Of a stretch of 64,000 nt of DNA, positions 1-64,000 are shown in pieces. How positions within the stretch are numbered: the stretch's first letter is position 1; every line of letters begins with the position of its first letter. This DNA comes from Allomyces arbusculus (Eukaryota > Blastocladiomycota > Blastocladiomycetes > Blastocladiales > Blastocladiaceae): assembly GCA_027604705.1 (NCBI GenBank), contig JADHYV010000047.1:112891-176890 (forward strand), in the 5' to 3' direction. A program made the position numbers and the translations under genes. Under the pieces are notes generated by a model, which saw only the letters and a program-made list of their open reading frames with translations, was not told where the DNA came from and ran no database searches.

Positions 1-1583
1 GCACTCGGCGACGCAGGGCGCCGCGGGTATGTGCGCGGTTATAATTTCGCGTATCCCGGCGTGGTTCTGATCCGATCTCCCAACGCGTAGGCTGGCTCGA
101 ACTCGCCATGGGCCGCGTGGGCGTGCTTGGCGTGACACTCATGGCGATCCTGTCCGGGTTCGGTGCCGTCAATTCGCCTTACACGACCATGTCGTATTTC
201 ATGCGGTAGCGTTCTTGTGCGCGTCGCGAGTTTGAGAGGGCAAATCTGACACCATCGGTCGTGCAGGAAAGTGTCAGACGACGACATTGCCCTTGCCGAA
301 CGCAACTTCATGCACGCCATGGACATGCTGCTCAACAAGAAGAAGCGACTTGTGGCCGCGCAGGCCGCTGCGGGACAGGCGCAGCCGGTACGCACGCGGT
401 TCGGTGGAATGATGGTGCGCGGATGTGGAAACTGACGCGGGCCGACATCGATGCAGTCGAGGACGTCTGGGATTATTCGCCGCGTGCTGCATACGGTCTC
501 GGGGCGTAACGAAAGTCGGTGCGCTGTCTCGACGTTGCGCAACGCGTCCTTGGTGCCCGATGACTGATGTGTCCCGCGGGTGCTAGACTTGTCGCGGCTC
601 GCCTTGGAGATTGACAGCGAAGAGCAGTTCCTGCACCAGCAATTACTCGACATTGACGAGCTGCATCTCGAAAAAGTACGTTGTCCTGCCCACCGTCCCG
701 CGGCTCCACGGGACCGTTTATTGACTCCTCTGTAACACGTGGTAGGACCGACTCGTCTTCTCCAAGACGTGGAAAGGCCGGTACTGGAACGCGCTCGGCC
801 AATTCTTTTCCGTCTACTGCGTCTACAAGATTGTCATGTCGACCATCAACATTCTCTTCAACCGCGTCGGCAAAGTCGACCCGATCACGTACGCCCTGAC
901 GCTCGGCGCGCGATGGGTTGATCGCGACCTGGCCGTGGACGTCTGGGCGCAACAGCTCTCGTTTGTCTTTGTTGGGGTCCTGATTGTCGTGACGATCCGT
1001 GGCCTGCTGCTGCAAAGCCTGAAAGTATTTCGGCACTTTGCGGCCACGACGGTCGCGCCCGAGAGCATGGTTGTGTTCCTCGCCGAGGCCATGGGCATGT
1101 ACTTTTTGTCGACGGTGCTCATGATGCGCATGAACTTGCCTGCCGAGTACCGGTACGTACACTTTTCCCTTTCACCTTTCATCCCCCCCCCCCCCCAAAT
1201 CGACGTGTGCGTCTCCGACTCACGCCCTCCCCACCGCCCGAACGCGTAGCCACATCATCACGACCGTGCTCGCCAACATTGAATTCCACTTCTACCAGCG
1301 GTGGTTCGACGTGATTTTCTTAGTCTCGGCGCTCACGTCCGTCGCGCTCGTCTACCTGATGCACACGTCGGCGCTCATGACGACTACGGCGTGGGCAGGC
1401 AAGGACGCAGCGACGCGCGGGATAGCGCCGGGACCAGCGGGACCGCCGCTCGTTTCGGTCGGTGTCGATTCGCCGCCGCGGAATGCGCAACCGACGCGCG
1501 CGTGGGATTGGACGCCAGGTGGTGGTGGGGGAGGTGGGCGCGGCGGCGCGCCGAGTCCGTCAGCGCGGTATGGCACGCGGTAG
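1..1583 (+). CDS. Golgi pH regulator / GTG-type multipass membrane protein (5' truncated by window)
   Basis: Spliced exons 1-26, 91-205, 267-387, 457-505, 587-675, 746-1152 and 1250-1583 read as one frame that matches the C-terminal two-thirds of the GPHR/GTG (ABA_GPCR) family. Landmarks seen: [13 protein letters not shown] in the second exon, a charged KKKR stretch in the third, the segment FNRVGKVDP, the hydrophobic run around [12 protein letters not shown], and [10 protein letters not shown] followed across the last intron by HIITTV and [14 protein letters not shown], which is a family hallmark. GPHR proteins are multipass membrane proteins of the Golgi/ER, described as anion channels that acidify the lumen. 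The C-terminus (about 80 residues after the last membrane segment) is Gly/Pro/Ala rich and not conserved. The N-terminal exons lie before the window. The last intron carries a run of 14 C. Identification is strong; the function in this organism is inferred. Confidence 0.9.
1183..1196. repeat. Poly-C tract in last GPHR intron
   Basis: Fourteen consecutive C residues inside the intron 1153-1249, between the donor and the acceptor. It is one of several long G/C homopolymers in the window. Confidence 0.9.
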
Positions 1584-4300
1584 GGAGTCGTAGGTCAACG
1601 AGGATCCAATTCTTTCTGTTCTTTTTTTTGCGCAACGAAGTTCTGGGCAGTCGCGACTCTCGGAGGCCGCGGGATCACCGAAACCCTCCAAGGTGGCCAG
1701 GCCACATCGAGAATTTTGAACTCGGCAGGTCGTGGAACCTGGTCGTGGGGCCGCGCGACCGGCGGTGCGATCCGCATCAGGGCGGGACCTGGACCACGGG
1801 TTCTGGCCCACGTGTCCCGAGCGACCGCCAGAACGCAGCACCTTGCATCGCGCACAGCACAAAACGCGCGCGAAAACGCGGGATTGCATTGGCGCGTCCG
1901 AGCTCCGGCGGTGCACGAATCGGCGGTCGCCATGGACCGTGGCGATCCGCACGCATGCCAGACTTGTCCGTCTGGATTCGGCCGTTCTTGGTTGCCGCTC
2001 GTGCTTGCGCTTGCAATCGGTCGCGCTCCAAGTCGCGCTCGGCAGTGAACCGCGCCGCCAGCGTGCCGCTCAACTCACATCCAGCGCGACGACGTGGCCG
2101 CCGCACCGTTCCGTTCCGTTCTGGTTCGCGCCTACCGTCTTCTTCTCCGCCCCGCGCCCGTCAGAACCGCGGATGATTGGCGTGCACGCTCGCTGGTTTG
2201 TGCCACCACGTACGCCGCAGGGCGCCGCGCTGCACCAGTGCTCAGCGCACCAGCGTGCGAGCCCACCGCCACATTGTGCGTCGGGCGCGCACACCATCGC
2301 GATCCCTGCCGTGTCGTGTCACGTCGGTGTCGACCACCGATCGGCACGCGGCGGTATAAAGCGCGGTCGTGACCCGCCTCCCGGCTGGCGAGCGGTGTGC
2401 GGTGGGGGATCTCCCAACCGCTGCTCCTCGTCTCATCGTCTCGCTCGCGCGCTCGCCACCGATGCCATCCGCCCGCGCCCCGACCCGCCCGCGCGCGCGC
2501 GACCGACCGTGTGTGCGCGTGCGCCGTTGACCCCGCGCGGCCGCCATCGGGTTCCGGCCGAGGACTATTTGTGTGCGTATGGATGCTGCAGTCGCTTTGA
2601 TGGATGAAGCGCGCGCGCGACGTGACCCGCACCGATTGGGTGCGTGGTGGAGGGCGACGACCGTACGACGACCGCACGACGACCCGATCCCGGTGGTGGT
2701 ACGATGGATAGCGTGTTGGTGACCGACCGAGTGCATTTGTCCGCACGTGTAGGTGGTGCAGGCCGCCGCGCGCAGGTCGCGTCGCGGCGTCGCGTCGTAG
2801 CGTCGGTCAACGATTTTTGATCCTGCGGTGATATCCCGGCGCGGCCACATTATACGACGGCGGCATGAACTTCGCCACCGCTGCAGACCCCCACGCGGTC
2901 TCCCCCCCGACGGCGACCACCGCTCACGACCGTGCGTGAGTTCGCGTGTGTATGGACCTGGTGTCGCATCGCCGCTCGCCCACCCGCCCACCACCTCTAC
3001 CACACCACGCGTTGGGTCGGCCGGCAAAGCACTTCGCGCGCACACGGCCAGGTTACGACGTGGCGGCGGCTAGCTATCGTCAAATTTCAGGACGCCCGCG
3101 TTGTGTAGCGTCGGCTGCGTCTTGACGACCATCACGTTGCTGGTGCGCTGGAGCGAGGGTGTGCGACGCTCAGCGTGGCACGCGCTCGGTGCCGACCATG
3201 TCGTACAGTCCCTACCGCGCGTTGTCCGCCCGTTGTGTGTTCACTAGGAGCGTCCGATGTTGGCAAGCGGTGGCGCCATGAGATCCCGCGCGTCGTCGGC
3301 GCTTGAGGGCCAGAACAAGGCGCAGGACCGGTGCGTCACGCCGCACGGCAATCGGCCACGTCGTCCGCGCCCGCGCGGCGCGCTTGGGCATGGCTACGTT
3401 TTGATTGGTTTTCTTGGCCGAACAGCGCGAGACGTGGAGGATGAGCTCGCGACCGACAACGCCGTGCTCTCTCTTGTTGGCGGCCGGCGTGGAGAAGGCG
3501 CGGAGTCGGGTTCATGTGAGCCATGGCGGGTCGCGGCGCGTCGCGATCGGCGGAAGGGGCGACCGGCGAGATGGTGGCATGTCGCCACGGCGCGTTTTCT
3601 GTGCCACGGCGGGGCCGGGCGCTGGACGGCGCCCTTGGAAGATCGGAAGAGGTGGTGCGCCGGCGCATCAGCGTCGTGCAGAATGCATGGCGCGTCGCGC
3701 ACGAGGGCAAGCGAGCTTGGCTTCAGCCGCGCGCCCCGCACAAGGCGATCACCTCTGCCGCGGAACGCAGCTGCGCAGCGTCCGCATGAGAGAGAGCTTG
3801 CCAGCCAGCGAGAGAGCGCGCGCCGTGGCACTCGCGAGCGAGCCCGCGCCATTCGGACGGGGGCGAGAGCCAGGAGCGGACGTCGCGTACCAGCCGGGGC
3901 GAGGGCGCAAGGAGCGGACGTCGCGCGCCGGCCGGGCCGTGCCCCGCGCGCGGCGGGCGAGGCGAGGCGAGCGCGGAGGACGGCAGGGAGACTTGGGCGG
4001 CGACTCCGGTTCGACGAGCGGCCGTGGGCGTGCGCTTGCGCTTGCGCTTGCGTGTGCGCGCGCTGCTCGGGCCTCTCTCGCTTTCCATCGGCCCGCACGC
4101 CCGCCCACGCTATAAAACGCGCGCTCCCCCCTTCCCAGCCCAATCCAACGCACCACACCACCCCCGCTTTGCTCGACCTCGCCTTGCTTGCCCTCGCTTC
4201 GCTCGCTTGCTCGCCTCCTTCGCACCAACCCGTCCGCTCCAAGTGCACCGCCACCAACCACCCCCGCCCAAACCCGTCCATCGCCTCGTCAACCTCCACA
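1584..4300. other. Long intergenic region, no supported gene
   Basis: About 2.7 kb of very GC-rich DNA. Several open frames cross it on both strands, but they are Arg/Ala/Pro strings with no domain, no signal and no plausible splice pattern. A TATA-like sequence at 2355-2360 has no convincing coding frame behind it. The last 200 bases are the promoter and leader of the gene at 4301, with C-rich pyrimidine-biased sequence after the TATA box. Confidence 0.6.
4111..4117 (+). promoter_or_regulatory. TATA box for the 4301 gene
   Basis: TATAAAA, 190 bases before the ATG at 4301, followed by a C-rich leader. The spacing is longer than for the other TATA-driven genes here but the leader contains no upstream ATG that I would prefer. 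Confidence 0.5.
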
Positions 4301-4969
4301 ATGCGCATTCTCCGCCAACCACGCCCGCTGCCGTCCGCCGACGCGTCCACCGACCCGTTCGACCTGTGGCTCGCCGACCCCCTCGCCGCATCCCGCGCAT
4401 TCGCGCGCACCGAGTTCCCCGCCGCGCCGGCACCACCCGCGACCTGTCTCGCGCCGTCGCCGCTCGACTCGGCGGCTGCACCCATGCTCCTCGCCGCGCC
4501 GCTGCGGCCCGCGCCGCCACGGGCAGCGCCCGCAGCACTGCCGGAACCATTGCCGACGATCCCCGTCTCGCTGCCCGCACCGTCCGCCGCTGAGACCGCC
4601 GCGTGCGCGCCGCTTCCAGCCTGGCCCGCGTGCGACGATCACGGGCTGATGGTCGCTCCCGTGCCGTGGCTCACGGCGCACTTGCCCATGTGCGCGTCGT
4701 GGCCCGTCGCCGCGGCCGCCGCCGAGCAAGTCGATCGCGATGCAATGGACGTGGATGCCGAGAACGAGGATGATGACGACGACGAGGATGACGACGCAGT
4801 TCCGCGCGTCCGCTGTGCGCGAGTGCGGCTCCCGACGCCGCCGCCGCTGCACGTCGCGTGCCGCGCACCAAGTCCAGTTGCAGCCGCCGCCACCGCCGCT
4901 GAGCGCAAGGACACGCCGGGACGGCGGCGCCGGATGCGCGTGCCGCCGACGGCGCCGTCGACGCCGTGA
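4301..4969 (+). CDS. Ala/Pro-rich acidic protein of unknown function
   Basis: 222 residues in one exon. I do not recognise it. The N-terminal half is Ala/Pro rich; residues around 145-165 form an acidic block (MDVDAENEDDDDDEDDD), and the C-terminus ends in a basic cluster (GRRRRMRVPP) that could act as a nuclear localisation signal. The frame stays open upstream to 3257, but a TATA box at 4111 and the first ATG after it favour 4301 as the start. The composition would fit a nuclear regulatory or scaffold protein, which is only inference. No folded domain is visible and the gene could be misannotated GC-rich noise, although the acidic block and the TATA box argue for a real gene. Confidence 0.45.
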   Translation: MRILRQPRPLPSADASTDPFDLWLADPLAASRAFARTEFPAAPAPPATCLAPSPLDSAAAPMLLAAPLRPAPPRAAPAALPEPLPTIPVSLPAPSAAETAACAPLPAWPACDDHGLMVAPVPWLTAHLPMCASWPVAAAAAEQVDRDAMDVDAENEDDDDDEDDDAVPRVRCARVRLPTPPPLHVACRAPSPVAAAATAAERKDTPGRRRRMRVPPTAPSTP

Positions 4970-5622
4970 TCTTCGTCGGCCGAACGAACCGCAAGGCTTT
5001 GGATACCCGCGCTCGACCTGGACCGCGACGGCACCGTCGCCGTCACACGTTCCTTTCTTGATTCTTTTCCTTCTTTCGTTGACATTTGGGGGATTGGGGA
5101 CGCGCTTACGGGAGCTGGAAGAGGACACACATGAATCATAAAAACTCGTTGGCTCGCAACAACCACACGAGATCTTGGCACTCGTTGCTCTCTAAGTTCC
5201 ATGGGTGGACTGCGCCGTCGCCGCGCCGCACCGCCATCCCCCATTGTTGTCAAATCAGTGTGCTCCAGCACGCCGGCTCCCGGTGGGACCTGGACTGAGG
5301 GCAACAGCGGTGGGCAGGGACGATTGGAGCGCGAGGACACACGGTTGGTCAATGGCGGAACACTGCCCGGTTACACAGGGTCAATCGCCGCCACCATCAC
5401 CGCCCGCGCTCGTCGCACGCCGTGGCGTGGATCGGTGTGCTGGCACGCGGACGGTCGGTGTGCCGCTGTGATCCATCGTCCCGGGTGCGGCGCACCGCAG
5501 GTGTGTCGTGCGCCAGGCGCGCGAGCGGACTTTAGTTGCAATGGTTGGTGAGGACGAGCAAATCAAACTTTGGAGGACAATCTATTCATTCATTCCCTTC
5601 CCGCTCGCTCACGGCGCGAAAT
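4970..5622. other. Intergenic region between convergent genes
   Basis: 3' flanks of the 4301 gene and of the exonuclease gene on the other strand. Small open frames exist but none is supported. Confidence 0.6.
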
Positions 5623-8310
5623 CTATTCTATCTCGCCCGCGCCCACGGCGTGTGATACCGGCCCAACGCGCCGAAACACGACGTGGCCATCGTCACGCAC
5701 TTCCCGCGCGACTTCCCCACGCTCCTCCAACATCGTCAGCGCGTCATGTACCGCCCTCGCGCGCGCAATCGGCGACGGGTCCCCTTCCACCGCGCGCCGC
5801 AGCGCCGGCGCGGACCCAAACACTTCGCGCGCCCACAACCCATCCGCCGTGACCCCGTCGAGATGCCGCGCAAGCACGCCCGCGTATCGCTCAATTGCGT
5901 GCGTCGCCGGTACTGGAACTGGCACGGTCCCGTCCCACGCGACGCCCACGATCTTGCCGCCGCCGAGCGCGTCGAGCAGGGCGTGCGCGGCGCCGACCGA
6001 CCGCGAGTGTGGGAACACGGCGGCGAGGACGCGCACGAGCGGGGCGCGCCGGATGGGCGTGGAGAGGGTGATGGTGTGGTTGAGTTGCGACCAGAAGTGG
6101 GGGTCGACGAGCAGGTTTGGGTCGGCGTGCGAATGCGCCGAGAGGTACGCAAATTCGCCGAGGAATTGCCGTGCGGCGTCGAGGACGTCGGGCGGGAACG
6201 TGCGCCGTGGGGACCGGCGCGACGGGGAGGGTGCCGGCGAGGAAGGTGTGGTCGGTGTGGGCGGCGTCGAACGTGACGGTGACGGCGTGTTCGCTTCCGG
6301 GTGTTGCTGTTGCTGCGGTTTCGGCACGGCGGGTAAGTCGTCGTCAGACAGATCGTCGTCCGGGTTCTGTTCGAGAAACTCGGCCGCCGACAAGATTTTC
6401 CTCGGCGCTGCGGGACTCAGCTCGTCCAAAGCCGATGACGGCGCCGGTGATGGTGACGACGACGTCGGAGTCTCGCCGCGCCCCTCCATCTCCTTGCGCT
6501 CTTTCTTGGCCTTGGCTTTACGCATCCGGCGCCCGTGCTCTTCGGCATCTGCGCCCGTCTGCTCAACCACGCACCGCTGCACGTCCTCGACCCCTTCGTC
6601 CCCCAGCGCCGCAATCCACACACGGGCCACCCGCCTTGCATCCCGCGCCGCGTACACCGCGAGTTTCGGATAATGGTCCGCGATGTACCGCACCATTTCC
6701 TCCCTCGTCGGCACGTGCCCCGGAATCCGCGGCAGACCGTCCGCCAACACCCCCGCCAAATCCGGCGGCACCTCCATCCCCTCCTTCTCCTCCTCCAATT
6801 TCACGGGCGGCGCGTCCGGCGCCCAGGGGCACACGTGCACGATCCGCGCGACCCCCCGCCCGCCCCTCCGCCCGGGCTCGTTACGCACCAGCACGTGCCC
6901 CGTGGACACCAAGTGCGCCAGACTCGCCGTGACCACTGCGGCGCGATCGGCCACCCGCACCAGCTTCGCCGCGGCAATTCGCTTCGTCGCGTCACGGACC
7001 GCCACCGCGCGGTGGTGCGCGGCGCCCGCGACGTGCAAGAGCGCGCGGTGCACGCTCATCGGCGCGGCGCCATGTGGGATGCGCCGGAACGGCGGGCGGT
7101 ACCGGCGATTCACCCTCACGCGCGGCGCGAGAACCGGGGTCGGGAGAATGGCGGGTAAGGCGGACGGCGGCGCGTGCGGCCAGAGCGAAACGCCGACGTG
7201 GTGGCTCGCGAGCGCGTCGAGCGCCGCGTACTGCATGGTTGCAACCGGCCAGGTCCGTGGTGCCGCGTCCCACGGGGAGAATATCAGGGATTTGCATTTC
7301 CACCCGACACGCAGATATGGGTAGGTGCCCGTCGTCGGGCACACAAGGTGCCGCGCGTGCGATTCGGTGAAGAGGTGCGGCGGCGGGCGCGAGGAGGTGT
7401 GCGCCGGCGGGCAGAATGGGCACACGCCGCTGTCGGCAGTGGGTGGTGGTGGTGGTGGGGCCGGGTCGGATTGGTCATCGTCGTCGTCAGTGTCAGTGTC
7501 AGGCGTATCGGCGTCGAGCATGTTCGTGAACCGGAACACCAGGTCCTCGATCCCGCTGGCGACGTTCCAAGGCCGTACGACCGTCGCCACGTCGACGACG
7601 TGCCGTGGGACCAATGCCCAGTGCGCCATGGGCGCCGCATCCTCGGCAATCCCGACACCCGCAAAGACCACATCGTTGCGTTCCGTGAGCAGATGGCGCA
7701 ATGCGGGGGAGACGGTCGGCGCGTCGTGGAAGAACAGGTGGAATATCGGCACGATCAGCACGCGCGAACGGGTCGCAAGTTGCAGAGTTGAGGGGGCCGT
7801 GCGCGGGATCCCGTCGGGCAGGACGGGCGCGTCTTTGCGCGCCGTGTCGGTCTCAGTGTCGAGACCGAGTAGGTAGATGGGGGTCGTGGATGCAGGGGCC
7901 GCAGGTGGAGCAGTCGGGTCGAGGCCGAGGGAGGCACAGGTTTGCGCCCACGCCGAGGCACGCGCTGCGTCGTCGGCGAAATTTTCGTCTTTGGGCCACT
8001 GATGAGCGTCGAGGTCATCATCAGCCGCTGGCGTTACAGTTCGTGGCGGCGTCTCGTCCAGCGTAAGAGCGTCGAGGGAAGCGGACGCCCCGTCAAGCTC
8101 GTCGCTTGCATCGCCAGCGTCGCCATCCACGACTTGATTGGAGAGCTGCGTCGGTTCCTCGCTCAGGTCCAGGGCTACGGCGTCCTCGAGCAACCACGGG
8201 ATCAATTCGTCGACTTCGGCCCACGATTCAGCGATGCGCGCCTCGGCAAACAGCCGCAGATCCGGGCGGTCGGGCACAAGCAAGTTGACGGGCGGGAAGA
8301 ACAGGCGCAT
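5623..8310 (-). CDS. DEDD-family 3'-5' exonuclease domain protein (WRN/EXD1-like)
   Basis: Single exon, 895 residues. Residues 148-154 hold LGLDTET, the Exo I motif with catalytic D151 and E153. VVFAGVGIAEDAAP is a good Exo II, and MQYAALDALAS is the Exo III motif YAAxDAxAS. The order and spacing are those of the RNase D/WRN-exo/Egalitarian class, which degrades DNA or RNA from the 3' end. A long variable insert rich in Asp and Pro, with the pair CPFCPP, separates Exo II from Exo III. After the domain come about 500 further residues, including a basic/acidic stretch (KAKAKKERKEMEGRGE), a short poly-Gln and a folded-looking C-terminus (LLDALGGGKIVGVAWDGT). Substrate and partners cannot be told. 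The gene is divergent from the DnaJ gene, with about 380 bases shared as promoter. Confidence 0.75.
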   Translation of the reverse strand: MRLFFPPVNLLVPDRPDLRLFAEARIAESWAEVDELIPWLLEDAVALDLSEEPTQLSNQVVDGDAGDASDELDGASASLDALTLDETPPRTVTPAADDDLDAHQWPKDENFADDAARASAWAQTCASLGLDPTAPPAAPASTTPIYLLGLDTETDTARKDAPVLPDGIPRTAPSTLQLATRSRVLIVPIFHLFFHDAPTVSPALRHLLTERNDVVFAGVGIAEDAAPMAHWALVPRHVVDVATVVRPWNVASGIEDLVFRFTNMLDADTPDTDTDDDDDQSDPAPPPPPPTADSGVCPFCPPAHTSSRPPPHLFTESHARHLVCPTTGTYPYLRVGWKCKSLIFSPWDAAPRTWPVATMQYAALDALASHHVGVSLWPHAPPSALPAILPTPVLAPRVRVNRRYRPPFRRIPHGAAPMSVHRALLHVAGAAHHRAVAVRDATKRIAAAKLVRVADRAAVVTASLAHLVSTGHVLVRNEPGRRGGRGVARIVHVCPWAPDAPPVKLEEEKEGMEVPPDLAGVLADGLPRIPGHVPTREEMVRYIADHYPKLAVYAARDARRVARVWIAALGDEGVEDVQRCVVEQTGADAEEHGRRMRKAKAKKERKEMEGRGETPTSSSPSPAPSSALDELSPAAPRKILSAAEFLEQNPDDDLSDDDLPAVPKPQQQQHPEANTPSPSRSTPPTPTTPSSPAPSPSRRSPRRTFPPDVLDAARQFLGEFAYLSAHSHADPNLLVDPHFWSQLNHTITLSTPIRRAPLVRVLAAVFPHSRSVGAAHALLDALGGGKIVGVAWDGTVPVPVPATHAIERYAGVLARHLDGVTADGLWAREVFGSAPALRRAVEGDPSPIARARAVHDALTMLEERGEVAREVRDDGHVVFRRVGPVSHAVGAGEIE

Positions 8311-8694
8311 CGTGGTGTGCGCGTTGAGTGCGGTTACTTGCAGCTATGTTGGTGTCGTCGTCGTCGTGCTGTCGTTGTGGCTGGCGCCGTCGTCACCGTC
8401 GCCACTCAAAGAACGGGGCTGAGAGATGAGGTGATGGTGGTGCACGTGTGGGTGACGCGAATGCGCCTCGTCTGTGACGCAACGCGCCTTCATCGATCCT
8501 GCATTTCGATCGCTGCAAACGAACACCTGTTCTGCTTAACATTGTTGATCTCTGCGCACTTGCTGCAACGACGGCAGTGAGCGCCGTGTATTCGTGCCCG
8601 GCGCCCCTGCAGTGCCTGTTACCGGCCGCAACGCGCTGTTTCGCTGTTTACCGCGTCCATCCCCTGTGCAAACACCAGCAATCTACCCATCACG
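8311..8694. other. Divergent promoter region, exonuclease / DnaJ genes
   Basis: 384 bases between two divergent start codons. No TATA box or other motif that I can name. Confidence 0.5.
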
Positions 8695-9531
8695 ATGTTT
8701 GCACGCGGCCTCCATTCAGCTGCGCGCCGGAGCGCAGCCGTGCCCACGATGAATCCAGCTATTCGGCGGCTCTCTATCTTCTCCACCGTGCCGAATATTG
8801 GCCCCGCGACCACAAGGGCTGCCATGAGCGCATCGAGGCGTGCCATGACGACGGCCAGTTTCTACGACGTGCTCGAAGTCACGCCCGCGGCCGACAAGCG
8901 CAAGATCAAGGCCTCCTACTACCGTCTGTCCAAGCTCCAGTTGCGTGGGTTTATTGCGTGATAACGGGGTTGATGGCAAGAGAGCGCACACGACTGACCT
9001 GATACCCACTTTGCATGAATCGATGTCGTGACTGTAGTCATCCGTACGAACTGCTTCAACCAGTCCCTCCAGCTCTTTCCATCCGGCTCATCTCCCAAGC
9101 GGTGTAGGGACGTGAACGCGTCGCCCGAAGCAAAAGCCAAGTTCCTCGCGCTCTCCGAGGCCTACGAGACGCTCGGCAACGACCACAAGCGGCGCGAGTA
9201 CGATCGCACGCGGTTACGGCGCTCGACGAGCAATTTGCGGCACACGCCGCGCAATTCGGCGCGCAACTCAGTGCGCGAGCGCAAGTACGGCGTGCACGAA
9301 GCTGCGGCGCGGTCGTCCAAGCACTACAACCACGACGCGCACCAGCGCGGGCATTATGGCATGGGCGAGTCGAAAGGGTCGGCATGGCACCAGGACCGCA
9401 TGGAGCGCAAACGGCAGGAAGAGTACGACGCGTGGCAGGCCGAGCTGGAAAAGGGCCGCGCGCATACGAAGGAATCGTGGGTGCTGGGGATCGGGCTGTC
9501 GCTGCTCGCGCTGTTTGCCGCGTTCCGGTGA
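8695..9531 (+). CDS. Mitochondrial-type J-domain protein with C-terminal membrane anchor
   Basis: Exons 8695-8939, 9038-9043 and 9108-9531 give 224 residues. The N-terminus (MFARGLHSAARRSAAV) is basic and lacks acids, like a mitochondrial presequence; a second Met at 8824 could start a shorter form. The J domain reads FYDVLEVTPAADKRKIKASY and continues across the introns as KLHHPDVNASPEAKAKF, then SEAYETLGNDHKRREYD. The HPD motif that stimulates Hsp70 ATPase only appears if the 6-nt exon TCATCC (9038-9043) is included. The C-terminus ends in a hydrophobic segment (WVLGIGLSLLALFAAF), a probable tail anchor. The layout resembles small membrane-bound DNAJC4-like proteins. It is likely a co-chaperone recruiting Hsp70 to a membrane; the exact compartment is inferred. 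Confidence 0.8.
9038..9043 (+). other. 6-nt microexon of the J-domain gene
   Basis: TCATCC flanked by AG on the left (9036-9037) and GTACGA on the right. Joining CTCCA (ending 8939), TCATCC and GGACGTG (from 9108) gives Leu-His-His-Pro-Asp-Val. Direct joining of the outer exons keeps frame but drops the His-Pro and leaves no HPD. Confidence 0.7.
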
Positions 9532-9800
9532 GCGACCGGGACAGGGTGGAGAGGGTGCGCGTTGAAATCTCGGCCAGGATCGAATACAAGAAGTTGCGTT
9601 GCTGTCGATGCGCAAGGGAGCGACGGACTGGAGCAACAGCGGTCCAGTTTGGCCCAGCTCCATGTGTCCGAGCGGTGTCCATTGCTTCCACCCCCACCAC
9701 CATCGCCAGCCACGTCGCGGTCCCCACTCCGTGCCCGCACGACCGGCTCGCCCAATCGCCTCCTCGAGCGTGCCAACTTGGCGCATTGAGTTCGCCGGCC

Positions 9801-12067
9801 ATGCTTCCGCATCAGTACCAAGCCGGCGGCCTGGCTGCTGGCTCGCAGTCGATGGACTGGGCAGCGTTTTTCGACTTTCAAGGGGCCGCCGGCGAGGCCT
9901 CGGCCGTCGACGAGACCTCGGCCGCCACGACGCTCGCAGCACCTGCCCCCGTCCCTCTCCATCCAGCTACACCTCCCCTTCATCAATCAGTCGCTCCTTC
10001 TCCCAGACCTCTCGCGGCGATTACGCCCTGTGGTACCGCGCCGACTATCCCGCTCGGACCGACGGCCGCGTCCTCGAGACAACAGTTACCCACCAGTGTT
10101 CCCAGCAACGTCACGGCCGCTACGTACCTGCCCACGATGCAGCTGCCATTTGGAACCACTGTCCCAGCGACCGGATCTCCCGTGACCGCGTCGACGCCGA
10201 GCCCCGTCGTAAGCGCTGCGCCGGCCGCGTCGCCCGGCGCGCTTCTCGCGGCTGCCCTGTGGACGAACGCGCAGTCGGTCGCGAACAGCGCGGCGGCATT
10301 CTTACCGTCTTCGTCACCGCCGCCGGTTGCAGTAGGCGCCGAGAATGTCGCGTCGCCGCTCTACCAGCTGATGCAGGCGCTCGAGCAAGCGAAATTCATG
10401 GCCGGGCAGCTGGCGGCGGCCGCGACAACCCTTCCCGCGTCCCCGATCCCAGCCACGGCCCCGCCGCCGCGTGCGCTCAAGTACGCGCCGGTCACGGCCG
10501 CGACGCTCAAGGCCAAGGAGACGCTCGCCGACGCGCTCAATGCCAGCTCGTTTGTGGGCGGCGAGTCCTCGCCGCGTAAGTGGACCGTGACGATGAAGGA
10601 CCCGCCAACCATCAAGTCGGCGTCCCGCAAGAGCCGGCGCTCCAAGACCGACGCTGCGGACGCGTCCGTAGCTTCTGTCGACATGGCGCCCTTTCGCGTG
10701 CTCTACCTGCACGTGTCACTCATGGGTGCCGACAACCAGCCGCTCGTCGAGACGCCCGACACGGTCGTGCGCATGCATGTTAAGATCGAGCTTGAGACCC
10801 TCAAGCGGCCCGACGTGCCGACCGAGACCGTTTTTGACGACTGGCACGCGTTTATGGCGCGTCCCGTGGTCGTGCTTCCCGTGCGGTTCACGCGTGTGCT
10901 GATGAAGTCGGACAGTCATCGCGTGAACCGGCTCAAGATCACGCTGACGCCCGTGGGTGGTGAGCCGATGATCGTGACGGGGAGTACGTGCTGGGTTCAT
11001 CGATTTTGGCTTCTCTCGGCATGGATCTGACGTAATTTTTTTCTGACAGTGCCAGAGACTATTTTGTGCCAGTCACGGCGCACCGGCGACCGCAAAAAGA
11101 CCAAGCAGGCCACCAATGACCCGCCGACGGCCCCTTCCTCCTCGCCCTCTGTTCCCGCACCGCCCACACCCACCCCGATCGGCCAAGCGTCCAAGAAACG
11201 CACCATCGACCAATTGAACGCCGCGTCGACCGACCCGCTCACCACGATCTCCGACGAACAGGTCGAGGGTGTGCGCCAACTGATCGTCAATGGCGGCGCC
11301 GTTGCTGACATTCGCAAAATTCTCGGCGGCTGCGCGGTTCCCTACGACGTGCGGCACGACCTGCTCGAAACGGTGCTGCGCGTGCATTTGGTCACAAACC
11401 CGCACGTGCCGCCGGGTCCCTGGTCGGCGGCTGAGTTTGAGGATGTCGTGACGTGGCTCAGCGACGCGCCAGGCAAGTCAGTGTGGACGGGTACGCGCCG
11501 ATTGGAAATACGCTAGGGGGGATTGTGCTGGATGCTGACGGCTGGCTCATGTTTCGTGTAGACCACATGCTCGTGCACGACGTTGCGCAACGGTGCTTTG
11601 ACCGCGACCAGCTGTGTGCGATTTTCCGCCCACTCCTCTCGACACTGCCGACCTCATCGACCGCGACCACGCCCGCAAGTCATGCGGCCACGGCGCTGCA
11701 ACTCGCACTGGTCACTCCCGACAAGGACGGGCGCACACCCGCGCACGTTGCGGCCTACTGCGTGAACGAAGAGTTTCTCGTCTTCGTCGGCCAAGTCTAC
11801 CCGGCGGCGCTCACGCAGCTCAATGCCGCAACCAAGCGGTCGTTCCTGCACAGTCTGGCCGGCCGCAAGGGGGCGGCCGCGGCGCTGCTGAGATTGCGCA
11901 ACGAGTTGCCGCCGGAGATCATGGAACAGGCCGTCCGCGCGGTCGACACGGACGGGAACACGCCGCTCGCGATGGCCAAATTCCAGGCCGAGGTCAAGAA
12001 TCGCCGGGAGGTGCAGCCGACGGTCGCAGTGCTGTGCGAGATGGTGGAGGCGATGGAGGTCGCGTAG
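9801..12067 (+). CDS. Ala/Pro/Ser-rich protein with C-terminal ankyrin-like repeats
   Basis: Exons 9801-10983, 11050-11490 and 11562-12067 give 709 residues. The first 260 residues are low complexity. Residues about 290-395 form a compact, non-repetitive domain (FRVLYLHVSLMGADNQPLVE through FTRVLMKSDSHRVNRLKITL) that I cannot name; its strand-rich look and position before ankyrin-like repeats are loosely reminiscent of fungal Spt23/Mga2 or IPT-type transcription factors, but I see no IPT domain and no membrane anchor. After a basic linker with KKRTIDQLNAA, the C-terminus contains ankyrin-type sentences (TPDKDGRTPAHVAAY, DTDGNTPLAMAKF). A nuclear regulatory role is possible; this is inference. 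Confidence 0.65.
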
Positions 12068-12534
12068 AAAGTTGGGTGGCAAGTGGCTGTGACGATACCC
12101 CATGCACTGATCATATTTTTGCCGCGATCCAGCAGGTGACAACTGCCGAGGGGCGTGTTTTGGTTGTGTTGAGCGGTCATGACGATATTTTTTCTATCCT
12201 ATCGAAGTCATCCGGCCCATTATATTTTTCTGGTCCTGACTGTGGCATCGGGCAGGGCGGCAAGATGGAGAAGGTGCCCGCCGTATTGTCGGGTCGGGTT
12301 CTAAACACGTTTTGTTTCCCCGCTGGTCCTGTTTGACATGCGCAGGAGAGAGTCGATGGTGGGGATGGGTGGAGAGGCCACAGCCATGGAGACGCCTTCA
12401 GCGGTCACTGTTCCGTCCGGTGCACAACGAGTGACATGCGGTCCCCGCTGACGACGAAAATGGCAAGGAAAGAGCACAAAAACGTAATTTTTTATGTTGG
12501 TTCCACTCCCAAAACGCATCAACAACCTCTTAAG
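12068..12534. other. Intergenic region between convergent genes
   Basis: 3' flanks of the ankyrin-like gene and of UTP7. It is more AT-rich than its surroundings, as expected for 3' UTRs. No gene seen. Confidence 0.6.
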
Positions 12535-14208
12535 TTACCGCTTCTTGGCCTTGAACCGGTCGAGCGGCGAGGCGATTTCCTCGGCCGATATCCCGCGGCG
12601 CCGGCGGTCGCGCTCAGCACGCTCGCGGTCAATCTGGTCCAAGATCCGCTTCTTCTTGGCATCCATCACATTCTTTTGCTTGCGCAAGTACTTCTTCATG
12701 CTGGACCCACGACCCTTCTTGCGGTTCTTTTCGCGCGCCTCGTCCCCGTCGCCCTCGCCCTCGGCACCGTCGTCCTCGGCATTCGGCTCGCCGTCAACAT
12801 CCATCGCGGACGCGGCGCCTTGCCTGCTCTTCTGCTGATCCGGTGCCGTCCCGTGGTACTTGGTCCCAGGCACGCGCAAAGCGCGGTCGTCCTTCTTAGA
12901 CACGAGCGCGCCAATCACGTTCGGGTCGATTGCAATCGTATCGGCCGGCAACTTATCGAGCAGCTGCTTGACCTCGGCCTCGCGGCGCATTTTCTTGGTC
13001 GCGTAGGGGTTGGCCTCGAGCGCGTCAAAGTTGGGTTCACCGGCACCGGGCACAACGAGCGATGAGATCCCCTTGGCGTGGCCCACGCCCAACACATCCT
13101 CGTACGGCGCGAAACGTACGCGGGTCACGGGCATCGCGCCAGGGATATGGTGCGTCATGTAAGGCGACTGCGCCTTGTCGGGTCCCGCCGCGTCCTTCCA
13201 GACGGTCGCGTGCGAGCCCCACGCGACGGCGAGCAGACCGCGCTGCGAGAAGGACAGGTCAGCCGCGGGCGTGCGCGAAAAGTAGGCGTGCAGCGGCGCA
13301 TAGGCGTTGCGCAGGTCCCACAGCTTGACTTGGCCGTCGAGCCCGCCCGTCGCCATGACGTGGCCCGTCGGGTTGACGGCCACGGACGTGACGGCGCCGC
13401 GGTGCGCGAGGACCTTGACGAGTGGGGCGCCGGAATTCGGCGACCAGAGCGTCACGGTGCCGTTGCCATGACCACAGTGGATAATGGCGTTCCATGGGTT
13501 CTGCGTCATGGCGGCGCACTTGCCGAGCTTGGTCGCGTGCTCAGCCATGATTTGTCCCGTCGACACGTCCTGGTAGACGAGGGTGCCCGGGTCGCCCTGG
13601 AGACCGGAGAAGATACGGGGTCAGTTTCCTGGCTCCCATCGCGTGTCGAGATGCACGGCACGTACAATCGACGCGAGCAGGAAATGGTACGGCAAGAACG
13701 TGAGCCGCTGCGGCGCCTTGTGCTTCTTCATCCGGTGCACCTCGAGCCCCGTGTTATCGTAAATGTAAGCACAATCCTTTTGCGCCACGGCAAACAGCGT
13801 CTCGTTGTGCAGCCAGCACACGTCGCGAATCGGTTCCCTGAGCTGCACTTCGCACTGCAGTTTGCCGAGTTTCCAGTCAAAGGCGGCCAAGTGGCCCTTG
13901 TGGCCGCCAATCAACAGATGGCGCCCATTGCGCGTGTAGTCGACCGTGTAAGGGCCGAGCTGCGGCAGGTCCAGGTCAAACACCTTGGCGCGATTCGTCC
14001 AGTCGAGGTGCTCTGCGGCCAGGTCGCGCTGCTGGACCTTGTAGGTGCGCTCGAGCTCGTGCTCGGGCTCAAGGAAACCGGCGTCTTCCGTGAGCAGAAC
14101 GCGCGCTTCACCGCGCTTTATGGCCGCCTCGTGCGCAGCGTCGCGCGCGGCACGCGTCGCCAGCTCGGCGCGCCTGGCCTTGCCGCGCGTCTGGTTTTTT
14201 GGTGGCAT
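12535..14208 (-). CDS. UTP7: U3 snoRNP / SSU processome WD40 protein Utp7 (BING4, WDR46)
   Basis: Exons 13666-14208 and 12535-13596 join to 534 residues, with a 69-nt intron (GTACGT donor, CTGACC before the acceptor). The join gives FLLASI-GDPGTLVYQDVSTG, in register with the family. Features: basic N-terminus, WD40 blades including NPWNAIIHCGHGNGTVTLWS and ATGGLDGQVKLWDLR, then the BING4 C-terminal signature FAPYEDVLGVGHAKGISSLV with PGAGEPNFDALEANPY. The end is strongly basic and finishes with LDRFKAKKR. Utp7 acts in the nucleolus in 18S rRNA processing as part of the small-subunit processome. Length is typical. The gene is divergent from the OPRTase gene. Confidence 0.93.
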
Positions 14209-15023
14209 GGTCGGGAGTGACGGCGGTCGGTCCGGTCGGGTCGGGTGAGGGTCGGTTCAAGTCGAGGCTGATTCAAATGCGCGCAGTGAAGTGCTGCCGA
14301 TGCTGGTACTGGTGTGGCGGATCGTTGGTATCGTCTGCTCGCTGAGGATGTGATCCAAGCTGTCGGCAACGACGAAATCAACGTCGGGGTGCTCGAGGGT
14401 GCGCGGTGATCACGCACACTCAGCTGACTTGTTGACACACCAGCTGCCCACCTCCTTCCGGTTGCCATGCGCTTCCTGATCGCTGGCCTGGCACCCAACT
14501 CGACGGCCGCATCGATAATCAAGGCTCGCTCCCGCAACGCCAGTCCCCGGTCGACGTTTGCGGGCCTTCTTCTTGTCTTCTTGCTGCACGGTTGCTCCCG
14601 ACCTTGGTAAGTGCGCCATCGCCGGCCATCATTTCCAGCTTCTGCAGCATCGCCGGCCCTCCACTTCTGCGGCAGCGGCTGTGATGCTGAGCGACCCTGA
14701 CAAGCCAGCGAGGCTCTCAAGGAAGCGAGCACGATCAACGCGCACAAATGGGCAATCGCCATGGATGGCGCTGACAGGCAAGGAACAGCTCCAGGGTGAC
14801 CCCAGCTCCACTGCTGCTGGCTGCCGCTGCGAGGAAGTGGTCCCACGCTGGCCAACCCCCCATTGGTCGGCGCAGAGCTCCGCATGGACCGGCGCAGCAC
14901 CTGCCATCGCGCACTCGAGCTCAGGTCCCACCAACCACGTCGGTCCCGACGACCTTATAAACTGACCTGGCGCCCTCTGCGCACGCCCTGATCGCAACTA
15001 GACTCTCTCCTCACGCAATCACC
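14209..15023. other. Divergent intergenic region UTP7 / OPRTase
   Basis: 815 bases without a supported gene. The element ATCGCCGGCC occurs twice near 14620-14660. The right end carries the TATA box of the OPRTase gene. Confidence 0.5.
14955..14961 (+). promoter_or_regulatory. TATA box of the OPRTase gene
   Basis: TTATAAA located 69 bases before the ATG at 15024, a usual distance for fungal TATA-driven genes. Confidence 0.6.
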
Positions 15024-15680
15024 ATGAAGCAGTACCAGCGCGAGTACCTCGACTTCTGCCTGGCGGCGGGCGTCTTGCAGTTTGGCCAGTTCACGCTCAA
15101 GTCCGGCCGGATCTCGCCCTATTTCTTCAACGCTGGGCTCTTCAACACGGGCGACCTGTTGCACGCCGTCGGCAAGTACTACGCGGCCGCCATGCTTGAC
15201 CACCAGCAGGAGACGTTCAAGGCGACCGTCCTCTTTGGCCCGGCCTACAAGGGTATTCCGCTCGTCTCGGCGACTGCGATCGCGCTCGCGTGCCACTACG
15301 GCACCTCGCTGCCGTACGTGTTCAACCGCAAGGAGGCCAAGGACCACGGCGAGGGCGGGAACCTGGTCGGGTTCACGAAGCTGTCCGGCGAGCGGGTTTT
15401 GATTGTGGACGACGTGATTACCGCCGGCACCGCGATTCGTGAGTCGTTCCCGCTGCTCAAGGCCAACAAGGCCGAGGTCGCGGGGGTTCTGGTGGCGGTT
15501 GACCGCATGGAACGCGGGACTGGCGCCAAGTCGGCGATTCAGGAAGTGCAGGAGGATATGGGTGTGCCCGTGCGCGCGATCGTGTCGATGACCGATATCA
15601 TGACCTATCTCGAGGAGAAGGGCGGGCACGAGACGGTGCTCGCGGATATGCGCAAGTACCGCGCGACCTACGGCATCTAA
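15024..15680 (+). CDS. URA5: Orotate phosphoribosyltransferase
   Basis: 218 residues in one exon, the usual length for single-domain fungal OPRTase. It converts orotate and PRPP to orotidine 5'-monophosphate in de novo pyrimidine synthesis. Seen: FGQFTLKSGRISPYFFNAG near the N-terminus, GPAYKGIPLVSATAIAL, a basic/acidic loop KEAKDHGEGGNLVG, and the PRPP-binding motif VLIVDDVITAGTAIRE. The C-terminus (LADMRKYRATYGI) is also typical. A stand-alone enzyme, not fused to OMP decarboxylase, is the fungal arrangement. Driven from the TATA box 69 bases upstream. Confidence 0.96.
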   Translation: MKQYQREYLDFCLAAGVLQFGQFTLKSGRISPYFFNAGLFNTGDLLHAVGKYYAAAMLDHQQETFKATVLFGPAYKGIPLVSATAIALACHYGTSLPYVFNRKEAKDHGEGGNLVGFTKLSGERVLIVDDVITAGTAIRESFPLLKANKAEVAGVLVAVDRMERGTGAKSAIQEVQEDMGVPVRAIVSMTDIMTYLEEKGGHETVLADMRKYRATYGI

Positions 15681-15902
15681 GGTGGGTGTCGTGGGGTTAA
15701 TGGTCGGGCTAGAGTATGAGCATCGTTGCTCAGTGCGTCTCCCTGTGCTGTTGTTCGCCGACAGCAACATTAGTATATACATTCGTAATCCCTTTTTGGT
15801 GCCCTGGATGGAGCTGGATGGCATGACAGCACTCCTCACATCGCAGATCAAAATCATGCCAAGTTGATACATTTCCAACCCACACACATCCACAAAATTA
15901 CA

Positions 15903-15919
15903 CCCCCCCCCCCCCCCCC
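15903..15919. repeat. Poly-C tract just downstream of the VAC14 stop codon
   Basis: Seventeen consecutive C (poly-G in the VAC14 transcript sense), starting four bases past the VAC14 stop at 15924. Confidence 0.9.
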
Positions 15920-15923
15920 ATCC

Positions 15924-18900
15924 TCACTTCTTCGGCACCGGGGGTGGCGGCGACCCCGCACCATCCGTCCCGACTTCCCACGGCTCATTCCCGCCCGTGC
16001 TCCGCCGCCCACTGCGTTTCCGGCGCACACCCCCCTGTGCCCCTGACGCTGCTGCTCCCGGTCCCGCCCCACCACCAGAACTATCGCTCGTGGCCCCCGT
16101 CGCGCCGGCCGCCGGCAAACTTGCAGAACTCGTGGCTGCGGCCATGGCTGCGGCCGAGACGGGCAAAGTCGGCGCCGAGGAGGTCGCCGCGGATCCGGGC
16201 GCGGGCATCCCGCGCCGCGACCGTTTTTGGTTGCGCATGCTGGACGCGGAGAGGTAGGCTAACAAAGGGGGTGGAGAGGTGAGAAGAGAGCGACAAGAGT
16301 GCGGAAATGTGAGGTGGAGGAGGCCGTGCGTACCTTTACGGGCACGCTCGTGCCGCCCCTGCACATACTTGAAGTGCGTGAGCAGGTCAACCCACCGGAT
16401 TTCGGACGTGAGTTTCTTGAACTTGTCTTTGGTCGAGAAAAAGTCGGGGCTAATCCTTGGAGTGCGCGCCATCAGTCACGGACCGCGCACGACGGAGAGC
16501 AATGGCCGGGCGTACCTCCTGGGCGCCGAGTTCAGGTGCCCGAGCGACGACACGCACGAGAGCCGGTTCCGCAACGTGGCAAACGCGCTCGATTGCGGCA
16601 ACAGCATGAGTAGCGCGTAGAGACACTTGAGCAGGTACGGGTGCCGCTCCGGGTCGAGCAGCTGCAGCCGCAGGTACGAGAAGACGGGCGATTCGAGAAG
16701 TTGCACGAGTTTGTCGATTTGGACGAGCAGCGTCACGGTGATCTCAAAGTCCTCGCTGATCAACGTGGGTTTTGGATGAGTTTGAAAAGCACGCCATCGG
16801 GATTGGGAAATACGCGACACGTACAAGGTCTGGAGCAGGTTGAACGCGTGCTCGTAGGCTTGCGCGAGGAGACAGAGCGAAAAGGCTGCAACGGGGGAGT
16901 GGGACCATGATCGGTACAGATCGACAAAGAGCACTTGGCCATCCTGGATGCGAGAGAACGGGATCCGTTAAGAAATCGCACGACGATACGGGCGGGGCAT
17001 CGAATGTAAATTCGCACCTTCTCAAAGAGCCGCAAACGCTTCCTCATGTCGACCATTTCGGCCGACGTGATCATGATCAGGTTGAGGTTCGTGATCATGG
17101 TGCTACAATCGGCCGCATCGAGCGTGAGCGGATACGTGCCCAACCGGCAATCAGCACATGAGCCGTACGCACCTCGCGAAATCCAAGTCGCCCTCCTTTT
17201 CCAGCACCTGCGAGAACGACCGGTACACATCCTCGGGCGACAGCGCCAAGCACAACTGCCGCACAATCAATGCGCCGCGCGTCTCGAGCAACCTGCGATC
17301 CTTGGCAAATAGCCGCAGAATATCGGCCATGAGCGCATCAAACCGGTCGGCATCGGACGTGGCCGCAATCTGTGCAACAAGCTGCAATCCGCGTTTGACC
17401 ACGTCCTCAACCGGGTCCGACAAGCACCGGAACACCGACTCGAGCAGGGCCGCGTCAGCGACGACCACATGTGGCGCCTTGTTGTGCAGTTTGAACAGCC
17501 AGTCAAGACAGCCCATGCGCGTATCGACCGCGTCCGACCGGCAGTGCGCGAGGACCGTGCGCAAGACCGCCGGGATATCGAGCTGCGTGCGTTCTGCCAG
17601 CGCGGCCAGATTCGTCTCGTTGACGAGCTGCATGAGCAGCGAGTTAGTCGTTTCCGCCGCCGTCTGGATCTCGCGGTGCGGTGCGGCGAGTGCAGGCAGG
17701 ACGGAGTTCAAAATCACAGCCGTGAACGGCAACATCAATTGCCGCGCGAGAATAATAAACTCGTTGAGCCAGTGAAGCGCCGTCTGCCGGACATCGAGTT
17801 CCGGTACCCCCAAAAACGGGACAAGGATCGCAAACATGCGCGCGAAATCCAGGTGTGCGGCCTGTGCGGGCGCCCAGTGGCCGGCCTCGGCCTCGTACGT
17901 GCCGAGTCCCGGCGCGGGCACGCCCGCGGCCTCGCCGTATAGTGACCGCTCGAGCGCACCGAACCCGACCCCCAGTCGGCGCTGAATGTCGACGGCCTCG
18001 GAGATTTCGCGCAGCAGTTCCGAGAGCAGTGCGGCGGTTTTCTGCCGCAGGTCCTCGTTGTCGTCGCCGAGAAACTTGAACAGGCCCTCGAGGTACCGGT
18101 GGATCATGGAGAGCAGCTCGATGCCGGGCATCGAGTGTAACACGTTGAGCCACTCGACGAGAAACGAGCGCGTGAGCGGGTTGAGCGTCTTGATGCGTTC
18201 CTCAAGCAGGTCCATGAACTCGTCGAGCGAGAAAAGGTCAAAGTTGGTCACGTAGGTGGTCTTCTTTTCGGTGATGATCTCTTTGAGCAGCCGGTTGAGC
18301 AGCTCGGCCGCGTTCTTGACGCTGCTGTCCGAGTCGGTCGAGAGCTACGAGGGGAAAGGGAGGCGAATATCAGCGTTCGTCGTAAGTCGGGTGCTGGCGA
18401 GATGGGCGCGCAGCCGCGCAGTACCTTGCATAAGATGTCAAATAGTTGCGGGAATCGGTGGAGAATGTGCGAGCGCACGCCCTTGGTCACATTGTAGAGA
18501 CTCTCGGTCGCATAGTAGCGTGCGCGCCAGTCGGTGTCCTGGAAGCACGACAGGACTGGGTCCAAGATCGACGGCAGGTGATCCTGGATGAGCTCTGGGC
18601 TCTGAACGAATGCATCGACGCAACGGTCAGTTTACGGAGACCCAGATCGCGTTGGTCACGGTCACGATCGGCGCGTACCGAGCTGATCGCAATCGTCACG
18701 CCGGCCAGGGCAATCAAGCCGCCGTAGCGGTAATTGCCGACTTGCGACATGACCAGGTCGTCGACCAGGTACCGAATAATGGCAACGACAATGGCGGGCG
18801 CCTCCTTGGGTCGTTGCACGAGTAATTCGCGCACAATTCTGTCAACAGGGTGCATGCCCCGGTCAAGACCATGCTTCAGGAGACGGGTGTGAGCGGCGCA

Positions 18901-19111
18901 GAGCGTACCGCTCGACGTCAAGCGCGGCAGCTTTGCGCTTGTCGTAAATCTTGTCGGTCAGCGTGCGCAGCACTTGTACGGGGATGTACTGCGCGACTAT
19001 TTCAGCCGACGCAGGCCCTCCGAGAGTACCGGCACCAGTCGGCACGCCAGTGGCCGACGTCGGCGCGGTCGCGGTGGACGATGCCACCGATGGCGTAGCC
19101 GACGCGGCCAT
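15924..19111 (-). CDS. VAC14: PIKfyve complex scaffold Vac14
   Basis: Nine exons: 18909-19111, 18679-18838, 18425-18601, 17173-18344, 17018-17102, 16825-16943, 16516-16755, 16334-16455 and 15924-16258, giving 870 residues, a normal length for the family. Vac14 is the HEAT-repeat scaffold that holds the Fab1/PIKfyve lipid kinase and the Fig4 phosphatase on the vacuole membrane to control PI(3,5)P2. Diagnostic matches: the N-terminal [36 protein letters not shown], and the C-terminal Vac14_Fig4_bd region with [40 protein letters not shown] and [14 protein letters not shown], then [14 protein letters not shown]. The last exon is a low-complexity Ala/Gly/Ser tail with basic patches. Start chosen at the only Met before the conserved N-terminus. 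All introns are 60-80 nt. Confidence 0.95.
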
Positions 19112-19632
19112 GGTGTCGAACGATCGAATTGACGGCGGTGACGGGCTTGGTCGAGGGTCACGATTGGTGGTCGCGCTGTGGCCGCAATTCCTGCTGCGTT
19201 TCGATTCGGTTCGCGGGCCAGCGGCACTTGCAGTTGGAGGATGGAGTGCGTCGTGTTGCGCGCTGTCGATGCGGCCGCTTCCTTGTTGAATAGGTGGTGG
19301 GATTTGCTGATTACGTTGCTGTCGACGATGGTGATTGAGCAAGGTGAAGCACGGTCGAGCTGGCGCGGCGCGAACGAGAACTTTGGAGCACGTCTTGAAC
19401 CGCAAAGGGATTGCGGATCCTGCGCACTGCAAAACCCTGGATTGAGGACATGCGCTTTCCGACAGAACCCCGAATCCGGGATCGCTCCACGTGCCAGACC
19501 CATCACTCGGACCCGGCTGCACCCGCTTGCCTTTGCCCATGTTGGTAGCCCAGCTCGCCACGATCGCTTCTCCTCGCGCGTCTTTGGACCAGGCCGACCA
19601 CGACCTTGACGACGATAGCGACCTCCGTCAAG
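19112..19632. other. Divergent intergenic region VAC14 / fumarase
   Basis: About 520 bases between two divergent start codons. No clear TATA box or gene. Confidence 0.5.
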
Positions 19633-21309
19633 ATGATGCGCCTTGCTACCCGCGCCCAAGCGCTGACCGCTTCGGTATGGCCACCGCCTCTGCCGCTCGT
19701 GCTAGCCTTCGCTCGCCGATCTGTTATGATCAAGTATTTCTGACCGTGATCGCGCTCGATTTTTTGTTGTTCAGGTCAAGCTCAACACGCGCGCCTTCTC
19801 GGCCGCGGCTGCTGCCATGGTACGCGTCCCCGATCGCGTCGAGCGTGCACGTTTTCGAGAGCGAGCAAACGAACTGACGCGAACCCCGTCCCGAATCCGT
19901 TCTGGTCCTTGCAGCAGCAGTTCCGTACCGAAAAGGACACGTTTGGCCCGATCCAGGTGCCGGCCGACAAGTACTGGGGCGCGCAGACGCAGCGTTCGAT
20001 CCAGAACTTCAACATTGGCGGTCCGACCGAGCGCATGCCGGAGCCGCTGATCAAGGCTTTTGGCGTGCTCAAGAAGTCGGCGGCCAAGGTGAACATGACC
20101 TACGGGCTCAAGCCCGAAGTCGGCAACGCCATCATCAAGGCGGCCGACGAGGTGATTGCCGGAAAGCTCAACGACCACTTCCCGCTGGTCATCTGGCAGA
20201 CGGGTTCGGGCACGCAGACCAACATGAACACCAACGAGGTGATTTCGAACCGCGCAATCGAGATGCTCGGCGGCGAGAAGGGGTCCAAGGCGCCTGTGCA
20301 TCCGAACGACCACGTCAACATGTCGCAGTCGTCGAACGATACGTTCCCGACGGCCATGCACGTCGCGGCCGTGACCGAGATCCACCACCGCCTGCTGCCG
20401 GCGCTCGCGCACCTGCACAAGGCTCTTGACAAGTGCGCCAAGGACTGGGACTCGATTATCAAGATTGGCCGCACGCACTTGCAGGACGCGACGCCGCTCA
20501 CGCTCGGCCAAGAGTTCTCGGGCTACGCCAAGCAGATTGAGTACGGCATCGAGCGCGTGAACGCGACGCTGCCGCGTCTCTACAACCTCGCACAGGGCGG
20601 GACCGCCGTCGGCACGGGGATCAACACCAAGAAGGGTTTTGATGTCAAGGTCGCGGCCGCGATTGCCGAGGAGACGGGTCTGCCGTTCCGCACGGCGCCC
20701 AACAAGTTTGAGGCGCTTGCCGCGCACGACGCGCTCGTCGAGGCGCAGGGTGCGCTCAACGTCCTGGCCGTGTCGCTCATGAAGATTGCCAACGACATTC
20801 GCTTGCTCGGGTCCGGCCCGCGCTGCGGTCTCGGCGAGCTGCTCCTGCCCGAGAACGAGCCCGGCTCGTCGATCATGCCCGGCAAGGTGAACCCGACGCA
20901 GTGCGAGGCCATGACCATGGTCTGCGCGCAGGTCATGGGCAACACGACGGCGATGTCGGTCGCCGGGTCCAACGGCCACTTTGAGCTCAACGTCTTCAAG
21001 CCCGTAATGATCAAAAACCTGCTCCAGTCGGTGCGCTTGATTGCTGACGCGTCCGTGTCGTTCACCGACAACTGCGTTGCTGGGATCCAGCCCAACACGC
21101 GCCGCATCGAGGCCATCATGAAGGAGTCGCTCATGCTTGTCACGGCGCTCAACCCCTACATTGGCTATGACAATGCTGCGGCCGCTGCCAAGAAGGCCCA
21201 CAAGGAGGGGACCACGCTTAAGGAGGCTGCCATGAAGCTTGAGCTGCTCACGTCTGAGCAGTTTGACCAATGGGTGCGCCCGGAGAAGATGATTGGCCCC
21301 TCGGACTAA
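19633..21309 (+). CDS. FUM1: Fumarate hydratase class II, mitochondrial
   Basis: Exons 19633-19674, 19775-19819 and 19915-21309 join in phase 0 to 493 residues. The two short 5' exons encode a mitochondrial presequence rich in Arg, Ala and Ser ([14 protein letters not shown], then [15 protein letters not shown]), and the third the whole catalytic body. Class II fumarase interconverts fumarate and malate in the TCA cycle. Seen: [34 protein letters not shown], the [14 protein letters not shown] segment, [17 protein letters not shown], and the fumarase/aspartase signature [15 protein letters not shown]. The internal ATG at the end of exon 2 falls right before the conserved body and could give a cytosolic form, as known for dual-localised yeast fumarase; that is inference. 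Confidence 0.96.
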
Positions 21310-21732
21310 GTTGTCAGTCAGGTCGGGTTGGTTTTGTGCATGCAAGGATGGGACGGACGCGTGAAGGGCAGGAGCGTCTGAGTGGAGGAGACCACAACGT
21401 CTAGCTGTCAATTAAGTTGCAAGCAAGGAATTATGAGAATCGCGAGATGAGGGTTTCACCCATGTGTGCATGCTTGGCCAGGAAACGACTGACCTATAAG
21501 TGGGGATCAATTAGGCATCAGCTGGGATCAGAAGTATGACTTTTATACGTCCTGACCAGCACAGCTCTTCCATTTGCACACCACTCTTCCTTTTCCTCGT
21601 GAACATCCTGACCAGCACAGAGGCTCTTTCACACAAGCATCCCATCCAGCAAAAAACAGCATTTCCCTTTGAACTTTGTGTCAGTTCCTGGGCCACTGCC
21701 TGCCACCTTTGCTTTGATGACATGTGCTGTGG

Positions 21733-21740
21733 TATAAATA
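21733..21740 (+). promoter_or_regulatory. TATA box of the decayed secreted-protein copy
   Basis: TATAAATA, 82 bases before the relic start codon at 21815. The sequence after it (GGTGCTCACTCTCCTCCTCA) aligns with the leader of the intact gene near 39835, so the promoter was copied along with the gene. Confidence 0.45.
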
Positions 21741-21814
21741 CACTGGCATGCACCTGGTGCTCACTCTCCTCCTCACAGCTTGAGTCCTCCTTTGCCCAGT
21801 CCTTCCATGGTACA

Positions 21815-22390
21815 ATGACAACAGAATCACCAATGACACCCAGTCCACACTACATGCCAATTAATTGCCCATCTGTCCTTTTTGTTGTTGTGCATTATGT
21901 CCATTGATATGTTGGTGCATCACTTCTGTGTGTGCATGTTTACTTTTTTCCACACCCTTGATTCCTCTTTCTCTTGACCCATGTAGGCTCACATGTCTGC
22001 CATTCCTCTTTCTTTGCAGGGCCCAGCATGTGGACATCATGTTCTTGACTGACAAGCAGGGGCAGATTGATGACATGCTGGTCAAGACCAGCCAACTGTC
22101 CTGTGCACACCTTCTCCTGGATAACAGTGCACACATGCAATGCAACCCAGGGTGCCAACCAGGAACTGCTCAACAAGGCTAGCAATGCCACTAGCCCCCT
22201 GCCAGTCCATTGGTCTCCTGTGACCCTTTCCCAGGCCAATGAACAGGCGCCAATTGATGCATCATTTGAGATCAGCAACATGGCTGACCACATGCTGCCA
22301 ACTATTTGCCTGGATGGCAGCATGTATGTGCAATGTGCCTATGGATGCCCATGGTGGAACAATTGTGCTGCTAGAGGCACTGGCAGTTCA
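21815..22390 (+). pseudogene. CpG-decayed paralogue of the 39.9 kb small secreted protein gene
   Basis: The block follows the intact gene at 39931-40463 piece by piece. The signal-peptide exon (21815-21931) has lost two bases net and carries an in-frame stop. The donor region GTGTGTG replaces GTGCGTG. An intron ends in TTTGCAG at 22019. The second exon then reads QHVDIMFLTDKQGQIDDM with SAHMQCNPGC, against HCAGVTFTIDTHALIDDA with EVHVQCKPGC in the intact copy. The second Cys unit is in another frame (EQAPIDASFEISNMADH and YVQCAYGCPWWNNC, against QQAPIDVES and VHVPCKPGCPWWKC). Most differences are transitions at CpG sites. Clearly homologous and clearly broken; whether it is ever transcribed is unknown. 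Confidence 0.8.
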
Positions 22391-22740
22391 CACATCTACT
22401 ATCTCATGCTGGCTTGTTCTCAAGGACCATCTCATGAGCCACTGCTCCTGGTGTCATGAGCAAATCGAGACTTGCATTCTTGCTCTCTCTCTTTTCCTGC
22501 ATCATGTTGCATCTCTCACCCCCCTCCCTCTCTCCATTTCTGACATCATGAATCATTGCCCTTTCTCTCTTTTGATTCATTGTGTTGTGTCACAGCAGCA
22601 TGACCACATGGTCTAGTGGTGGTGCGCAGCAATTGTGCTGCACCATTGCTCAATATACATGGATGGTTTTCCAAAATATTGCTAGAGTCCTCTTTTGCCT
22701 TCTCCACCCTCTTGACACAATGCCAACAGTGGTGGGCTTA

Positions 22741-22752
22741 CCCCCCCCCCCC
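22741..22752. repeat. Poly-C tract in the CpG-poor block
   Basis: Twelve consecutive C followed by a CT-rich stretch. Confidence 0.85.
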
Positions 22753-22999
22753 TCCCCTCCTCCTCCCCTCCACTGCTCTCAGTTCCTGGCTGCTCAATTT
22801 TGCTTTCTCAAAGACTCCCAGCATCAAACTGTTGCTGCAGTTGCACTTGTTGCAATTAATACTGCTGGTAGACCTGGGCCCAAACAATGGACACAATTTG
22901 ATCCTGATAATGATTTCCTTCCAATTGCACTTCCAAAATGGCATTCAAGGTGCAGGCCCCTGGGTGGGCCACATGCTGTGTCCCTGTCATTTCACAGTA

Positions 23000-23370
23000 T
23001 CAGGTGAGCCATGATGGTGTGTCTTCATCACACTCTTGGGTGCTGATTTTTGCTGAATTTGACCAATTTTCCAGGTGGACAGTGAGCACAAGGGCTGATA
23101 CCTGATCTGGTAGCATGTCAAGGCCCCCAGTTACATTGAGCCAGTGCCCAATGGCAAGCACAGCATCTTCATGGTGATGCTGACAAGCAATGACACTGTC
23201 CACACTACAATGACCAGATCATCGACAAGTCATGGCCGCCCATATTGTGCTTGCTCCTGGCCAAACTGTGGGAAATAGGATTGTCAACTTCCATGTTGTC
23301 CTCACTCCCAGTCAAGTCCAAGTTGTCATCACTTGCAGACAAGCCCACATCGAGGGAAATCATCAATGAC
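23000..23370 (+). pseudogene. Unidentified decayed coding segments
   Basis: Two stretches look coding once single stops are ignored. Near 23074-23240 the frame contains PSYIEPVPNGKHSIFMVMLT with a TGA and a TAG just before it. Near 23233-23370 a frame reads AAHIVLAPGQTVGNRIVNFH and VLTPSQVQVVITCRQ before a TGA. The TGA codons would be CGA before CpG decay. I do not recognise the protein; this may be a dead gene or an old mobile element. Confidence 0.3.
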
Positions 23371-24126
23371 AATGGCCCAGGACTGCACATCATCCAAAAA
23401 CAGCAGTTCAAGGTGATCAAAATCAACCATAGTGCACCCAGCCCCCAATGTCAAAAAATCTGGGAAACTTATGAGGCATAAGCAAATTCTCCAGTGATCC
23501 AATTGTTGGAGCGAGTAAGATGTTGGGCAAACGGTCAGAAAGATATGATGTTGGCCAGGTGGGGCAGAGATTCCAGCAGCAAGTCTATCTATTGGTGGGT
23601 GGAATCCCCTTGACAATGCCAAAATACACGGTAGACTTGTGGAAGATTTGAGACATGGAGGCGTCAAAGTTGCTTATCCACTTGAGAGTGGGATGCAAGA
23701 TGGGGACACCGCCATCACACTTAATTGCACATCCAGCTTGGCACCATCATAACAGAAATGTGCCAGGCGTGAGATGCTACCAGGAACGCCATGTGGGGCG
23801 GCCATGATGCTGCTCAATGCTGTTAATTGGACAGGGACAAAGGGGCAACTAATTGAGAGGCGCTAAAGCGGGTTGGTGTGGATGACGATGATGAGTAGGA
23901 TCCTGAATAATTATGGCCAAACAGAACTGAGCAGTGTGAGGCGATGTTTCTTTGATCATGTGAGATGTTACTGTTCCACAGTTGCTGTGGTGTTTTATGA
24001 CAAGTCCCGGGTCTGTGAACTTGGAATTGTTGCTCGCGGATGCGGGAGATGTACCTGGGCCAAGAGTTCCCCCGTTCGACTGATATTATTGTGCTGCAGT
24101 GGAAGGCTGACGTGCTTTCCACCAAT

Positions 24127-24363
24127 CCTTCACCAGCTGGCCGCTTGGCATGACGCTTGAGTCGTGGGAGAACCCCATCGCGCCGCTCAACAAGCGCTTC
24201 TTCTTCTAGGGCGAAATTGCCCATGGCGCACTCGACTCGAGACAGTCGATGGCGGGCCAGGTCGTACAGTGCATCAGAAGCAAGTGCCTGACATACAAAT
24301 ACTTCCTGACTAGGCTCAAGGCGTGCGCGCAGCGGCCCACCACGCTGCGCGGGCGCACGTAGG
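24127..24363 (+). pseudogene. Unidentified relic open frame with one in-frame TAG
   Basis: A frame reads GMTLESWENPIAPLNKRFFF, a TAG, then GEIAHGALDSRQSMAGQVVQ and CLTYKYFLTRLKACAQRP, ending in TAG. The composition is protein-like, unlike the Arg/Pro strings of shadow frames, but I cannot name the family. It sits at the right edge of the relic block. Confidence 0.3.
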
Positions 24364-25034
24364 GGCTACACGGACACGTCGTCATGTCGACCGGCAAGGA
24401 AGGGGTCGAGTTGTGATGGTGTTGGTGTCGATTAGAGTAGAAGCTTGCTTTATGATATGCAAATAACATTTTCAAGCTCGTTTTGAGCAGCAGCGTGATT
24501 CAATCCAGACCAAATCCAAAACAACCCAAAACCGAGCAATCGTTTGATATGGGCGCCTACCTGGCTGCTGAAACTTGAAACGTACAGGCCACCCCGCGCG
24601 CAGACGCACTCGATCACTTCGCCCCAGTTTTTCCCTTCATGATCTTGCTGCACCGTCCCCACACATTCGCCTGCATCCGTGTTCATGCCGTGAGATTCAA
24701 TCGCGTTCTCCTTCGCCCCTCGACGATCGATTTCAGCTCAAGCAGCACCAGTACTCCGCGCGACGAACACAGCCGGCCATTTTCCGCTCAACGCGACGCT
24801 CGCACGCGACGTCCAGCGCCGCGCCGGACTCGACCAGTGAGCTCAACAGTATCACCCGAAGGCGCAACACCCCCTCGCCACACGCACGGAAACGGTCAGG
24901 AACATAATCGTGTCGAGCGAGCCGCACCGGGTTCCCAGCTGACTAGCATGGGGATGCGGCAAGTAACGGCCGACCACGTCGATCCCGTCAACACCATGGT
25001 GTCGCCGCTCGCTCCAACGAAATGGCGAACGCAA

Positions 25035-26727
25035 ATGTCAACCACGGATCAAGCAACGCGACAGCGCATGATGATGATCCTTGCGGTCGTGTTCCTCGTT
25101 CTGCTCGCAGCGCCCGCTCTCGTCCGAGCCGACCCTGGCCCGTGCAAATCTGACAAGGACTGTGGCGACGGTACGTGCGCGGCGCAACTGGCCGTCCGCG
25201 ACCTACAATGCCCGCCGTAATCCTCTTTCCGTCACTGACGACACTCTCCACCGTGCAGGGTTCCACGAAATGTGTTCGAGCGGGCGGTGCATGCCGCGAC
25301 TCTGCCACGCCGCGTCCTTCTCGGTCGATGGATCATGCATGCTCTTTGTCCGCGTTATCGTCCTTTCCTCTCCCTACATCTGATTCAAATCCATCTGACC
25401 GTTCGGTATCAATTTTTAGGACCCAAGCACCTGGTGCTCGGAATGGGGCGGGCATGTTTGCAAGCCGCGACTCGGCGCTGGCGGCCTGTGCACGGTGCCC
25501 AGCGACGGTGGCGACAACCCGTGCCAGGAAGGTCTCACCTGCCAGTCGGGCAAGTGCGCCGGTCAGAGTGGTGGCGGTGCTGGCGGCGGTGGGTCGAACA
25601 GTGGCGGTGGGTCGAGCAGTGGTGGAGGGTCGTCTTCTCCCGCGCCGGCACCATCTGAGCCCTCGCCATCGCCGTCGACTCCAAGCGATTCTGGAAACAT
25701 GGGCGGGGGGTCGAAGTCTGGTGGTAACGCGAGCAGTGGGGGTAACTCGGGCGGCGGGCCCAGCAACAGCGGCGGTGGGTCGAGTTCGGGCGGCAGCAAC
25801 GCGCCCAACTCGTCGAATAACCGGTCTTCCACTGGATCGGGCTCAGGCTCGAGCAAGGGCGGCTCAACGTCGAGCGGGACCAGTAGCAGCTCCAACGATT
25901 CCGCGGACTCGGCGCCGTCACAAAACTCATCCAGCAGCGCGTCCTCGACTAATCGGTCGAGTGGGTCATCGACGTCGCGTAGCAGCGCCAACAACAACAA
26001 TACGTCCAACGACTCGTCCGACACGGCGGCGACGGGCGGGTCGAATGGTGGTTCCTCGTCGACGAACGGCTCCAGGTCGAGCTTGGGCCTGCAAGGGTCG
26101 CAAATTGCCATAATTGTTTGGTCGGTGGTTGGCTCCGGCGTGCTGATCGCAATGGCTATCGTGATCCGCGGCCGTCGCCGTGTCCCCAAAAAGCCCACGT
26201 ATTTTTTCAAGCCGCGTTCACCTGCTGTTCCCGACGCAAACGGCAACCCGCCCGTCTTCCCGTCGGTCCATATTTCGAGCGACAACGACAATAGCGCGCC
26301 GCACCATGACCCGGCCGCATCGTTTCCGCGCCGGCCCGTCTCGTCACCATCGTTTGCCACCCCATCTTCTCCACCTGGAACGGAGCGCCCCCGGCGACAG
26401 CCAGGAGTCTCGTCGTCGGTACCTGGGTCTGACGCGGGCACCTCGCCCCAGCCGCCGACACCCGCCGATATGCGCGGTCCTGCGCTGCCCGTGGCCCCGC
26501 CATTTGGGCTCGCGATGCCCGAGCCGACACCGGTCCCTTCGTTCAGCGCATACGCGCCGCCTATAACGGGTGTATATCCGCCGTTCTTGCCCCGCGCCCC
26601 AGAGCCGGCTCACGTGAGCGCGCATGCGCGTGCACTGGGTGAGACGCACCTGTATCCGCCGCCGCTTGCGTCGCCAACGAGGTTGCGACCGGAGGACGAG
26701 GATCCCGTGTACTTGCCCACGTCGTAG
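25035..26727 (+). CDS. Cysteine-rich, Gly/Ser-stalked type I membrane protein
   Basis: Exons 25035-25170, 25259-25323 and 25420-26727 give 502 residues. Architecture: signal peptide (MMMILAVVFLVLLAAPALVRA), then about 75 residues with 11 or more cysteines spread over three exons (GPCKSDKDCGDG, MCSSGRCMPRLC, TWCSEWGGHVCKPRLGAGGL, CQEGLTCQSGKC), resembling small secreted disulphide modules of the EB/Dickkopf kind. About 190 residues of Gly/Ser/Asn/Thr mucin-like stalk follow, then one membrane helix (AIIVWSVVGSGVLIAMAIVI) with a stop-transfer RGRRRVPKK. The cytoplasmic tail of about 190 residues is proline rich. The second donor (GTCGAT at 25324) is weak, so the exon 2 end may shift. It looks like a cell-surface sensor or adhesin; function unknown. 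Confidence 0.7.
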
Positions 26728-27315
26728 ACGCATTCCACGAGAAGCGTGCGCGGGCGCGGTATGGGGAGCGCGCAACAGGACGGAAATTTCGGATTGGAGA
26801 TAGAGGATGGCATTTGACGATGTATGTTCGACCAAGCGCGTTTTCTCGATGCTCTGATGAGGCTGGGAGCTCTCTTGCACTCTTGCCCAAGCTTGACACT
26901 TGCCGAAAGAGGCCAGCAGCATGAAAGCACAGCGACTATTGCTCGATTGCACTGAATTGTGCTGTTGAATGCGCTCTTGCAGGTGTCAGCCGGTTACGCT
27001 CTCGCTCTCGCGTTCGGCCGTGGTCGGGGGTGACATCGCATCCAAACCGTACATCAATCCCACGAGCGCATGCATATTACAACATTGAGCGGCGAGTGAA
27101 GCTCATCGTTCATGGTGCAGGTGCCGGAAGTGAGGCCGCCGACTGCTCTTGACAATGATCGTTTCCCTGGTGCATTCCTTCTCTCGACCTCTTTCGCGTG
27201 CCAGTCTCTGGGCCATCCAGGCTGTGACAAGAAAGGGGCCAAAATTGTATCGCGGTGACTGCGCGACTGAAAGCCCTTCTCTCTTTCCGCTTCGGAGCGA
27301 CCACTTGTTCTGATC
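26728..27315. other. Intergenic region
   Basis: 3' flank of the membrane protein gene and 5' flank of the broken secreted-protein gene. No gene or clear motif seen. Confidence 0.5.
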
Positions 27316-27741
27316 ATGACAAAGGCCCCGGCGCTCTGGTCGCGTGGTGGTCCAGCTGGCCTCCATCGCTATGCTCGTCACGATGCTGCTCTTTGTTGTC
27401 GCGACCGACGCGTCCGCCCTGCCGCCCCACCCCGCGTGCGTTCCGCTCGCTTGCATGCACCATCTCTCCCCCATCAACTGACCCAACCCACCTGCACAGG
27501 CCCCACTGCAACGCGATCGCGCTCGCGGCCAACGAACAGGCATCGCTCGACGCCGGCAATCGCCCGGCCGACATTGGGTGCGCGACACTTCGCGCGGACG
27601 GCATGCAAACGCGCGCCCGAATGCACAAACGGTGCATGCTACTGCGCCGCGTCGACCACTCCCACCACCTCGACCGCTGGCGTGTTCGCTCCCCGGTGCG
27701 ATCCGGAGTGCAGTGTTCCGGGACTGCGCATGCGCACCTGA
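27316..27741 (+). pseudogene. Frame-shifted member of the small secreted Cys protein family
   Basis: Starts MTKAPALWSR like the MTK starts at 39.9 and 45.2 kb. A hydrophobic signal core (ASIAMLVTMLLFVVATDAS) follows in a frame shifted by one base. The exon ends before GTGCGT at 27436, and the intron runs to 27499 with CTGACC before CAG. Exon 2 begins PHCNAIALAANEQASLDAGN, matching the position of the conserved HC in the intact gene. A second one-base shift then opens a cysteine motif ACKRAPECTNGACYCAAS and RCDPECSVPG. Two shifts suggest a pseudogene; a shorter signal peptide starting at the Met at 27371 would remove the first but not the second. A sequencing error cannot be excluded. Confidence 0.6.
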
Positions 27742-27866
27742 TTTGGTCGGTGCTGGTGCTGCGGGTGATCGATCGACATGGGGGCGGCGAGATTCAATTT
27801 AAAAATACGCATGGATTTCAGAAATAGAATAAGATCACCCTCCCACTTCTCCACCCTCGCGTCTCT

Positions 27867-29895
27867 TCACGACGCCGATTCACTCCGTCCTCCTCCACTG
27901 CCCGTTCCCGGTCTCGGCGGCAATCCCCTCGCTCCGCTCCCACTGGAACTCCCCGTACTCCCTGCGCTCGTCGCACGCTGCAACTGTTGTTGCTGCTGTT
28001 GCCTCCTCGCCTTGTAATCCTTGAGCGAGAACCTCTTCGGCGCGACATCGCCAATCAGCGGCGGGCGCGGAACAGGCAAGCGCGGTGCCAAGGCGGCGGA
28101 TACCGGTGGCGGTGGAGCCGTACGTGGTGGTGACGGCGGTTGACGCGCCGCATCGACTGCGGGGGGATGCGGCGCGGGTCGCGACTGCACGATTGCGGGC
28201 GACGACGCCGCCGATGAACCCGACCCAGACGACGGTGTGGGTGTTGGCGCCGGAGACGAGACGAGCATGAACGTCGGTCGCGGGATCGGGAGGCCTGAGA
28301 CCGGGTCGACGATCTTGTGCGTCGGCGGTGGTGGCACCGACGCTGGGGCTGGTGCGGGTGGGGGCGCAGGTCGTGATAGGACCGGGACGGTCGGTGGCGG
28401 GACTGGGCTGGGAGTGCTACTCGCAGTGGAGCTGCTGGGCGGCGGTGGCGGCCGCGTCGTCGCCGGCGGTCGAGTTGTGGATGCGGGCGCCGGTAGTGGC
28501 ACGACGCTGGAACTGCTGCTGCTGCGCCGCAGAGTACTTGCGGGACTCGTGCCGAGCAGTTCGGCGAGCGAGTTGCGCCGCTCGCGCCGCACGACCGGGT
28601 CAGCAGGCTCGGCACTAGAAACGGGCGATGGCGGTTTCTGCTGCGGCGCGAGTGGCAGCGGCGGCGGAGGTGCAATGGCGGAAGAGGGTTGTGGCTGGGC
28701 TGTTGAAGTAGACATCGGTGCGCCAGGAACAGCCGTAGTCGGTGACTGCATGGTCGTTGCTACTGCAGGCTCCTTAGTGGCCAGCGGCGGCCGTACTAGT
28801 GCACCGGAGTCCCTGGCGATCGGTGGCAGCTTGGCCTGTGTCGCAGGTTCCTGTGACGGCACTGTGGCCGATGGTGCCGTTGTACACGCCGAGGCGGCCG
28901 AGCTTTCCTTTGCGGGTGCAGCTGGGCGAGGCGTGGGTTCCTTGGTAGGTGCCAGCGGTCGCGGCGTCGATTCCTTGGCAGGTGCTACCGGTCGGGACGT
29001 GGGTTCCTTGGTCGCTGTCGGAGCACGCGACGTCGGCTCCTTGGACGGCCCCATTGGTCGCGACACAACGTCCTTGACCGGCGCAGACGGCCACACCGCT
29101 TCCTTGCTCGAGCCAGTCGCGCGCACCACGGGCTCCTTGACCTGTGGCCGCGCCAACAGTTCCCTCGCTGGCCCAACCGGCCGTGCTGCAGAATCCTTAG
29201 TCTGCGCCGGCGCGCGCACCGACGATTCCTTGGCTGGCGTCGCCTCCTTGATGGATGCGTCGACATCCATCCAGTCGACGGCCGGCACTGACGTGCGCCG
29301 CGTGATCCCCGCGGGTCCCGGCCGTGCCGGCAAGTGCACCGGTTTACTCGACCCGGATCCGGATCCGGTACGTGCCGGGTCCGGGAGCGTAGTCGTTGCG
29401 GCCGGTCGTGGCGGGTCGCGCGTGGGCGGGACGTCGACGTCCATGGGCTCGCCGGCATCCAGCGACGCTGCCGCGGAGGACGTGGCCGCAGTTGCAGGTG
29501 CGGATGGTGGGTGAGCGGTCACGGTCGGTGCCGACTTTACGGGCGCAGCTGCGACCGCCGTGGGCTTGCTCGGCGCAGACCTCGGCCCCGCCATGACCTC
29601 GCCGCCGGGCGGCAACACAATTTTTCCTCCTCCTCCCGCCGTTGTCACAATTGCCGTCGGCGCACTACGCACATCCCCATCGCTATTCGCGCTCGCCGGC
29701 GGCGCGCGCCTCCCTTCCACGACCCCCAGCGGCGACGTCTGCCTCGGCCTTGGCACAAGCGGCTCCAACCTCGCCGACGAGACGGGGCTCTGCATGGTCA
29801 ACTCTGGTGACGTGGCACGCCTCGGCGGTTCCGCGGCCGCCGCATCCATTTGCTCCGCCAACAGCGCCGCCTGTAGCAGCACGTTCAGTCCCTCT

Positions 29896-29946
<51 letters not shown>

Positions 29947-32900
29947 GTTGCGGGCATCGGCAACGGCGCCGTGAGGGCGCGCGCATGAACGAACGCCCTT
30001 GCCGCTGCCGCAGCGGCAGCGGAGGTCGCCGCGACATCATCGACTTTGGACGGGCTCGTCGTGCGCGGCAGTGGCGGTGGGGGCATGGCCGCGGCAGCGG
30101 CCGCGGCGTGCCGTTGCGCGAGTGCTGCCGCGCGAAACTGGCCACACCATGCGCGCTTCCCAACAACCAGCGGGACCGCGCGCTTGGCTGCGGGGAGAGC
30201 CGCGGGCGGAGGGACACAGTGTGCGGGGACTAATTTGAGCGGGCGGGTCACGATCCGGAACGGCCGTTCATCGTCAGACAAGTCCGACGCTGAGGCCAGT
30301 AGGTCGACGGCATGGTGACGGTGCCGCCCCGCGCGTCCCCTCGCACGCCTGGTGGAGGACGGTGGTGGTGGCGGCGTCTGGGTGGACGTGATATCCACGT
30401 CATAGACGGTGCCTGCGGCAGAGGACGAGGCCGTATCCGCCATTTCGACGTCGGACGACATAGCGTCAGAGTCGGTCGCCGAATTGTCGTCCGACCCGCG
30501 GTCGCGCAGGGCACGAGCACGGACGCGGTCCTCGATCAGGGCAATCGCGTCGCGCAGCCGCACTTCGTGCGCGTTCAGCCTCGCGGCCGCCGCGGCGGCC
30601 GCGCGCGCGTCATCGGCTGAAGCGTCATCCGAGTCGGACGCAGTTGCGGTCGGCGGGACCGTCGCTGGTGGCCCGTGCGCGGTGGCGGGCGCACTCCGGT
30701 GCCGTGAGTGTTTCCATGCGCCGACGGCAGGTGCAGTGTGCGGTTTTGCTGGCGCCGGATTGTGCACAATGGGTTTCGTGAGCACGGGCACGACGACCAG
30801 GTCCGGGTTACTCGAGAGCGCGCGGTAGAGCGCGCAGTTCGGGAACGCGCTGAGCGGGCACGTCGCACACTCGAATAACAAGAAGTGGTTCGGGTCGGGC
30901 TTACACTGCGCAGAAGACGCGAGCCATGCAAGGTCGGCCGGGGACCACGCGAGCGTGAGCGCCTCGTTGGGCTCAATGTCGCGGTTCGCGACGAGGGCCA
31001 CAGCGAGTGGGGATGCCGCGTCGGGAGTGCGCCGGACGTACGTATGCGGTGAGAGGTTCCCGCAGCACGAGCGGCGGCAGAACCGCGCAGCGTTGCTTTC
31101 GCGGCTCGCGTCAATAATGAGCGGGAGGCCGGGCACTTGTAGCGAAAAGGGGCTCAGCATGTGCGGGTGCTGCGATGCCGGGAGGAGATGGCCCATGTAC
31201 TCGAGCACGGGGCGGCCCGCGAGGACGGGGGTCGCGGTCGTGTTGATGTGCAACGCAACGGTGTCATCCGCGCCCTCGTTCGGCTCGAGCGGTGGGCACA
31301 GGGATGCGATTTGCACGGGCACAGTCGCGGCCGCATCGGTCTGCGAGACGGAGCCTTGCCGGCTGCGCGCACCGGCCCCACCACGCCCACCGCGCGATTG
31401 CGCGTTGGATGCGGCGACCGCAGCCTGCACCGCGGCCACATGTTCTGGCGCGGCGTACGGCAGCGGTGGCGGGACGAGATGCGGCGGTGGGTCGTTGGCG
31501 GGCAGGACGATCAGGCACACCGTGGCCTCGGACATGGACCGCGTGCGCAAGCTCGGTGCGGTCACTTGTTGGTGCTGGTGCACGAACGGATCGTCTGCAG
31601 CCGAGGCCACGACTGACAGCCCCACCTCCGGGTCCGGAACGGCCTGCGCAACGAGTTGTTGGACGTAGGGCGCGTGCACGGGTGAGATTCTGTTGGCAGT
31701 CAACCCAATCGAATAGTCTTGGTTGAGGAGCGAATAGGCCGGGTGCACGTGCTCGTCGAGGTTTACGCGCTGGCCCTGCAAGTGCGGCAGCGTGTGCTGG
31801 ACGAGCGACGCGGGCATGGCGACGGCGGATGGTGGTACGGGTGGAGGCGGGAGCGCGATCCCAGATGCTGTTGGTGACGACCGCGCAAACGCCGGACTGC
31901 GATACCCCTCGGCCTCAGTTCCAGACCCATTTTCCTCGACCTCGGTGTCGTCGCCCGGCTCGATGCGCACGCTCGACGTGCTCGGTCCGCGACTGTGCCT
32001 AGCGAGGAACGGTGGACATGCGCACTGCGGTCGGGATGCGACGAGGACGGTGGGTGCGACTTTAGCCGCGCAACCGACGGGGGGAGCGGCGGGAGAATGG
32101 CAGATGCGGCCGGGTCCGTACTGGTGGCCTTGCTGGGTCCGTTGCTGGACCCGCCCGTCGCCGGGACCGCCCTCTTGCGTCCGCGACCACTCGCGGGCTT
32201 CTTTTCGGCGCCAGAGGTCCCGTTGCTTGTGATGCCGCCGTTCCCGTTGGCATTCCCGCTTGCGCCCGCGCTCGCACTCGTGCTGGGACCTGCATTCCCG
32301 GACCCGCGCTTCCCGGACGCGGCCTTGCCCTCGGCGCGTCGGCGACCGGGCGCCGGCGACTGGACGCCATCTGACGCAACCGCCGCAAACGCCGGCAATG
32401 CGACGCCTGGCGGCAACGGGGCGTTCCCACCACCATTCATCGCACCAGCCCCATTTGCCGGCCCACTACCACCGACAGTCGGTCCGCCCGCATGTGCAGC
32501 GACTTCGCGGGCGCGCGCGAGCATCGCGCGGCGCTGCGACAACTGGGCCTTGCGCACGTCCAATTCGCGCGGCTGGCACCGGTCGCAATAATAGTGTTCG
32601 GGCTCGTTATCGCGGTGAATGCCGACACACGACGCGTGCTGCCAAACGAGGCACCGGTCGCACTGGATCGTGTAACCGTCGTCATCCGTGTAGCCGCAAA
32701 TGCACCGGATCTCGCCCGTGTCCTCGAGGCCGGCCTCTTCGTCGGGGTGGAGTGGGAGAGGCGGCGGGAGTGGGTAGGCGGCGGACGAGGATCCGGAGGT
32801 CGGTTGTCGCGAGCGGCCGACAACGGGCGTGGTGCCGCCGGGGGACGCGGTTGCGGTAGTCGAGCCAGTGCCGGGTAGGCCGCTGGGGCCGGAGCCGGGG

Positions 32901-33640
32901 AGGTACGGCGCGGATGTGGCTCCGGCGGAAACTGGCGATGCGAGCGACGCGAGCGACGAGAGTGATGGCGAGCTGGACGCGAGCTGTTCAAAACGGGGAT
33001 CGAACCAACGGTCAGCTTGCTGTTCGCGTTATCGATGGGAATGACGGGCGCGTCACACGGTGCCGTGGCCAGGCCGTTGCACGGTTGGTGCCATGCGGTG
33101 GCCCTTCACAAAAAACGAACCAAACTGAACACACACCTTGGGCAGTTTACGCGCGGGCGCGTCATCGTGGCCATCGGCCGCGCCGGCACTCTGTGCAGTC
33201 GACGTGCGCGGCCGCTTGCTCCCATTCGGTGCACGTACAACGGTGGGGCCGCCGGCAGTCGGGCGGCGTGCGGTCGCGATGGCAGGTGACGATGACGACG
33301 ATGACGACGGCATGACCGGCGGCACCGTAGCGTGCCGCGGGCCTGCCGTGTACGGGTAGGCGAGCACCTGCGAGAGCGAGTGCGGGTGCGGGTGGTGCGA
33401 AGGCGGCGGCGGGAAGGCCGGTGCTGCGGTCGGCAGGACCACGACCGGTTCTGCGCCCGAAGCCGTCACGACCGCGGCCGTGGCCGCACTCGGCGCATTC
33501 GATGCAGCGGATGTTGGCCACGCATAGGCCGCGGGCGGCGTGGGGGCGGCGGTCGTGGCGGGCGGGCGTGCGGGCAGGGAGGCCGACGACGGTGGGGGAG
33601 CGGGTGCAGGCGCGGGCACGCGCGCAGCGGACGGGTCCAT
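27867..33640 (-). CDS. SET3: Set3-type PHD finger / SET domain protein (histone deacetylase complex subunit)
   Basis: Exons 33137-33640, 32122-32983 and 27867-32059 join to 1852 residues with the frame closing exactly. A Cys4-His-Cys3 PHD finger sits near residues 260-305 (EIRCICGYTDDDGYTIQCDR, CLVWQHASCVG, YYCDRC). A SET domain follows, with EYMGHLL and ARFCRRSCCGN. The usual NHSC of active SET enzymes is RRSC here, as in MLL5 and fungal Set3, which are regarded as catalytically inactive readers. Near the C-terminus KRFSLKDYKARR resembles the SLxxY(K/R)xR motif of Set3/MLL5. The remaining 1000 residues are low complexity: a 15-Gln tract, a degenerate Lys-Glu-Pro repeat and long Pro/Ser runs. 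By homology it scaffolds a Hos2/Sif2-type deacetylase complex and binds H3K4 methylation. Confidence 0.85.
28905..29230 (-). repeat. Degenerate 13-residue coding repeat in the Set3-like protein
   Basis: On the minus strand the encoded protein shows about eight copies of a unit like xxPxKExxxRPxAP (for example ATKEPTSRPVAPAKESTPRP). The period is about 39 bases, so this is a coding minisatellite. Confidence 0.6.
29898..29942 (-). repeat. (CAG)15 polyglutamine tract
   Basis: Fifteen pure CTG triplets on the plus strand, read as CAG on the minus strand, encoding poly-Gln in the Set3-like protein. A pure triplet run of this length is likely length-polymorphic. Confidence 0.9.
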
Positions 33641-34817
33641 GGCGGCAGCGGCGGCCCGGGGATGGTCAGGCGGGACGAATGCGGCCAGTGAGCGGCCAGT
33701 GCGGAAGCGCGGCGGGCGGTAAGCGCAGATCCAGCATCGTTGAGCGCGGAAACGGGAGGTCGTTGGTTGGCCAAGGCTCTCGCTTTCGCGCAAGCGGTGG
33801 GCCGGCCTAGTTGAGCACAATGTCACGAAAGCACACACTCGCGCACCGATTGTGTTGTCGACCTCGGTTTGGCCGGTTTGCCAGGCCGAAAATGAATTTC
33901 CGGTGCCTTCCGCTGGTTTTCCGGCTTGTTATTTTCTGGCAGCACAGTCTTGTTCGCCAAAGCCTGCCACACCTGTCATGCATGCGTGCCCTTTTGAACC
34001 CACGCGTCGCACGCCTAGTTGTTCGTCTCCCGCTCGCCAAATAATCATCACTGCGCCAGCAAATTAAGTATATCACCCTGAGCCCACCGTGCTTGCGGCC
34101 AACTTGCTGCAACGTTCTTTTTGCGAGTTTCTCCAGCCGCTTGCCTTGCGCTCTTGCCCCTCTGCGCCCTTAGTCGACCCGCGAAGCCGCCCACAACAGC
34201 CGACCCCGCCGGCCTGCCCGCTTCTCTCCTCCCTGTCCGCATTCCGCTGCCTCGACCGTCACTGCTGCCCGGCCCAAGGATTTGCTCGGTATTCATCGAG
34301 ATCGCCCGATCACACTTTCTCGCCCTGCTCCCCACCATCGCCAACTCTCGCCCGCCCTGCTCCCCACCATCGCCAACTCTCGCTCGCCCTGCCGCATCCC
34401 TCTTTCGGCATCCATCGCTGACGTCCTTCCACCGCGACGCGCCGTAGCCCTTGCTGCCGCACCCCCGTTCCCTTGCGCTCTCGCTCCCCATACATATAGA
34501 CGCCCGTCTGCCGCTCCGTGCGCCGAGCGATCCATCCGCCCGTCGCCTGGTGCCCCTGACCCTCGTCCCGACCTCGCTCTCGTCGTTGCCGTCGGTCCGA
34601 ATTGCGCAGGTACGCTTCTACCTGCTTCTCCGGCCGGTGCACGAGCGGCAGACACAAGGCTGACCGGCATGACGCGTCGTCGGCGCGATCCGCGGCGACT
34701 AGACATAGATGATTGTGCAGGGCTAGCCCAGCCACCCACCTACTTCCTCTTTGCTCGCGAGCCGTGCGCGCTCGACTTGCTCGTCCGCCCTCTCCGACCC
34801 AACGCGCTCGCTCCACC
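33641..34817. other. Divergent intergenic region SET3 / CDC14
   Basis: About 1.2 kb. Holds a two-copy 32-bp tandem repeat at 34323-34386 (CCCTGCTCCCCACCATCGCC and following), which makes open frames look longer than chance. No gene supported. Confidence 0.5.
34323..34386. repeat. Two-copy 32-bp tandem repeat
   Basis: The unit begins CCCTGCTCCCCACCATCGCC and recurs 32 bases later almost unchanged, in the 5' flank of CDC14. Confidence 0.75.
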
Positions 34818-36707
34818 ATGCCCGTCTACTCTGCCGTCCACGCGAATGTGGCGAACCCTTACGCTGCCAGCGGTGCCGCACACGCCGAGGTCGAGTTCAT
34901 TCCCAGTCCGTTTTCCCTTTTACACTCCCCCCATCCGGCGCTCCTCCACTTGAACTGACGCGCGCGCCGCGAAACGGATAGGCCGGCTCTACTTCACGTC
35001 GTCGCCGCAGGACCTGTCGGCGCGCAACGCGTCGTCGCCCGACGCGCACTACTTTACGATCGACCACGTGCTCGTCTACATGCCGTTCTGTGCCGACTTT
35101 GGGCCGCCTAATATGGCGCACCTGTACCGGTTCCTCGTCATGCTCGACCGCAAGCTCAAAGTATGCCTACGTCTCAAAAATGGGAGTCGCAAGGTAATAG
35201 ATCAAAGCACTGATTCGTCGGCACGCGCAATGCATAGGACCCGTCCCTCGCAAGCAAGCGCATCGTCCTCTACTCGAGCACCGACCACGACAAGCGCGCA
35301 AACGCCGCGTACCTGATTTCGGCGTTCATGGTACGCGTTCCTCCTCCGTCACTCGCACCCCCACCTCGCGTCGTACCCCTGACCGTCTTCCGTGATCGCG
35401 TAGATGATTGCCAAGAAGCAGGCGCCCGAGCAGGCCTACCGCCCGCTCGTCGGGCACTCGCCACCCTTCATGCCCTACCGCGACGCCGGCTCGGGCCCAG
35501 CCACCTACTTCCTGACGGTGCTCGACTGTCTCAAGGGCCTGCACCGCGCGCAAGCCTGCGGCCTGTTCTCATTTGCGGCCTTTTCGCTCGACGAGTACGA
35601 AAAGCACGAAAAAGTCGAATGGGGCGATTTTAACTGGATTTCGCCCAAGTTCTTGGCATTTGCGAGCCCAGCCGACGACTTACCTGTCCACCCGCGAACG
35701 GGTTGGGGCATTCAGATGCTCGCCGACTACTTTGCGCAGCACGGGATCGTGTCGGTCGTGCGGCTCAACAACAAGTTGTACGACAAGGTCGCGTTCACGG
35801 CGCGCGGGATCGAGCACGTGGAAATGTATTTCCCGGACGGGTCGTGCCCGTCGGACGCGATTGTGCGTCGGTTCTTGGACTTAGCGGAGAGCCGTGACGG
35901 TACGCGTTGCGTCTCTCCCTTTCACTCTCCTTTGTTTGCCGACAGATAGCCTGACCCCGCGGCCTCCTCCCTCACTACATAGGCCCGCTCGCCGTGCACT
36001 GCAAGGCCGGGCTCGGGCGCACCGGGTCGCTGATCGCCGCCTACATCATGAAACACTACAAGTTCACAGCGTCCGAGGTCATTGCCTTCCTTCGGATCAT
36101 GCGGCCCGGATCGGTCGTCGGGCCGCAACAAAACTGGCTGCACGCCAAGCAGAACGAGTTTCACCGGATGCTCGACGGCGTCACGCGCGACGAACTCGAT
36201 GCGACCGTGGCACGGCCGATGTACACGTCGGGCCCCGCGGCCGTGGTCGTCGACCGCATGGACGTCGACGAACTGCCCTCACCCACGACTGCCGGCGGGA
36301 ACGTCATGTACGCGCCGATCCCGGCGCAGCCTCGCAAGACGGTCGATCCGAACGATCCGCATACGGTCGTGCAGCAGGGTGGTGGGCGCGCACCGCGCCG
36401 CGCGGCCGCGGCGTCGGCGGCGGTCGCCCTGCAGCAGAGCTCGCATGTCGCGCGGTCGGCCGCGTACTCGGCGGCCGCGGCATCGGGCAATGCGCGGATG
36501 ACGGTCGCACAGCAGCAGGCGGCCGCGTGGGCGACCACGCCCAAAGGCGTGAGTGGTGCCCTGCCACCACGCGCGATGGGACAGGCGCGGACGGTGCGAG
36601 CGCCGGCGGCGGCAGTGGTTGCGACCGTGACGGTCACGGCGACGTCGAGTGGGGCCGTGCCGGGGACGCCGGGACGTCGCACGCGGAAGGCCGGGCCGAG
36701 TGTTTGA
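34818..36707 (+). CDS. CDC14: Dual-specificity protein phosphatase Cdc14
   Basis: Exons 34818-34905, 34982-35160, 35238-35330, 35404-35899 and 35983-36707 give 526 residues. The N-terminal DSP-like half includes RLYFTSSP and [16 protein letters not shown]; then [36 protein letters not shown] and [11 protein letters not shown], all family hallmarks. The catalytic loop is [14 protein letters not shown] with nucleophile Cys292, and it is followed by [14 protein letters not shown]. Cdc14 reverses Cdk1 phosphorylation at mitotic exit and cytokinesis. The 170-residue tail is low complexity (Ala/Thr/Val) with scattered basic residues and ends [10 protein letters not shown], as expected for the variable regulatory tail. 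All four introns have GT-AG ends and are 73-83 nt. Confidence 0.95.
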
Positions 36708-37583
36708 ACGGGAAGATGGGACGGACTGGGGTTGGAGTTGAAGTGGTGGACTGGATGGAGGGAAACATGTGGGGGATACCAAAGAACGTGAAGAATGCGG
36801 GGTGGTTTGCCACTGGGATTCGGTCGTGGGTTTGATTGATTGAAGTTCTCATCAGCAGCGAGCTCGAGCGTCGATTTGGATGCCCCTTCATGCAATCCAG
36901 CAACAGGATCGCGAGCGCGACTACACCCTAATGGTTGCTGTCAGTGACGACTGACTGTTCAGCGCCGGTCCGAAGCGAACGCATGCTGTTCACACATAAA
37001 AGCAGCAAAAGGAGACCCGTCCACGGCCAACATCTTCGTCTCCCACATCAGGCGGAACATGGGTCGACAACGCTAAAGTTAGCAATGTTTGTTCAATCGT
37101 TTACAGCTTGCTGGCTCAGATCACAAAGTCTCCGCAGGATCCACTCGGAAGAACGAAAGTTAAATAGAATTGTAATGTTGTCTCGTCGTTGCCAAGCAGC
37201 GTTGCCCCATAAACTAGCAATGGCGGACTGCACGACGCGTGCTGATCGGTTGCGAAGAGAACCACCCATCGGCCGGCGAGGTGGTGCAGAGATCGATGTG
37301 ATAGTGCCTCGCAATCAGCCGCTTGCATGTGACTGGCTGCTGCCCGGTCCCGGTTGCAGCAAGGAGGCGCGTCCAAGTCATCGCATCCAACACATCCCGC
37401 AACGTCCGGACCGGCGATCACAACGACGGCGACGACGCGGAACCACACTTGCAGCACGCCCCCGCCGCGCTCGCGCCCGTCCAGCGCCTCTGACACACGC
37501 TGCCACGACTCTCAACTCTGCTCCAGCACGCTCATCGAGGGCGCACCCGCCAACGCACCTTGCATCCAACCAACCTTGCCGCG
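36708..37583. other. Intergenic region
   Basis: About 875 bases, moderately AT-richer in the middle (near 37140). No gene, TATA box or repeat that I can support. Confidence 0.5.
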
Positions 37584-38810
37584 ATGCCGCTCCTGCAATA
37601 CTTACGCGTCGACATTCTCGCCGGACCCGGAGCCGGCACGACCCCGCTCGCGTGCCATGCCGACATGGGCCGAATCCTCGCGTCCGCTGAGAATGCCGCC
37701 GGGTCAGCGCCGTTGCAATACTACGGGATCCTGGCCAAACCAGCACGCATCACCGCGTGCAGTCTCTTTTTGCAAAACAATTCCCCCGTGCACGCCTACC
37801 GCGCGCGCATCTGGCTCGGGGTTAACCTGTGGGCAACGCACCATTTACGTCCGGGCGGCGCGTGCACGGTCCCAGGCCTGCTCGCGGCGGTGCAGAGCAG
37901 CGGCAAGGGGGCTATGAAAGTCGAGTGGCACCAGGCGCGGTTCTTGAGTGGGCAGGATCGTGGACCGGTGCCGGTGAAGCGCCGGGGAGTGGGGGCAAAT
38001 GCGTACGTCTTGTGCGCGAATTGTTGATTTGAGACGTGATGGAGGTTGAAAACACCGCGGATGCTGTGTAGCACCGACCTGCCCAATGTGCCGTACGACG
38101 TCGGCGGCATGATCTGGGAGCTGCTCGAGGCCGCACCGAGTACCGTGTTCGAGCTCGATTGCTCGGCGCTCGTCCCGCACGGGTCGCCACTGGTTCCATC
38201 GATGTCGTGCTCGGCGATTCAACAACCACCGCGCTGTACGTTTTGATAAGAGCTGGCCCGGTTTTTTTTTGGTATCGCGTGTCTCACTTTTCCGCACCAT
38301 AGCCGTGATCCCGCGCACGTCCCAATCATCGACTAATTTGCCCATCACCGCCGGCGTGACGACGTGGTCCCGCGCCTCGACAACTTCGTCCCCACCGGCG
38401 CCGTTGTCGAATGCATGTGCTGACTTCCTGCGCCCGTCCAGCGTCGTATTCCCGTCCCACGCGGCCGCCGCGCCGCCGTTACAGCCCAGTACGCATCCGC
38501 TCCACTGCGCACTTCCACCCCCCTCTCATGACCCATTATTTTTTTTCGCACTATAGCGCACGAAGTCGTGGAACTACTCGACTCGGACGACGACCCGATG
38601 GACGTTGACGACGACAACGAGCCCATTATCTTCACCCCCATACCCCCGCAACCCGCCGCACCCGTCCGTTCTGCTCGCACGCCGACCCCGGCGGTACCGT
38701 CACGCACCATCATGACCCCACCGCTCGCCACATCGATCCGGCTCGGCACAGCGCGCGCCGCGGCAATGCAGCGCGCGGAGCCCGAGGTGATTGTCATTGA
38801 CTCGGATTGA
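37584..38810 (+). CDS. Unknown protein with two SUMO-interaction-like motifs
   Basis: Exons 37584-38002, 38072-38235, 38303-38488 and 38557-38810 give 340 residues; the three introns are 67-69 nt and the frame closes exactly. The N-terminal 140 residues look folded (LQYYGILAKPARITACSLFL, HAYRARIWLGVNLW, VEWHQARFLSGQ) but I cannot assign them; a distant resemblance to a PINIT-like region of PIAS/Siz ligases crossed my mind, but there is no SP-RING. The last exon opens with HEVVELLDSDDDPMDVDDD and the protein ends EPEVIVIDSD. Both are hydrophobic cores followed by acids, the form of SUMO-interaction motifs. A nuclear SUMO-dependent role is therefore plausible. A decayed copy of the last exon lies at 41189. 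Exon 3 is Ser/Thr/Pro rich and the least certain. Confidence 0.55.
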
Positions 38811-39930
38811 GCGGGAGCGGTATGGCAAGTGCTCACGACCACGAAGCGCGCACGACTTGTCGCTTGCGAATTTGGATCGACGCTCACGGGGATCGTGGTG
38901 GCCGGCCGGTACCGACGTGTGCAGATTGCGCTGCCACCAGCGTGGCAGGTCTGTCGGTGGTCAGGTCGCGACTTGGGCGGTCACCAAGCGAGGCGCGCCG
39001 CGCTGGCGATGAGAGGAGGGGATGCACAACGGTGCGACTTGGAATGGGGTTGGCATGGGTTGGGATGTCATGAACAGTTGGATGGATAAATCGTGATGGA
39101 ATAATGTGAGAGGGGCCGGCTGCATTGATCATTTGATTCCTGACCACGCGCCTTGCCGCACAAACTGACGGCGAAAGCCTTGGCGAGGTGTTGACGGGGT
39201 GTATTTTCCACGACCATCGTGATGGTATCCACCATTCCCGCGACCTGCCGCGCATGGCATGCCGTAGACCAGACCGCACGCAGAACTCGAGCAACCTGAC
39301 CAGACTGTTGATTGCTCCGGCCGGCCAGCAACCACTACTGCTGAAACAACTTATTAAGAGCCCAAACCCAATCAGAATGCCGTGAACATATGTATCTGTC
39401 AAATATCGCATTTCTGTTTGAATCCAGGCCGTGGAAAGTAAGCACAGTGAGATCAAACGTGTTGGCCGCCACGATCACTTCTTCACGTCGCCAACAGCAA
39501 ACACCGCAGCATCTCGTCGTAAGAATGTATGAGCAGTTAAAATTCAGTCCGGAAATGGTTTCGCGGCTCCAGAACATCACAATTATGGTATGTGGTGGCA
39601 CATTGTTTAACGATACTTAGAATGCACCCCGCGCTTCTTTTCAAATATCCCCCCGATCTTTGCTGATCTGACGGCTTCCGTTCGTGCACTCAACCTGCAG
39701 GTATCGCAGCACAATAGAAGCACATCGGCCTGTTCTTTCGAAAGTCCTGACTTCATTCCACGGCGTCGATTCCTGGGCATCAATGTTGTGACTCCGCGGG
39801 ACGCCCACAGTATACTGGCGCGCGCCCGACATGGTGCTCGCTGTACTCCTCACGCCTCGATCCCGGTCCCCCGCTCAGCGCATCAGCGGCACGACGACGG
39901 GGGAACCGCCAGCGACGATCGACTCGCATC
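38811..39930. other. Intergenic region
   Basis: About 1.1 kb, lower in GC than the housekeeping blocks. The first 85 bases after the stop were included in the duplication seen at 41189-41365. The right end is the promoter of the secreted-protein gene, whose leader aligns with that of the decayed copy at 21.7 kb. No gene. Confidence 0.5.
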
Positions 39931-40463
39931 ATGACTAAGTCTACACTGCCGTCTCAGCTCGCTGGCCGCATGTCTGCCCTTCGCGTCGTTGCACTGCTCG
40001 TGCTTCAGCTCATCACGACCGCTGACGCGTCGATACATCACTACCGCGCGTGCGTGCTGTTTTTTCCCCATGCCTTTGCTTTCACTGTATCTCGACCTGC
40101 ATCGACTGACATGTCCGCCCTCGTTTTGCTTGCAGAGCCCACTGCGCTGGGGTCACGTTCACGATCGACACACATGCGCTGATTGACGACGCATCGGTCG
40201 TCACCAGCAACCAAGCTGGTGCGCTCGTGACGATTCGCCCGGATAGCGAGGTGCACGTGCAATGCAAACCAGGCTGCCCGTGGTGGAAGTGCTTGTGCTA
40301 CACCCCAAACAGTGAGCAGCAGGCGCCGATCGACGTTGAATCGCTTGTCGCTGCAGCTGACCGCACGTCACCAGTGCATGGGCGTACGACGCTTCATCTG
40401 GATGAGGGCGTGCACGTGCCATGTAAGCCAGGATGTCCCTGGTGGAAATGCTATACCTGCTAG
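39931..40463 (+). CDS. Small secreted protein with duplicated CKPGCPWWKC motif
   Basis: Exons 39931-40049 and 40136-40463, intron 86 nt (GTGCGT donor, CTGAC before TTGCAG), 148 residues. Exon 1 is almost entirely a signal peptide (MTKSTLPSQ, then SALRVVALLVLQLITTADAS). The mature part starts AAHCAGVTFTID and holds two units, each a stretch of about 40 residues ending in VHVQCKPGCPWWKC and VHVPCKPGCPWWKC; the first unit is followed by LCY, the second by YTC at the C-terminus. I know no family with this motif. Paired cysteines and tryptophans in a small secreted protein suggest a disulphide-stabilised extracellular factor; no toxin or enzyme activity can be claimed. Relatives at 21.8 kb (decayed), 27.3 kb (broken) and, by signal exon only, 45.2 kb. 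Confidence 0.75.
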
Positions 40464-41188
40464 GCGTGCATCCATCTCGCGCTGTCTCGCCCTTCCGGCA
40501 AAGCTCGGGGAATGCATTGTGCGCGACTGCTTGTAAGGTGTGGGCGGGCGTCGTGAGCCTTGCCATGGGCAGGTCAAGGCGAATGTGTTTTGCACTTGTC
40601 GGATTCGGGCGTCTGTGCAAGAGCGTCCGGTCCTGAGCGATCCGCGCCCAGTCGCAAGTGCTCGATTTGTGGTTGATTTGTATAAATTTCCTTGTCATAT
40701 TTCCCCGATCACGCATCCCTTCCACCGCACGTTTTATCGGCTCCACCACCAACAACAGCGGACTCTGTTGCTGTTTGATCTTGTTGGCAAATAATTACAA
40801 AATATGAGTCTGAAAATCATGTTAATTCGCACCATCCTTTGAACATGACTCTGTTCATGCTAAGCGCGTGGTTCAGGGCGCGGTTCCTGTTTGGAAACGC
40901 CAAAAACATGATCGCACGCAGAACCCAACATGGCCATTATGGTCTCTGGAAGGCACTGTGCCAGTTAGGATCGTCTCAAACCGAGCCATGGCGGGTCAAA
41001 GCTTGTTCTGGGCAATAAATAAACGCTCTATGGGCGGAGCGTTGTAGAAAGTGGATGTGCAACGTGTCAAACGATGGGGAATCCATGCTGGTGCTTGATG
41101 CTAACCAGGATGGATCCAATCCCACCACACACACTCACCTCCTCCTTTCGACTTTCCTGTCTCACCCGTACCGATGTGCCAGCACCTT

Positions 41189-41365
41189 CACGCACCACCA
41201 TGACTCACCACTCGCCACGCTAATCTGGGTCAGCACAGGGCGTGCCGCAGTGATGCACTGCGTGCAGCTCAATGTGCTTGTAATTGCTTCAGACTTAGGT
41301 GGAAAAGGAGCACAAGCGTGTGCAACTTGCCGCTTGCGATTTTGCATTGACCCTTATGGGGATCG
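41189..41365 (+). pseudogene. Decayed copy of the last exon of the SIM-protein gene
   Basis: Positions 41189-41298 align without gaps to 38701-38810, the end of the 37584 gene. For example, GTGATTGTCATTGACTCGGA in the source is GTGCTTGTAATTGCTTCAGA here. Homology continues past the stop, with one deletion, to about 41365 (ACTTGCCGCTTGCGATTTTG against ACTTGTCGCTTGCGAATTTG). Many changes are C to T or G to A at CpGs. The terminal acidic-hydrophobic motif is destroyed. It is a fragment, not an expressed gene. Confidence 0.75.
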
Positions 41366-42284
41366 CGCCATACTGCAATACAGTGCATCATATTGTGTCC
41401 AAAATCAGCCGAACAGCGACTTCCATCATGCAGGAGCAAGAGGTCGAATCGGAAATTCTGTGAAAAATGGCAGTTGAGTTTGTGTTGAGCACAAGTGGTG
41501 GTGAACTTGGGCAAAGAATGCAGGAAAGAAGGCTCTGCTTGTGGCTGCTTTAGCTGGCACGCCAAGCATCCGGGTTGCGATCCCTTGAGGTGGAGTGCGG
41601 TCATTGGCACAGAGCCAATTGACCGCCATCGAAGGGACCAGAACACTTCATCAACTTCGAGCAGAGCTGGGTTGAAAATGTGCGAGCCATGCATTTCAAT
41701 CAAAGCCATTCCTGCCCGTCATTTATGTGATCTCAAAATCTACAAGGTCTTGCGCGCATCAGGTGCTACTGGGCATATTTCGTGAATGCTCGACGTGATT
41801 GGTCGTGAGAATTGAGAGGCTCTCGGTTTGGTCCCGCTTGGTCTGCTCCTAAACAACTTGCACCGCTCAAATTTTTTTTGTCTGCCTTCATTGCAACGGC
41901 CGCTACTGACAAAGGACAGTCGACGCCAGCGTCATACTTCTTCCCTCACCAAGCTCACACACCCCAAATGGGAATGATACCGCATCACAAACATGTCACA
42001 CCCCTGATTGTTCCATCACGCTCCAGTACTCTTCTGATTCAGCCTTGCACGTTCAGCCCAATGTCCACCGTTGGCCACGGAGCTTTTTCTCGCTTGTGCC
42101 ATGCTGCAAATATCCAGTATGATTCTACGGCGCGTACGCGCCAAGTCGGACCTCACGAACCGCTCATTCTCCATGGGCGCAGGCGCGCGTGATGGGCCGC
42201 ATCTGCACATTACGCTAACTATCTTGGTACACTGTCATTGAATCATGCCCACGCCTTCATCATGGAGTTGGGCCACTTGATCGA

Positions 42285-42480
42285 CACTCGATTGATGCCG
42301 TGGGCTCGATTGAGCGTTAACAATGCCTTGGGCACCCCCTCAATCAAGCTCCAACATCGATTGAGCAAGTCCCCAAGGACCAATTGCACGCGGCCTTCTC
42401 CTCAATCGAGCAAGAGCCATGGCCGATTATCAAGACCATGCTGCCGTTTGAGCATGGTGCTGCTTGTTTGAGCATAATAG
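42285..42480. repeat. Cluster of short GATTGAGC / CTCAATC repeats
   Basis: Variants occur in both orientations: CTCGATTGA (42288), GCTCGATTGAGC (42304), CTCAATCAAGC (about 42339), CATCGATTGAGC (about 42356) and CTCAATCGAGC (42401), then two TTTGAGCAT. Spacing is irregular, about 15-60 bases. Confidence 0.5.
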
Positions 42481-43830
42481 ATTCCATTGACGCTTAAATA
42501 TTCATCTGAGAGCAACATTTCTGCATTGAGCACACCAGAATATCATTCCACCAGCTCGACAATTCAGTTCACAACGTGATCCCCCACTCGTCACAACCAA
42601 CGAAAAAACCGAAGCAAAGAATCTCTCCACCTCTGACCCCCCATCACAACAAGCCCGAGTACAAAGCGTGCAAGAACAAGGCCTCGCAGGGAATCTTAAA
42701 GCACTTTTTATTGCGGACGCAATGGCGAGACGCACATAGCCAGTTCACAGTACCAGCTCAGTCAGCGGGTGATCAAGCATGAGCGACTGATCTGAGCAAA
42801 GTGAGATGCTATTGTAACCTGTCAAGGAGCCATGATCGCAGCGTCCAGCGCATCACGCCTAGCAATCCAGCGTTAGTTTCTGATCGGCGGATGTCGTAGA
42901 AGTGAGATCAGCATGGCCCACCCCTGGTTCCGGCAGCGTGAGTAAGCGAAAGGAGGCGTGGAGAAGGTGCAGGGGGAGATGGAGGTGCAGTGCCCTGTCA
43001 ACAGGTCTGGACATGCCATGCTCGGCCTGGTCACCACCAACCAGTGCCCCGCGCGAGTCTCATAGCCGCCACGCGTTGATGGAGCAGCTGGTCTCTTTCA
43101 AGAGTGCTGTCGGCAACGTGCGCGCGTTTGGCCACGTGTGAGATTACAGCGCTGTGTGTGAGAGCGGCTGCACGTCATGCGGCCAATGTCCTACAAATTG
43201 CCATGATTTTGCGCAAGATAATGCTTTCACAGAGAAGTGCTGTGCTGCTCGAAACAAGGTCGAGATTCAGCCATCAGTGTGTATCTCCTCGGACAAGAGC
43301 GTGGCCAAACCTTGAAGTTATCATCCGTCATGAGACCACAATTTCTCGCACGGCCGCAAACGGTGGGGCTGTGAATTCAAATCGCGTCGTCGGTGGAGAG
43401 AGAGGGAGGAGCAAACATGGGGTTGGCGCATCGTTGGAACGCACCGTCAGGCCTCTTGGTGCTGGTCTCACAACAGGCCAACCCAGCAACACGGCAACAC
43501 TGGCCCCGCTGTTGATGATCATGGCCAAGCCAACATAATTTCTCAAACAGGGCCGACATGAGGATATGGTTGCAAAAGGAGCAAAACAATGTGGAGCAGG
43601 GAGAACTCACTCAGTATTCACATAGGACGGCGAGAACGGAAAACATTTGCTTGATACGCAATGGTATTGAGTCGAACAGCGCGGCGCGCCAGACCGACCA
43701 ACGGCCGACAAAGAACAGCAAAAACGGAATGATAAACGAATAAGCAAGGTACACTCGGACGCTAAACCATGTCCGGGAACATTTGCTGGCACACACGCCA
43801 GCGGGAGTGGGCTCGGTCGATGCAGGGCAG

Positions 43831-45196
43831 CTAGCTCATCGACGCGAGCGACACGCCAGACCCGCTCAGCGGCGTGCGGTACTTGTTGTAGGGCTTCTGG
43901 TCCTCGACAAATTGCTTGTAGTCGTCGAACCACTAGCGGATGGAAGGGACGGTCAGCAAACGAACACACAAAACGGCGGCGGCAAGAGCGACCATACCCC
44001 GCCAAAGTCGAGCCCGGCAAAGTGGTGGAGACTCTCGACCCACTGGCCGTACCGCTCTACACGCGTACACAAATCGTCAGTCCAAGTCCAATCACGATCG
44101 GTCGACGCCGAGGGCCCATCCTACGTACCCGGCAGCGGCACACGCGTCTCCACAAAGAACCGATCAAATAGGTCCACAATGCGCATGGCACTCGCGGCGC
44201 GGTCGTCGCGAATTGACCCCATGTACTCACGCAGGACTTGCCGGTAAATGGGCGGCAGCTCCGACGAGTAGAGCTTGACCATTTTGCCCTTGGCCGCATT
44301 GACCTACCGACCGAATCGACGCATCAGTAGGCGTGTACGTGGGTGGACAGGGCGCAAAACTGGCGGACCTTGGCCTCGAGGAACGCCGTGTTATTGTCGG
44401 CGTTGATGAGCAGGACCAGGTCCTTGTGGTAGGATCCGGTATGGCCGGGTTCCGGATCGGGCGTGCGGCGCGGCGATCCCCAAGCGGCGGTGGTCGCGCT
44501 TGAGTTGTACCCGGCGATCCAGGGGTCGCAAAAATCTGCTTCGCGCTAGGGAGTGGGGTCAGTAGTGAGCAATTCGGCACGACACGAGCGATCCGCACCC
44601 GAAAAACGACGAGACGAGACGCGTACCCCACGGTAATGCACCTGTAAATTCCCGACCATGAACTCCATGACCTCCTGGACCTACAAGACGCCCATCATGG
44701 TGAGTAATCCGGACCAACACGTCACGATTCGTTCGCTGCACACTTACTTCGAGCTTGTGGTCGCACTGCAGCCGGCACCCGGCCTGTTTCGCCTCGGCTG
44801 CCGAGACAAAAGTGACCACGACGCCGTTCTGCACGCACTGGAACTCGCCCGCGTCGCGGCACTTGTACCCGACCTTTGCGTCGCTCGAATGTGCCCATTG
44901 CAACGGGCACGTACCAATGGGTGCTTGAGCGCGCGTCACGGGCGGCGGCGGTACGTCGAGGACCGCCTGCTCGTTGGTGCTGAACGCGACGCGTGCGGCA
45001 CGAGTCCTGCGCGTAAATCAAATTTTCAGCCGGAGGACAAAGGCCAGTGCGCGAGCGGCATGACGTGAACGCACGAGCGGCGTCGCGGCAGAGTCGACGC
45101 GTCAGCAGTTGTTGCAAGTAGAACCACGACGAAGACGAGCGCGGTAATGGCGGCCAGTACGCGGACGGAGCGGAGCGCGAGGTTGGACTTGGTCAT
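43831..45196 (-). CDS. Seven-exon secreted protein of unknown family
   Basis: Exons 45075-45196, 44748-45006, 44627-44680, 44369-44545, 44129-44303, 43998-44056 and 43831-43932 join to 315 residues, frame exact, all introns 65-81 nt. Exon 1 is a signal peptide (MTKSNLALRS, AAITALVFVVVLLATTADAS) homologous to exon 1 of the 39.9 kb gene; an upstream Met at 45235 is possible but the MTKS start is conserved. The mature protein has cysteines in exon 2 (GTCPLQWAH, YKCRDAGEFQC, GCRLQCDHKLE) and then DFCDPWIAGYNSSATTAAWG, SYHKDLVLLINADNNTAFLE, YSSELPPIYRQVLREYMGSI, MRIVDLFDRFFVETRVPLP and a Trp/Tyr-rich end WFDDYKQFVEDQKPYNKY. I recognise no family. One donor (GTCCGC, exon 4) is weak. Probably an extracellular protein with a folded domain. 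Confidence 0.65.
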
Positions 45197-46141
45197 GGCT
45201 GTCGTGGTCGTTGTCGTTTTCATCATGACGTGCAACTTGGCGCGTGAAAGGTCGATGGGGCTGGGGAGCGAGAATTAAAAGCGACAGGAGCCGTGCGCTT
45301 CTACTGCTGTCATCGTCGTTCAGCCCTCACGTCGACGGCGCGGTGTGCCGCTAGTTGCCGAGAACATGACAGGCGCGAGATCGAGCACGTCGTTTGCCGC
45401 GCGTGCTCGCCGCGCTCTCGACGGCGTCCTGCACAGCCCGCGGCCAGCCTGGCCCAACACGCACGACGCGACGGTGTGGTTGTGCGACCGAAACGCTGTG
45501 CGTCTGAGTCAACGCGCCTGGCAACCACTTTCTCTTCCTGACAACCAGCAATGTGCCCCCACCTGACCCAATACACACGAAGCCACACCACCATTCGCTT
45601 GGTCCAGTATAAATCCTGCACTGCACCCCGTCCCCTTCATGCTCTGTGTCTTTGTTTACCTTAGTAAACTAGCAACACACTTAGTGTAAATATTCGGACG
45701 TTGACGATTGCCCACAGACGAGCGCTCAACCTGGCGTACCGCATGCTCCTTGCGAGCGCACGGCGCGTTGGGGGCTCGATTTGGCCCAGATAGCCGAGTC
45801 CGTTGGTTCTTTTGCTGGATTTATGCATTGCCTGAAGTTGGTGATGACGACGTCAAGGCCTACCTTGTGCTCGCTCGCGTTGCTGGCGGAGTGATTGTCG
45901 GCGACGACGTTTTGGGGAGGACTGGTCGCGATGGAGCGACACAGACCAACTCATCACAGTTCCCATCATGGACGACGGTTGCCCATTGGACTAACTGTAA
46001 ATATTTCCGCTCCTACAAAAACCTCGGCTTGACTGTGACCTCGGGGTTCGAGTCGTCATGATCCAATCATGAACGAAGAAATTATGTCAAAATCGCAAAC
46101 AACATGTAGTTTACAAAAACAAAAAACAAAAAAAGAAACCG
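45197..46141. other. Intergenic region with a possible orphan promoter
   Basis: Contains a TATA-like TATAAAT at 45608-45614 on the plus strand and an open frame of 118 codons (45708-46061) behind it, but no convincing Met start, signal or domain. I do not call a gene. The right end before SDH4 is A-rich. Confidence 0.4.
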
Positions 46142-46873
46142 CTATGCCTCGACCACCTCCCTCTCATCGCGCGCCCGCCAGACACGGCGGAACGACTCGG
46201 CCATGCCCACATCCTGCGTGTTGATCCGCCAGCACCCGTAGAGCACCAACATCGTCAAGCCGCGCAATGCCCAATTCGCGGCCTTACCGCCACGCGGGTA
46301 CCGACGCACCGGAACGTAATCAGTCACGACCTGGTCGAGCCCGAGGTGCATGTGCGCGACGAGCGTGCTGGCGAGAATCATGTCGTTGATAGGGTCGGCG
46401 CCAACGACCATGGCATAGCCGATCGTCGGGAGCAGCGCGACCGACAGGGCGCGCTCGTAGACCCAGTGATGGCTGCCGTGGAATTGCGCGTCGGTCGCGG
46501 CTTTACGTTCGGCGTCGAGTGCGGCCTGCTCGGCGTCGCTGAGCTCGAGCTCGTTGGTGGGTTTCGGCGGCATGGTGGTGGTCGCGGCGGCGTCGGTCGA
46601 TGCAGGGCTGGGCGAGGCGGTGGAGGGCGTGGTTGCTGCAGCAGCGATGTTTTCGGTCGCGGTACTGGCGGGGCTCGTGGCCGCGGTGCTTGCCGGGTTC
46701 GTGCCAGCGGCCGTCGGCGTCGAGGTGGTCGTGACAGTCGAGGTCGGGGCGGTCGAAGCCCAGCGCGGCGCGCAAATAAGTGGCCGCAGCGCAAGCGGCA
46801 CAGAGCGTGTCACGGGCGTGGCCGCGAGGCGGTGTGCGGGTGCAGCGGCGGTCAGGGCCAGGGAGCGGATCAT
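46142..46873 (-). CDS. SDH4: Succinate dehydrogenase membrane anchor subunit (CybS)
   Basis: Single exon; 243 residues from the Met at 46873, 282 from an upstream Met at 46990. I prefer 46873 because the sequence from there (MIRSLALTAAAPAHRLAATP) is a good mitochondrial presequence. An unusually long Thr/Ala/Ser linker separates it from the conserved CybS part: GSHHWVYERALSVALLPTIG, then LASTLVAHMHLGLDQVVTDY and VPVRRYPRGG, and LVLYGCWRINTQDVG. The His residues in VAHMH and the Asp-Tyr in VTDY are in the positions of the haem ligand and quinone-site residues. The protein anchors SdhA/SdhB in the inner mitochondrial membrane and binds ubiquinone. Three hydrophobic segments are visible. Confidence 0.9.
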   Translation of the reverse strand: MIRSLALTAAAPAHRLAATPVTRSVPLALRPLICAPRWASTAPTSTVTTTSTPTAAGTNPASTAATSPASTATENIAAAATTPSTASPSPASTDAAATTTMPPKPTNELELSDAEQAALDAERKAATDAQFHGSHHWVYERALSVALLPTIGYAMVVGADPINDMILASTLVAHMHLGLDQVVTDYVPVRRYPRGGKAANWALRGLTMLVLYGCWRINTQDVGMAESFRRVWRARDEREVVEA

Positions 46874-47716
46874 GGTCGTGGTGGCGGCGGTTCTGGTCGC
46901 AACACTGGCTTGGGTAGCTTGAAACAAGTTGGAGTTGGTGCTTGCACTCGAGTGCGACGCGCTGCAGCTAGTCGGACGGGTTGTGGGCACGTCGTTCGCG
47001 CGTAAATCCAGGGCAACGAGGTTGAGATTGAAGGCAGGGAATCAGAAGACCTGGCCAAACAAATTATGATCAACGAGGTGCCAGGCTCATCGGTGCCGCG
47101 TGATTCGCCCGACCTGGGGGGCTGCCTGTTCGCTCCCTCGGCATTCTCTGTGCCCTCGTCGCCCACAAACCCGCTGATCACGCGCGTCGTCGTCGACTTG
47201 CTGGTGCTCTATCTCTCCGCGTGCACACCAAGAGCCCGCACTCGCTGCACTAGAGCGCTCGCGCGACGACCCTGGCCCCGTTGCTCCGTTAACCGCGTCC
47301 GATCACCGTGCCCGCTTGCTCGACCACTTGCGCCCCCCCTTCCCACTGCACCCGCACGACCCGACCCGACCCAAGCTCTTGGTCGAACAGTTCTTCGCTA
47401 TGCACCCAATCTCGCGCGCCAACAAGCGCGTGTCGAGAGAGCACGCCGACCCGAAGCTGCCCAAGATGTCCATCAACGACATGATCAAGGCGCACGTAAG
47501 TGGTCGTTGCCTCCAGCACCCCTCTTTGATCATCCGCGACCTGACGATGACCTCGTCCATGTTTCATTCGGATTGGCCACAGTTTGCGGCGCCGGACCCA
47601 CGCACCGCGACGGACTTGTTTGCCGGCGTGCCCGACCGGCACCCTCGCCTGCACGCCCCGCACGCGCGCCCGTTCTTCGACCAGCTCACGCAGCTCGTCA
47701 ACCCGGACCGGTCGCG
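46874..47716. other. Divergent region SDH4 / ELYS-like gene with coding-like frame
   Basis: Includes an open frame at about 47230-47756 with a good GTAAGT intron (47496-47582). It reads RPKLLVEQFFAMHPISRANK and KMSINDMIKAH, then after the intron FAAPDPRTATDLFAGVPDRH. It ends just beyond the ELYS-like start codon in another frame. It may be an upstream exon of that gene disrupted by one base, a separate small gene, or a transcribed leader. Confidence 0.35.
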
Positions 47717-50700
47717 ATGGACGAGTACATTTTTCACGCTACCGATGCGAACCTGAAGTGGTCCCGTTCTGACCCATTCGACTCTACAGACCTCTACCCG
47801 CACGCATCGACACTCGCCCTGACCAGGCTGCGCGACCTGGCGTTTGACGGGCCGCTCGATGCAGGCGCGCGGGACTCGTATTTCCAGCACTTCATCGTAC
47901 GTGTTCTCTGAGTGTCCGCCGTGATCCGCGCTCGTCTTAGTTCTGACCACCTTCTCCACCCCTCTAATCAGATCATGTACATTCTTGCGGACGCCGGGTC
48001 GACCGCGCTCGTCGACGCGTACTGCACGACTTACCGCATCGACCCCGTGCTCGCCCACGTGCCGATCGCGCTAGCGGCCATGGACCGGGGCGAATTCGAG
48101 GTACCGTTTCCACATCATCCCCTTTTCCCTCTCCTCCACAGCACTCCTGACCAATTTGCACTCCTATCAGACTGTCCGCGAGCACGCGTTCCACGTCCAG
48201 GCGCGGCATCCCGCCATGGCCCCGTTCGCCGACCCCCTGATCCGCGCACTCACGTCGGCGGGCCAGAACGAGACGGCGCGGTGGCTCGCGCCCATGATCG
48301 GGTACGCGATGGACCTCGACTTGGCGATCCAAGTGTGTCTCGACCTGCCGCGCGGGCCGCAGGAACTCGTCGACATGGCGCACAATGACGAAGAACTCGC
48401 CACCGTCATTCACGCGTTCGGTAACCCCGCACCGACCGCGTCGCACCTCGCTGCGCGCCGCGACGCCCTCGAACTGGCACCGACCGCTCGTGTCGCGGCC
48501 GCCGTGCGGCTGCTCTTGGATGAGATGCGCCTGCCCGCATCACCGGCGTTCGCGCACGCCATGTTCCATGTGCTCGTGCACCACCGGCTGTTTGTGGACG
48601 CCGGGTTATGGGCACACGTGTTGGTGCGGGACCCGCGGTACGCAGCCGGCCGCGACGTGCGCGCGCGGATCATGGAGGAGGTGGTGCGGGACCGGATGTG
48701 GACAGACGAGGCCAGCGAGCTGGAGATGAAGATCGCGCAAGTGGATGCGGCCACGGGGCCTGTCTTGTCGGCCGAGGACGTCGCCATGGGCGGCGCGCAC
48801 GAGCAGGACGTGGAGATGGCCGACGCCGAGGATGCGCACGCTGCGGACCATACCACGCCGCGCGCCGCGATTGCCGAGTCGGCGACCTCGACGGCGGACA
48901 CCACGCCCACGCCGACGCCTGCGGCACCGACCGCGGCGTCCGCGACCCACGGTGGCGGCGCACCGTCGTTCGGGTTCGCGTTTGGGTCGAGCACGCCTAG
49001 TACCGTGTCTACCATGCCGTTCCCGGGCACCGCATCAACCGCACGCACGGCCGCGACGCCCGATGCGGCTGCCGCCACGAGTGCCGCGAGTGCGACGAGT
49101 GCCATTGAGAACACGCCGTCGCGGCCCGCACGCAGTGGCGCGGCGGCGCGTCCCCGAGGACTGGCGCCCGCGACGCCCAAGACGATGAGCGGGCTCACGA
49201 CCGCCACGGCGACCCTGCAAACGATGAGTGGGTTGACCGCAGCGAGAATGACGCTGACGCCGCCGTCGGCCTCTCGCTCGGCTCCGCGCACGCCGGCGTC
49301 GCGCATGTCGAACACGTCGGCCCGACGCACGCCCGGGTCCGCCGGGTCGCGCGTGCCGTTTTCTGCGTCTCATGCGCTGCGCGATAACCCATCGCCGATG
49401 CCGGGCACCCCCCAGACGACGCAGCTCATGATCTTGATGAACCAGCACACGAGCGGGACCGAGGCGGCCGATACAGAGTCACATGCGATCGCGGACGAGG
49501 AGGAGGAGCGCGAGGCCGAGGCACAGGTGGAGGAGGCGGAGGAGACGCAGCGCAAGATGGACGAGCTGCAGCGGGGGATCGAGGCAGTCATGGAGGAAGG
49601 GCGTGGGGTGGGAGAGAGATTGGGGCGTGCGATGAGCGAGGCCAGCGAGCTGGAGGAGCGCGTGGCCGATAAGCAGGCGCAGGAAGAGGAGGAGGACGAG
49701 CACGAGGTGGAGCACGAGGAGGAGGAGTATGTGGAAGAGCGCGACGAAGAAGAAGATGCGCACATGGACGAGGCAGCGGATGCGCGCCTCGACGATGTAC
49801 ACGAGGACGACGGCGCGACGAACGTGTTTTCGGTCCCATCCCCGGGCCCCGCTCCCGCCGATGCCCCGGAGCAAGTGCAGGACGACGAGGACCACGACGG
49901 GGACGTGGAAATGATCGACACGGCCCCGGCCACACCGGCGCACACGGCATCCACCCTGCCCACTGCCGGTCCGTCTCCCACGGCCGCAACTCCCGCCGCT
50001 GCCGCTGTCGGACCCGCACCGACCTCGACGCCGCCCGCTGCCGCCGTCCCAGCTCCGCCGGCACGATTGCGCACCGCGTCCTCGACGTCCGCGGCCGAAT
50101 CGGCATCGACCCCGCAGCGCCCTCGTATCGCGCCATCCACGGCCGCTGCTACGCCCGTGCGCCCGCGTACCGCGTTGTCGTCGACCTCCGCGACTCCGAA
50201 TCGTGCAACTTTGTCACTCACCGCGACCCCGAACCGTGCCTCGTCGTCAATCACGGCGACCCCGAAACGCCCCATCGCCGCGTCATCGACCGCAGCCACC
50301 CCTAAGCTCTCCGCAGCCGCATCGACCCCCAAGCTCTCGACTGCCGCATCCACGCCCAAACTCCCGACCGCGACCCCAAGCCGCGGCCCGTCCGGCGCAT
50401 CGACGACCCTGTCCACCCCAACCCGGACCCTGGCCCCGCCACCTCCTCCCCCCGCGATCCCATTCACCGGCGGGTCCGTCGTCCCCCAAGCCGCGCGCAC
50501 AGCGTCGGCCCTGCGGCAGCCGACCGCCACGACCACCCCGCCGCCGCCACCACCGCCCAAGACCCCCAAGCGCCGCGGGTCCGCGCTCGTCCCGGAAAAT
50601 CCGACCCGGACACAGCCGCACCGGTCGGTCAAGCGCGCGCACACGGGGCTCGACACGCCCGCGGCCAAGCGGGCACGGCTCCTCGCCGAGGCGGCGGAAG

Positions 50701-51242
50701 CGGAAGCAGCAGCCGCAGCCGCAGCCGCAGCGACCCCGGGCCCGACGACGCGGTTGCGCGCGGCGGCGGCAATGGCCGCGCGATCGCCCTTGGCCAATGC
50801 GATGACGCCACCGAACGCGAGATCCTCACCGGCGCCGACCCCATCCCGGACGGGCGCGGCGGCTAGGAGTACCGCGCGGAGTACCGCGCGGATCGGGACC
50901 GCCGCGCGGTCGGTCGCGTCGCCGACGCCGACTCCCGTGAGAGGCGGCGCGGCCGCCGCGCGGACGCCTGCGGCGAGAACAGCGTCGATGGCGAGTTCGG
51001 CGGGGGCGGCGGGGACGATGACGCCGCCGCGGATGCGGTCATTGGGCACGGCCGTCACGACGCCGAGACAGGCTGCTGGCGCCGCGGGAGGTGCGCGGAC
51101 GCCGGCTGCTGCGACACGGACTCCGGCTGCAGCACGGACGCCGGGTGCTGCCGCGTCGCCCGCGCCGTCGGCCTCGGCGACGCCCCGCGCGGTGCCGTAT
51201 GGGCTGCGTGATCGTGAGCGGATGCCGAAGAAGGGGACGTAG
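47717..51242 (+). CDS. ELYS-like nuclear pore protein with coiled-coil and long low-complexity tail
   Basis: Exons 47717-47896, 47972-48100 and 48171-51242 give 1126 residues. The first 200 residues resemble the fungal ELYS domain in order and character: YPHASTLALTRLRDLAFDGP, FIIMYILADAGSTALVDAYC, IDPVLAHVPIALAAMDRGEF, then an alpha-helical LAPMIGYAMDLDLAIQVCLD. ELYS proteins link chromatin to pore assembly. Residues about 420-560 form a charged Glu-rich coiled coil; the remaining 550 residues are Ala/Pro/Thr/Ser with degenerate repeats such as AASTPKLSTAASTPKL and AATRTPAAARTPG, rich in possible TP phosphosites. The Met at 47717 is the first in this frame; an upstream open frame (see 46874-47716) overlaps it. 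The family call is moderate; the gene model is firmer. Confidence 0.6.
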
Positions 51243-51602
51243 TGAGCCGACGTGTGGCGTGACGGGTGAGTGGAGGAGAGTTGGAGGTCGATGAGGTGAA
51301 GCAGGGTGGGCGTGGATCATTTGGTTGAACGGAACATGGACAGACGCATTTGTATTTTCCATACTTTATCTTCACGTTATCCTCGCATCAGGGCCGACGC
51401 AAAGGCAGGTGCATGGGACAGAACGACAAGGTACGGGAGCCAGAAGCCAAAGATATCCATAAAAAAGGGAGACACACGACCCAACTGTATGTACACGGCA
51501 CTGCAACCAAGAACAGCAACAACACGAACGCGAGCAGCAGCACTGCCGCCACCCCAAACGAGAAGCAAACCATCTTCTCCACCCTCTCCACCTACCAGCA
51601 TC
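51243..51602. other. Intergenic region between convergent genes
   Basis: 3' flanks of the ELYS-like gene and ERF2, AT-richer. Nothing else seen. Confidence 0.55.
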
Positions 51603-53467
51603 TCACGCCGCATTATCCCCCACCCACGTGTACCCGTCCCTCCCGCGATACCATTTGATCAGCGGCGGGTACATGGGCCTGCACAGCGTCCACGCCAAAT
51701 TCAAGCACGACCGTTTCACGATATTCGCGGAGGGATCCACATCAAACGGGTGCCGCCAATCGGGTAATGCCGCAAACCGGATATGTTCGTGTGTCGTCAA
51801 ATTGGCGAGCGCAAGCCACCAGTGATATCCCGTGAGCATCGCGAGCGACGCGCCGACCAGCGTGGTCACGATCCCGAGGGCCACGGAGACGGGGAAGTGG
51901 GCGATTGCGTCTTGCGCGGGCAGGCGGTTGACGGACGCGTAGTGTACGAGTTGCGCGATCACGAGGGCGGTGACGAGCACGTCGAGGATGGTCGTGTGCG
52001 AGAGGAACGTGATGAAGTACCTGTAGTTGCCGAGGCCGATGCAGTTGGAGACCCAAGGGCAGTGGTGGTCCTATGAGAAGTCAGGGGCGCGCGCGTGAGC
52101 CGCGTTATTCATTAATATGGCCAGAAACAAGAGCGTAGGTACGTGGTTCAGCACGCAATTATCGCACGTTGAGCAATGGAACGTGCGCGGCGACCGGTAA
52201 ATCTTGCACGTTTGGCAGTACTTGATTTCGAGGTTGCGGCCGCGGTAAGTCGTAGCGATCGGGTCGGCATCGAGAATGCGCGGGAACGCGGCTCCACCGT
52301 GCGCCGTGTGGTGGCTGGCCGTATCGAACTGCAGGTGCGTGAACCGCGGCTGGATGCCCGGATCTGGTCGTGGCCGGGACATGTCAGTTGACAGATCACG
52401 CTCGAGGAGCGAAGACGCGCCAGCATACCGGAAAACGATGTCATGAAGAGTGCCGACAAACTCGTCGCGTGCAAGAACGCGGCCACGAGTACGAGCGCCG
52501 GCGAGAACTCAGTCCAAACGTAGGGGGCCACAAATACGTAAAACACGGCGGGAAGGGCAAACAGCAGGACATTGGTCACTGCAAACGACCGCTTATCGTG
52601 TGCCGTGACAAAGACGCGGTGCCGGTACCGGTTCCTCGCGCGCAGTGACCTAGCCGACACCGATCTTGGCGCCGTTGGGTCCTTTCCAGCATCGGCGACC
52701 TCATCCTCGTCGTCGTCATAATCCCGTGGCGGTCCGCACAACCACCCGGTCAAGAATGACCTGTTCCCGCCATGCGCCGTCTGCGCATCCACGGGCACGT
52801 CGACGCGCGTAGCGTGCACACCCAGGACGATATTGGCCCCCTGGAACGGGACCGCGGCGGGGACACCGGCCTCGACGAGCCCGCGCATCTGCGCGTGGTA
52901 CCGCACGACCGAAGCGTCGGCGATCGCCGGTGGTGGTGCCGGGTTGGACGTGGTCCGTGCGGGCGGGCGCACGAGGGTCGGTGCTGCACGTGGGGTGGAT
53001 GCGCGCGTGGTACCGGCACCGGGCGCAGTCCGGTTCGACCGGTGGTGTGGGGACAGGGCGAGCATAGTCGGCGCCTGGTCCGAGTTGAGGTACGATGCGA
53101 GCGCGGGGGGTAAGGTTGATGCGGCCGAGCCCGGGGGTGGAGGAGACGGCGAGTCGGGTGCGGGCAGGACCACGTCCCAGCGCGGCACGGTGGGGCGGCG
53201 CGATGACGCGAGCGAGGCTGAGGTGGAGTTGGCGCCGGTCGACAGGGCGACGTTGGGCAGGAGCGGCGCGGACCGTGGTGCGGCAGCGGCAACAGCAGCA
53301 CGGCGGTCGGGCGGGGGTGGTGGGCTGGATGGAGGCGATGTCGGCGAGGACTGGGCGAGGCGCAGGCGGTCGTAGGCCATTGGTGGCGGGGGTCCAGGGC
53401 CGGCGTGGAGCGGGCGTGGCGGGGCCGTGTCACGGCGGCGGGCGACAGAATTATGGATGGCGCGCAC
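51603..53467 (-). CDS. ERF2: DHHC protein S-palmitoyltransferase (Erf2-like)
   Basis: Exons 52429-53467, 52143-52363 and 51603-52070 give 575 residues. After a long Pro/Ser-rich N-terminus come two membrane helices (NVLLFALPAVFYVFVAPYVW, ALVLVAAFLHATSLSALFM), the junction SFSDPGIQPRF made by splicing, then the cysteine-rich domain EIKYCQTCKIYRSPRTFHCS and CDNCVLNH. The third exon supplies DHHCPWVSNCIGLGNYRYF. Two further helices follow (LDVLVTALVIAQLV and ALGIVTTLVGASLAMLTG), then a TTxE-like ANLTTHEH. DHHC enzymes use the Cys of DHHC to transfer palmitate; Erf2 modifies Ras at the ER/Golgi with Erf4. The start is the first Met of the frame; another at residue 30 (MAYDRLRLAQ) is possible. Confidence 0.88.
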
Positions 53468-54189
53468 GGAGTGAGCGAGTGCGGCAAGTTAGCGGCGTCG
53501 GGGAGCGAGCGCCGGCCGCGCGCGCCGCATCTTTGCTGGATCGTTCGGCCGGTCAGTCGGCGCCGCCGATGCCGATGCGGTCGTGGTGCTCTTCATCGCG
53601 GTGCGACTCCAGTGCGACTTGCGGTGCACCAACTTCCCGTTCCTGGATCGAGCCCACGGATCGAGCCCACGTGCCACATCCACCGCATCCACCGCAGGCC
53701 CGCCACCGCACGCGTGCGATCCATCCACAGGCCGGCCACGCGCCCCAGGACCTCGCCAGGCACGCACGCCATGGCGTGCCCGCGCGATTGATCCATGGCC
53801 ACGAACGCCGCCCCGTTCGCGCTGAGCAAGCCGCCCCTGGATCGTGCACACGGGCCCGCGCGGGCCCGCGATGAGGACGCTTGCCTGCCAGCTTTCCCGC
53901 CGCTTTCACGACCTGGTCACCTTCGTAGCCGCGCGCTCCACCTCGTGCACGGTGACTGCCAGCCTGCTATCAGCTCGGCAGCCAGCGGGTGCGCCGACGC
54001 TCACCAGACCGCGCCCCAGTCGGCCCGGAGGCGACGCCTACGCACGACGCGTCTATTTGCGTGCGCCCGCACCTTCAACCGTATCGTTATATAAATCAAG
54101 GTGTTCGCGCGCCCGTGGACCAACCTCAACGCCCCTGCCGCCGTTGCTCTTGCTCTCCATCTTCAGCAACCACCACAACAGCAACCAGC
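53468..54189. other. Divergent region ERF2 / first CGS-like gene
   Basis: About 720 bases. The right part (from about 53940) resembles the upstream region of the second CGS-like gene: GTGACTGCC-like and GCTCACCAGACC elements followed by CACCTTCAACC and the TATA box. This shows that the promoter was duplicated with the gene. Confidence 0.6.
54088..54096 (+). promoter_or_regulatory. TATA box, first CGS-like gene
   Basis: TATATAAAT, 102 bases before the ATG at 54190; preceded by CTTCAACCGT as in the second copy. Confidence 0.7.
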
Positions 54190-55599
54190 ATGTCCCACGA
54201 CGCTACGCCCCACGGCCTCGCTACGCGCCTCTTGCACGCCGACGCCGACCTCAGCCTCGGCACCAACCAGCCCGTCGTCGCGCCCCTTGCCGTTGCGACG
54301 ACGTACATCCAGCCCGAGCCCGCCGACCTCGCCGCGTACTTGGCCGCGGCGCGCGCCAAGCACTTCCCGCAGCCTGCTCATGCCGTCGTCGAGGATGCCG
54401 AGCCCAAGCCCTACATTTACAGCCGCATGGCCAACCCGACCCTCGACCGCGTCGAGGCCGTGCTCGGCGCGCTCGAGCAGTATTTCGGGGAGGAGGCCCA
54501 TGCCGTCGTGTACGCGTCGGGGCTCGCGGCGATTGCAGCCGGTGCGTCAATCTCTTGCCCTTGCTCGATTTACAAAATGAACTCCACCTGATGCCATGCT
54601 CCCAAAATAGCTCTCCACCACGCGCAGCCGCGCCGCATTATCGCGCGGCTCGGGTACCATGGCACGCTCTTTGGCATGGCTGAAGTCATCCGCGGCCGGT
54701 CGGGCCCCGACGCCAACATGCCCTGCGCCGTCGTCCCGCTCGAGACGGCGCTCGCCGGCGGCGCGCCCCTGCCGGGCGACGTCCTTGTCGTTGAATCCCC
54801 GAGCAACCCGTGGGGCGGATTGCCGAACCTGCCCGCGCTCGCGGCCTGGATCAAGCAGACCGAGGGCACGACCTTGATCGTCGACGCGACGCTCGCGCCC
54901 CCACCTCTCCAAAACATTCTCGGCGTCAAGGGCGTCGACCTCGTCGTGCATTCGGCGACCAAGTACCTCGGCGGCCACTCAGACCTGCTGGGCGGGACCG
55001 TTGTCGCGCGCAGTCGCGCGGTTGCCGAAACACTGCGCCGCGAACGCACGTTCCTCGGCGCGGTTCCCGGGAACCTCGAAGCGTGGCTGCTGCTGCGTTC
55101 TTTGCGTACCGTGCACCTGCGCGTGCCCGCGCAGGCCAAGACCGCAACCCAGCTCGCAACCTGGCTGCAATCCGTCGTCAACGGCGAGATCCCCTTGCTC
55201 GCGGGCACCGTGACCAAAGTGCACCACGCGAGCGTCACCTACTTTGACGAAGTCCCCGACTCAGACGATCCCGCCGCGCCCGCGCCGTCGTCCGTTGCGC
55301 GCGCGCTGTTCCCGACGGAACAGTGGAGTCCCGTCCTGTCGGTGGAACTCGGTTCGAAAGCGGCAGCCCGCGCATTGCCGCACTTGGTGAGTTATGGCCG
55401 TGCGGCCACGTCGCTAGGCGGCGTCGAGTCGCTGCTCGAGTGGCGGTACCAGCAGGACCCCAAGGGGGTCCCGGATACGCTGGTGCGCGTGTCGGTCGGG
55501 CTCGAGGATTTCGAGGACCTCAAGGAGGATTGGACGCGCGCGTTGTTGGCGGCCAAAGACGTTGCCGAGGCCGTGGCCGCAGAGACGGATGCTGAGTAG
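54190..55599 (+). CDS. Cystathionine gamma-synthase-like PLP enzyme, copy 1 (YHR112C-like)
   Basis: Exons 54190-54541 and 54611-55599 give 446 residues. Cys/Met metabolism PLP-dependent (aspartate aminotransferase fold) family. Seen: GLATRLLHADADLSLGTNQP, VAPLAVATTYIQ, YSRMANPTLDRVEAVLGALE, YASGLAAIAAA, the family-specific RLGYHGTLFGM, VVESPSNPWGGLPNLPA, LIVDATLAPPPLQN with the cofactor-contacting Asp, and the PLP lysine in HSATKYLGGHSDLLGG. The C-terminal domain has the SVGLEDFEDLKEDWTRAL signature. The GYHGT motif points to the uncharacterised yeast YHR112C group rather than to Met/Cys enzymes of proven activity, so the substrate is open. The neighbour at 56976 is a tandem duplicate. Confidence 0.88.
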
Positions 55600-56975
55600 G
55601 AGCGAGGGGATTGGGCTGGCACGCGTTAAGTTAATTAGTTAGGACCTGTTTTGCACACCTGTCGTTTTGCAATGTTGGTGGTGTTTCTTGACCGACTGTC
55701 CATCTTCGCGCCTGTCCACTGTGCTCAAATTCAGCGCTGGTCGAGCCACCATCTCGGCCTCCAATATCCTGAATGCCGGTTTCATCAGCGACGGATCGCG
55801 AAACGTTCGCGCGTTGCCTATTTGACATTTGTCTTGCTCCTGAAGCCCTTGACGCACGCAATTCGAGTCGCTTCCCCTTCACTCCTGCCACGACGCTCAC
55901 GCACCAACGCCGCGTGTTGCATGCAGTTCATGCCGTTTTGGTTGCCCCAAGCATCGGCAAGACGATCAGGGCAATCCATGGTTGCGCTATCAACTGTAGC
56001 GGGTGAAGGTGCAACACCGTTTTCTAAATCCATTTTTCTACAAACTATGACAGCCGACAGAGGCGAAGTACGATCTCGAACTCAAGATCGCGATGAGATT
56101 TGCACGGCAAGGGCCCACGCGCCAATGGGGAGAAAGGCGTTGTGTTGCAAATATCAATCTACCTGACAAGCGGAGTACGTGTGTTCACAATAGTCTTGGT
56201 GCAAAGTCGTCGTGCAGTTTCGGAACGTCCAAAAATTCCCAGCTTTTGGCAAACTGGCTGACACTCGGATGTCTTCTGGGCGCGGGAATGGGTTGATGTT
56301 CAGTCCTTTCAAGTGCCACCTCTGATCGTGCTGGGAACCGTTAAAAAGCACGCGCGGACGAAGTCGGGCGGTAATCTTGAGCGCGTTCATGCGTGATTGG
56401 AACAATTTCTACCGGATGAACATGGCCTGTGGCGTCGCCTCCCGTTCGCGCATAACTGCTTCAAACGTATCAGTTCCATTCCTTGTCCCTGGGAGGACCC
56501 ACGAGGACGAACGAAACACGACCAGACGGTGCTCAGCGGCCGCGTATCTGAGCGCTGACTGTTCCTGTTCAAGCCCCTCACCACCGACAACACACGCGCT
56601 GCCGCACCCGAGGACTTTGTGCCCACGCTGCACACGGCCGCCCTTGGACCCGACGATGAGAAATGCGCATTGCGCGCGCGTAGTTATCACGACCGCGCGG
56701 ACACCCTTCTCTCGTGCGCGGTGACTGCAATCAACCTGGCGAGTCAACCATGGAATTCAATCAACCTCCGGTCAACCGCAGTCAATGCGCAGACGCTCAC
56801 CAGACCACGGCGACGCGATGCGCGCTTACTCTCCATGGCCTGCGCCCGCCCCTTCAACCGTTATGGTATATAAATTCAGTCGTCTGCCCGGACGTTGGAG
56901 GGCAACAACTGTCTAGGACCCGACAGCGACGCGCCCATTGCTCCCAGCAAGCCCATCCCATCTCCTGCATCAACC
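55600..56975. other. Spacer between tandem CGS-like genes
   Basis: About 1.4 kb. The left kilobase has lower GC and no gene. The last 300 bases are the second copy's promoter, related to that of the first copy (GTGCGCGGTGACTGCAATCA near 56715; ACGCTCACCAGACCACGGCG near 56795). Confidence 0.55.
56867..56875 (+). promoter_or_regulatory. TATA box, second CGS-like gene
   Basis: TATATAAAT, 109 bases before the ATG at 56976, preceded by CTTCAACCGT exactly as in the first copy. Confidence 0.7.
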
Positions 56976-58395
56976 ATGACCGCTCACGGCCTCGCCACGC
57001 AGATGCTGCACGTTGATGCCGATCTTGGCATCGGCACCAACCAGCCCGTCGTCGCCCCGCTCTCTGTTGCTACGACGTACATTCAGCCCGACCCGGCCGA
57101 CCTGGCCGCACATCTCGCCGAGGCACGCGCCAAACACTTCCCCCAGCCGGCCAATGCCGAGGAGAGCGACGCGCCCAAGCCCTACATTTACAGCCGCATG
57201 GCCAACCCGACCCTCGACCGCGTCGAGGCCGTGCTCGGCGCGCTCGAGCAGCATCTTGGAGATGAGGCGCACGCGGTTGTTTACGCGTCGGGGCTTGCGG
57301 CCATGACCGCTGGTACTTTTTTGCAACATAGACCATTTTCATGCGAAGTGGGAGAGCGGTTGCGCCGAAATTGCAGCTGACCGTTGGGCTGTAATTTCCC
57401 ATCGTGTAGCCCTGCACCACGCGCAGCCGCGCCGCATCATCACGCAGCTCGGCTACCACGGCACATTTTCAGGTATGGCGCAGATCGTACGCGGCCGCGC
57501 TGGTCCCGACGCCGACACCCCGTGTGCCGTGATCCCGCTCGACGTCGCGCTCGCCGCGGGCGTCCCGCTTCCCGGCGACGTTCTCGTTGTCGAGTCGCCC
57601 AGTAACCCATGGGGCACGCTGCCGAACCTGCCCGCGCTTGCGTCCTGGATCAAGCAGACCAAAGGGACAACGCTGATCGTCGACGCGACCTTGGCGCCGC
57701 CGCCGCTGCAGAACATTCGCCAGATCGCGGGCGTCGACTTGGTCGTGCACTCGGCGACCAAGTTTTTGGGTGGCCATTCGGACCTGCTGTGCGGCGCCGT
57801 GATTGCGCGCGACAGTCACACGGCAGCGACGCTGCGCCGCGAACGCACGTACCTCGGCGCGGTCCCTGGGAACCTCGAGACGTGGCTGCTCTTGCGTTCT
57901 CTGCGCACCGTGCACCTGCGTGTACCCGCGCAGGCCAAGACGGCGACGCAGCTCGCGACCTGGCTGCATGCCGTAGCCAATGGCGACGTGCCCGGGCTCG
58001 AGGGTACCGTGGCCAAAGTGCATCACGCGAGCGTCGTCTATGCGCACGACGTGGCCGACTCGGACGATCCGCTGACTGCGGCACCGTCGTCGGTCGCGCA
58101 CTCGCTGTTCCCGACGGGCCAGTGGGGTTCAGTCATGTCGGTCGAGCTCGCGTCGCGCGTGGCTGCACGCGCTCTGCCACATCTTGTTGCATATGGTTGT
58201 GCGGCCACGTCGCTCGGCGGCGTCGAGTCGTTACTCGAGTGGCGGTGGCAGCATGATAAGACGGTGCCGGATACGTTGGTGCGCGTATCGGTCGGGCTCG
58301 AGGACTTTGAGGACCTCAAGGCGGATTGGACGCGCGCGTTGCTCGCGGCCAAGGACGTTGCCGAGGCCGTGGCCGCAGAGGCGGATGTTGAGTAG
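56976..58395 (+). CDS. Cystathionine gamma-synthase-like PLP enzyme, copy 2 (YHR112C-like)
   Basis: Exons 56976-57312 and 57410-58395 give 440 residues. It is closely similar to the 54190 gene along its whole length, and the intron lies at the same codon and phase (after A-T-A, before LHHAQPRR) but is 97 nt rather than 69. PLP lysine in HSATKFLGGHSDLLCG; GYHGTFSGMAQIVRG matches the family motif. Exon 1 differs mainly in the acidic loop (AEESDAPKP against VVEDAEPKP). Both copies keep all visible catalytic residues, so both are probably active. Retained promoter similarity suggests recent tandem duplication with dosage or regulatory benefit, which is inference. Confidence 0.88.
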
Positions 58396-59648
58396 GCAGG
58401 ATGAAAGCGATTTTCTGCGCAGATGTCGCCGAGCAAAAGCGGGCGTTCTTTTTCCGGGAAGGTTGGAATGTATTTCTGTAGAGCCCTTGATGGAGTTGAA
58501 GATTCAATTGGCCGCGCATCAGATTCGCAGGCTGTCGCCGTACGTGCATCGGACATTCTTTGCACAAGATTCGACTTGCTCCGCTCCCACACTACTCCAC
58601 CGCCGTCGCAGCTGGACTCTGCAGCCGCTCTCCATCAACATACTGGAGAAATGAATTGTCACAGGGACGCGCTGGCCGCTCCAGCTGCGGCTGCGGCTGC
58701 AGCTGCAGTTGCCAACTCTGTCGGCGATTCTGACGATGATGGCGACTTTGATGGTGGTGGACCTGGCTTACCTCCCATGCTGCTGCTGCAACTGCCACCA
58801 AAAATCGACACGTGCCCGAATGCCATCAGCTCAACAGAGGCGCCATCAGACAGCGACGTTAGTGATGGAAGCAAGTGGCAAGGCGGTGGACGTGGCAATG
58901 GGGGGTGATGATGTGTCCTGGCTCTAAACGCTCTTTGATGTCTCCGACCAATCCTGATTTGTTGTTCTTCTTTTGTGTTTTTGAACCCTCTCAGGTCGAG
59001 CGTCTGTCTGTGCCTGAAAGGAACTGCCAGACATGATCCACCCCGTTTTCATTCACCGTGGCCATGTGGAGGCGCAGTGTCGCCAAGGAAACATGTCTTG
59101 CGGGTGAACGAACAAGTGATACAAATAATACAATTCGCTGACGTGACGCCAGAAAGGACGAGACCTTGCGTCTGGGACGCGGCCGCGGCCGTGGCGCGTG
59201 TGCGCACCTTGCCGCGGTCGTCACGACCTTGTACTGCGTCGCGAACGTGCCCGTGCGCGGTTTATGCTGAGCTTCATGGGGGCGGGGGGTGGTTTTCTGC
59301 ACACGCCACGCGCCCCAGACACGCACCAGTGGCCGAGTGTTGGCATTGAACCCGTTTCGTTCAATCGATTTGATGTTTTGTAGCCGAATCGAAGTTCTTG
59401 CAAGTCCGAGGCTTGGGAATTTTACCAATCGGTGGTGGAGAAAACATGGTGAATGAGCAAGAGCAAGGGCATGCAAATGACGTGGCGGAAAAACGCGTCT
59501 TTTCGAAGGCCAAATCAACAGCTCTCGCAACAACCTCAACTCGGCGGCGGCCACTTATCGACAACCGCCCAGCATCTTCAACTCCTTCGCCGAGAGCACC
59601 CGCAATCCAATCGTGGAAACGTGAACTCGATCCTGTGCAACCGCCGCC
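58396..59648. other. Intergenic region before VPS53
   Basis: About 1.25 kb. A short Ala/Asp-rich frame (58651-58908) on a GCTGCGGCTGCAGCTGCAG run is probably spurious. No gene supported. Confidence 0.5.
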
Positions 59649-62600
59649 ATGACCACTGCAGCCCCACCCGTCGCGACGGGACCTGCAGCTGCCGACACAG
59701 CCATCTCGACGATCCGTAGTTCGCGGCGCCCAAGCAGTCCATTTTCCAGCGTGCGGTCCACTAATGTCGACGCGGATCCGCCCTCGACACCGTCAACTGC
59801 AGCACCGCAGCGTCCTGGGAGCCCGACAGCTCGAGGCGCGCCATCCGCCGCGGGCGCGACGGTGCCGTTTGGTCAGAGCCCGCTCGACGACAAGGCGTTT
59901 GATCCCGTCAGCTACGTCAATCAGCTGTTCCCGAATGGTACTTGCGCATGCTGCTTGACTCGCGCGAGTTACACGCCCTGACCCGACTTCCTACGCCCAG
60001 AGGCCTCGCTCGCGTCCATGGACGCCGTAACCGCTAAACTCGGACGTCGGCTGCGCGCAATGGACGACGCGATCGCTGCCAATTTGCGCAGCACGTCGAC
60101 CGGGACGGCGGGGGCGAGTTCCGAGGTCGCGGCGGTGACGCGCGCCATGCAGCAACTGTGCGGGCACATTGTCACGATCAAGGACAAGTCGCGCGACGCT
60201 GAGCGCGTCGTGGTCGGTATGACGCGCGACATCAAGTCGCTCGATGCGGCCAAGCGCAACGTGACGGTGGCGATCGCGGTCACGCGTCGGCTCGCGATGC
60301 TCACGGCTGCGGTCAAGCAGCTGCGCGCACATGCTGCACAACGGGAGTATACCCAGATTAGCCCAATGCTGCAGGTACTTGGGCCGCTTCTTTGCTGCTC
60401 AAAATGCATGGGTGGGCGACTGACCCCTCCCATTTAATTTTCCACCAGGCCATCAACCAGCTTGAGTTGCATTTCCGGTCGTACCGCAACGTGCCCAAAG
60501 TCGCCGCACTCCTGTCCTCGCTGCGCGTCGTGCAAGCCGACCTGCAAAAGCAGATCCTCGACTTGCTTGACAGCTCGTTCACGTCGCAGGCGCAGCTGCA
60601 GCCGGGCGTCAATGTCGAGATGCTCGGACAGGCCGCATTTGTCATGGACTCGCTTGACGACAATGCGCGGTACGTTTCCCTTCCGCCGTTGATCAAGACC
60701 CTCAAGTCCATGCCCTCACAAACGATCTTTTTTTTCGCGCCCATTCCTCAGACAGCAGCTGCAAAACTGGTACTGCTCGCTCGTTTTGCGCGAGTACCGC
60801 ACCATTTTCAACGGCAAAGACGAGGTGGGGTCCCTTTTTTCGGCTGCTCTGCCCAGCCCCTGCGTACTCACTCCCTCCGCTTCCTTTCCCTACCCTACCC
60901 CGTGCCCATCCAATAGCTCTCCAACCTCGACAACGTCCCGCGCCGATTCGCCTGGCTCAAGCGATACCTCAAAGTCTACGACGACGACCACGCACGACTG
61001 TTCCCCGCGCACTGGGCCATGGACCACCGCGTGGCGACGCAATTCGCCGACGAGACGCGTGCCGGTATGGCGCTCGCTGCCGCGGGCGCGCCCTCGAAAC
61101 CGCTCTTGAAAACGGTCAAGGCCGCTGTCGACATGGAACAGTATCTCGCGCAGCGGCATGCCGAACAGCCGCCCGTGTCGCTCGCCTCCGCGATCGAGCC
61201 GTTTCTCGGCGTGTACCTGGACGCCGAGGAGAAGAGGGTCGCGGAAGCGTTGGGGAAGGCTATGGCACGTGGGCTCGCGCCGGATGAGGGGAACCCGGCG
61301 GTGCTCGCGTCCGCGACGGATTTGTTCTTGCTGTACAAGGAACTGCTCGCGACTGTGGCCAAGTTATCCCGCGGGAAGTTGGTGGTCGACACGGCCGCGC
61401 TCATGGCCAAGTACCTTGACCGGTACGCTGAGTCGCTGGACGCGTACGTGCGCGAGGAGGCGAGGGGTGGAGCGGCCGCGGCGGCACGGCTCGGCGGAGT
61501 CATGGTCAATTCGACGGCGGCGGCTGTCTCGGCGGTCGCAGCCATGGCGGGTTCTGGTGCGAGCGCAGGGTCCGGTGGTGTGGCCGGCCCTGGAGGTGCC
61601 GCGGGGAATGCAACGGCCACGGTCGGGACTGATGCCGGCGGCGCGTCGTCGGGCGGCATCAGGAAGGACGAGTGGCTCGGGATTTGCCGCGTGCTGAATA
61701 CCGCTCAATACTGCGCGACGATTACGGGCCAGGTCCGTCATCTTTCCCTCATTCCCTTCCATTCGTCCACAAAACCTGACAGTCGAGCCTCCATTAGCTG
61801 CAAGACAAGTTGATCGAAAAGACCGTCCCACCATTCCAAGCGCAAATCTCGCTCGCGCGACAAGCCGAAGCATTCAAGGCTACTACCATGGCCGCCGTCA
61901 AGTGCTTGGTCCGCACGCTCGTTGACGGGCCCGCGACTGACGCGGCATGGACGGCTATGGGCCGGATCGCATGGGGTAGTCTCGCCATGGCGGGCGATCG
62001 CAGCGAGTATGTCGCAAACATTATTCGCGTGCTCCAGGAGGTCGTGCCGGTCGTTTTTTCTGGGATCGCCGAGCAGGCCATGTTCAAGTCGTTTTGCGAC
62101 AAGGTCGCCGAGTACGTTGTTGGCGCGCGTTGGTGTGTGGAGGAGGAAGTCCACTGACGATGTCGTTTGGAGGGTATAGGGCGATGCCAAACAAGTTTTA
62201 CTCGGTGATGCTCAAGAGCAAGCCGGTGAGCGAAATCGGTGCGGAGCAGGTACGTCTCATTGCGCGTTCTACCGCGCCATCTCCTCGTCCATTGCTGACC
62301 CGCGCACTCCCCCCATCACCGCCAGCTACTCATGGACGCACACGTCCTGCGCGACGCATGCCTCAAAATCCCAGCGTGGGGCGACGCCGACGCGGCGCCG
62401 TCGTCCGTGTACGTCACCTACTATTCGACTCCTTTGTCCATTCCCCTAATTCACCCCTCCCCTCCTCCTCCACCTCCCGCTCCTCTCCAGATTTACCAAA
62501 GTCCTCACCAAAGGCTTCGCCAAACTCGACTCCCTGCTGAAAGTCCTGCTGACCCCCGGTTCCGCCCCACCGGACGCGCTGGTCACGGCCTTTCTCTCCG

Positions 62601-62845
62601 TCTACGCGCCGCGCGACCGCACGCGCGCGAACCTCACGATCGTACTGGACGTGCGCGGCACGCGTCGGAACGATGCAGCAGTCGCGCTCGATATGCTTGC
62701 GACACGACTTGCGGCCGAGACGGCCGCCGCTGCAGGGGATGCAGGGGACACGGGCGCGGGGAGTGGCACGACGTCGCCGCCGTTGGGTGGGGCAGCGGCG
62801 ACGGCGCCGCGCAAGATCTGGCATTTTCATCGCGCGTCCGGGTGA
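59649..62845 (+). CDS. VPS53: GARP/EARP tethering complex subunit Vps53
   Basis: Nine exons: 59649-59937, 60001-60374, 60449-60669, 60752-60824, 60917-61732, 61798-62111, 62180-62249, 62326-62408 and 62491-62845, giving 864 residues with exact frame. Vps53 is a core subunit of the GARP complex that tethers endosome-derived vesicles at the trans-Golgi. Matches to the family: FDPVSYVNQLFPNEASLASM, TRDIKSLDAAKRNVT, LRAHAAQREYTQISPMLQ, NWYCSLVLREYRTIFNG, LDNVPRRFAWLKRYLKVYDD, then LGICRVLNTAQYCATITGQ, NKFYSVMLKSKPVSEIGAEQ, LLMDAHVLRDACLKIPAW and VFTKVLTKGFAKLDSLLKVL. The C-terminal 50 residues after ATRLAAE are Ala/Gly low complexity. Introns are 63-92 nt. A Cdc4-like fragment lies immediately downstream on the opposite strand. 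Confidence 0.93.
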
Positions 62846-63214
62846 ACCGATCAGTGCCAACGTTAGGTTTGCAGGCCGGGGTGAGCGGTTCAGCCGCCGG
62901 ATTGCAAACCATGTGTGCTGATCGACCCAGCGCGTGCGCGACCAAGCGTGATCAGCGGGTGGACTGGACCGGGCATGGCTGGCGTGGTTCGCAAGAAAGT
63001 TAACATGAATCCAATCGATATGGCGCGTTGGATACGTGTTGGTCGTCGTGGGAACTGCGTTGTCAGAGGCCCGCAACAGGTTTTGTGGACGAAGGAATTG
63101 CTCGCCATGAGCCTCACGCGCTGGAACTTGCGCGACTTGTGGGCTGGCTTGGTGGGTGCGCGGTCCTGGGCTGACTTTAGCGTTGGCGACGGGCAACAAG
63201 ATCTGCAGGCACCG
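62846..63214. other. Region between VPS53 and the Cdc4-like fragment
   Basis: About 370 bases that should hold the remaining WD40 blades if the Cdc4-like gene were complete. On the minus strand no frame shows WD repeats. Confidence 0.5.
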
Positions 63215-63827
63215 CACGGTCGACGTATGCCCGTGAAAGATATGCGTCGTCTTGCCGGTGCGCAAGTCCCAGACGCGCACCGTGCGATCGGTCGACCCGG
63301 AGACCAACGTGTTCCCGACATACTGCAGCGCCCAGACACCCCCCTCGTGCCCATCGAGCCGCTTCAGCAATGCGCCAGTCTTGATATCGTCAGATCGTCT
63401 GGTCGTCCGACCCAGACACAATTTTCTCGTCGTCAAACTGGAGACAGGTCACGACCGACGTCGGGTGGCCGACAAACGTGAGTTTCTTGGGCTCGCCACG
63501 CCACCAGGCATTCTCCAGGTCCTTGGCGCGACGGAACATGTGCTTGAACGGGTGCGGTGTCGCGAGCGGGGCCGCGTCCATGTCGTCGACAACCATGACG
63601 CTCGCCGGGTCCAAGTCCATGGCGGTGCCGTCGCCGCCGTCCGGGGAATCGACAGCGTCCAGCAGCGCGGCGACTGCGTCACTCACGTGCAGCTCGGAGC
63701 TCGGCGAAGCGATGCGGTGGCCGCACTCACTTCGCTTGCGGCGGCGCGGCTCGTGGTGGGGCGGGGGAGACAGGCGCCGAAAGTGGGGCAGTGCCGCCGT
63801 TGGGTGGACAGGTGGCAAAAGTGACAA
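63215..63827 (-). pseudogene. Truncated Cdc4/Fbw7-like WD40 fragment
   Basis: Minus-strand frames read FKHMFRRAKDLENAWWRGEP, KKLTFVGHPTSVVTCLQFDD and EKIVSGSDDQTI, then, after a frame change at about 63430 with a TGA, DIKTGALLKRLDGHEGGVWA, YVGNTLVSGSTDRTVRVWDL and IFHGHTSTVRCLQI. This is the start of the Cdc4 propeller, the substrate-binding part of SCF-Cdc4 ubiquitin ligase. Between QTI and DIK the expected three or so residues are missing and the frame breaks, with no room for an intron. After blade 2 no further blades are found before the VPS53 3' end. The upstream F-box is not visible; it could lie beyond the window or be lost. A sequencing error could explain the shift but not the missing blades. 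Confidence 0.65.
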
Positions 63828-63860
63828 CGTCGCGCAAGATCTGACGCTTCCGTCCTGGTG
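63674..63860 (+). pseudogene. Degenerate echo of the VPS53 3' end
   Basis: Resembles 62640-62848 at the end of VPS53: GARRSDAVAALTSLAAARL against GTRRNDAAVALDMLATRL, shared GCCGCCGTTGGGTGG (15 identical bases), shared CGCGCAAGATCTG (13 identical), and TCCTGGTGA against TCCGGGTGA at the end. It lies antisense to the 5' part of the Cdc4-like fragment. Confidence 0.45.
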
Positions 63861-63915
63861 AGCAGGAGAGCAGCTGGACGCGGTTGGTTGGTGTCCGGCT
63901 CTGTAATGTCGCAGT

Positions 63916-63938
63916 GGGGGGGGGGGGGGGGGGGGGGG
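63916..63938. repeat. Poly-G tract
   Basis: Twenty-three consecutive G followed by AGGGGG. The longest homopolymer in the window; its exact length may be unreliable. Confidence 0.9.
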
Positions 63939-64000
63939 AGGGGGCCATTGCAGGGGGGCTGGGCAGAGAGGAGAGTTGCAGTGCGCATGGGCGGCGGCAT

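Follow-up and report, generated by a model that had tools for sequence, protein, structure and literature searches.

A CpG-depleted pseudogene island in Allomyces arbusculus and the CpG methylation that may have eroded it

Why has one copy of a small duplicated gene of Allomyces arbusculus lost almost all of its CpGs, while its partner in the same stretch of DNA is rich in them? The whole stretch analysed, here called the window, comprises 64,000 nucleotides of contig JADHYV010000047.1 (C47 below, other contigs being labelled likewise). The original prediction had read the poorer copy as carrying the footprint of 5-methylcytosine (5mC) deamination, comparable to silencing by RIP or MIP but restricted to CpG, and had held that this would be noteworthy in an early-diverging fungus; the host, an Allomyces of the Blastocladiomycota, is one. 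Our results support the footprint and disfavour duplication as its trigger.

The pseudogene and the CpG-depleted island

The duplicated pair consists of the following parts:

21723-22397, + strand: pseudogene, a decayed copy of the gene at 39931-40463, upstream stretch, exons and intron included
22021-22182, + strand: exon 2 of the relic, first repeat, in a single frame that ends at the TAG at 22180-22182
22214-22363, + strand: second repeat of the relic, with the CPWW motif, in a different frame from the first
39787-40477, + strand: block homologous to the pseudogene, with a CpG observed/expected ratio (o/e) of 1.16 and TpG+CpA of 1.43
39931-40050, + strand: exon 1 of the intact paralogue, with a hydrophobic, signal-peptide-like start, read by eye
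40051-40136, + strand: intron of the intact paralogue (GT...AG), assigned by eye
40137-40463, + strand: exon 2 of the intact paralogue, with two CKPGCPWWKC repeats

That the relic is a copy of the intact gene, as had been claimed, is borne out by alignments that score beyond all shuffles. Self-blastn pairs 21893-22156 with 40011-40278 (65% identity, E 1.5e-18), local alignment at the locus reaches a score of 367, where the best of 200 single-base shuffles gives 167, and for the block 21723-22397 the score is 385, no more than 135 being obtained in 100 shuffles that preserve dinucleotides; the homology is real and far above chance. It takes in the two exons with their intron and a stretch ahead of the start codon. 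The copy is a pseudogene, since its start codon falls in a 17-base alignment gap, a TAG lies in the frame of the first repeat, and the second repeat, which matches a repeat of the intact protein with 41% identity over 49 residues (E 3.8e-4), lies in another frame. The predicted product of the intact gene has 148 residues. No Pfam family matches it, the protein search gave no homologue at E <= 1, and when the protein of exon 2 was compared with its own genome, itself and the relic were the sole matches at E <= 0.001.

The relic lies in a wider island:

19909-21309, + strand: fumarase gene, flanking the island
about 21401-23950 (C47:134291-136840), no strand: CpG-depleted island, its edges judged by eye from 200-base windows
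21599-23222 (1,624 bases): island core with 3 CpGs, TpG and CpA raised, TpA not
22398-23950, no strand: rest of the island, whose similarity to the region 3' of the intact gene is no better than that of shuffles

Between 21401 and 23950 there are 23 CpGs where about 186 are expected. In the core the dinucleotide o/e values are 0.03 for CG, 1.80 for CA, 1.97 for TG and 0.33 for TA, against 1.13 for CpA, 1.12 for TpG and 0.43 for TpA in the flanks; TpA/ApT is 0.29 in the core and 0.39 in the flanks, and GC 0.49 and 0.61. The edges, being read by eye, are gradients over some 400-800 bases: on the side of the fumarase gene, whose product matches an Allomyces macrogynus ATCC 38327 protein with 100% identity along the entire query, successive 200-base windows from 20801 give a CpG o/e of 1.14, 1.05 and 0.71. 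The island is bounded by this gene, which ends at 21309, and by open reading frames starting at 24639, and it runs 1.5 kb beyond the detectable duplicated block. The same window outside the island has a CpG o/e of about 1.24 (sd 0.18, 153 windows, minimum 0.60), and nowhere else in it does a 250-base window fall below 0.35. The possibility raised with the original prediction, that similar CpG poverty occurs in other DNA of this genome, found no support: outside the window, no 300-base window below 0.35 was present in 20 loci (192,890 bases), a non-random sample of 12 pieces of C47, six methyltransferase loci and two arbitrary tiles. On this 20-locus sample, CpG poverty is not the rule.

What the rest of the island derives from was sought in several ways. 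A DNA search of the 25.9 Mb genome gave no further copy of 21700-23500. Homology to the surroundings of the intact gene extends neither downstream past the block nor upstream before 21723, 37 of 100 dinucleotide-preserving shuffles reaching the observed score in each case; a wider downstream homology, hinted at by a score of 190.3 where 20 single-base shuffles had not exceeded 183.6, was dropped after those 100 dinucleotide shuffles. Neither DNA search nor transition-tolerant alignment gave anything convincing for a transposon origin, none of 10 island fragments matched Pfam, and repeats within the island are short and imperfect. In six-frame tblastn of the island against selected loci, the known relic matches stood out among the matches listed, the others being weak or of low complexity. 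Two weak protein-search matches (E 1e-3 and 0.04) over a proline-run stretch in the rest of the island were taken as chance.

The neighbourhood of the intact gene has a composition of its own. Outside the island, 21 of the 200-base windows of the window have TpG+CpA of at least 1.45, and 9 of these fall in 39001-43600, around and behind the gene; CpG is mildly low 3' of the gene (o/e mostly 0.65-1.1). This neighbourhood may be mildly eroded, and perhaps represents an early stage of the CpG erosion seen in the island.

The substitution pattern at CpG

When transitions are tolerated in the alignment, 58 of the intact copy's CpGs can be compared, of which the relic keeps one and has TpG or CpA at 47; with uniform mismatch scores, one of 55 is kept and 44 are TpG or CpA. 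At the background rate so few kept CpGs have a binomial P of about 2e-17, and the non-CpG divergence between relic and intact copy is K2P 0.36. The count by dinucleotide context, proposed earlier as a check, thus shows substitutions enriched at CpG (57 of 58 lost). Strong erosion is confined to one copy, as had been predicted: the intact block has the CpG o/e of 1.16 given above.

Is the loss a matter of CpG, or of cytosine in general? Changes from C to T or G to A affect 43 of 103 CpG bases and 39 of 210 other C/G bases (19%; Fisher P 2e-5), or 42 of 103 and 29 of 208 in the second alignment (P 3e-7). In the reverse direction, 35 of 259 C/G bases of the relic face T or A in the intact copy (14%), so that directionality outside CpG (19% versus 14%) is slight. 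This is a footprint of the 5mC-deamination kind, confined to CpG, with other contexts near background. The 36-base alignment put forward originally is indeed gap-free, and all seven CpGs of its intact copy are lost; six of them became TpG or CpA and the seventh TpA, so that the conversion was not as uniform as claimed. The further statement that the other differences are nearly all transitions holds within those 36 bases (four of five) and fails over the block, where transitions outside CpG amount to 16.3% and transversions to 11.6%.

The pattern does not fit RIP of the Neurospora type, because CpA or TpG became TpA at only 4 of 96 sites, with no CpA>TpA excess, TpA is not raised in the core, and CpA and TpG are.

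CpG loss in mobile elements and other duplicates

The reverse transcriptase profile RVT_1 matches at least 10 places in the genome. At these ten loci, a non-random set chosen for reverse transcriptase, CpG o/e is 1.05, 1.01, 1.31, 1.12, 1.08, 1.06, 0.78, 1.28, 0.54 and 0.31; three are thus CpG-poor in a graded manner (0.31, 0.54, 0.78) and the other seven lie between 1.01 and 1.31. The lowest is the only one of the ten with an internal stop and lies inside a second desert:

C1:899.6-904.0 kb, about 4.4 kb: C1 desert, CpG o/e 0.00-0.46 in 11 windows of 400 bases

This desert has flanks with a CpG o/e of 1.33, an abrupt right edge and a graded left one. It is composed of repeats and has 48 matches in the genome, a count that includes the query and hits inside the desert; a contig-end stretch on C115 is likewise CpG-depleted. 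Erosion does not strictly track visible decay: the mildly low locus at 0.78 (L037) has an open frame of 957 residues. Inside the C1 desert we also observed a near-palindromic inverted repeat without CpG (L046, 6410-7083), which is perhaps a nested DNA transposon.

We compared the relic with other duplicates through the ratio of log CpG loss to K2P distance at other sites, calculated per aligned pair. The first set consisted of chosen pairs with alignments of at least 200 bases for transposable elements (TEs) and at least 300 for others; the second comprised pairs of at least 150 columns, giving 15 non-RVT and 17 TE segments, with two L046 self-matches without CpG omitted, and also the matches that recurred through L039 and L040 (the same DNA as L047 and L046). 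Within the window, a tandem duplication served as control:

53990-55600, + strand: copy 1, Cys/Met PLP-enzyme gene, CpG o/e 1.30
56786-58396, + strand: copy 2, Cys/Met PLP-enzyme gene, CpG o/e 1.29

The two copies are 75% identical, and both are CpG-rich. They are the sole pair in the non-RVT set known to be coding, and the others may include transposons; selection also makes genes a rough yardstick for CpG loss.

The ratio of the relic is 11.4 to 11.8; taking the upper 95% bound on the fraction of CpGs kept (1 in 58) lowers it to about 6.7. In the 17 TE segments, several of which have fewer than 10 CpGs each, it ranges from 2.6 to 39.6. Nine non-RVT segments of at least 240 columns outside the locus L015 (one of them at 83% identity) give 1.4-1.8, this being a subset chosen after the values had been seen, which omits two short non-RVT segments (4.0 and 5.3) and four segments from the GC-poor L015 island (2.0-3.7). 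The contrast between TEs and non-transposon duplicates is therefore not clean, the short non-RVT and L015 ratios overlapping the lower TE values. L015 (C22:28001-38000, GC 0.515) has internal repeats, and a mobile or viral element may have integrated there. When loss is set against divergence, the relic and the divergent L033/L046 pair stand highest, and the closest TE pair (K2P 0.022) has already lost 11 of 19 CpGs, a small sample, though one compatible with rapid loss in a burst. In its decay the relic resembles a transposon. Its CpGs have gone at six to eight times the rate seen in the longer non-RVT duplicates, and since its ratio lies within the TE range no extra process is needed to account for it.

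Methylation genes and the origin of the scar

A search for methyltransferases of the DNMT1 type, suggested earlier as a check, was successful. Among six loci in the genome that match PF00145, the gene on C3 is DNMT1-like (match to PDB DNMT1 with E 1.3e-53) and has FSGCGG, PPCQGFS, ENV, QSRRR, QGFPDNF and GNAVPP, which we take to be its catalytic motifs. Over 92% of its length, the encoded protein shares 92% identity with a protein from A. javanicus and 90% with one from A. macrogynus. A replication-foci domain is above the cut-off in the proteins of these two Allomyces relatives and not in the C3 piece scanned, and a BAH domain is below the cut-off or unseen. The genome thus encodes a predicted CpG methyltransferase of the DNMT1 class. 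A second gene of this class seems to be present on C19, where the nearest PDB relative, over the fragment compared, is DNMT1. The loci on C10, C27 and C12 (L013, L014 and L016) are DNMT2-like by motif in a reading by eye, one PF00145 stretch on C10 containing a TGA, and the C5 methyltransferase on C22 is by eye of bacterial or viral type.

In animals, UHRF1 and DNMT1 jointly maintain CpG methylation. The SRA domain occurs at two places in the Allomyces genome, and at one of them (L041, C1:137965-141429) PHD (E 2.4e-7), SRA (E 1.9e-37) and RING (E 1.2e-7) lie in adjoining frames, which we took as one gene; this UHRF1-like locus matches PDB UHRF1 with E 9e-67. Piwi is found at four places in the genome. 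Searches for TET/JBP and for RdRP gave no match, and neither did their controls.

We propose, and consider likely, that the island is silent DNA in which CpG methylation has long been present and whose CpGs were eroded by deamination of 5mC. A small gene was copied by duplication at the DNA level, its intron and upstream stretch being kept, and the copy lost its function by deletion and frameshift. The dead copy and its surroundings would have sat in silent, CpG-methylated chromatin, with DNMT1 and UHRF1 upholding the mark; silencing, and not duplication, may have drawn methylation to the locus. Methylated CpGs would then have been deaminated to TpG or CpA faster than other sites changed. It weighs against this proposal that the island, unlike the C1 desert, contains no recognisable transposon.

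Could the duplication itself have been sensed? A CpG-restricted process of the MIP or RIP kind, hitting the pair, chiefly one of its members, within a single sexual cycle or a few, would account for the erosion of one member of a two-copy family, and the apparent second DNMT1-class gene and the TE pair with heavy CpG loss at low divergence elsewhere would suit it. TpG+CpA is also somewhat raised in the intact copy, at 1.43, the 306 200-base windows outside the island averaging 1.15 (sd 0.19), and the partner could have been lightly affected; such a process keeps some probability, partly because this value argues against a wholly untouched partner. As far as is known, RIP and MIP hit both copies of a duplication, whereas here the partner remains CpG-rich, the island is 1.5 kb longer than the detectable block, and CpA>TpA shows no excess. 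None of the nine longer non-RVT duplicates outside L015, in the subset described above, shows excess loss, and among TE copies the loss is graded, three of the ten retroelement loci being eroded. In excerpts of PMC4352252, RID1-dependent RIP is confined to Ascomycota among 10 fungi. The trigger that had been suggested is therefore disfavoured, and we regard a process of this kind as unlikely. We give slightly less credence still to a bolder version, in which Allomyces would possess a homology-sensing, CpG-restricted de novo methylation older than the Dikarya that marks mainly one duplicate, extends beyond its limits and, through deamination, erases it.

Two further explanations come into question. 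The intact copy might have gained CpGs, through GC-biased conversion or codon preference, the relic keeping an ancestral CpG-poor state, and the protein search found no outgroup sequence or intact orthologue of the relic by which the changes could be polarised. It is the relic that is the outlier, however, in a window that otherwise has a high CpG o/e and a minimum of 0.60; moreover, the island takes in the intron, upstream and non-homologous DNA, and TpG and CpA are in excess in it, so that we hold a gain of CpGs to be very improbable. The most improbable of all is an origin of the island as CpG-poor DNA from a virus, a bacterium or another eukaryote. The lower GC of the core would agree with it, but the drop in GC is accompanied by the TpG/CpA excess, and 21723-22397 aligns to a resident gene including its intron, an argument that covers this first part of the island.

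Several known systems come close to the case described here. As in Allomyces, methylated transposons of Basidiomycota and Tuber (Microbotryum, rusts, truffle) show C>T changes at CpG in silent or repeated DNA; the present case differs in that it concerns Blastocladiomycota and a host pseudogene of which no further copy was found, in a genome with a UHRF1-like gene. Neurospora RIP likewise leaves C-to-T transitions in a copy of a duplication, but it prefers CpA and raises TpA, and here the partner keeps its CpGs. In Ascobolus, MIP would put methylation on duplicated DNA, from which a CpG scar could result; it affects both copies within the repeat, whereas here mainly one copy and 1.5 kb beyond are involved, the comparison being of scars and not of methylation. 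In vertebrates CpG depletion by 5mC deamination, with UHRF1-DNMT1 maintenance, shows the same dinucleotide scar, and the proteins are homologous; in Allomyces the scar is confined to islands, as the CpG content of the rest of the window indicates.

Fungal 6mA and 5mC have reportedly been surveyed by Mondo in 2017 and by Bewick in 2019, and Catenaria belongs to the same phylum as Allomyces. Weighing against our proposal, an excerpt of PMC8298701 describes very low 5mC in Catenaria, an early-diverging fungus. The recent review PMC13297926, in the passages available, describes 5mC as near-undetectable in early-diverging fungi, with 6mA in its place. According to excerpts of PMC4352252, CpG signatures go with Masc2-type enzymes and CpA/CpT signatures with RID, the basidiomycetes with a CpG signature having a Masc2-type DNMT1 enzyme and no RID. 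Rust transposons lose CpG and GC with age, as stated in part of PMC12774611, and an excerpt of PMC7862722 indicates that DNMTs of Blastocladiomycota were included in an earlier tree. Among the open-licence papers searched, none was seen to describe 5mC or CpG decay in Allomyces. The mechanism itself is a known one; what seems new is the lineage.

What does the scar mean for the biology of these fungi? Together with the DNMT1-like and UHRF1-like genes, it suggests long-acting, focal CpG methylation in Blastocladiomycota, and the scarred loci are named places in which to look for 5mC. If this is confirmed, an early branch of the fungi would have an animal-like DNMT1-UHRF1 arrangement that silences transposons and a pseudogene.
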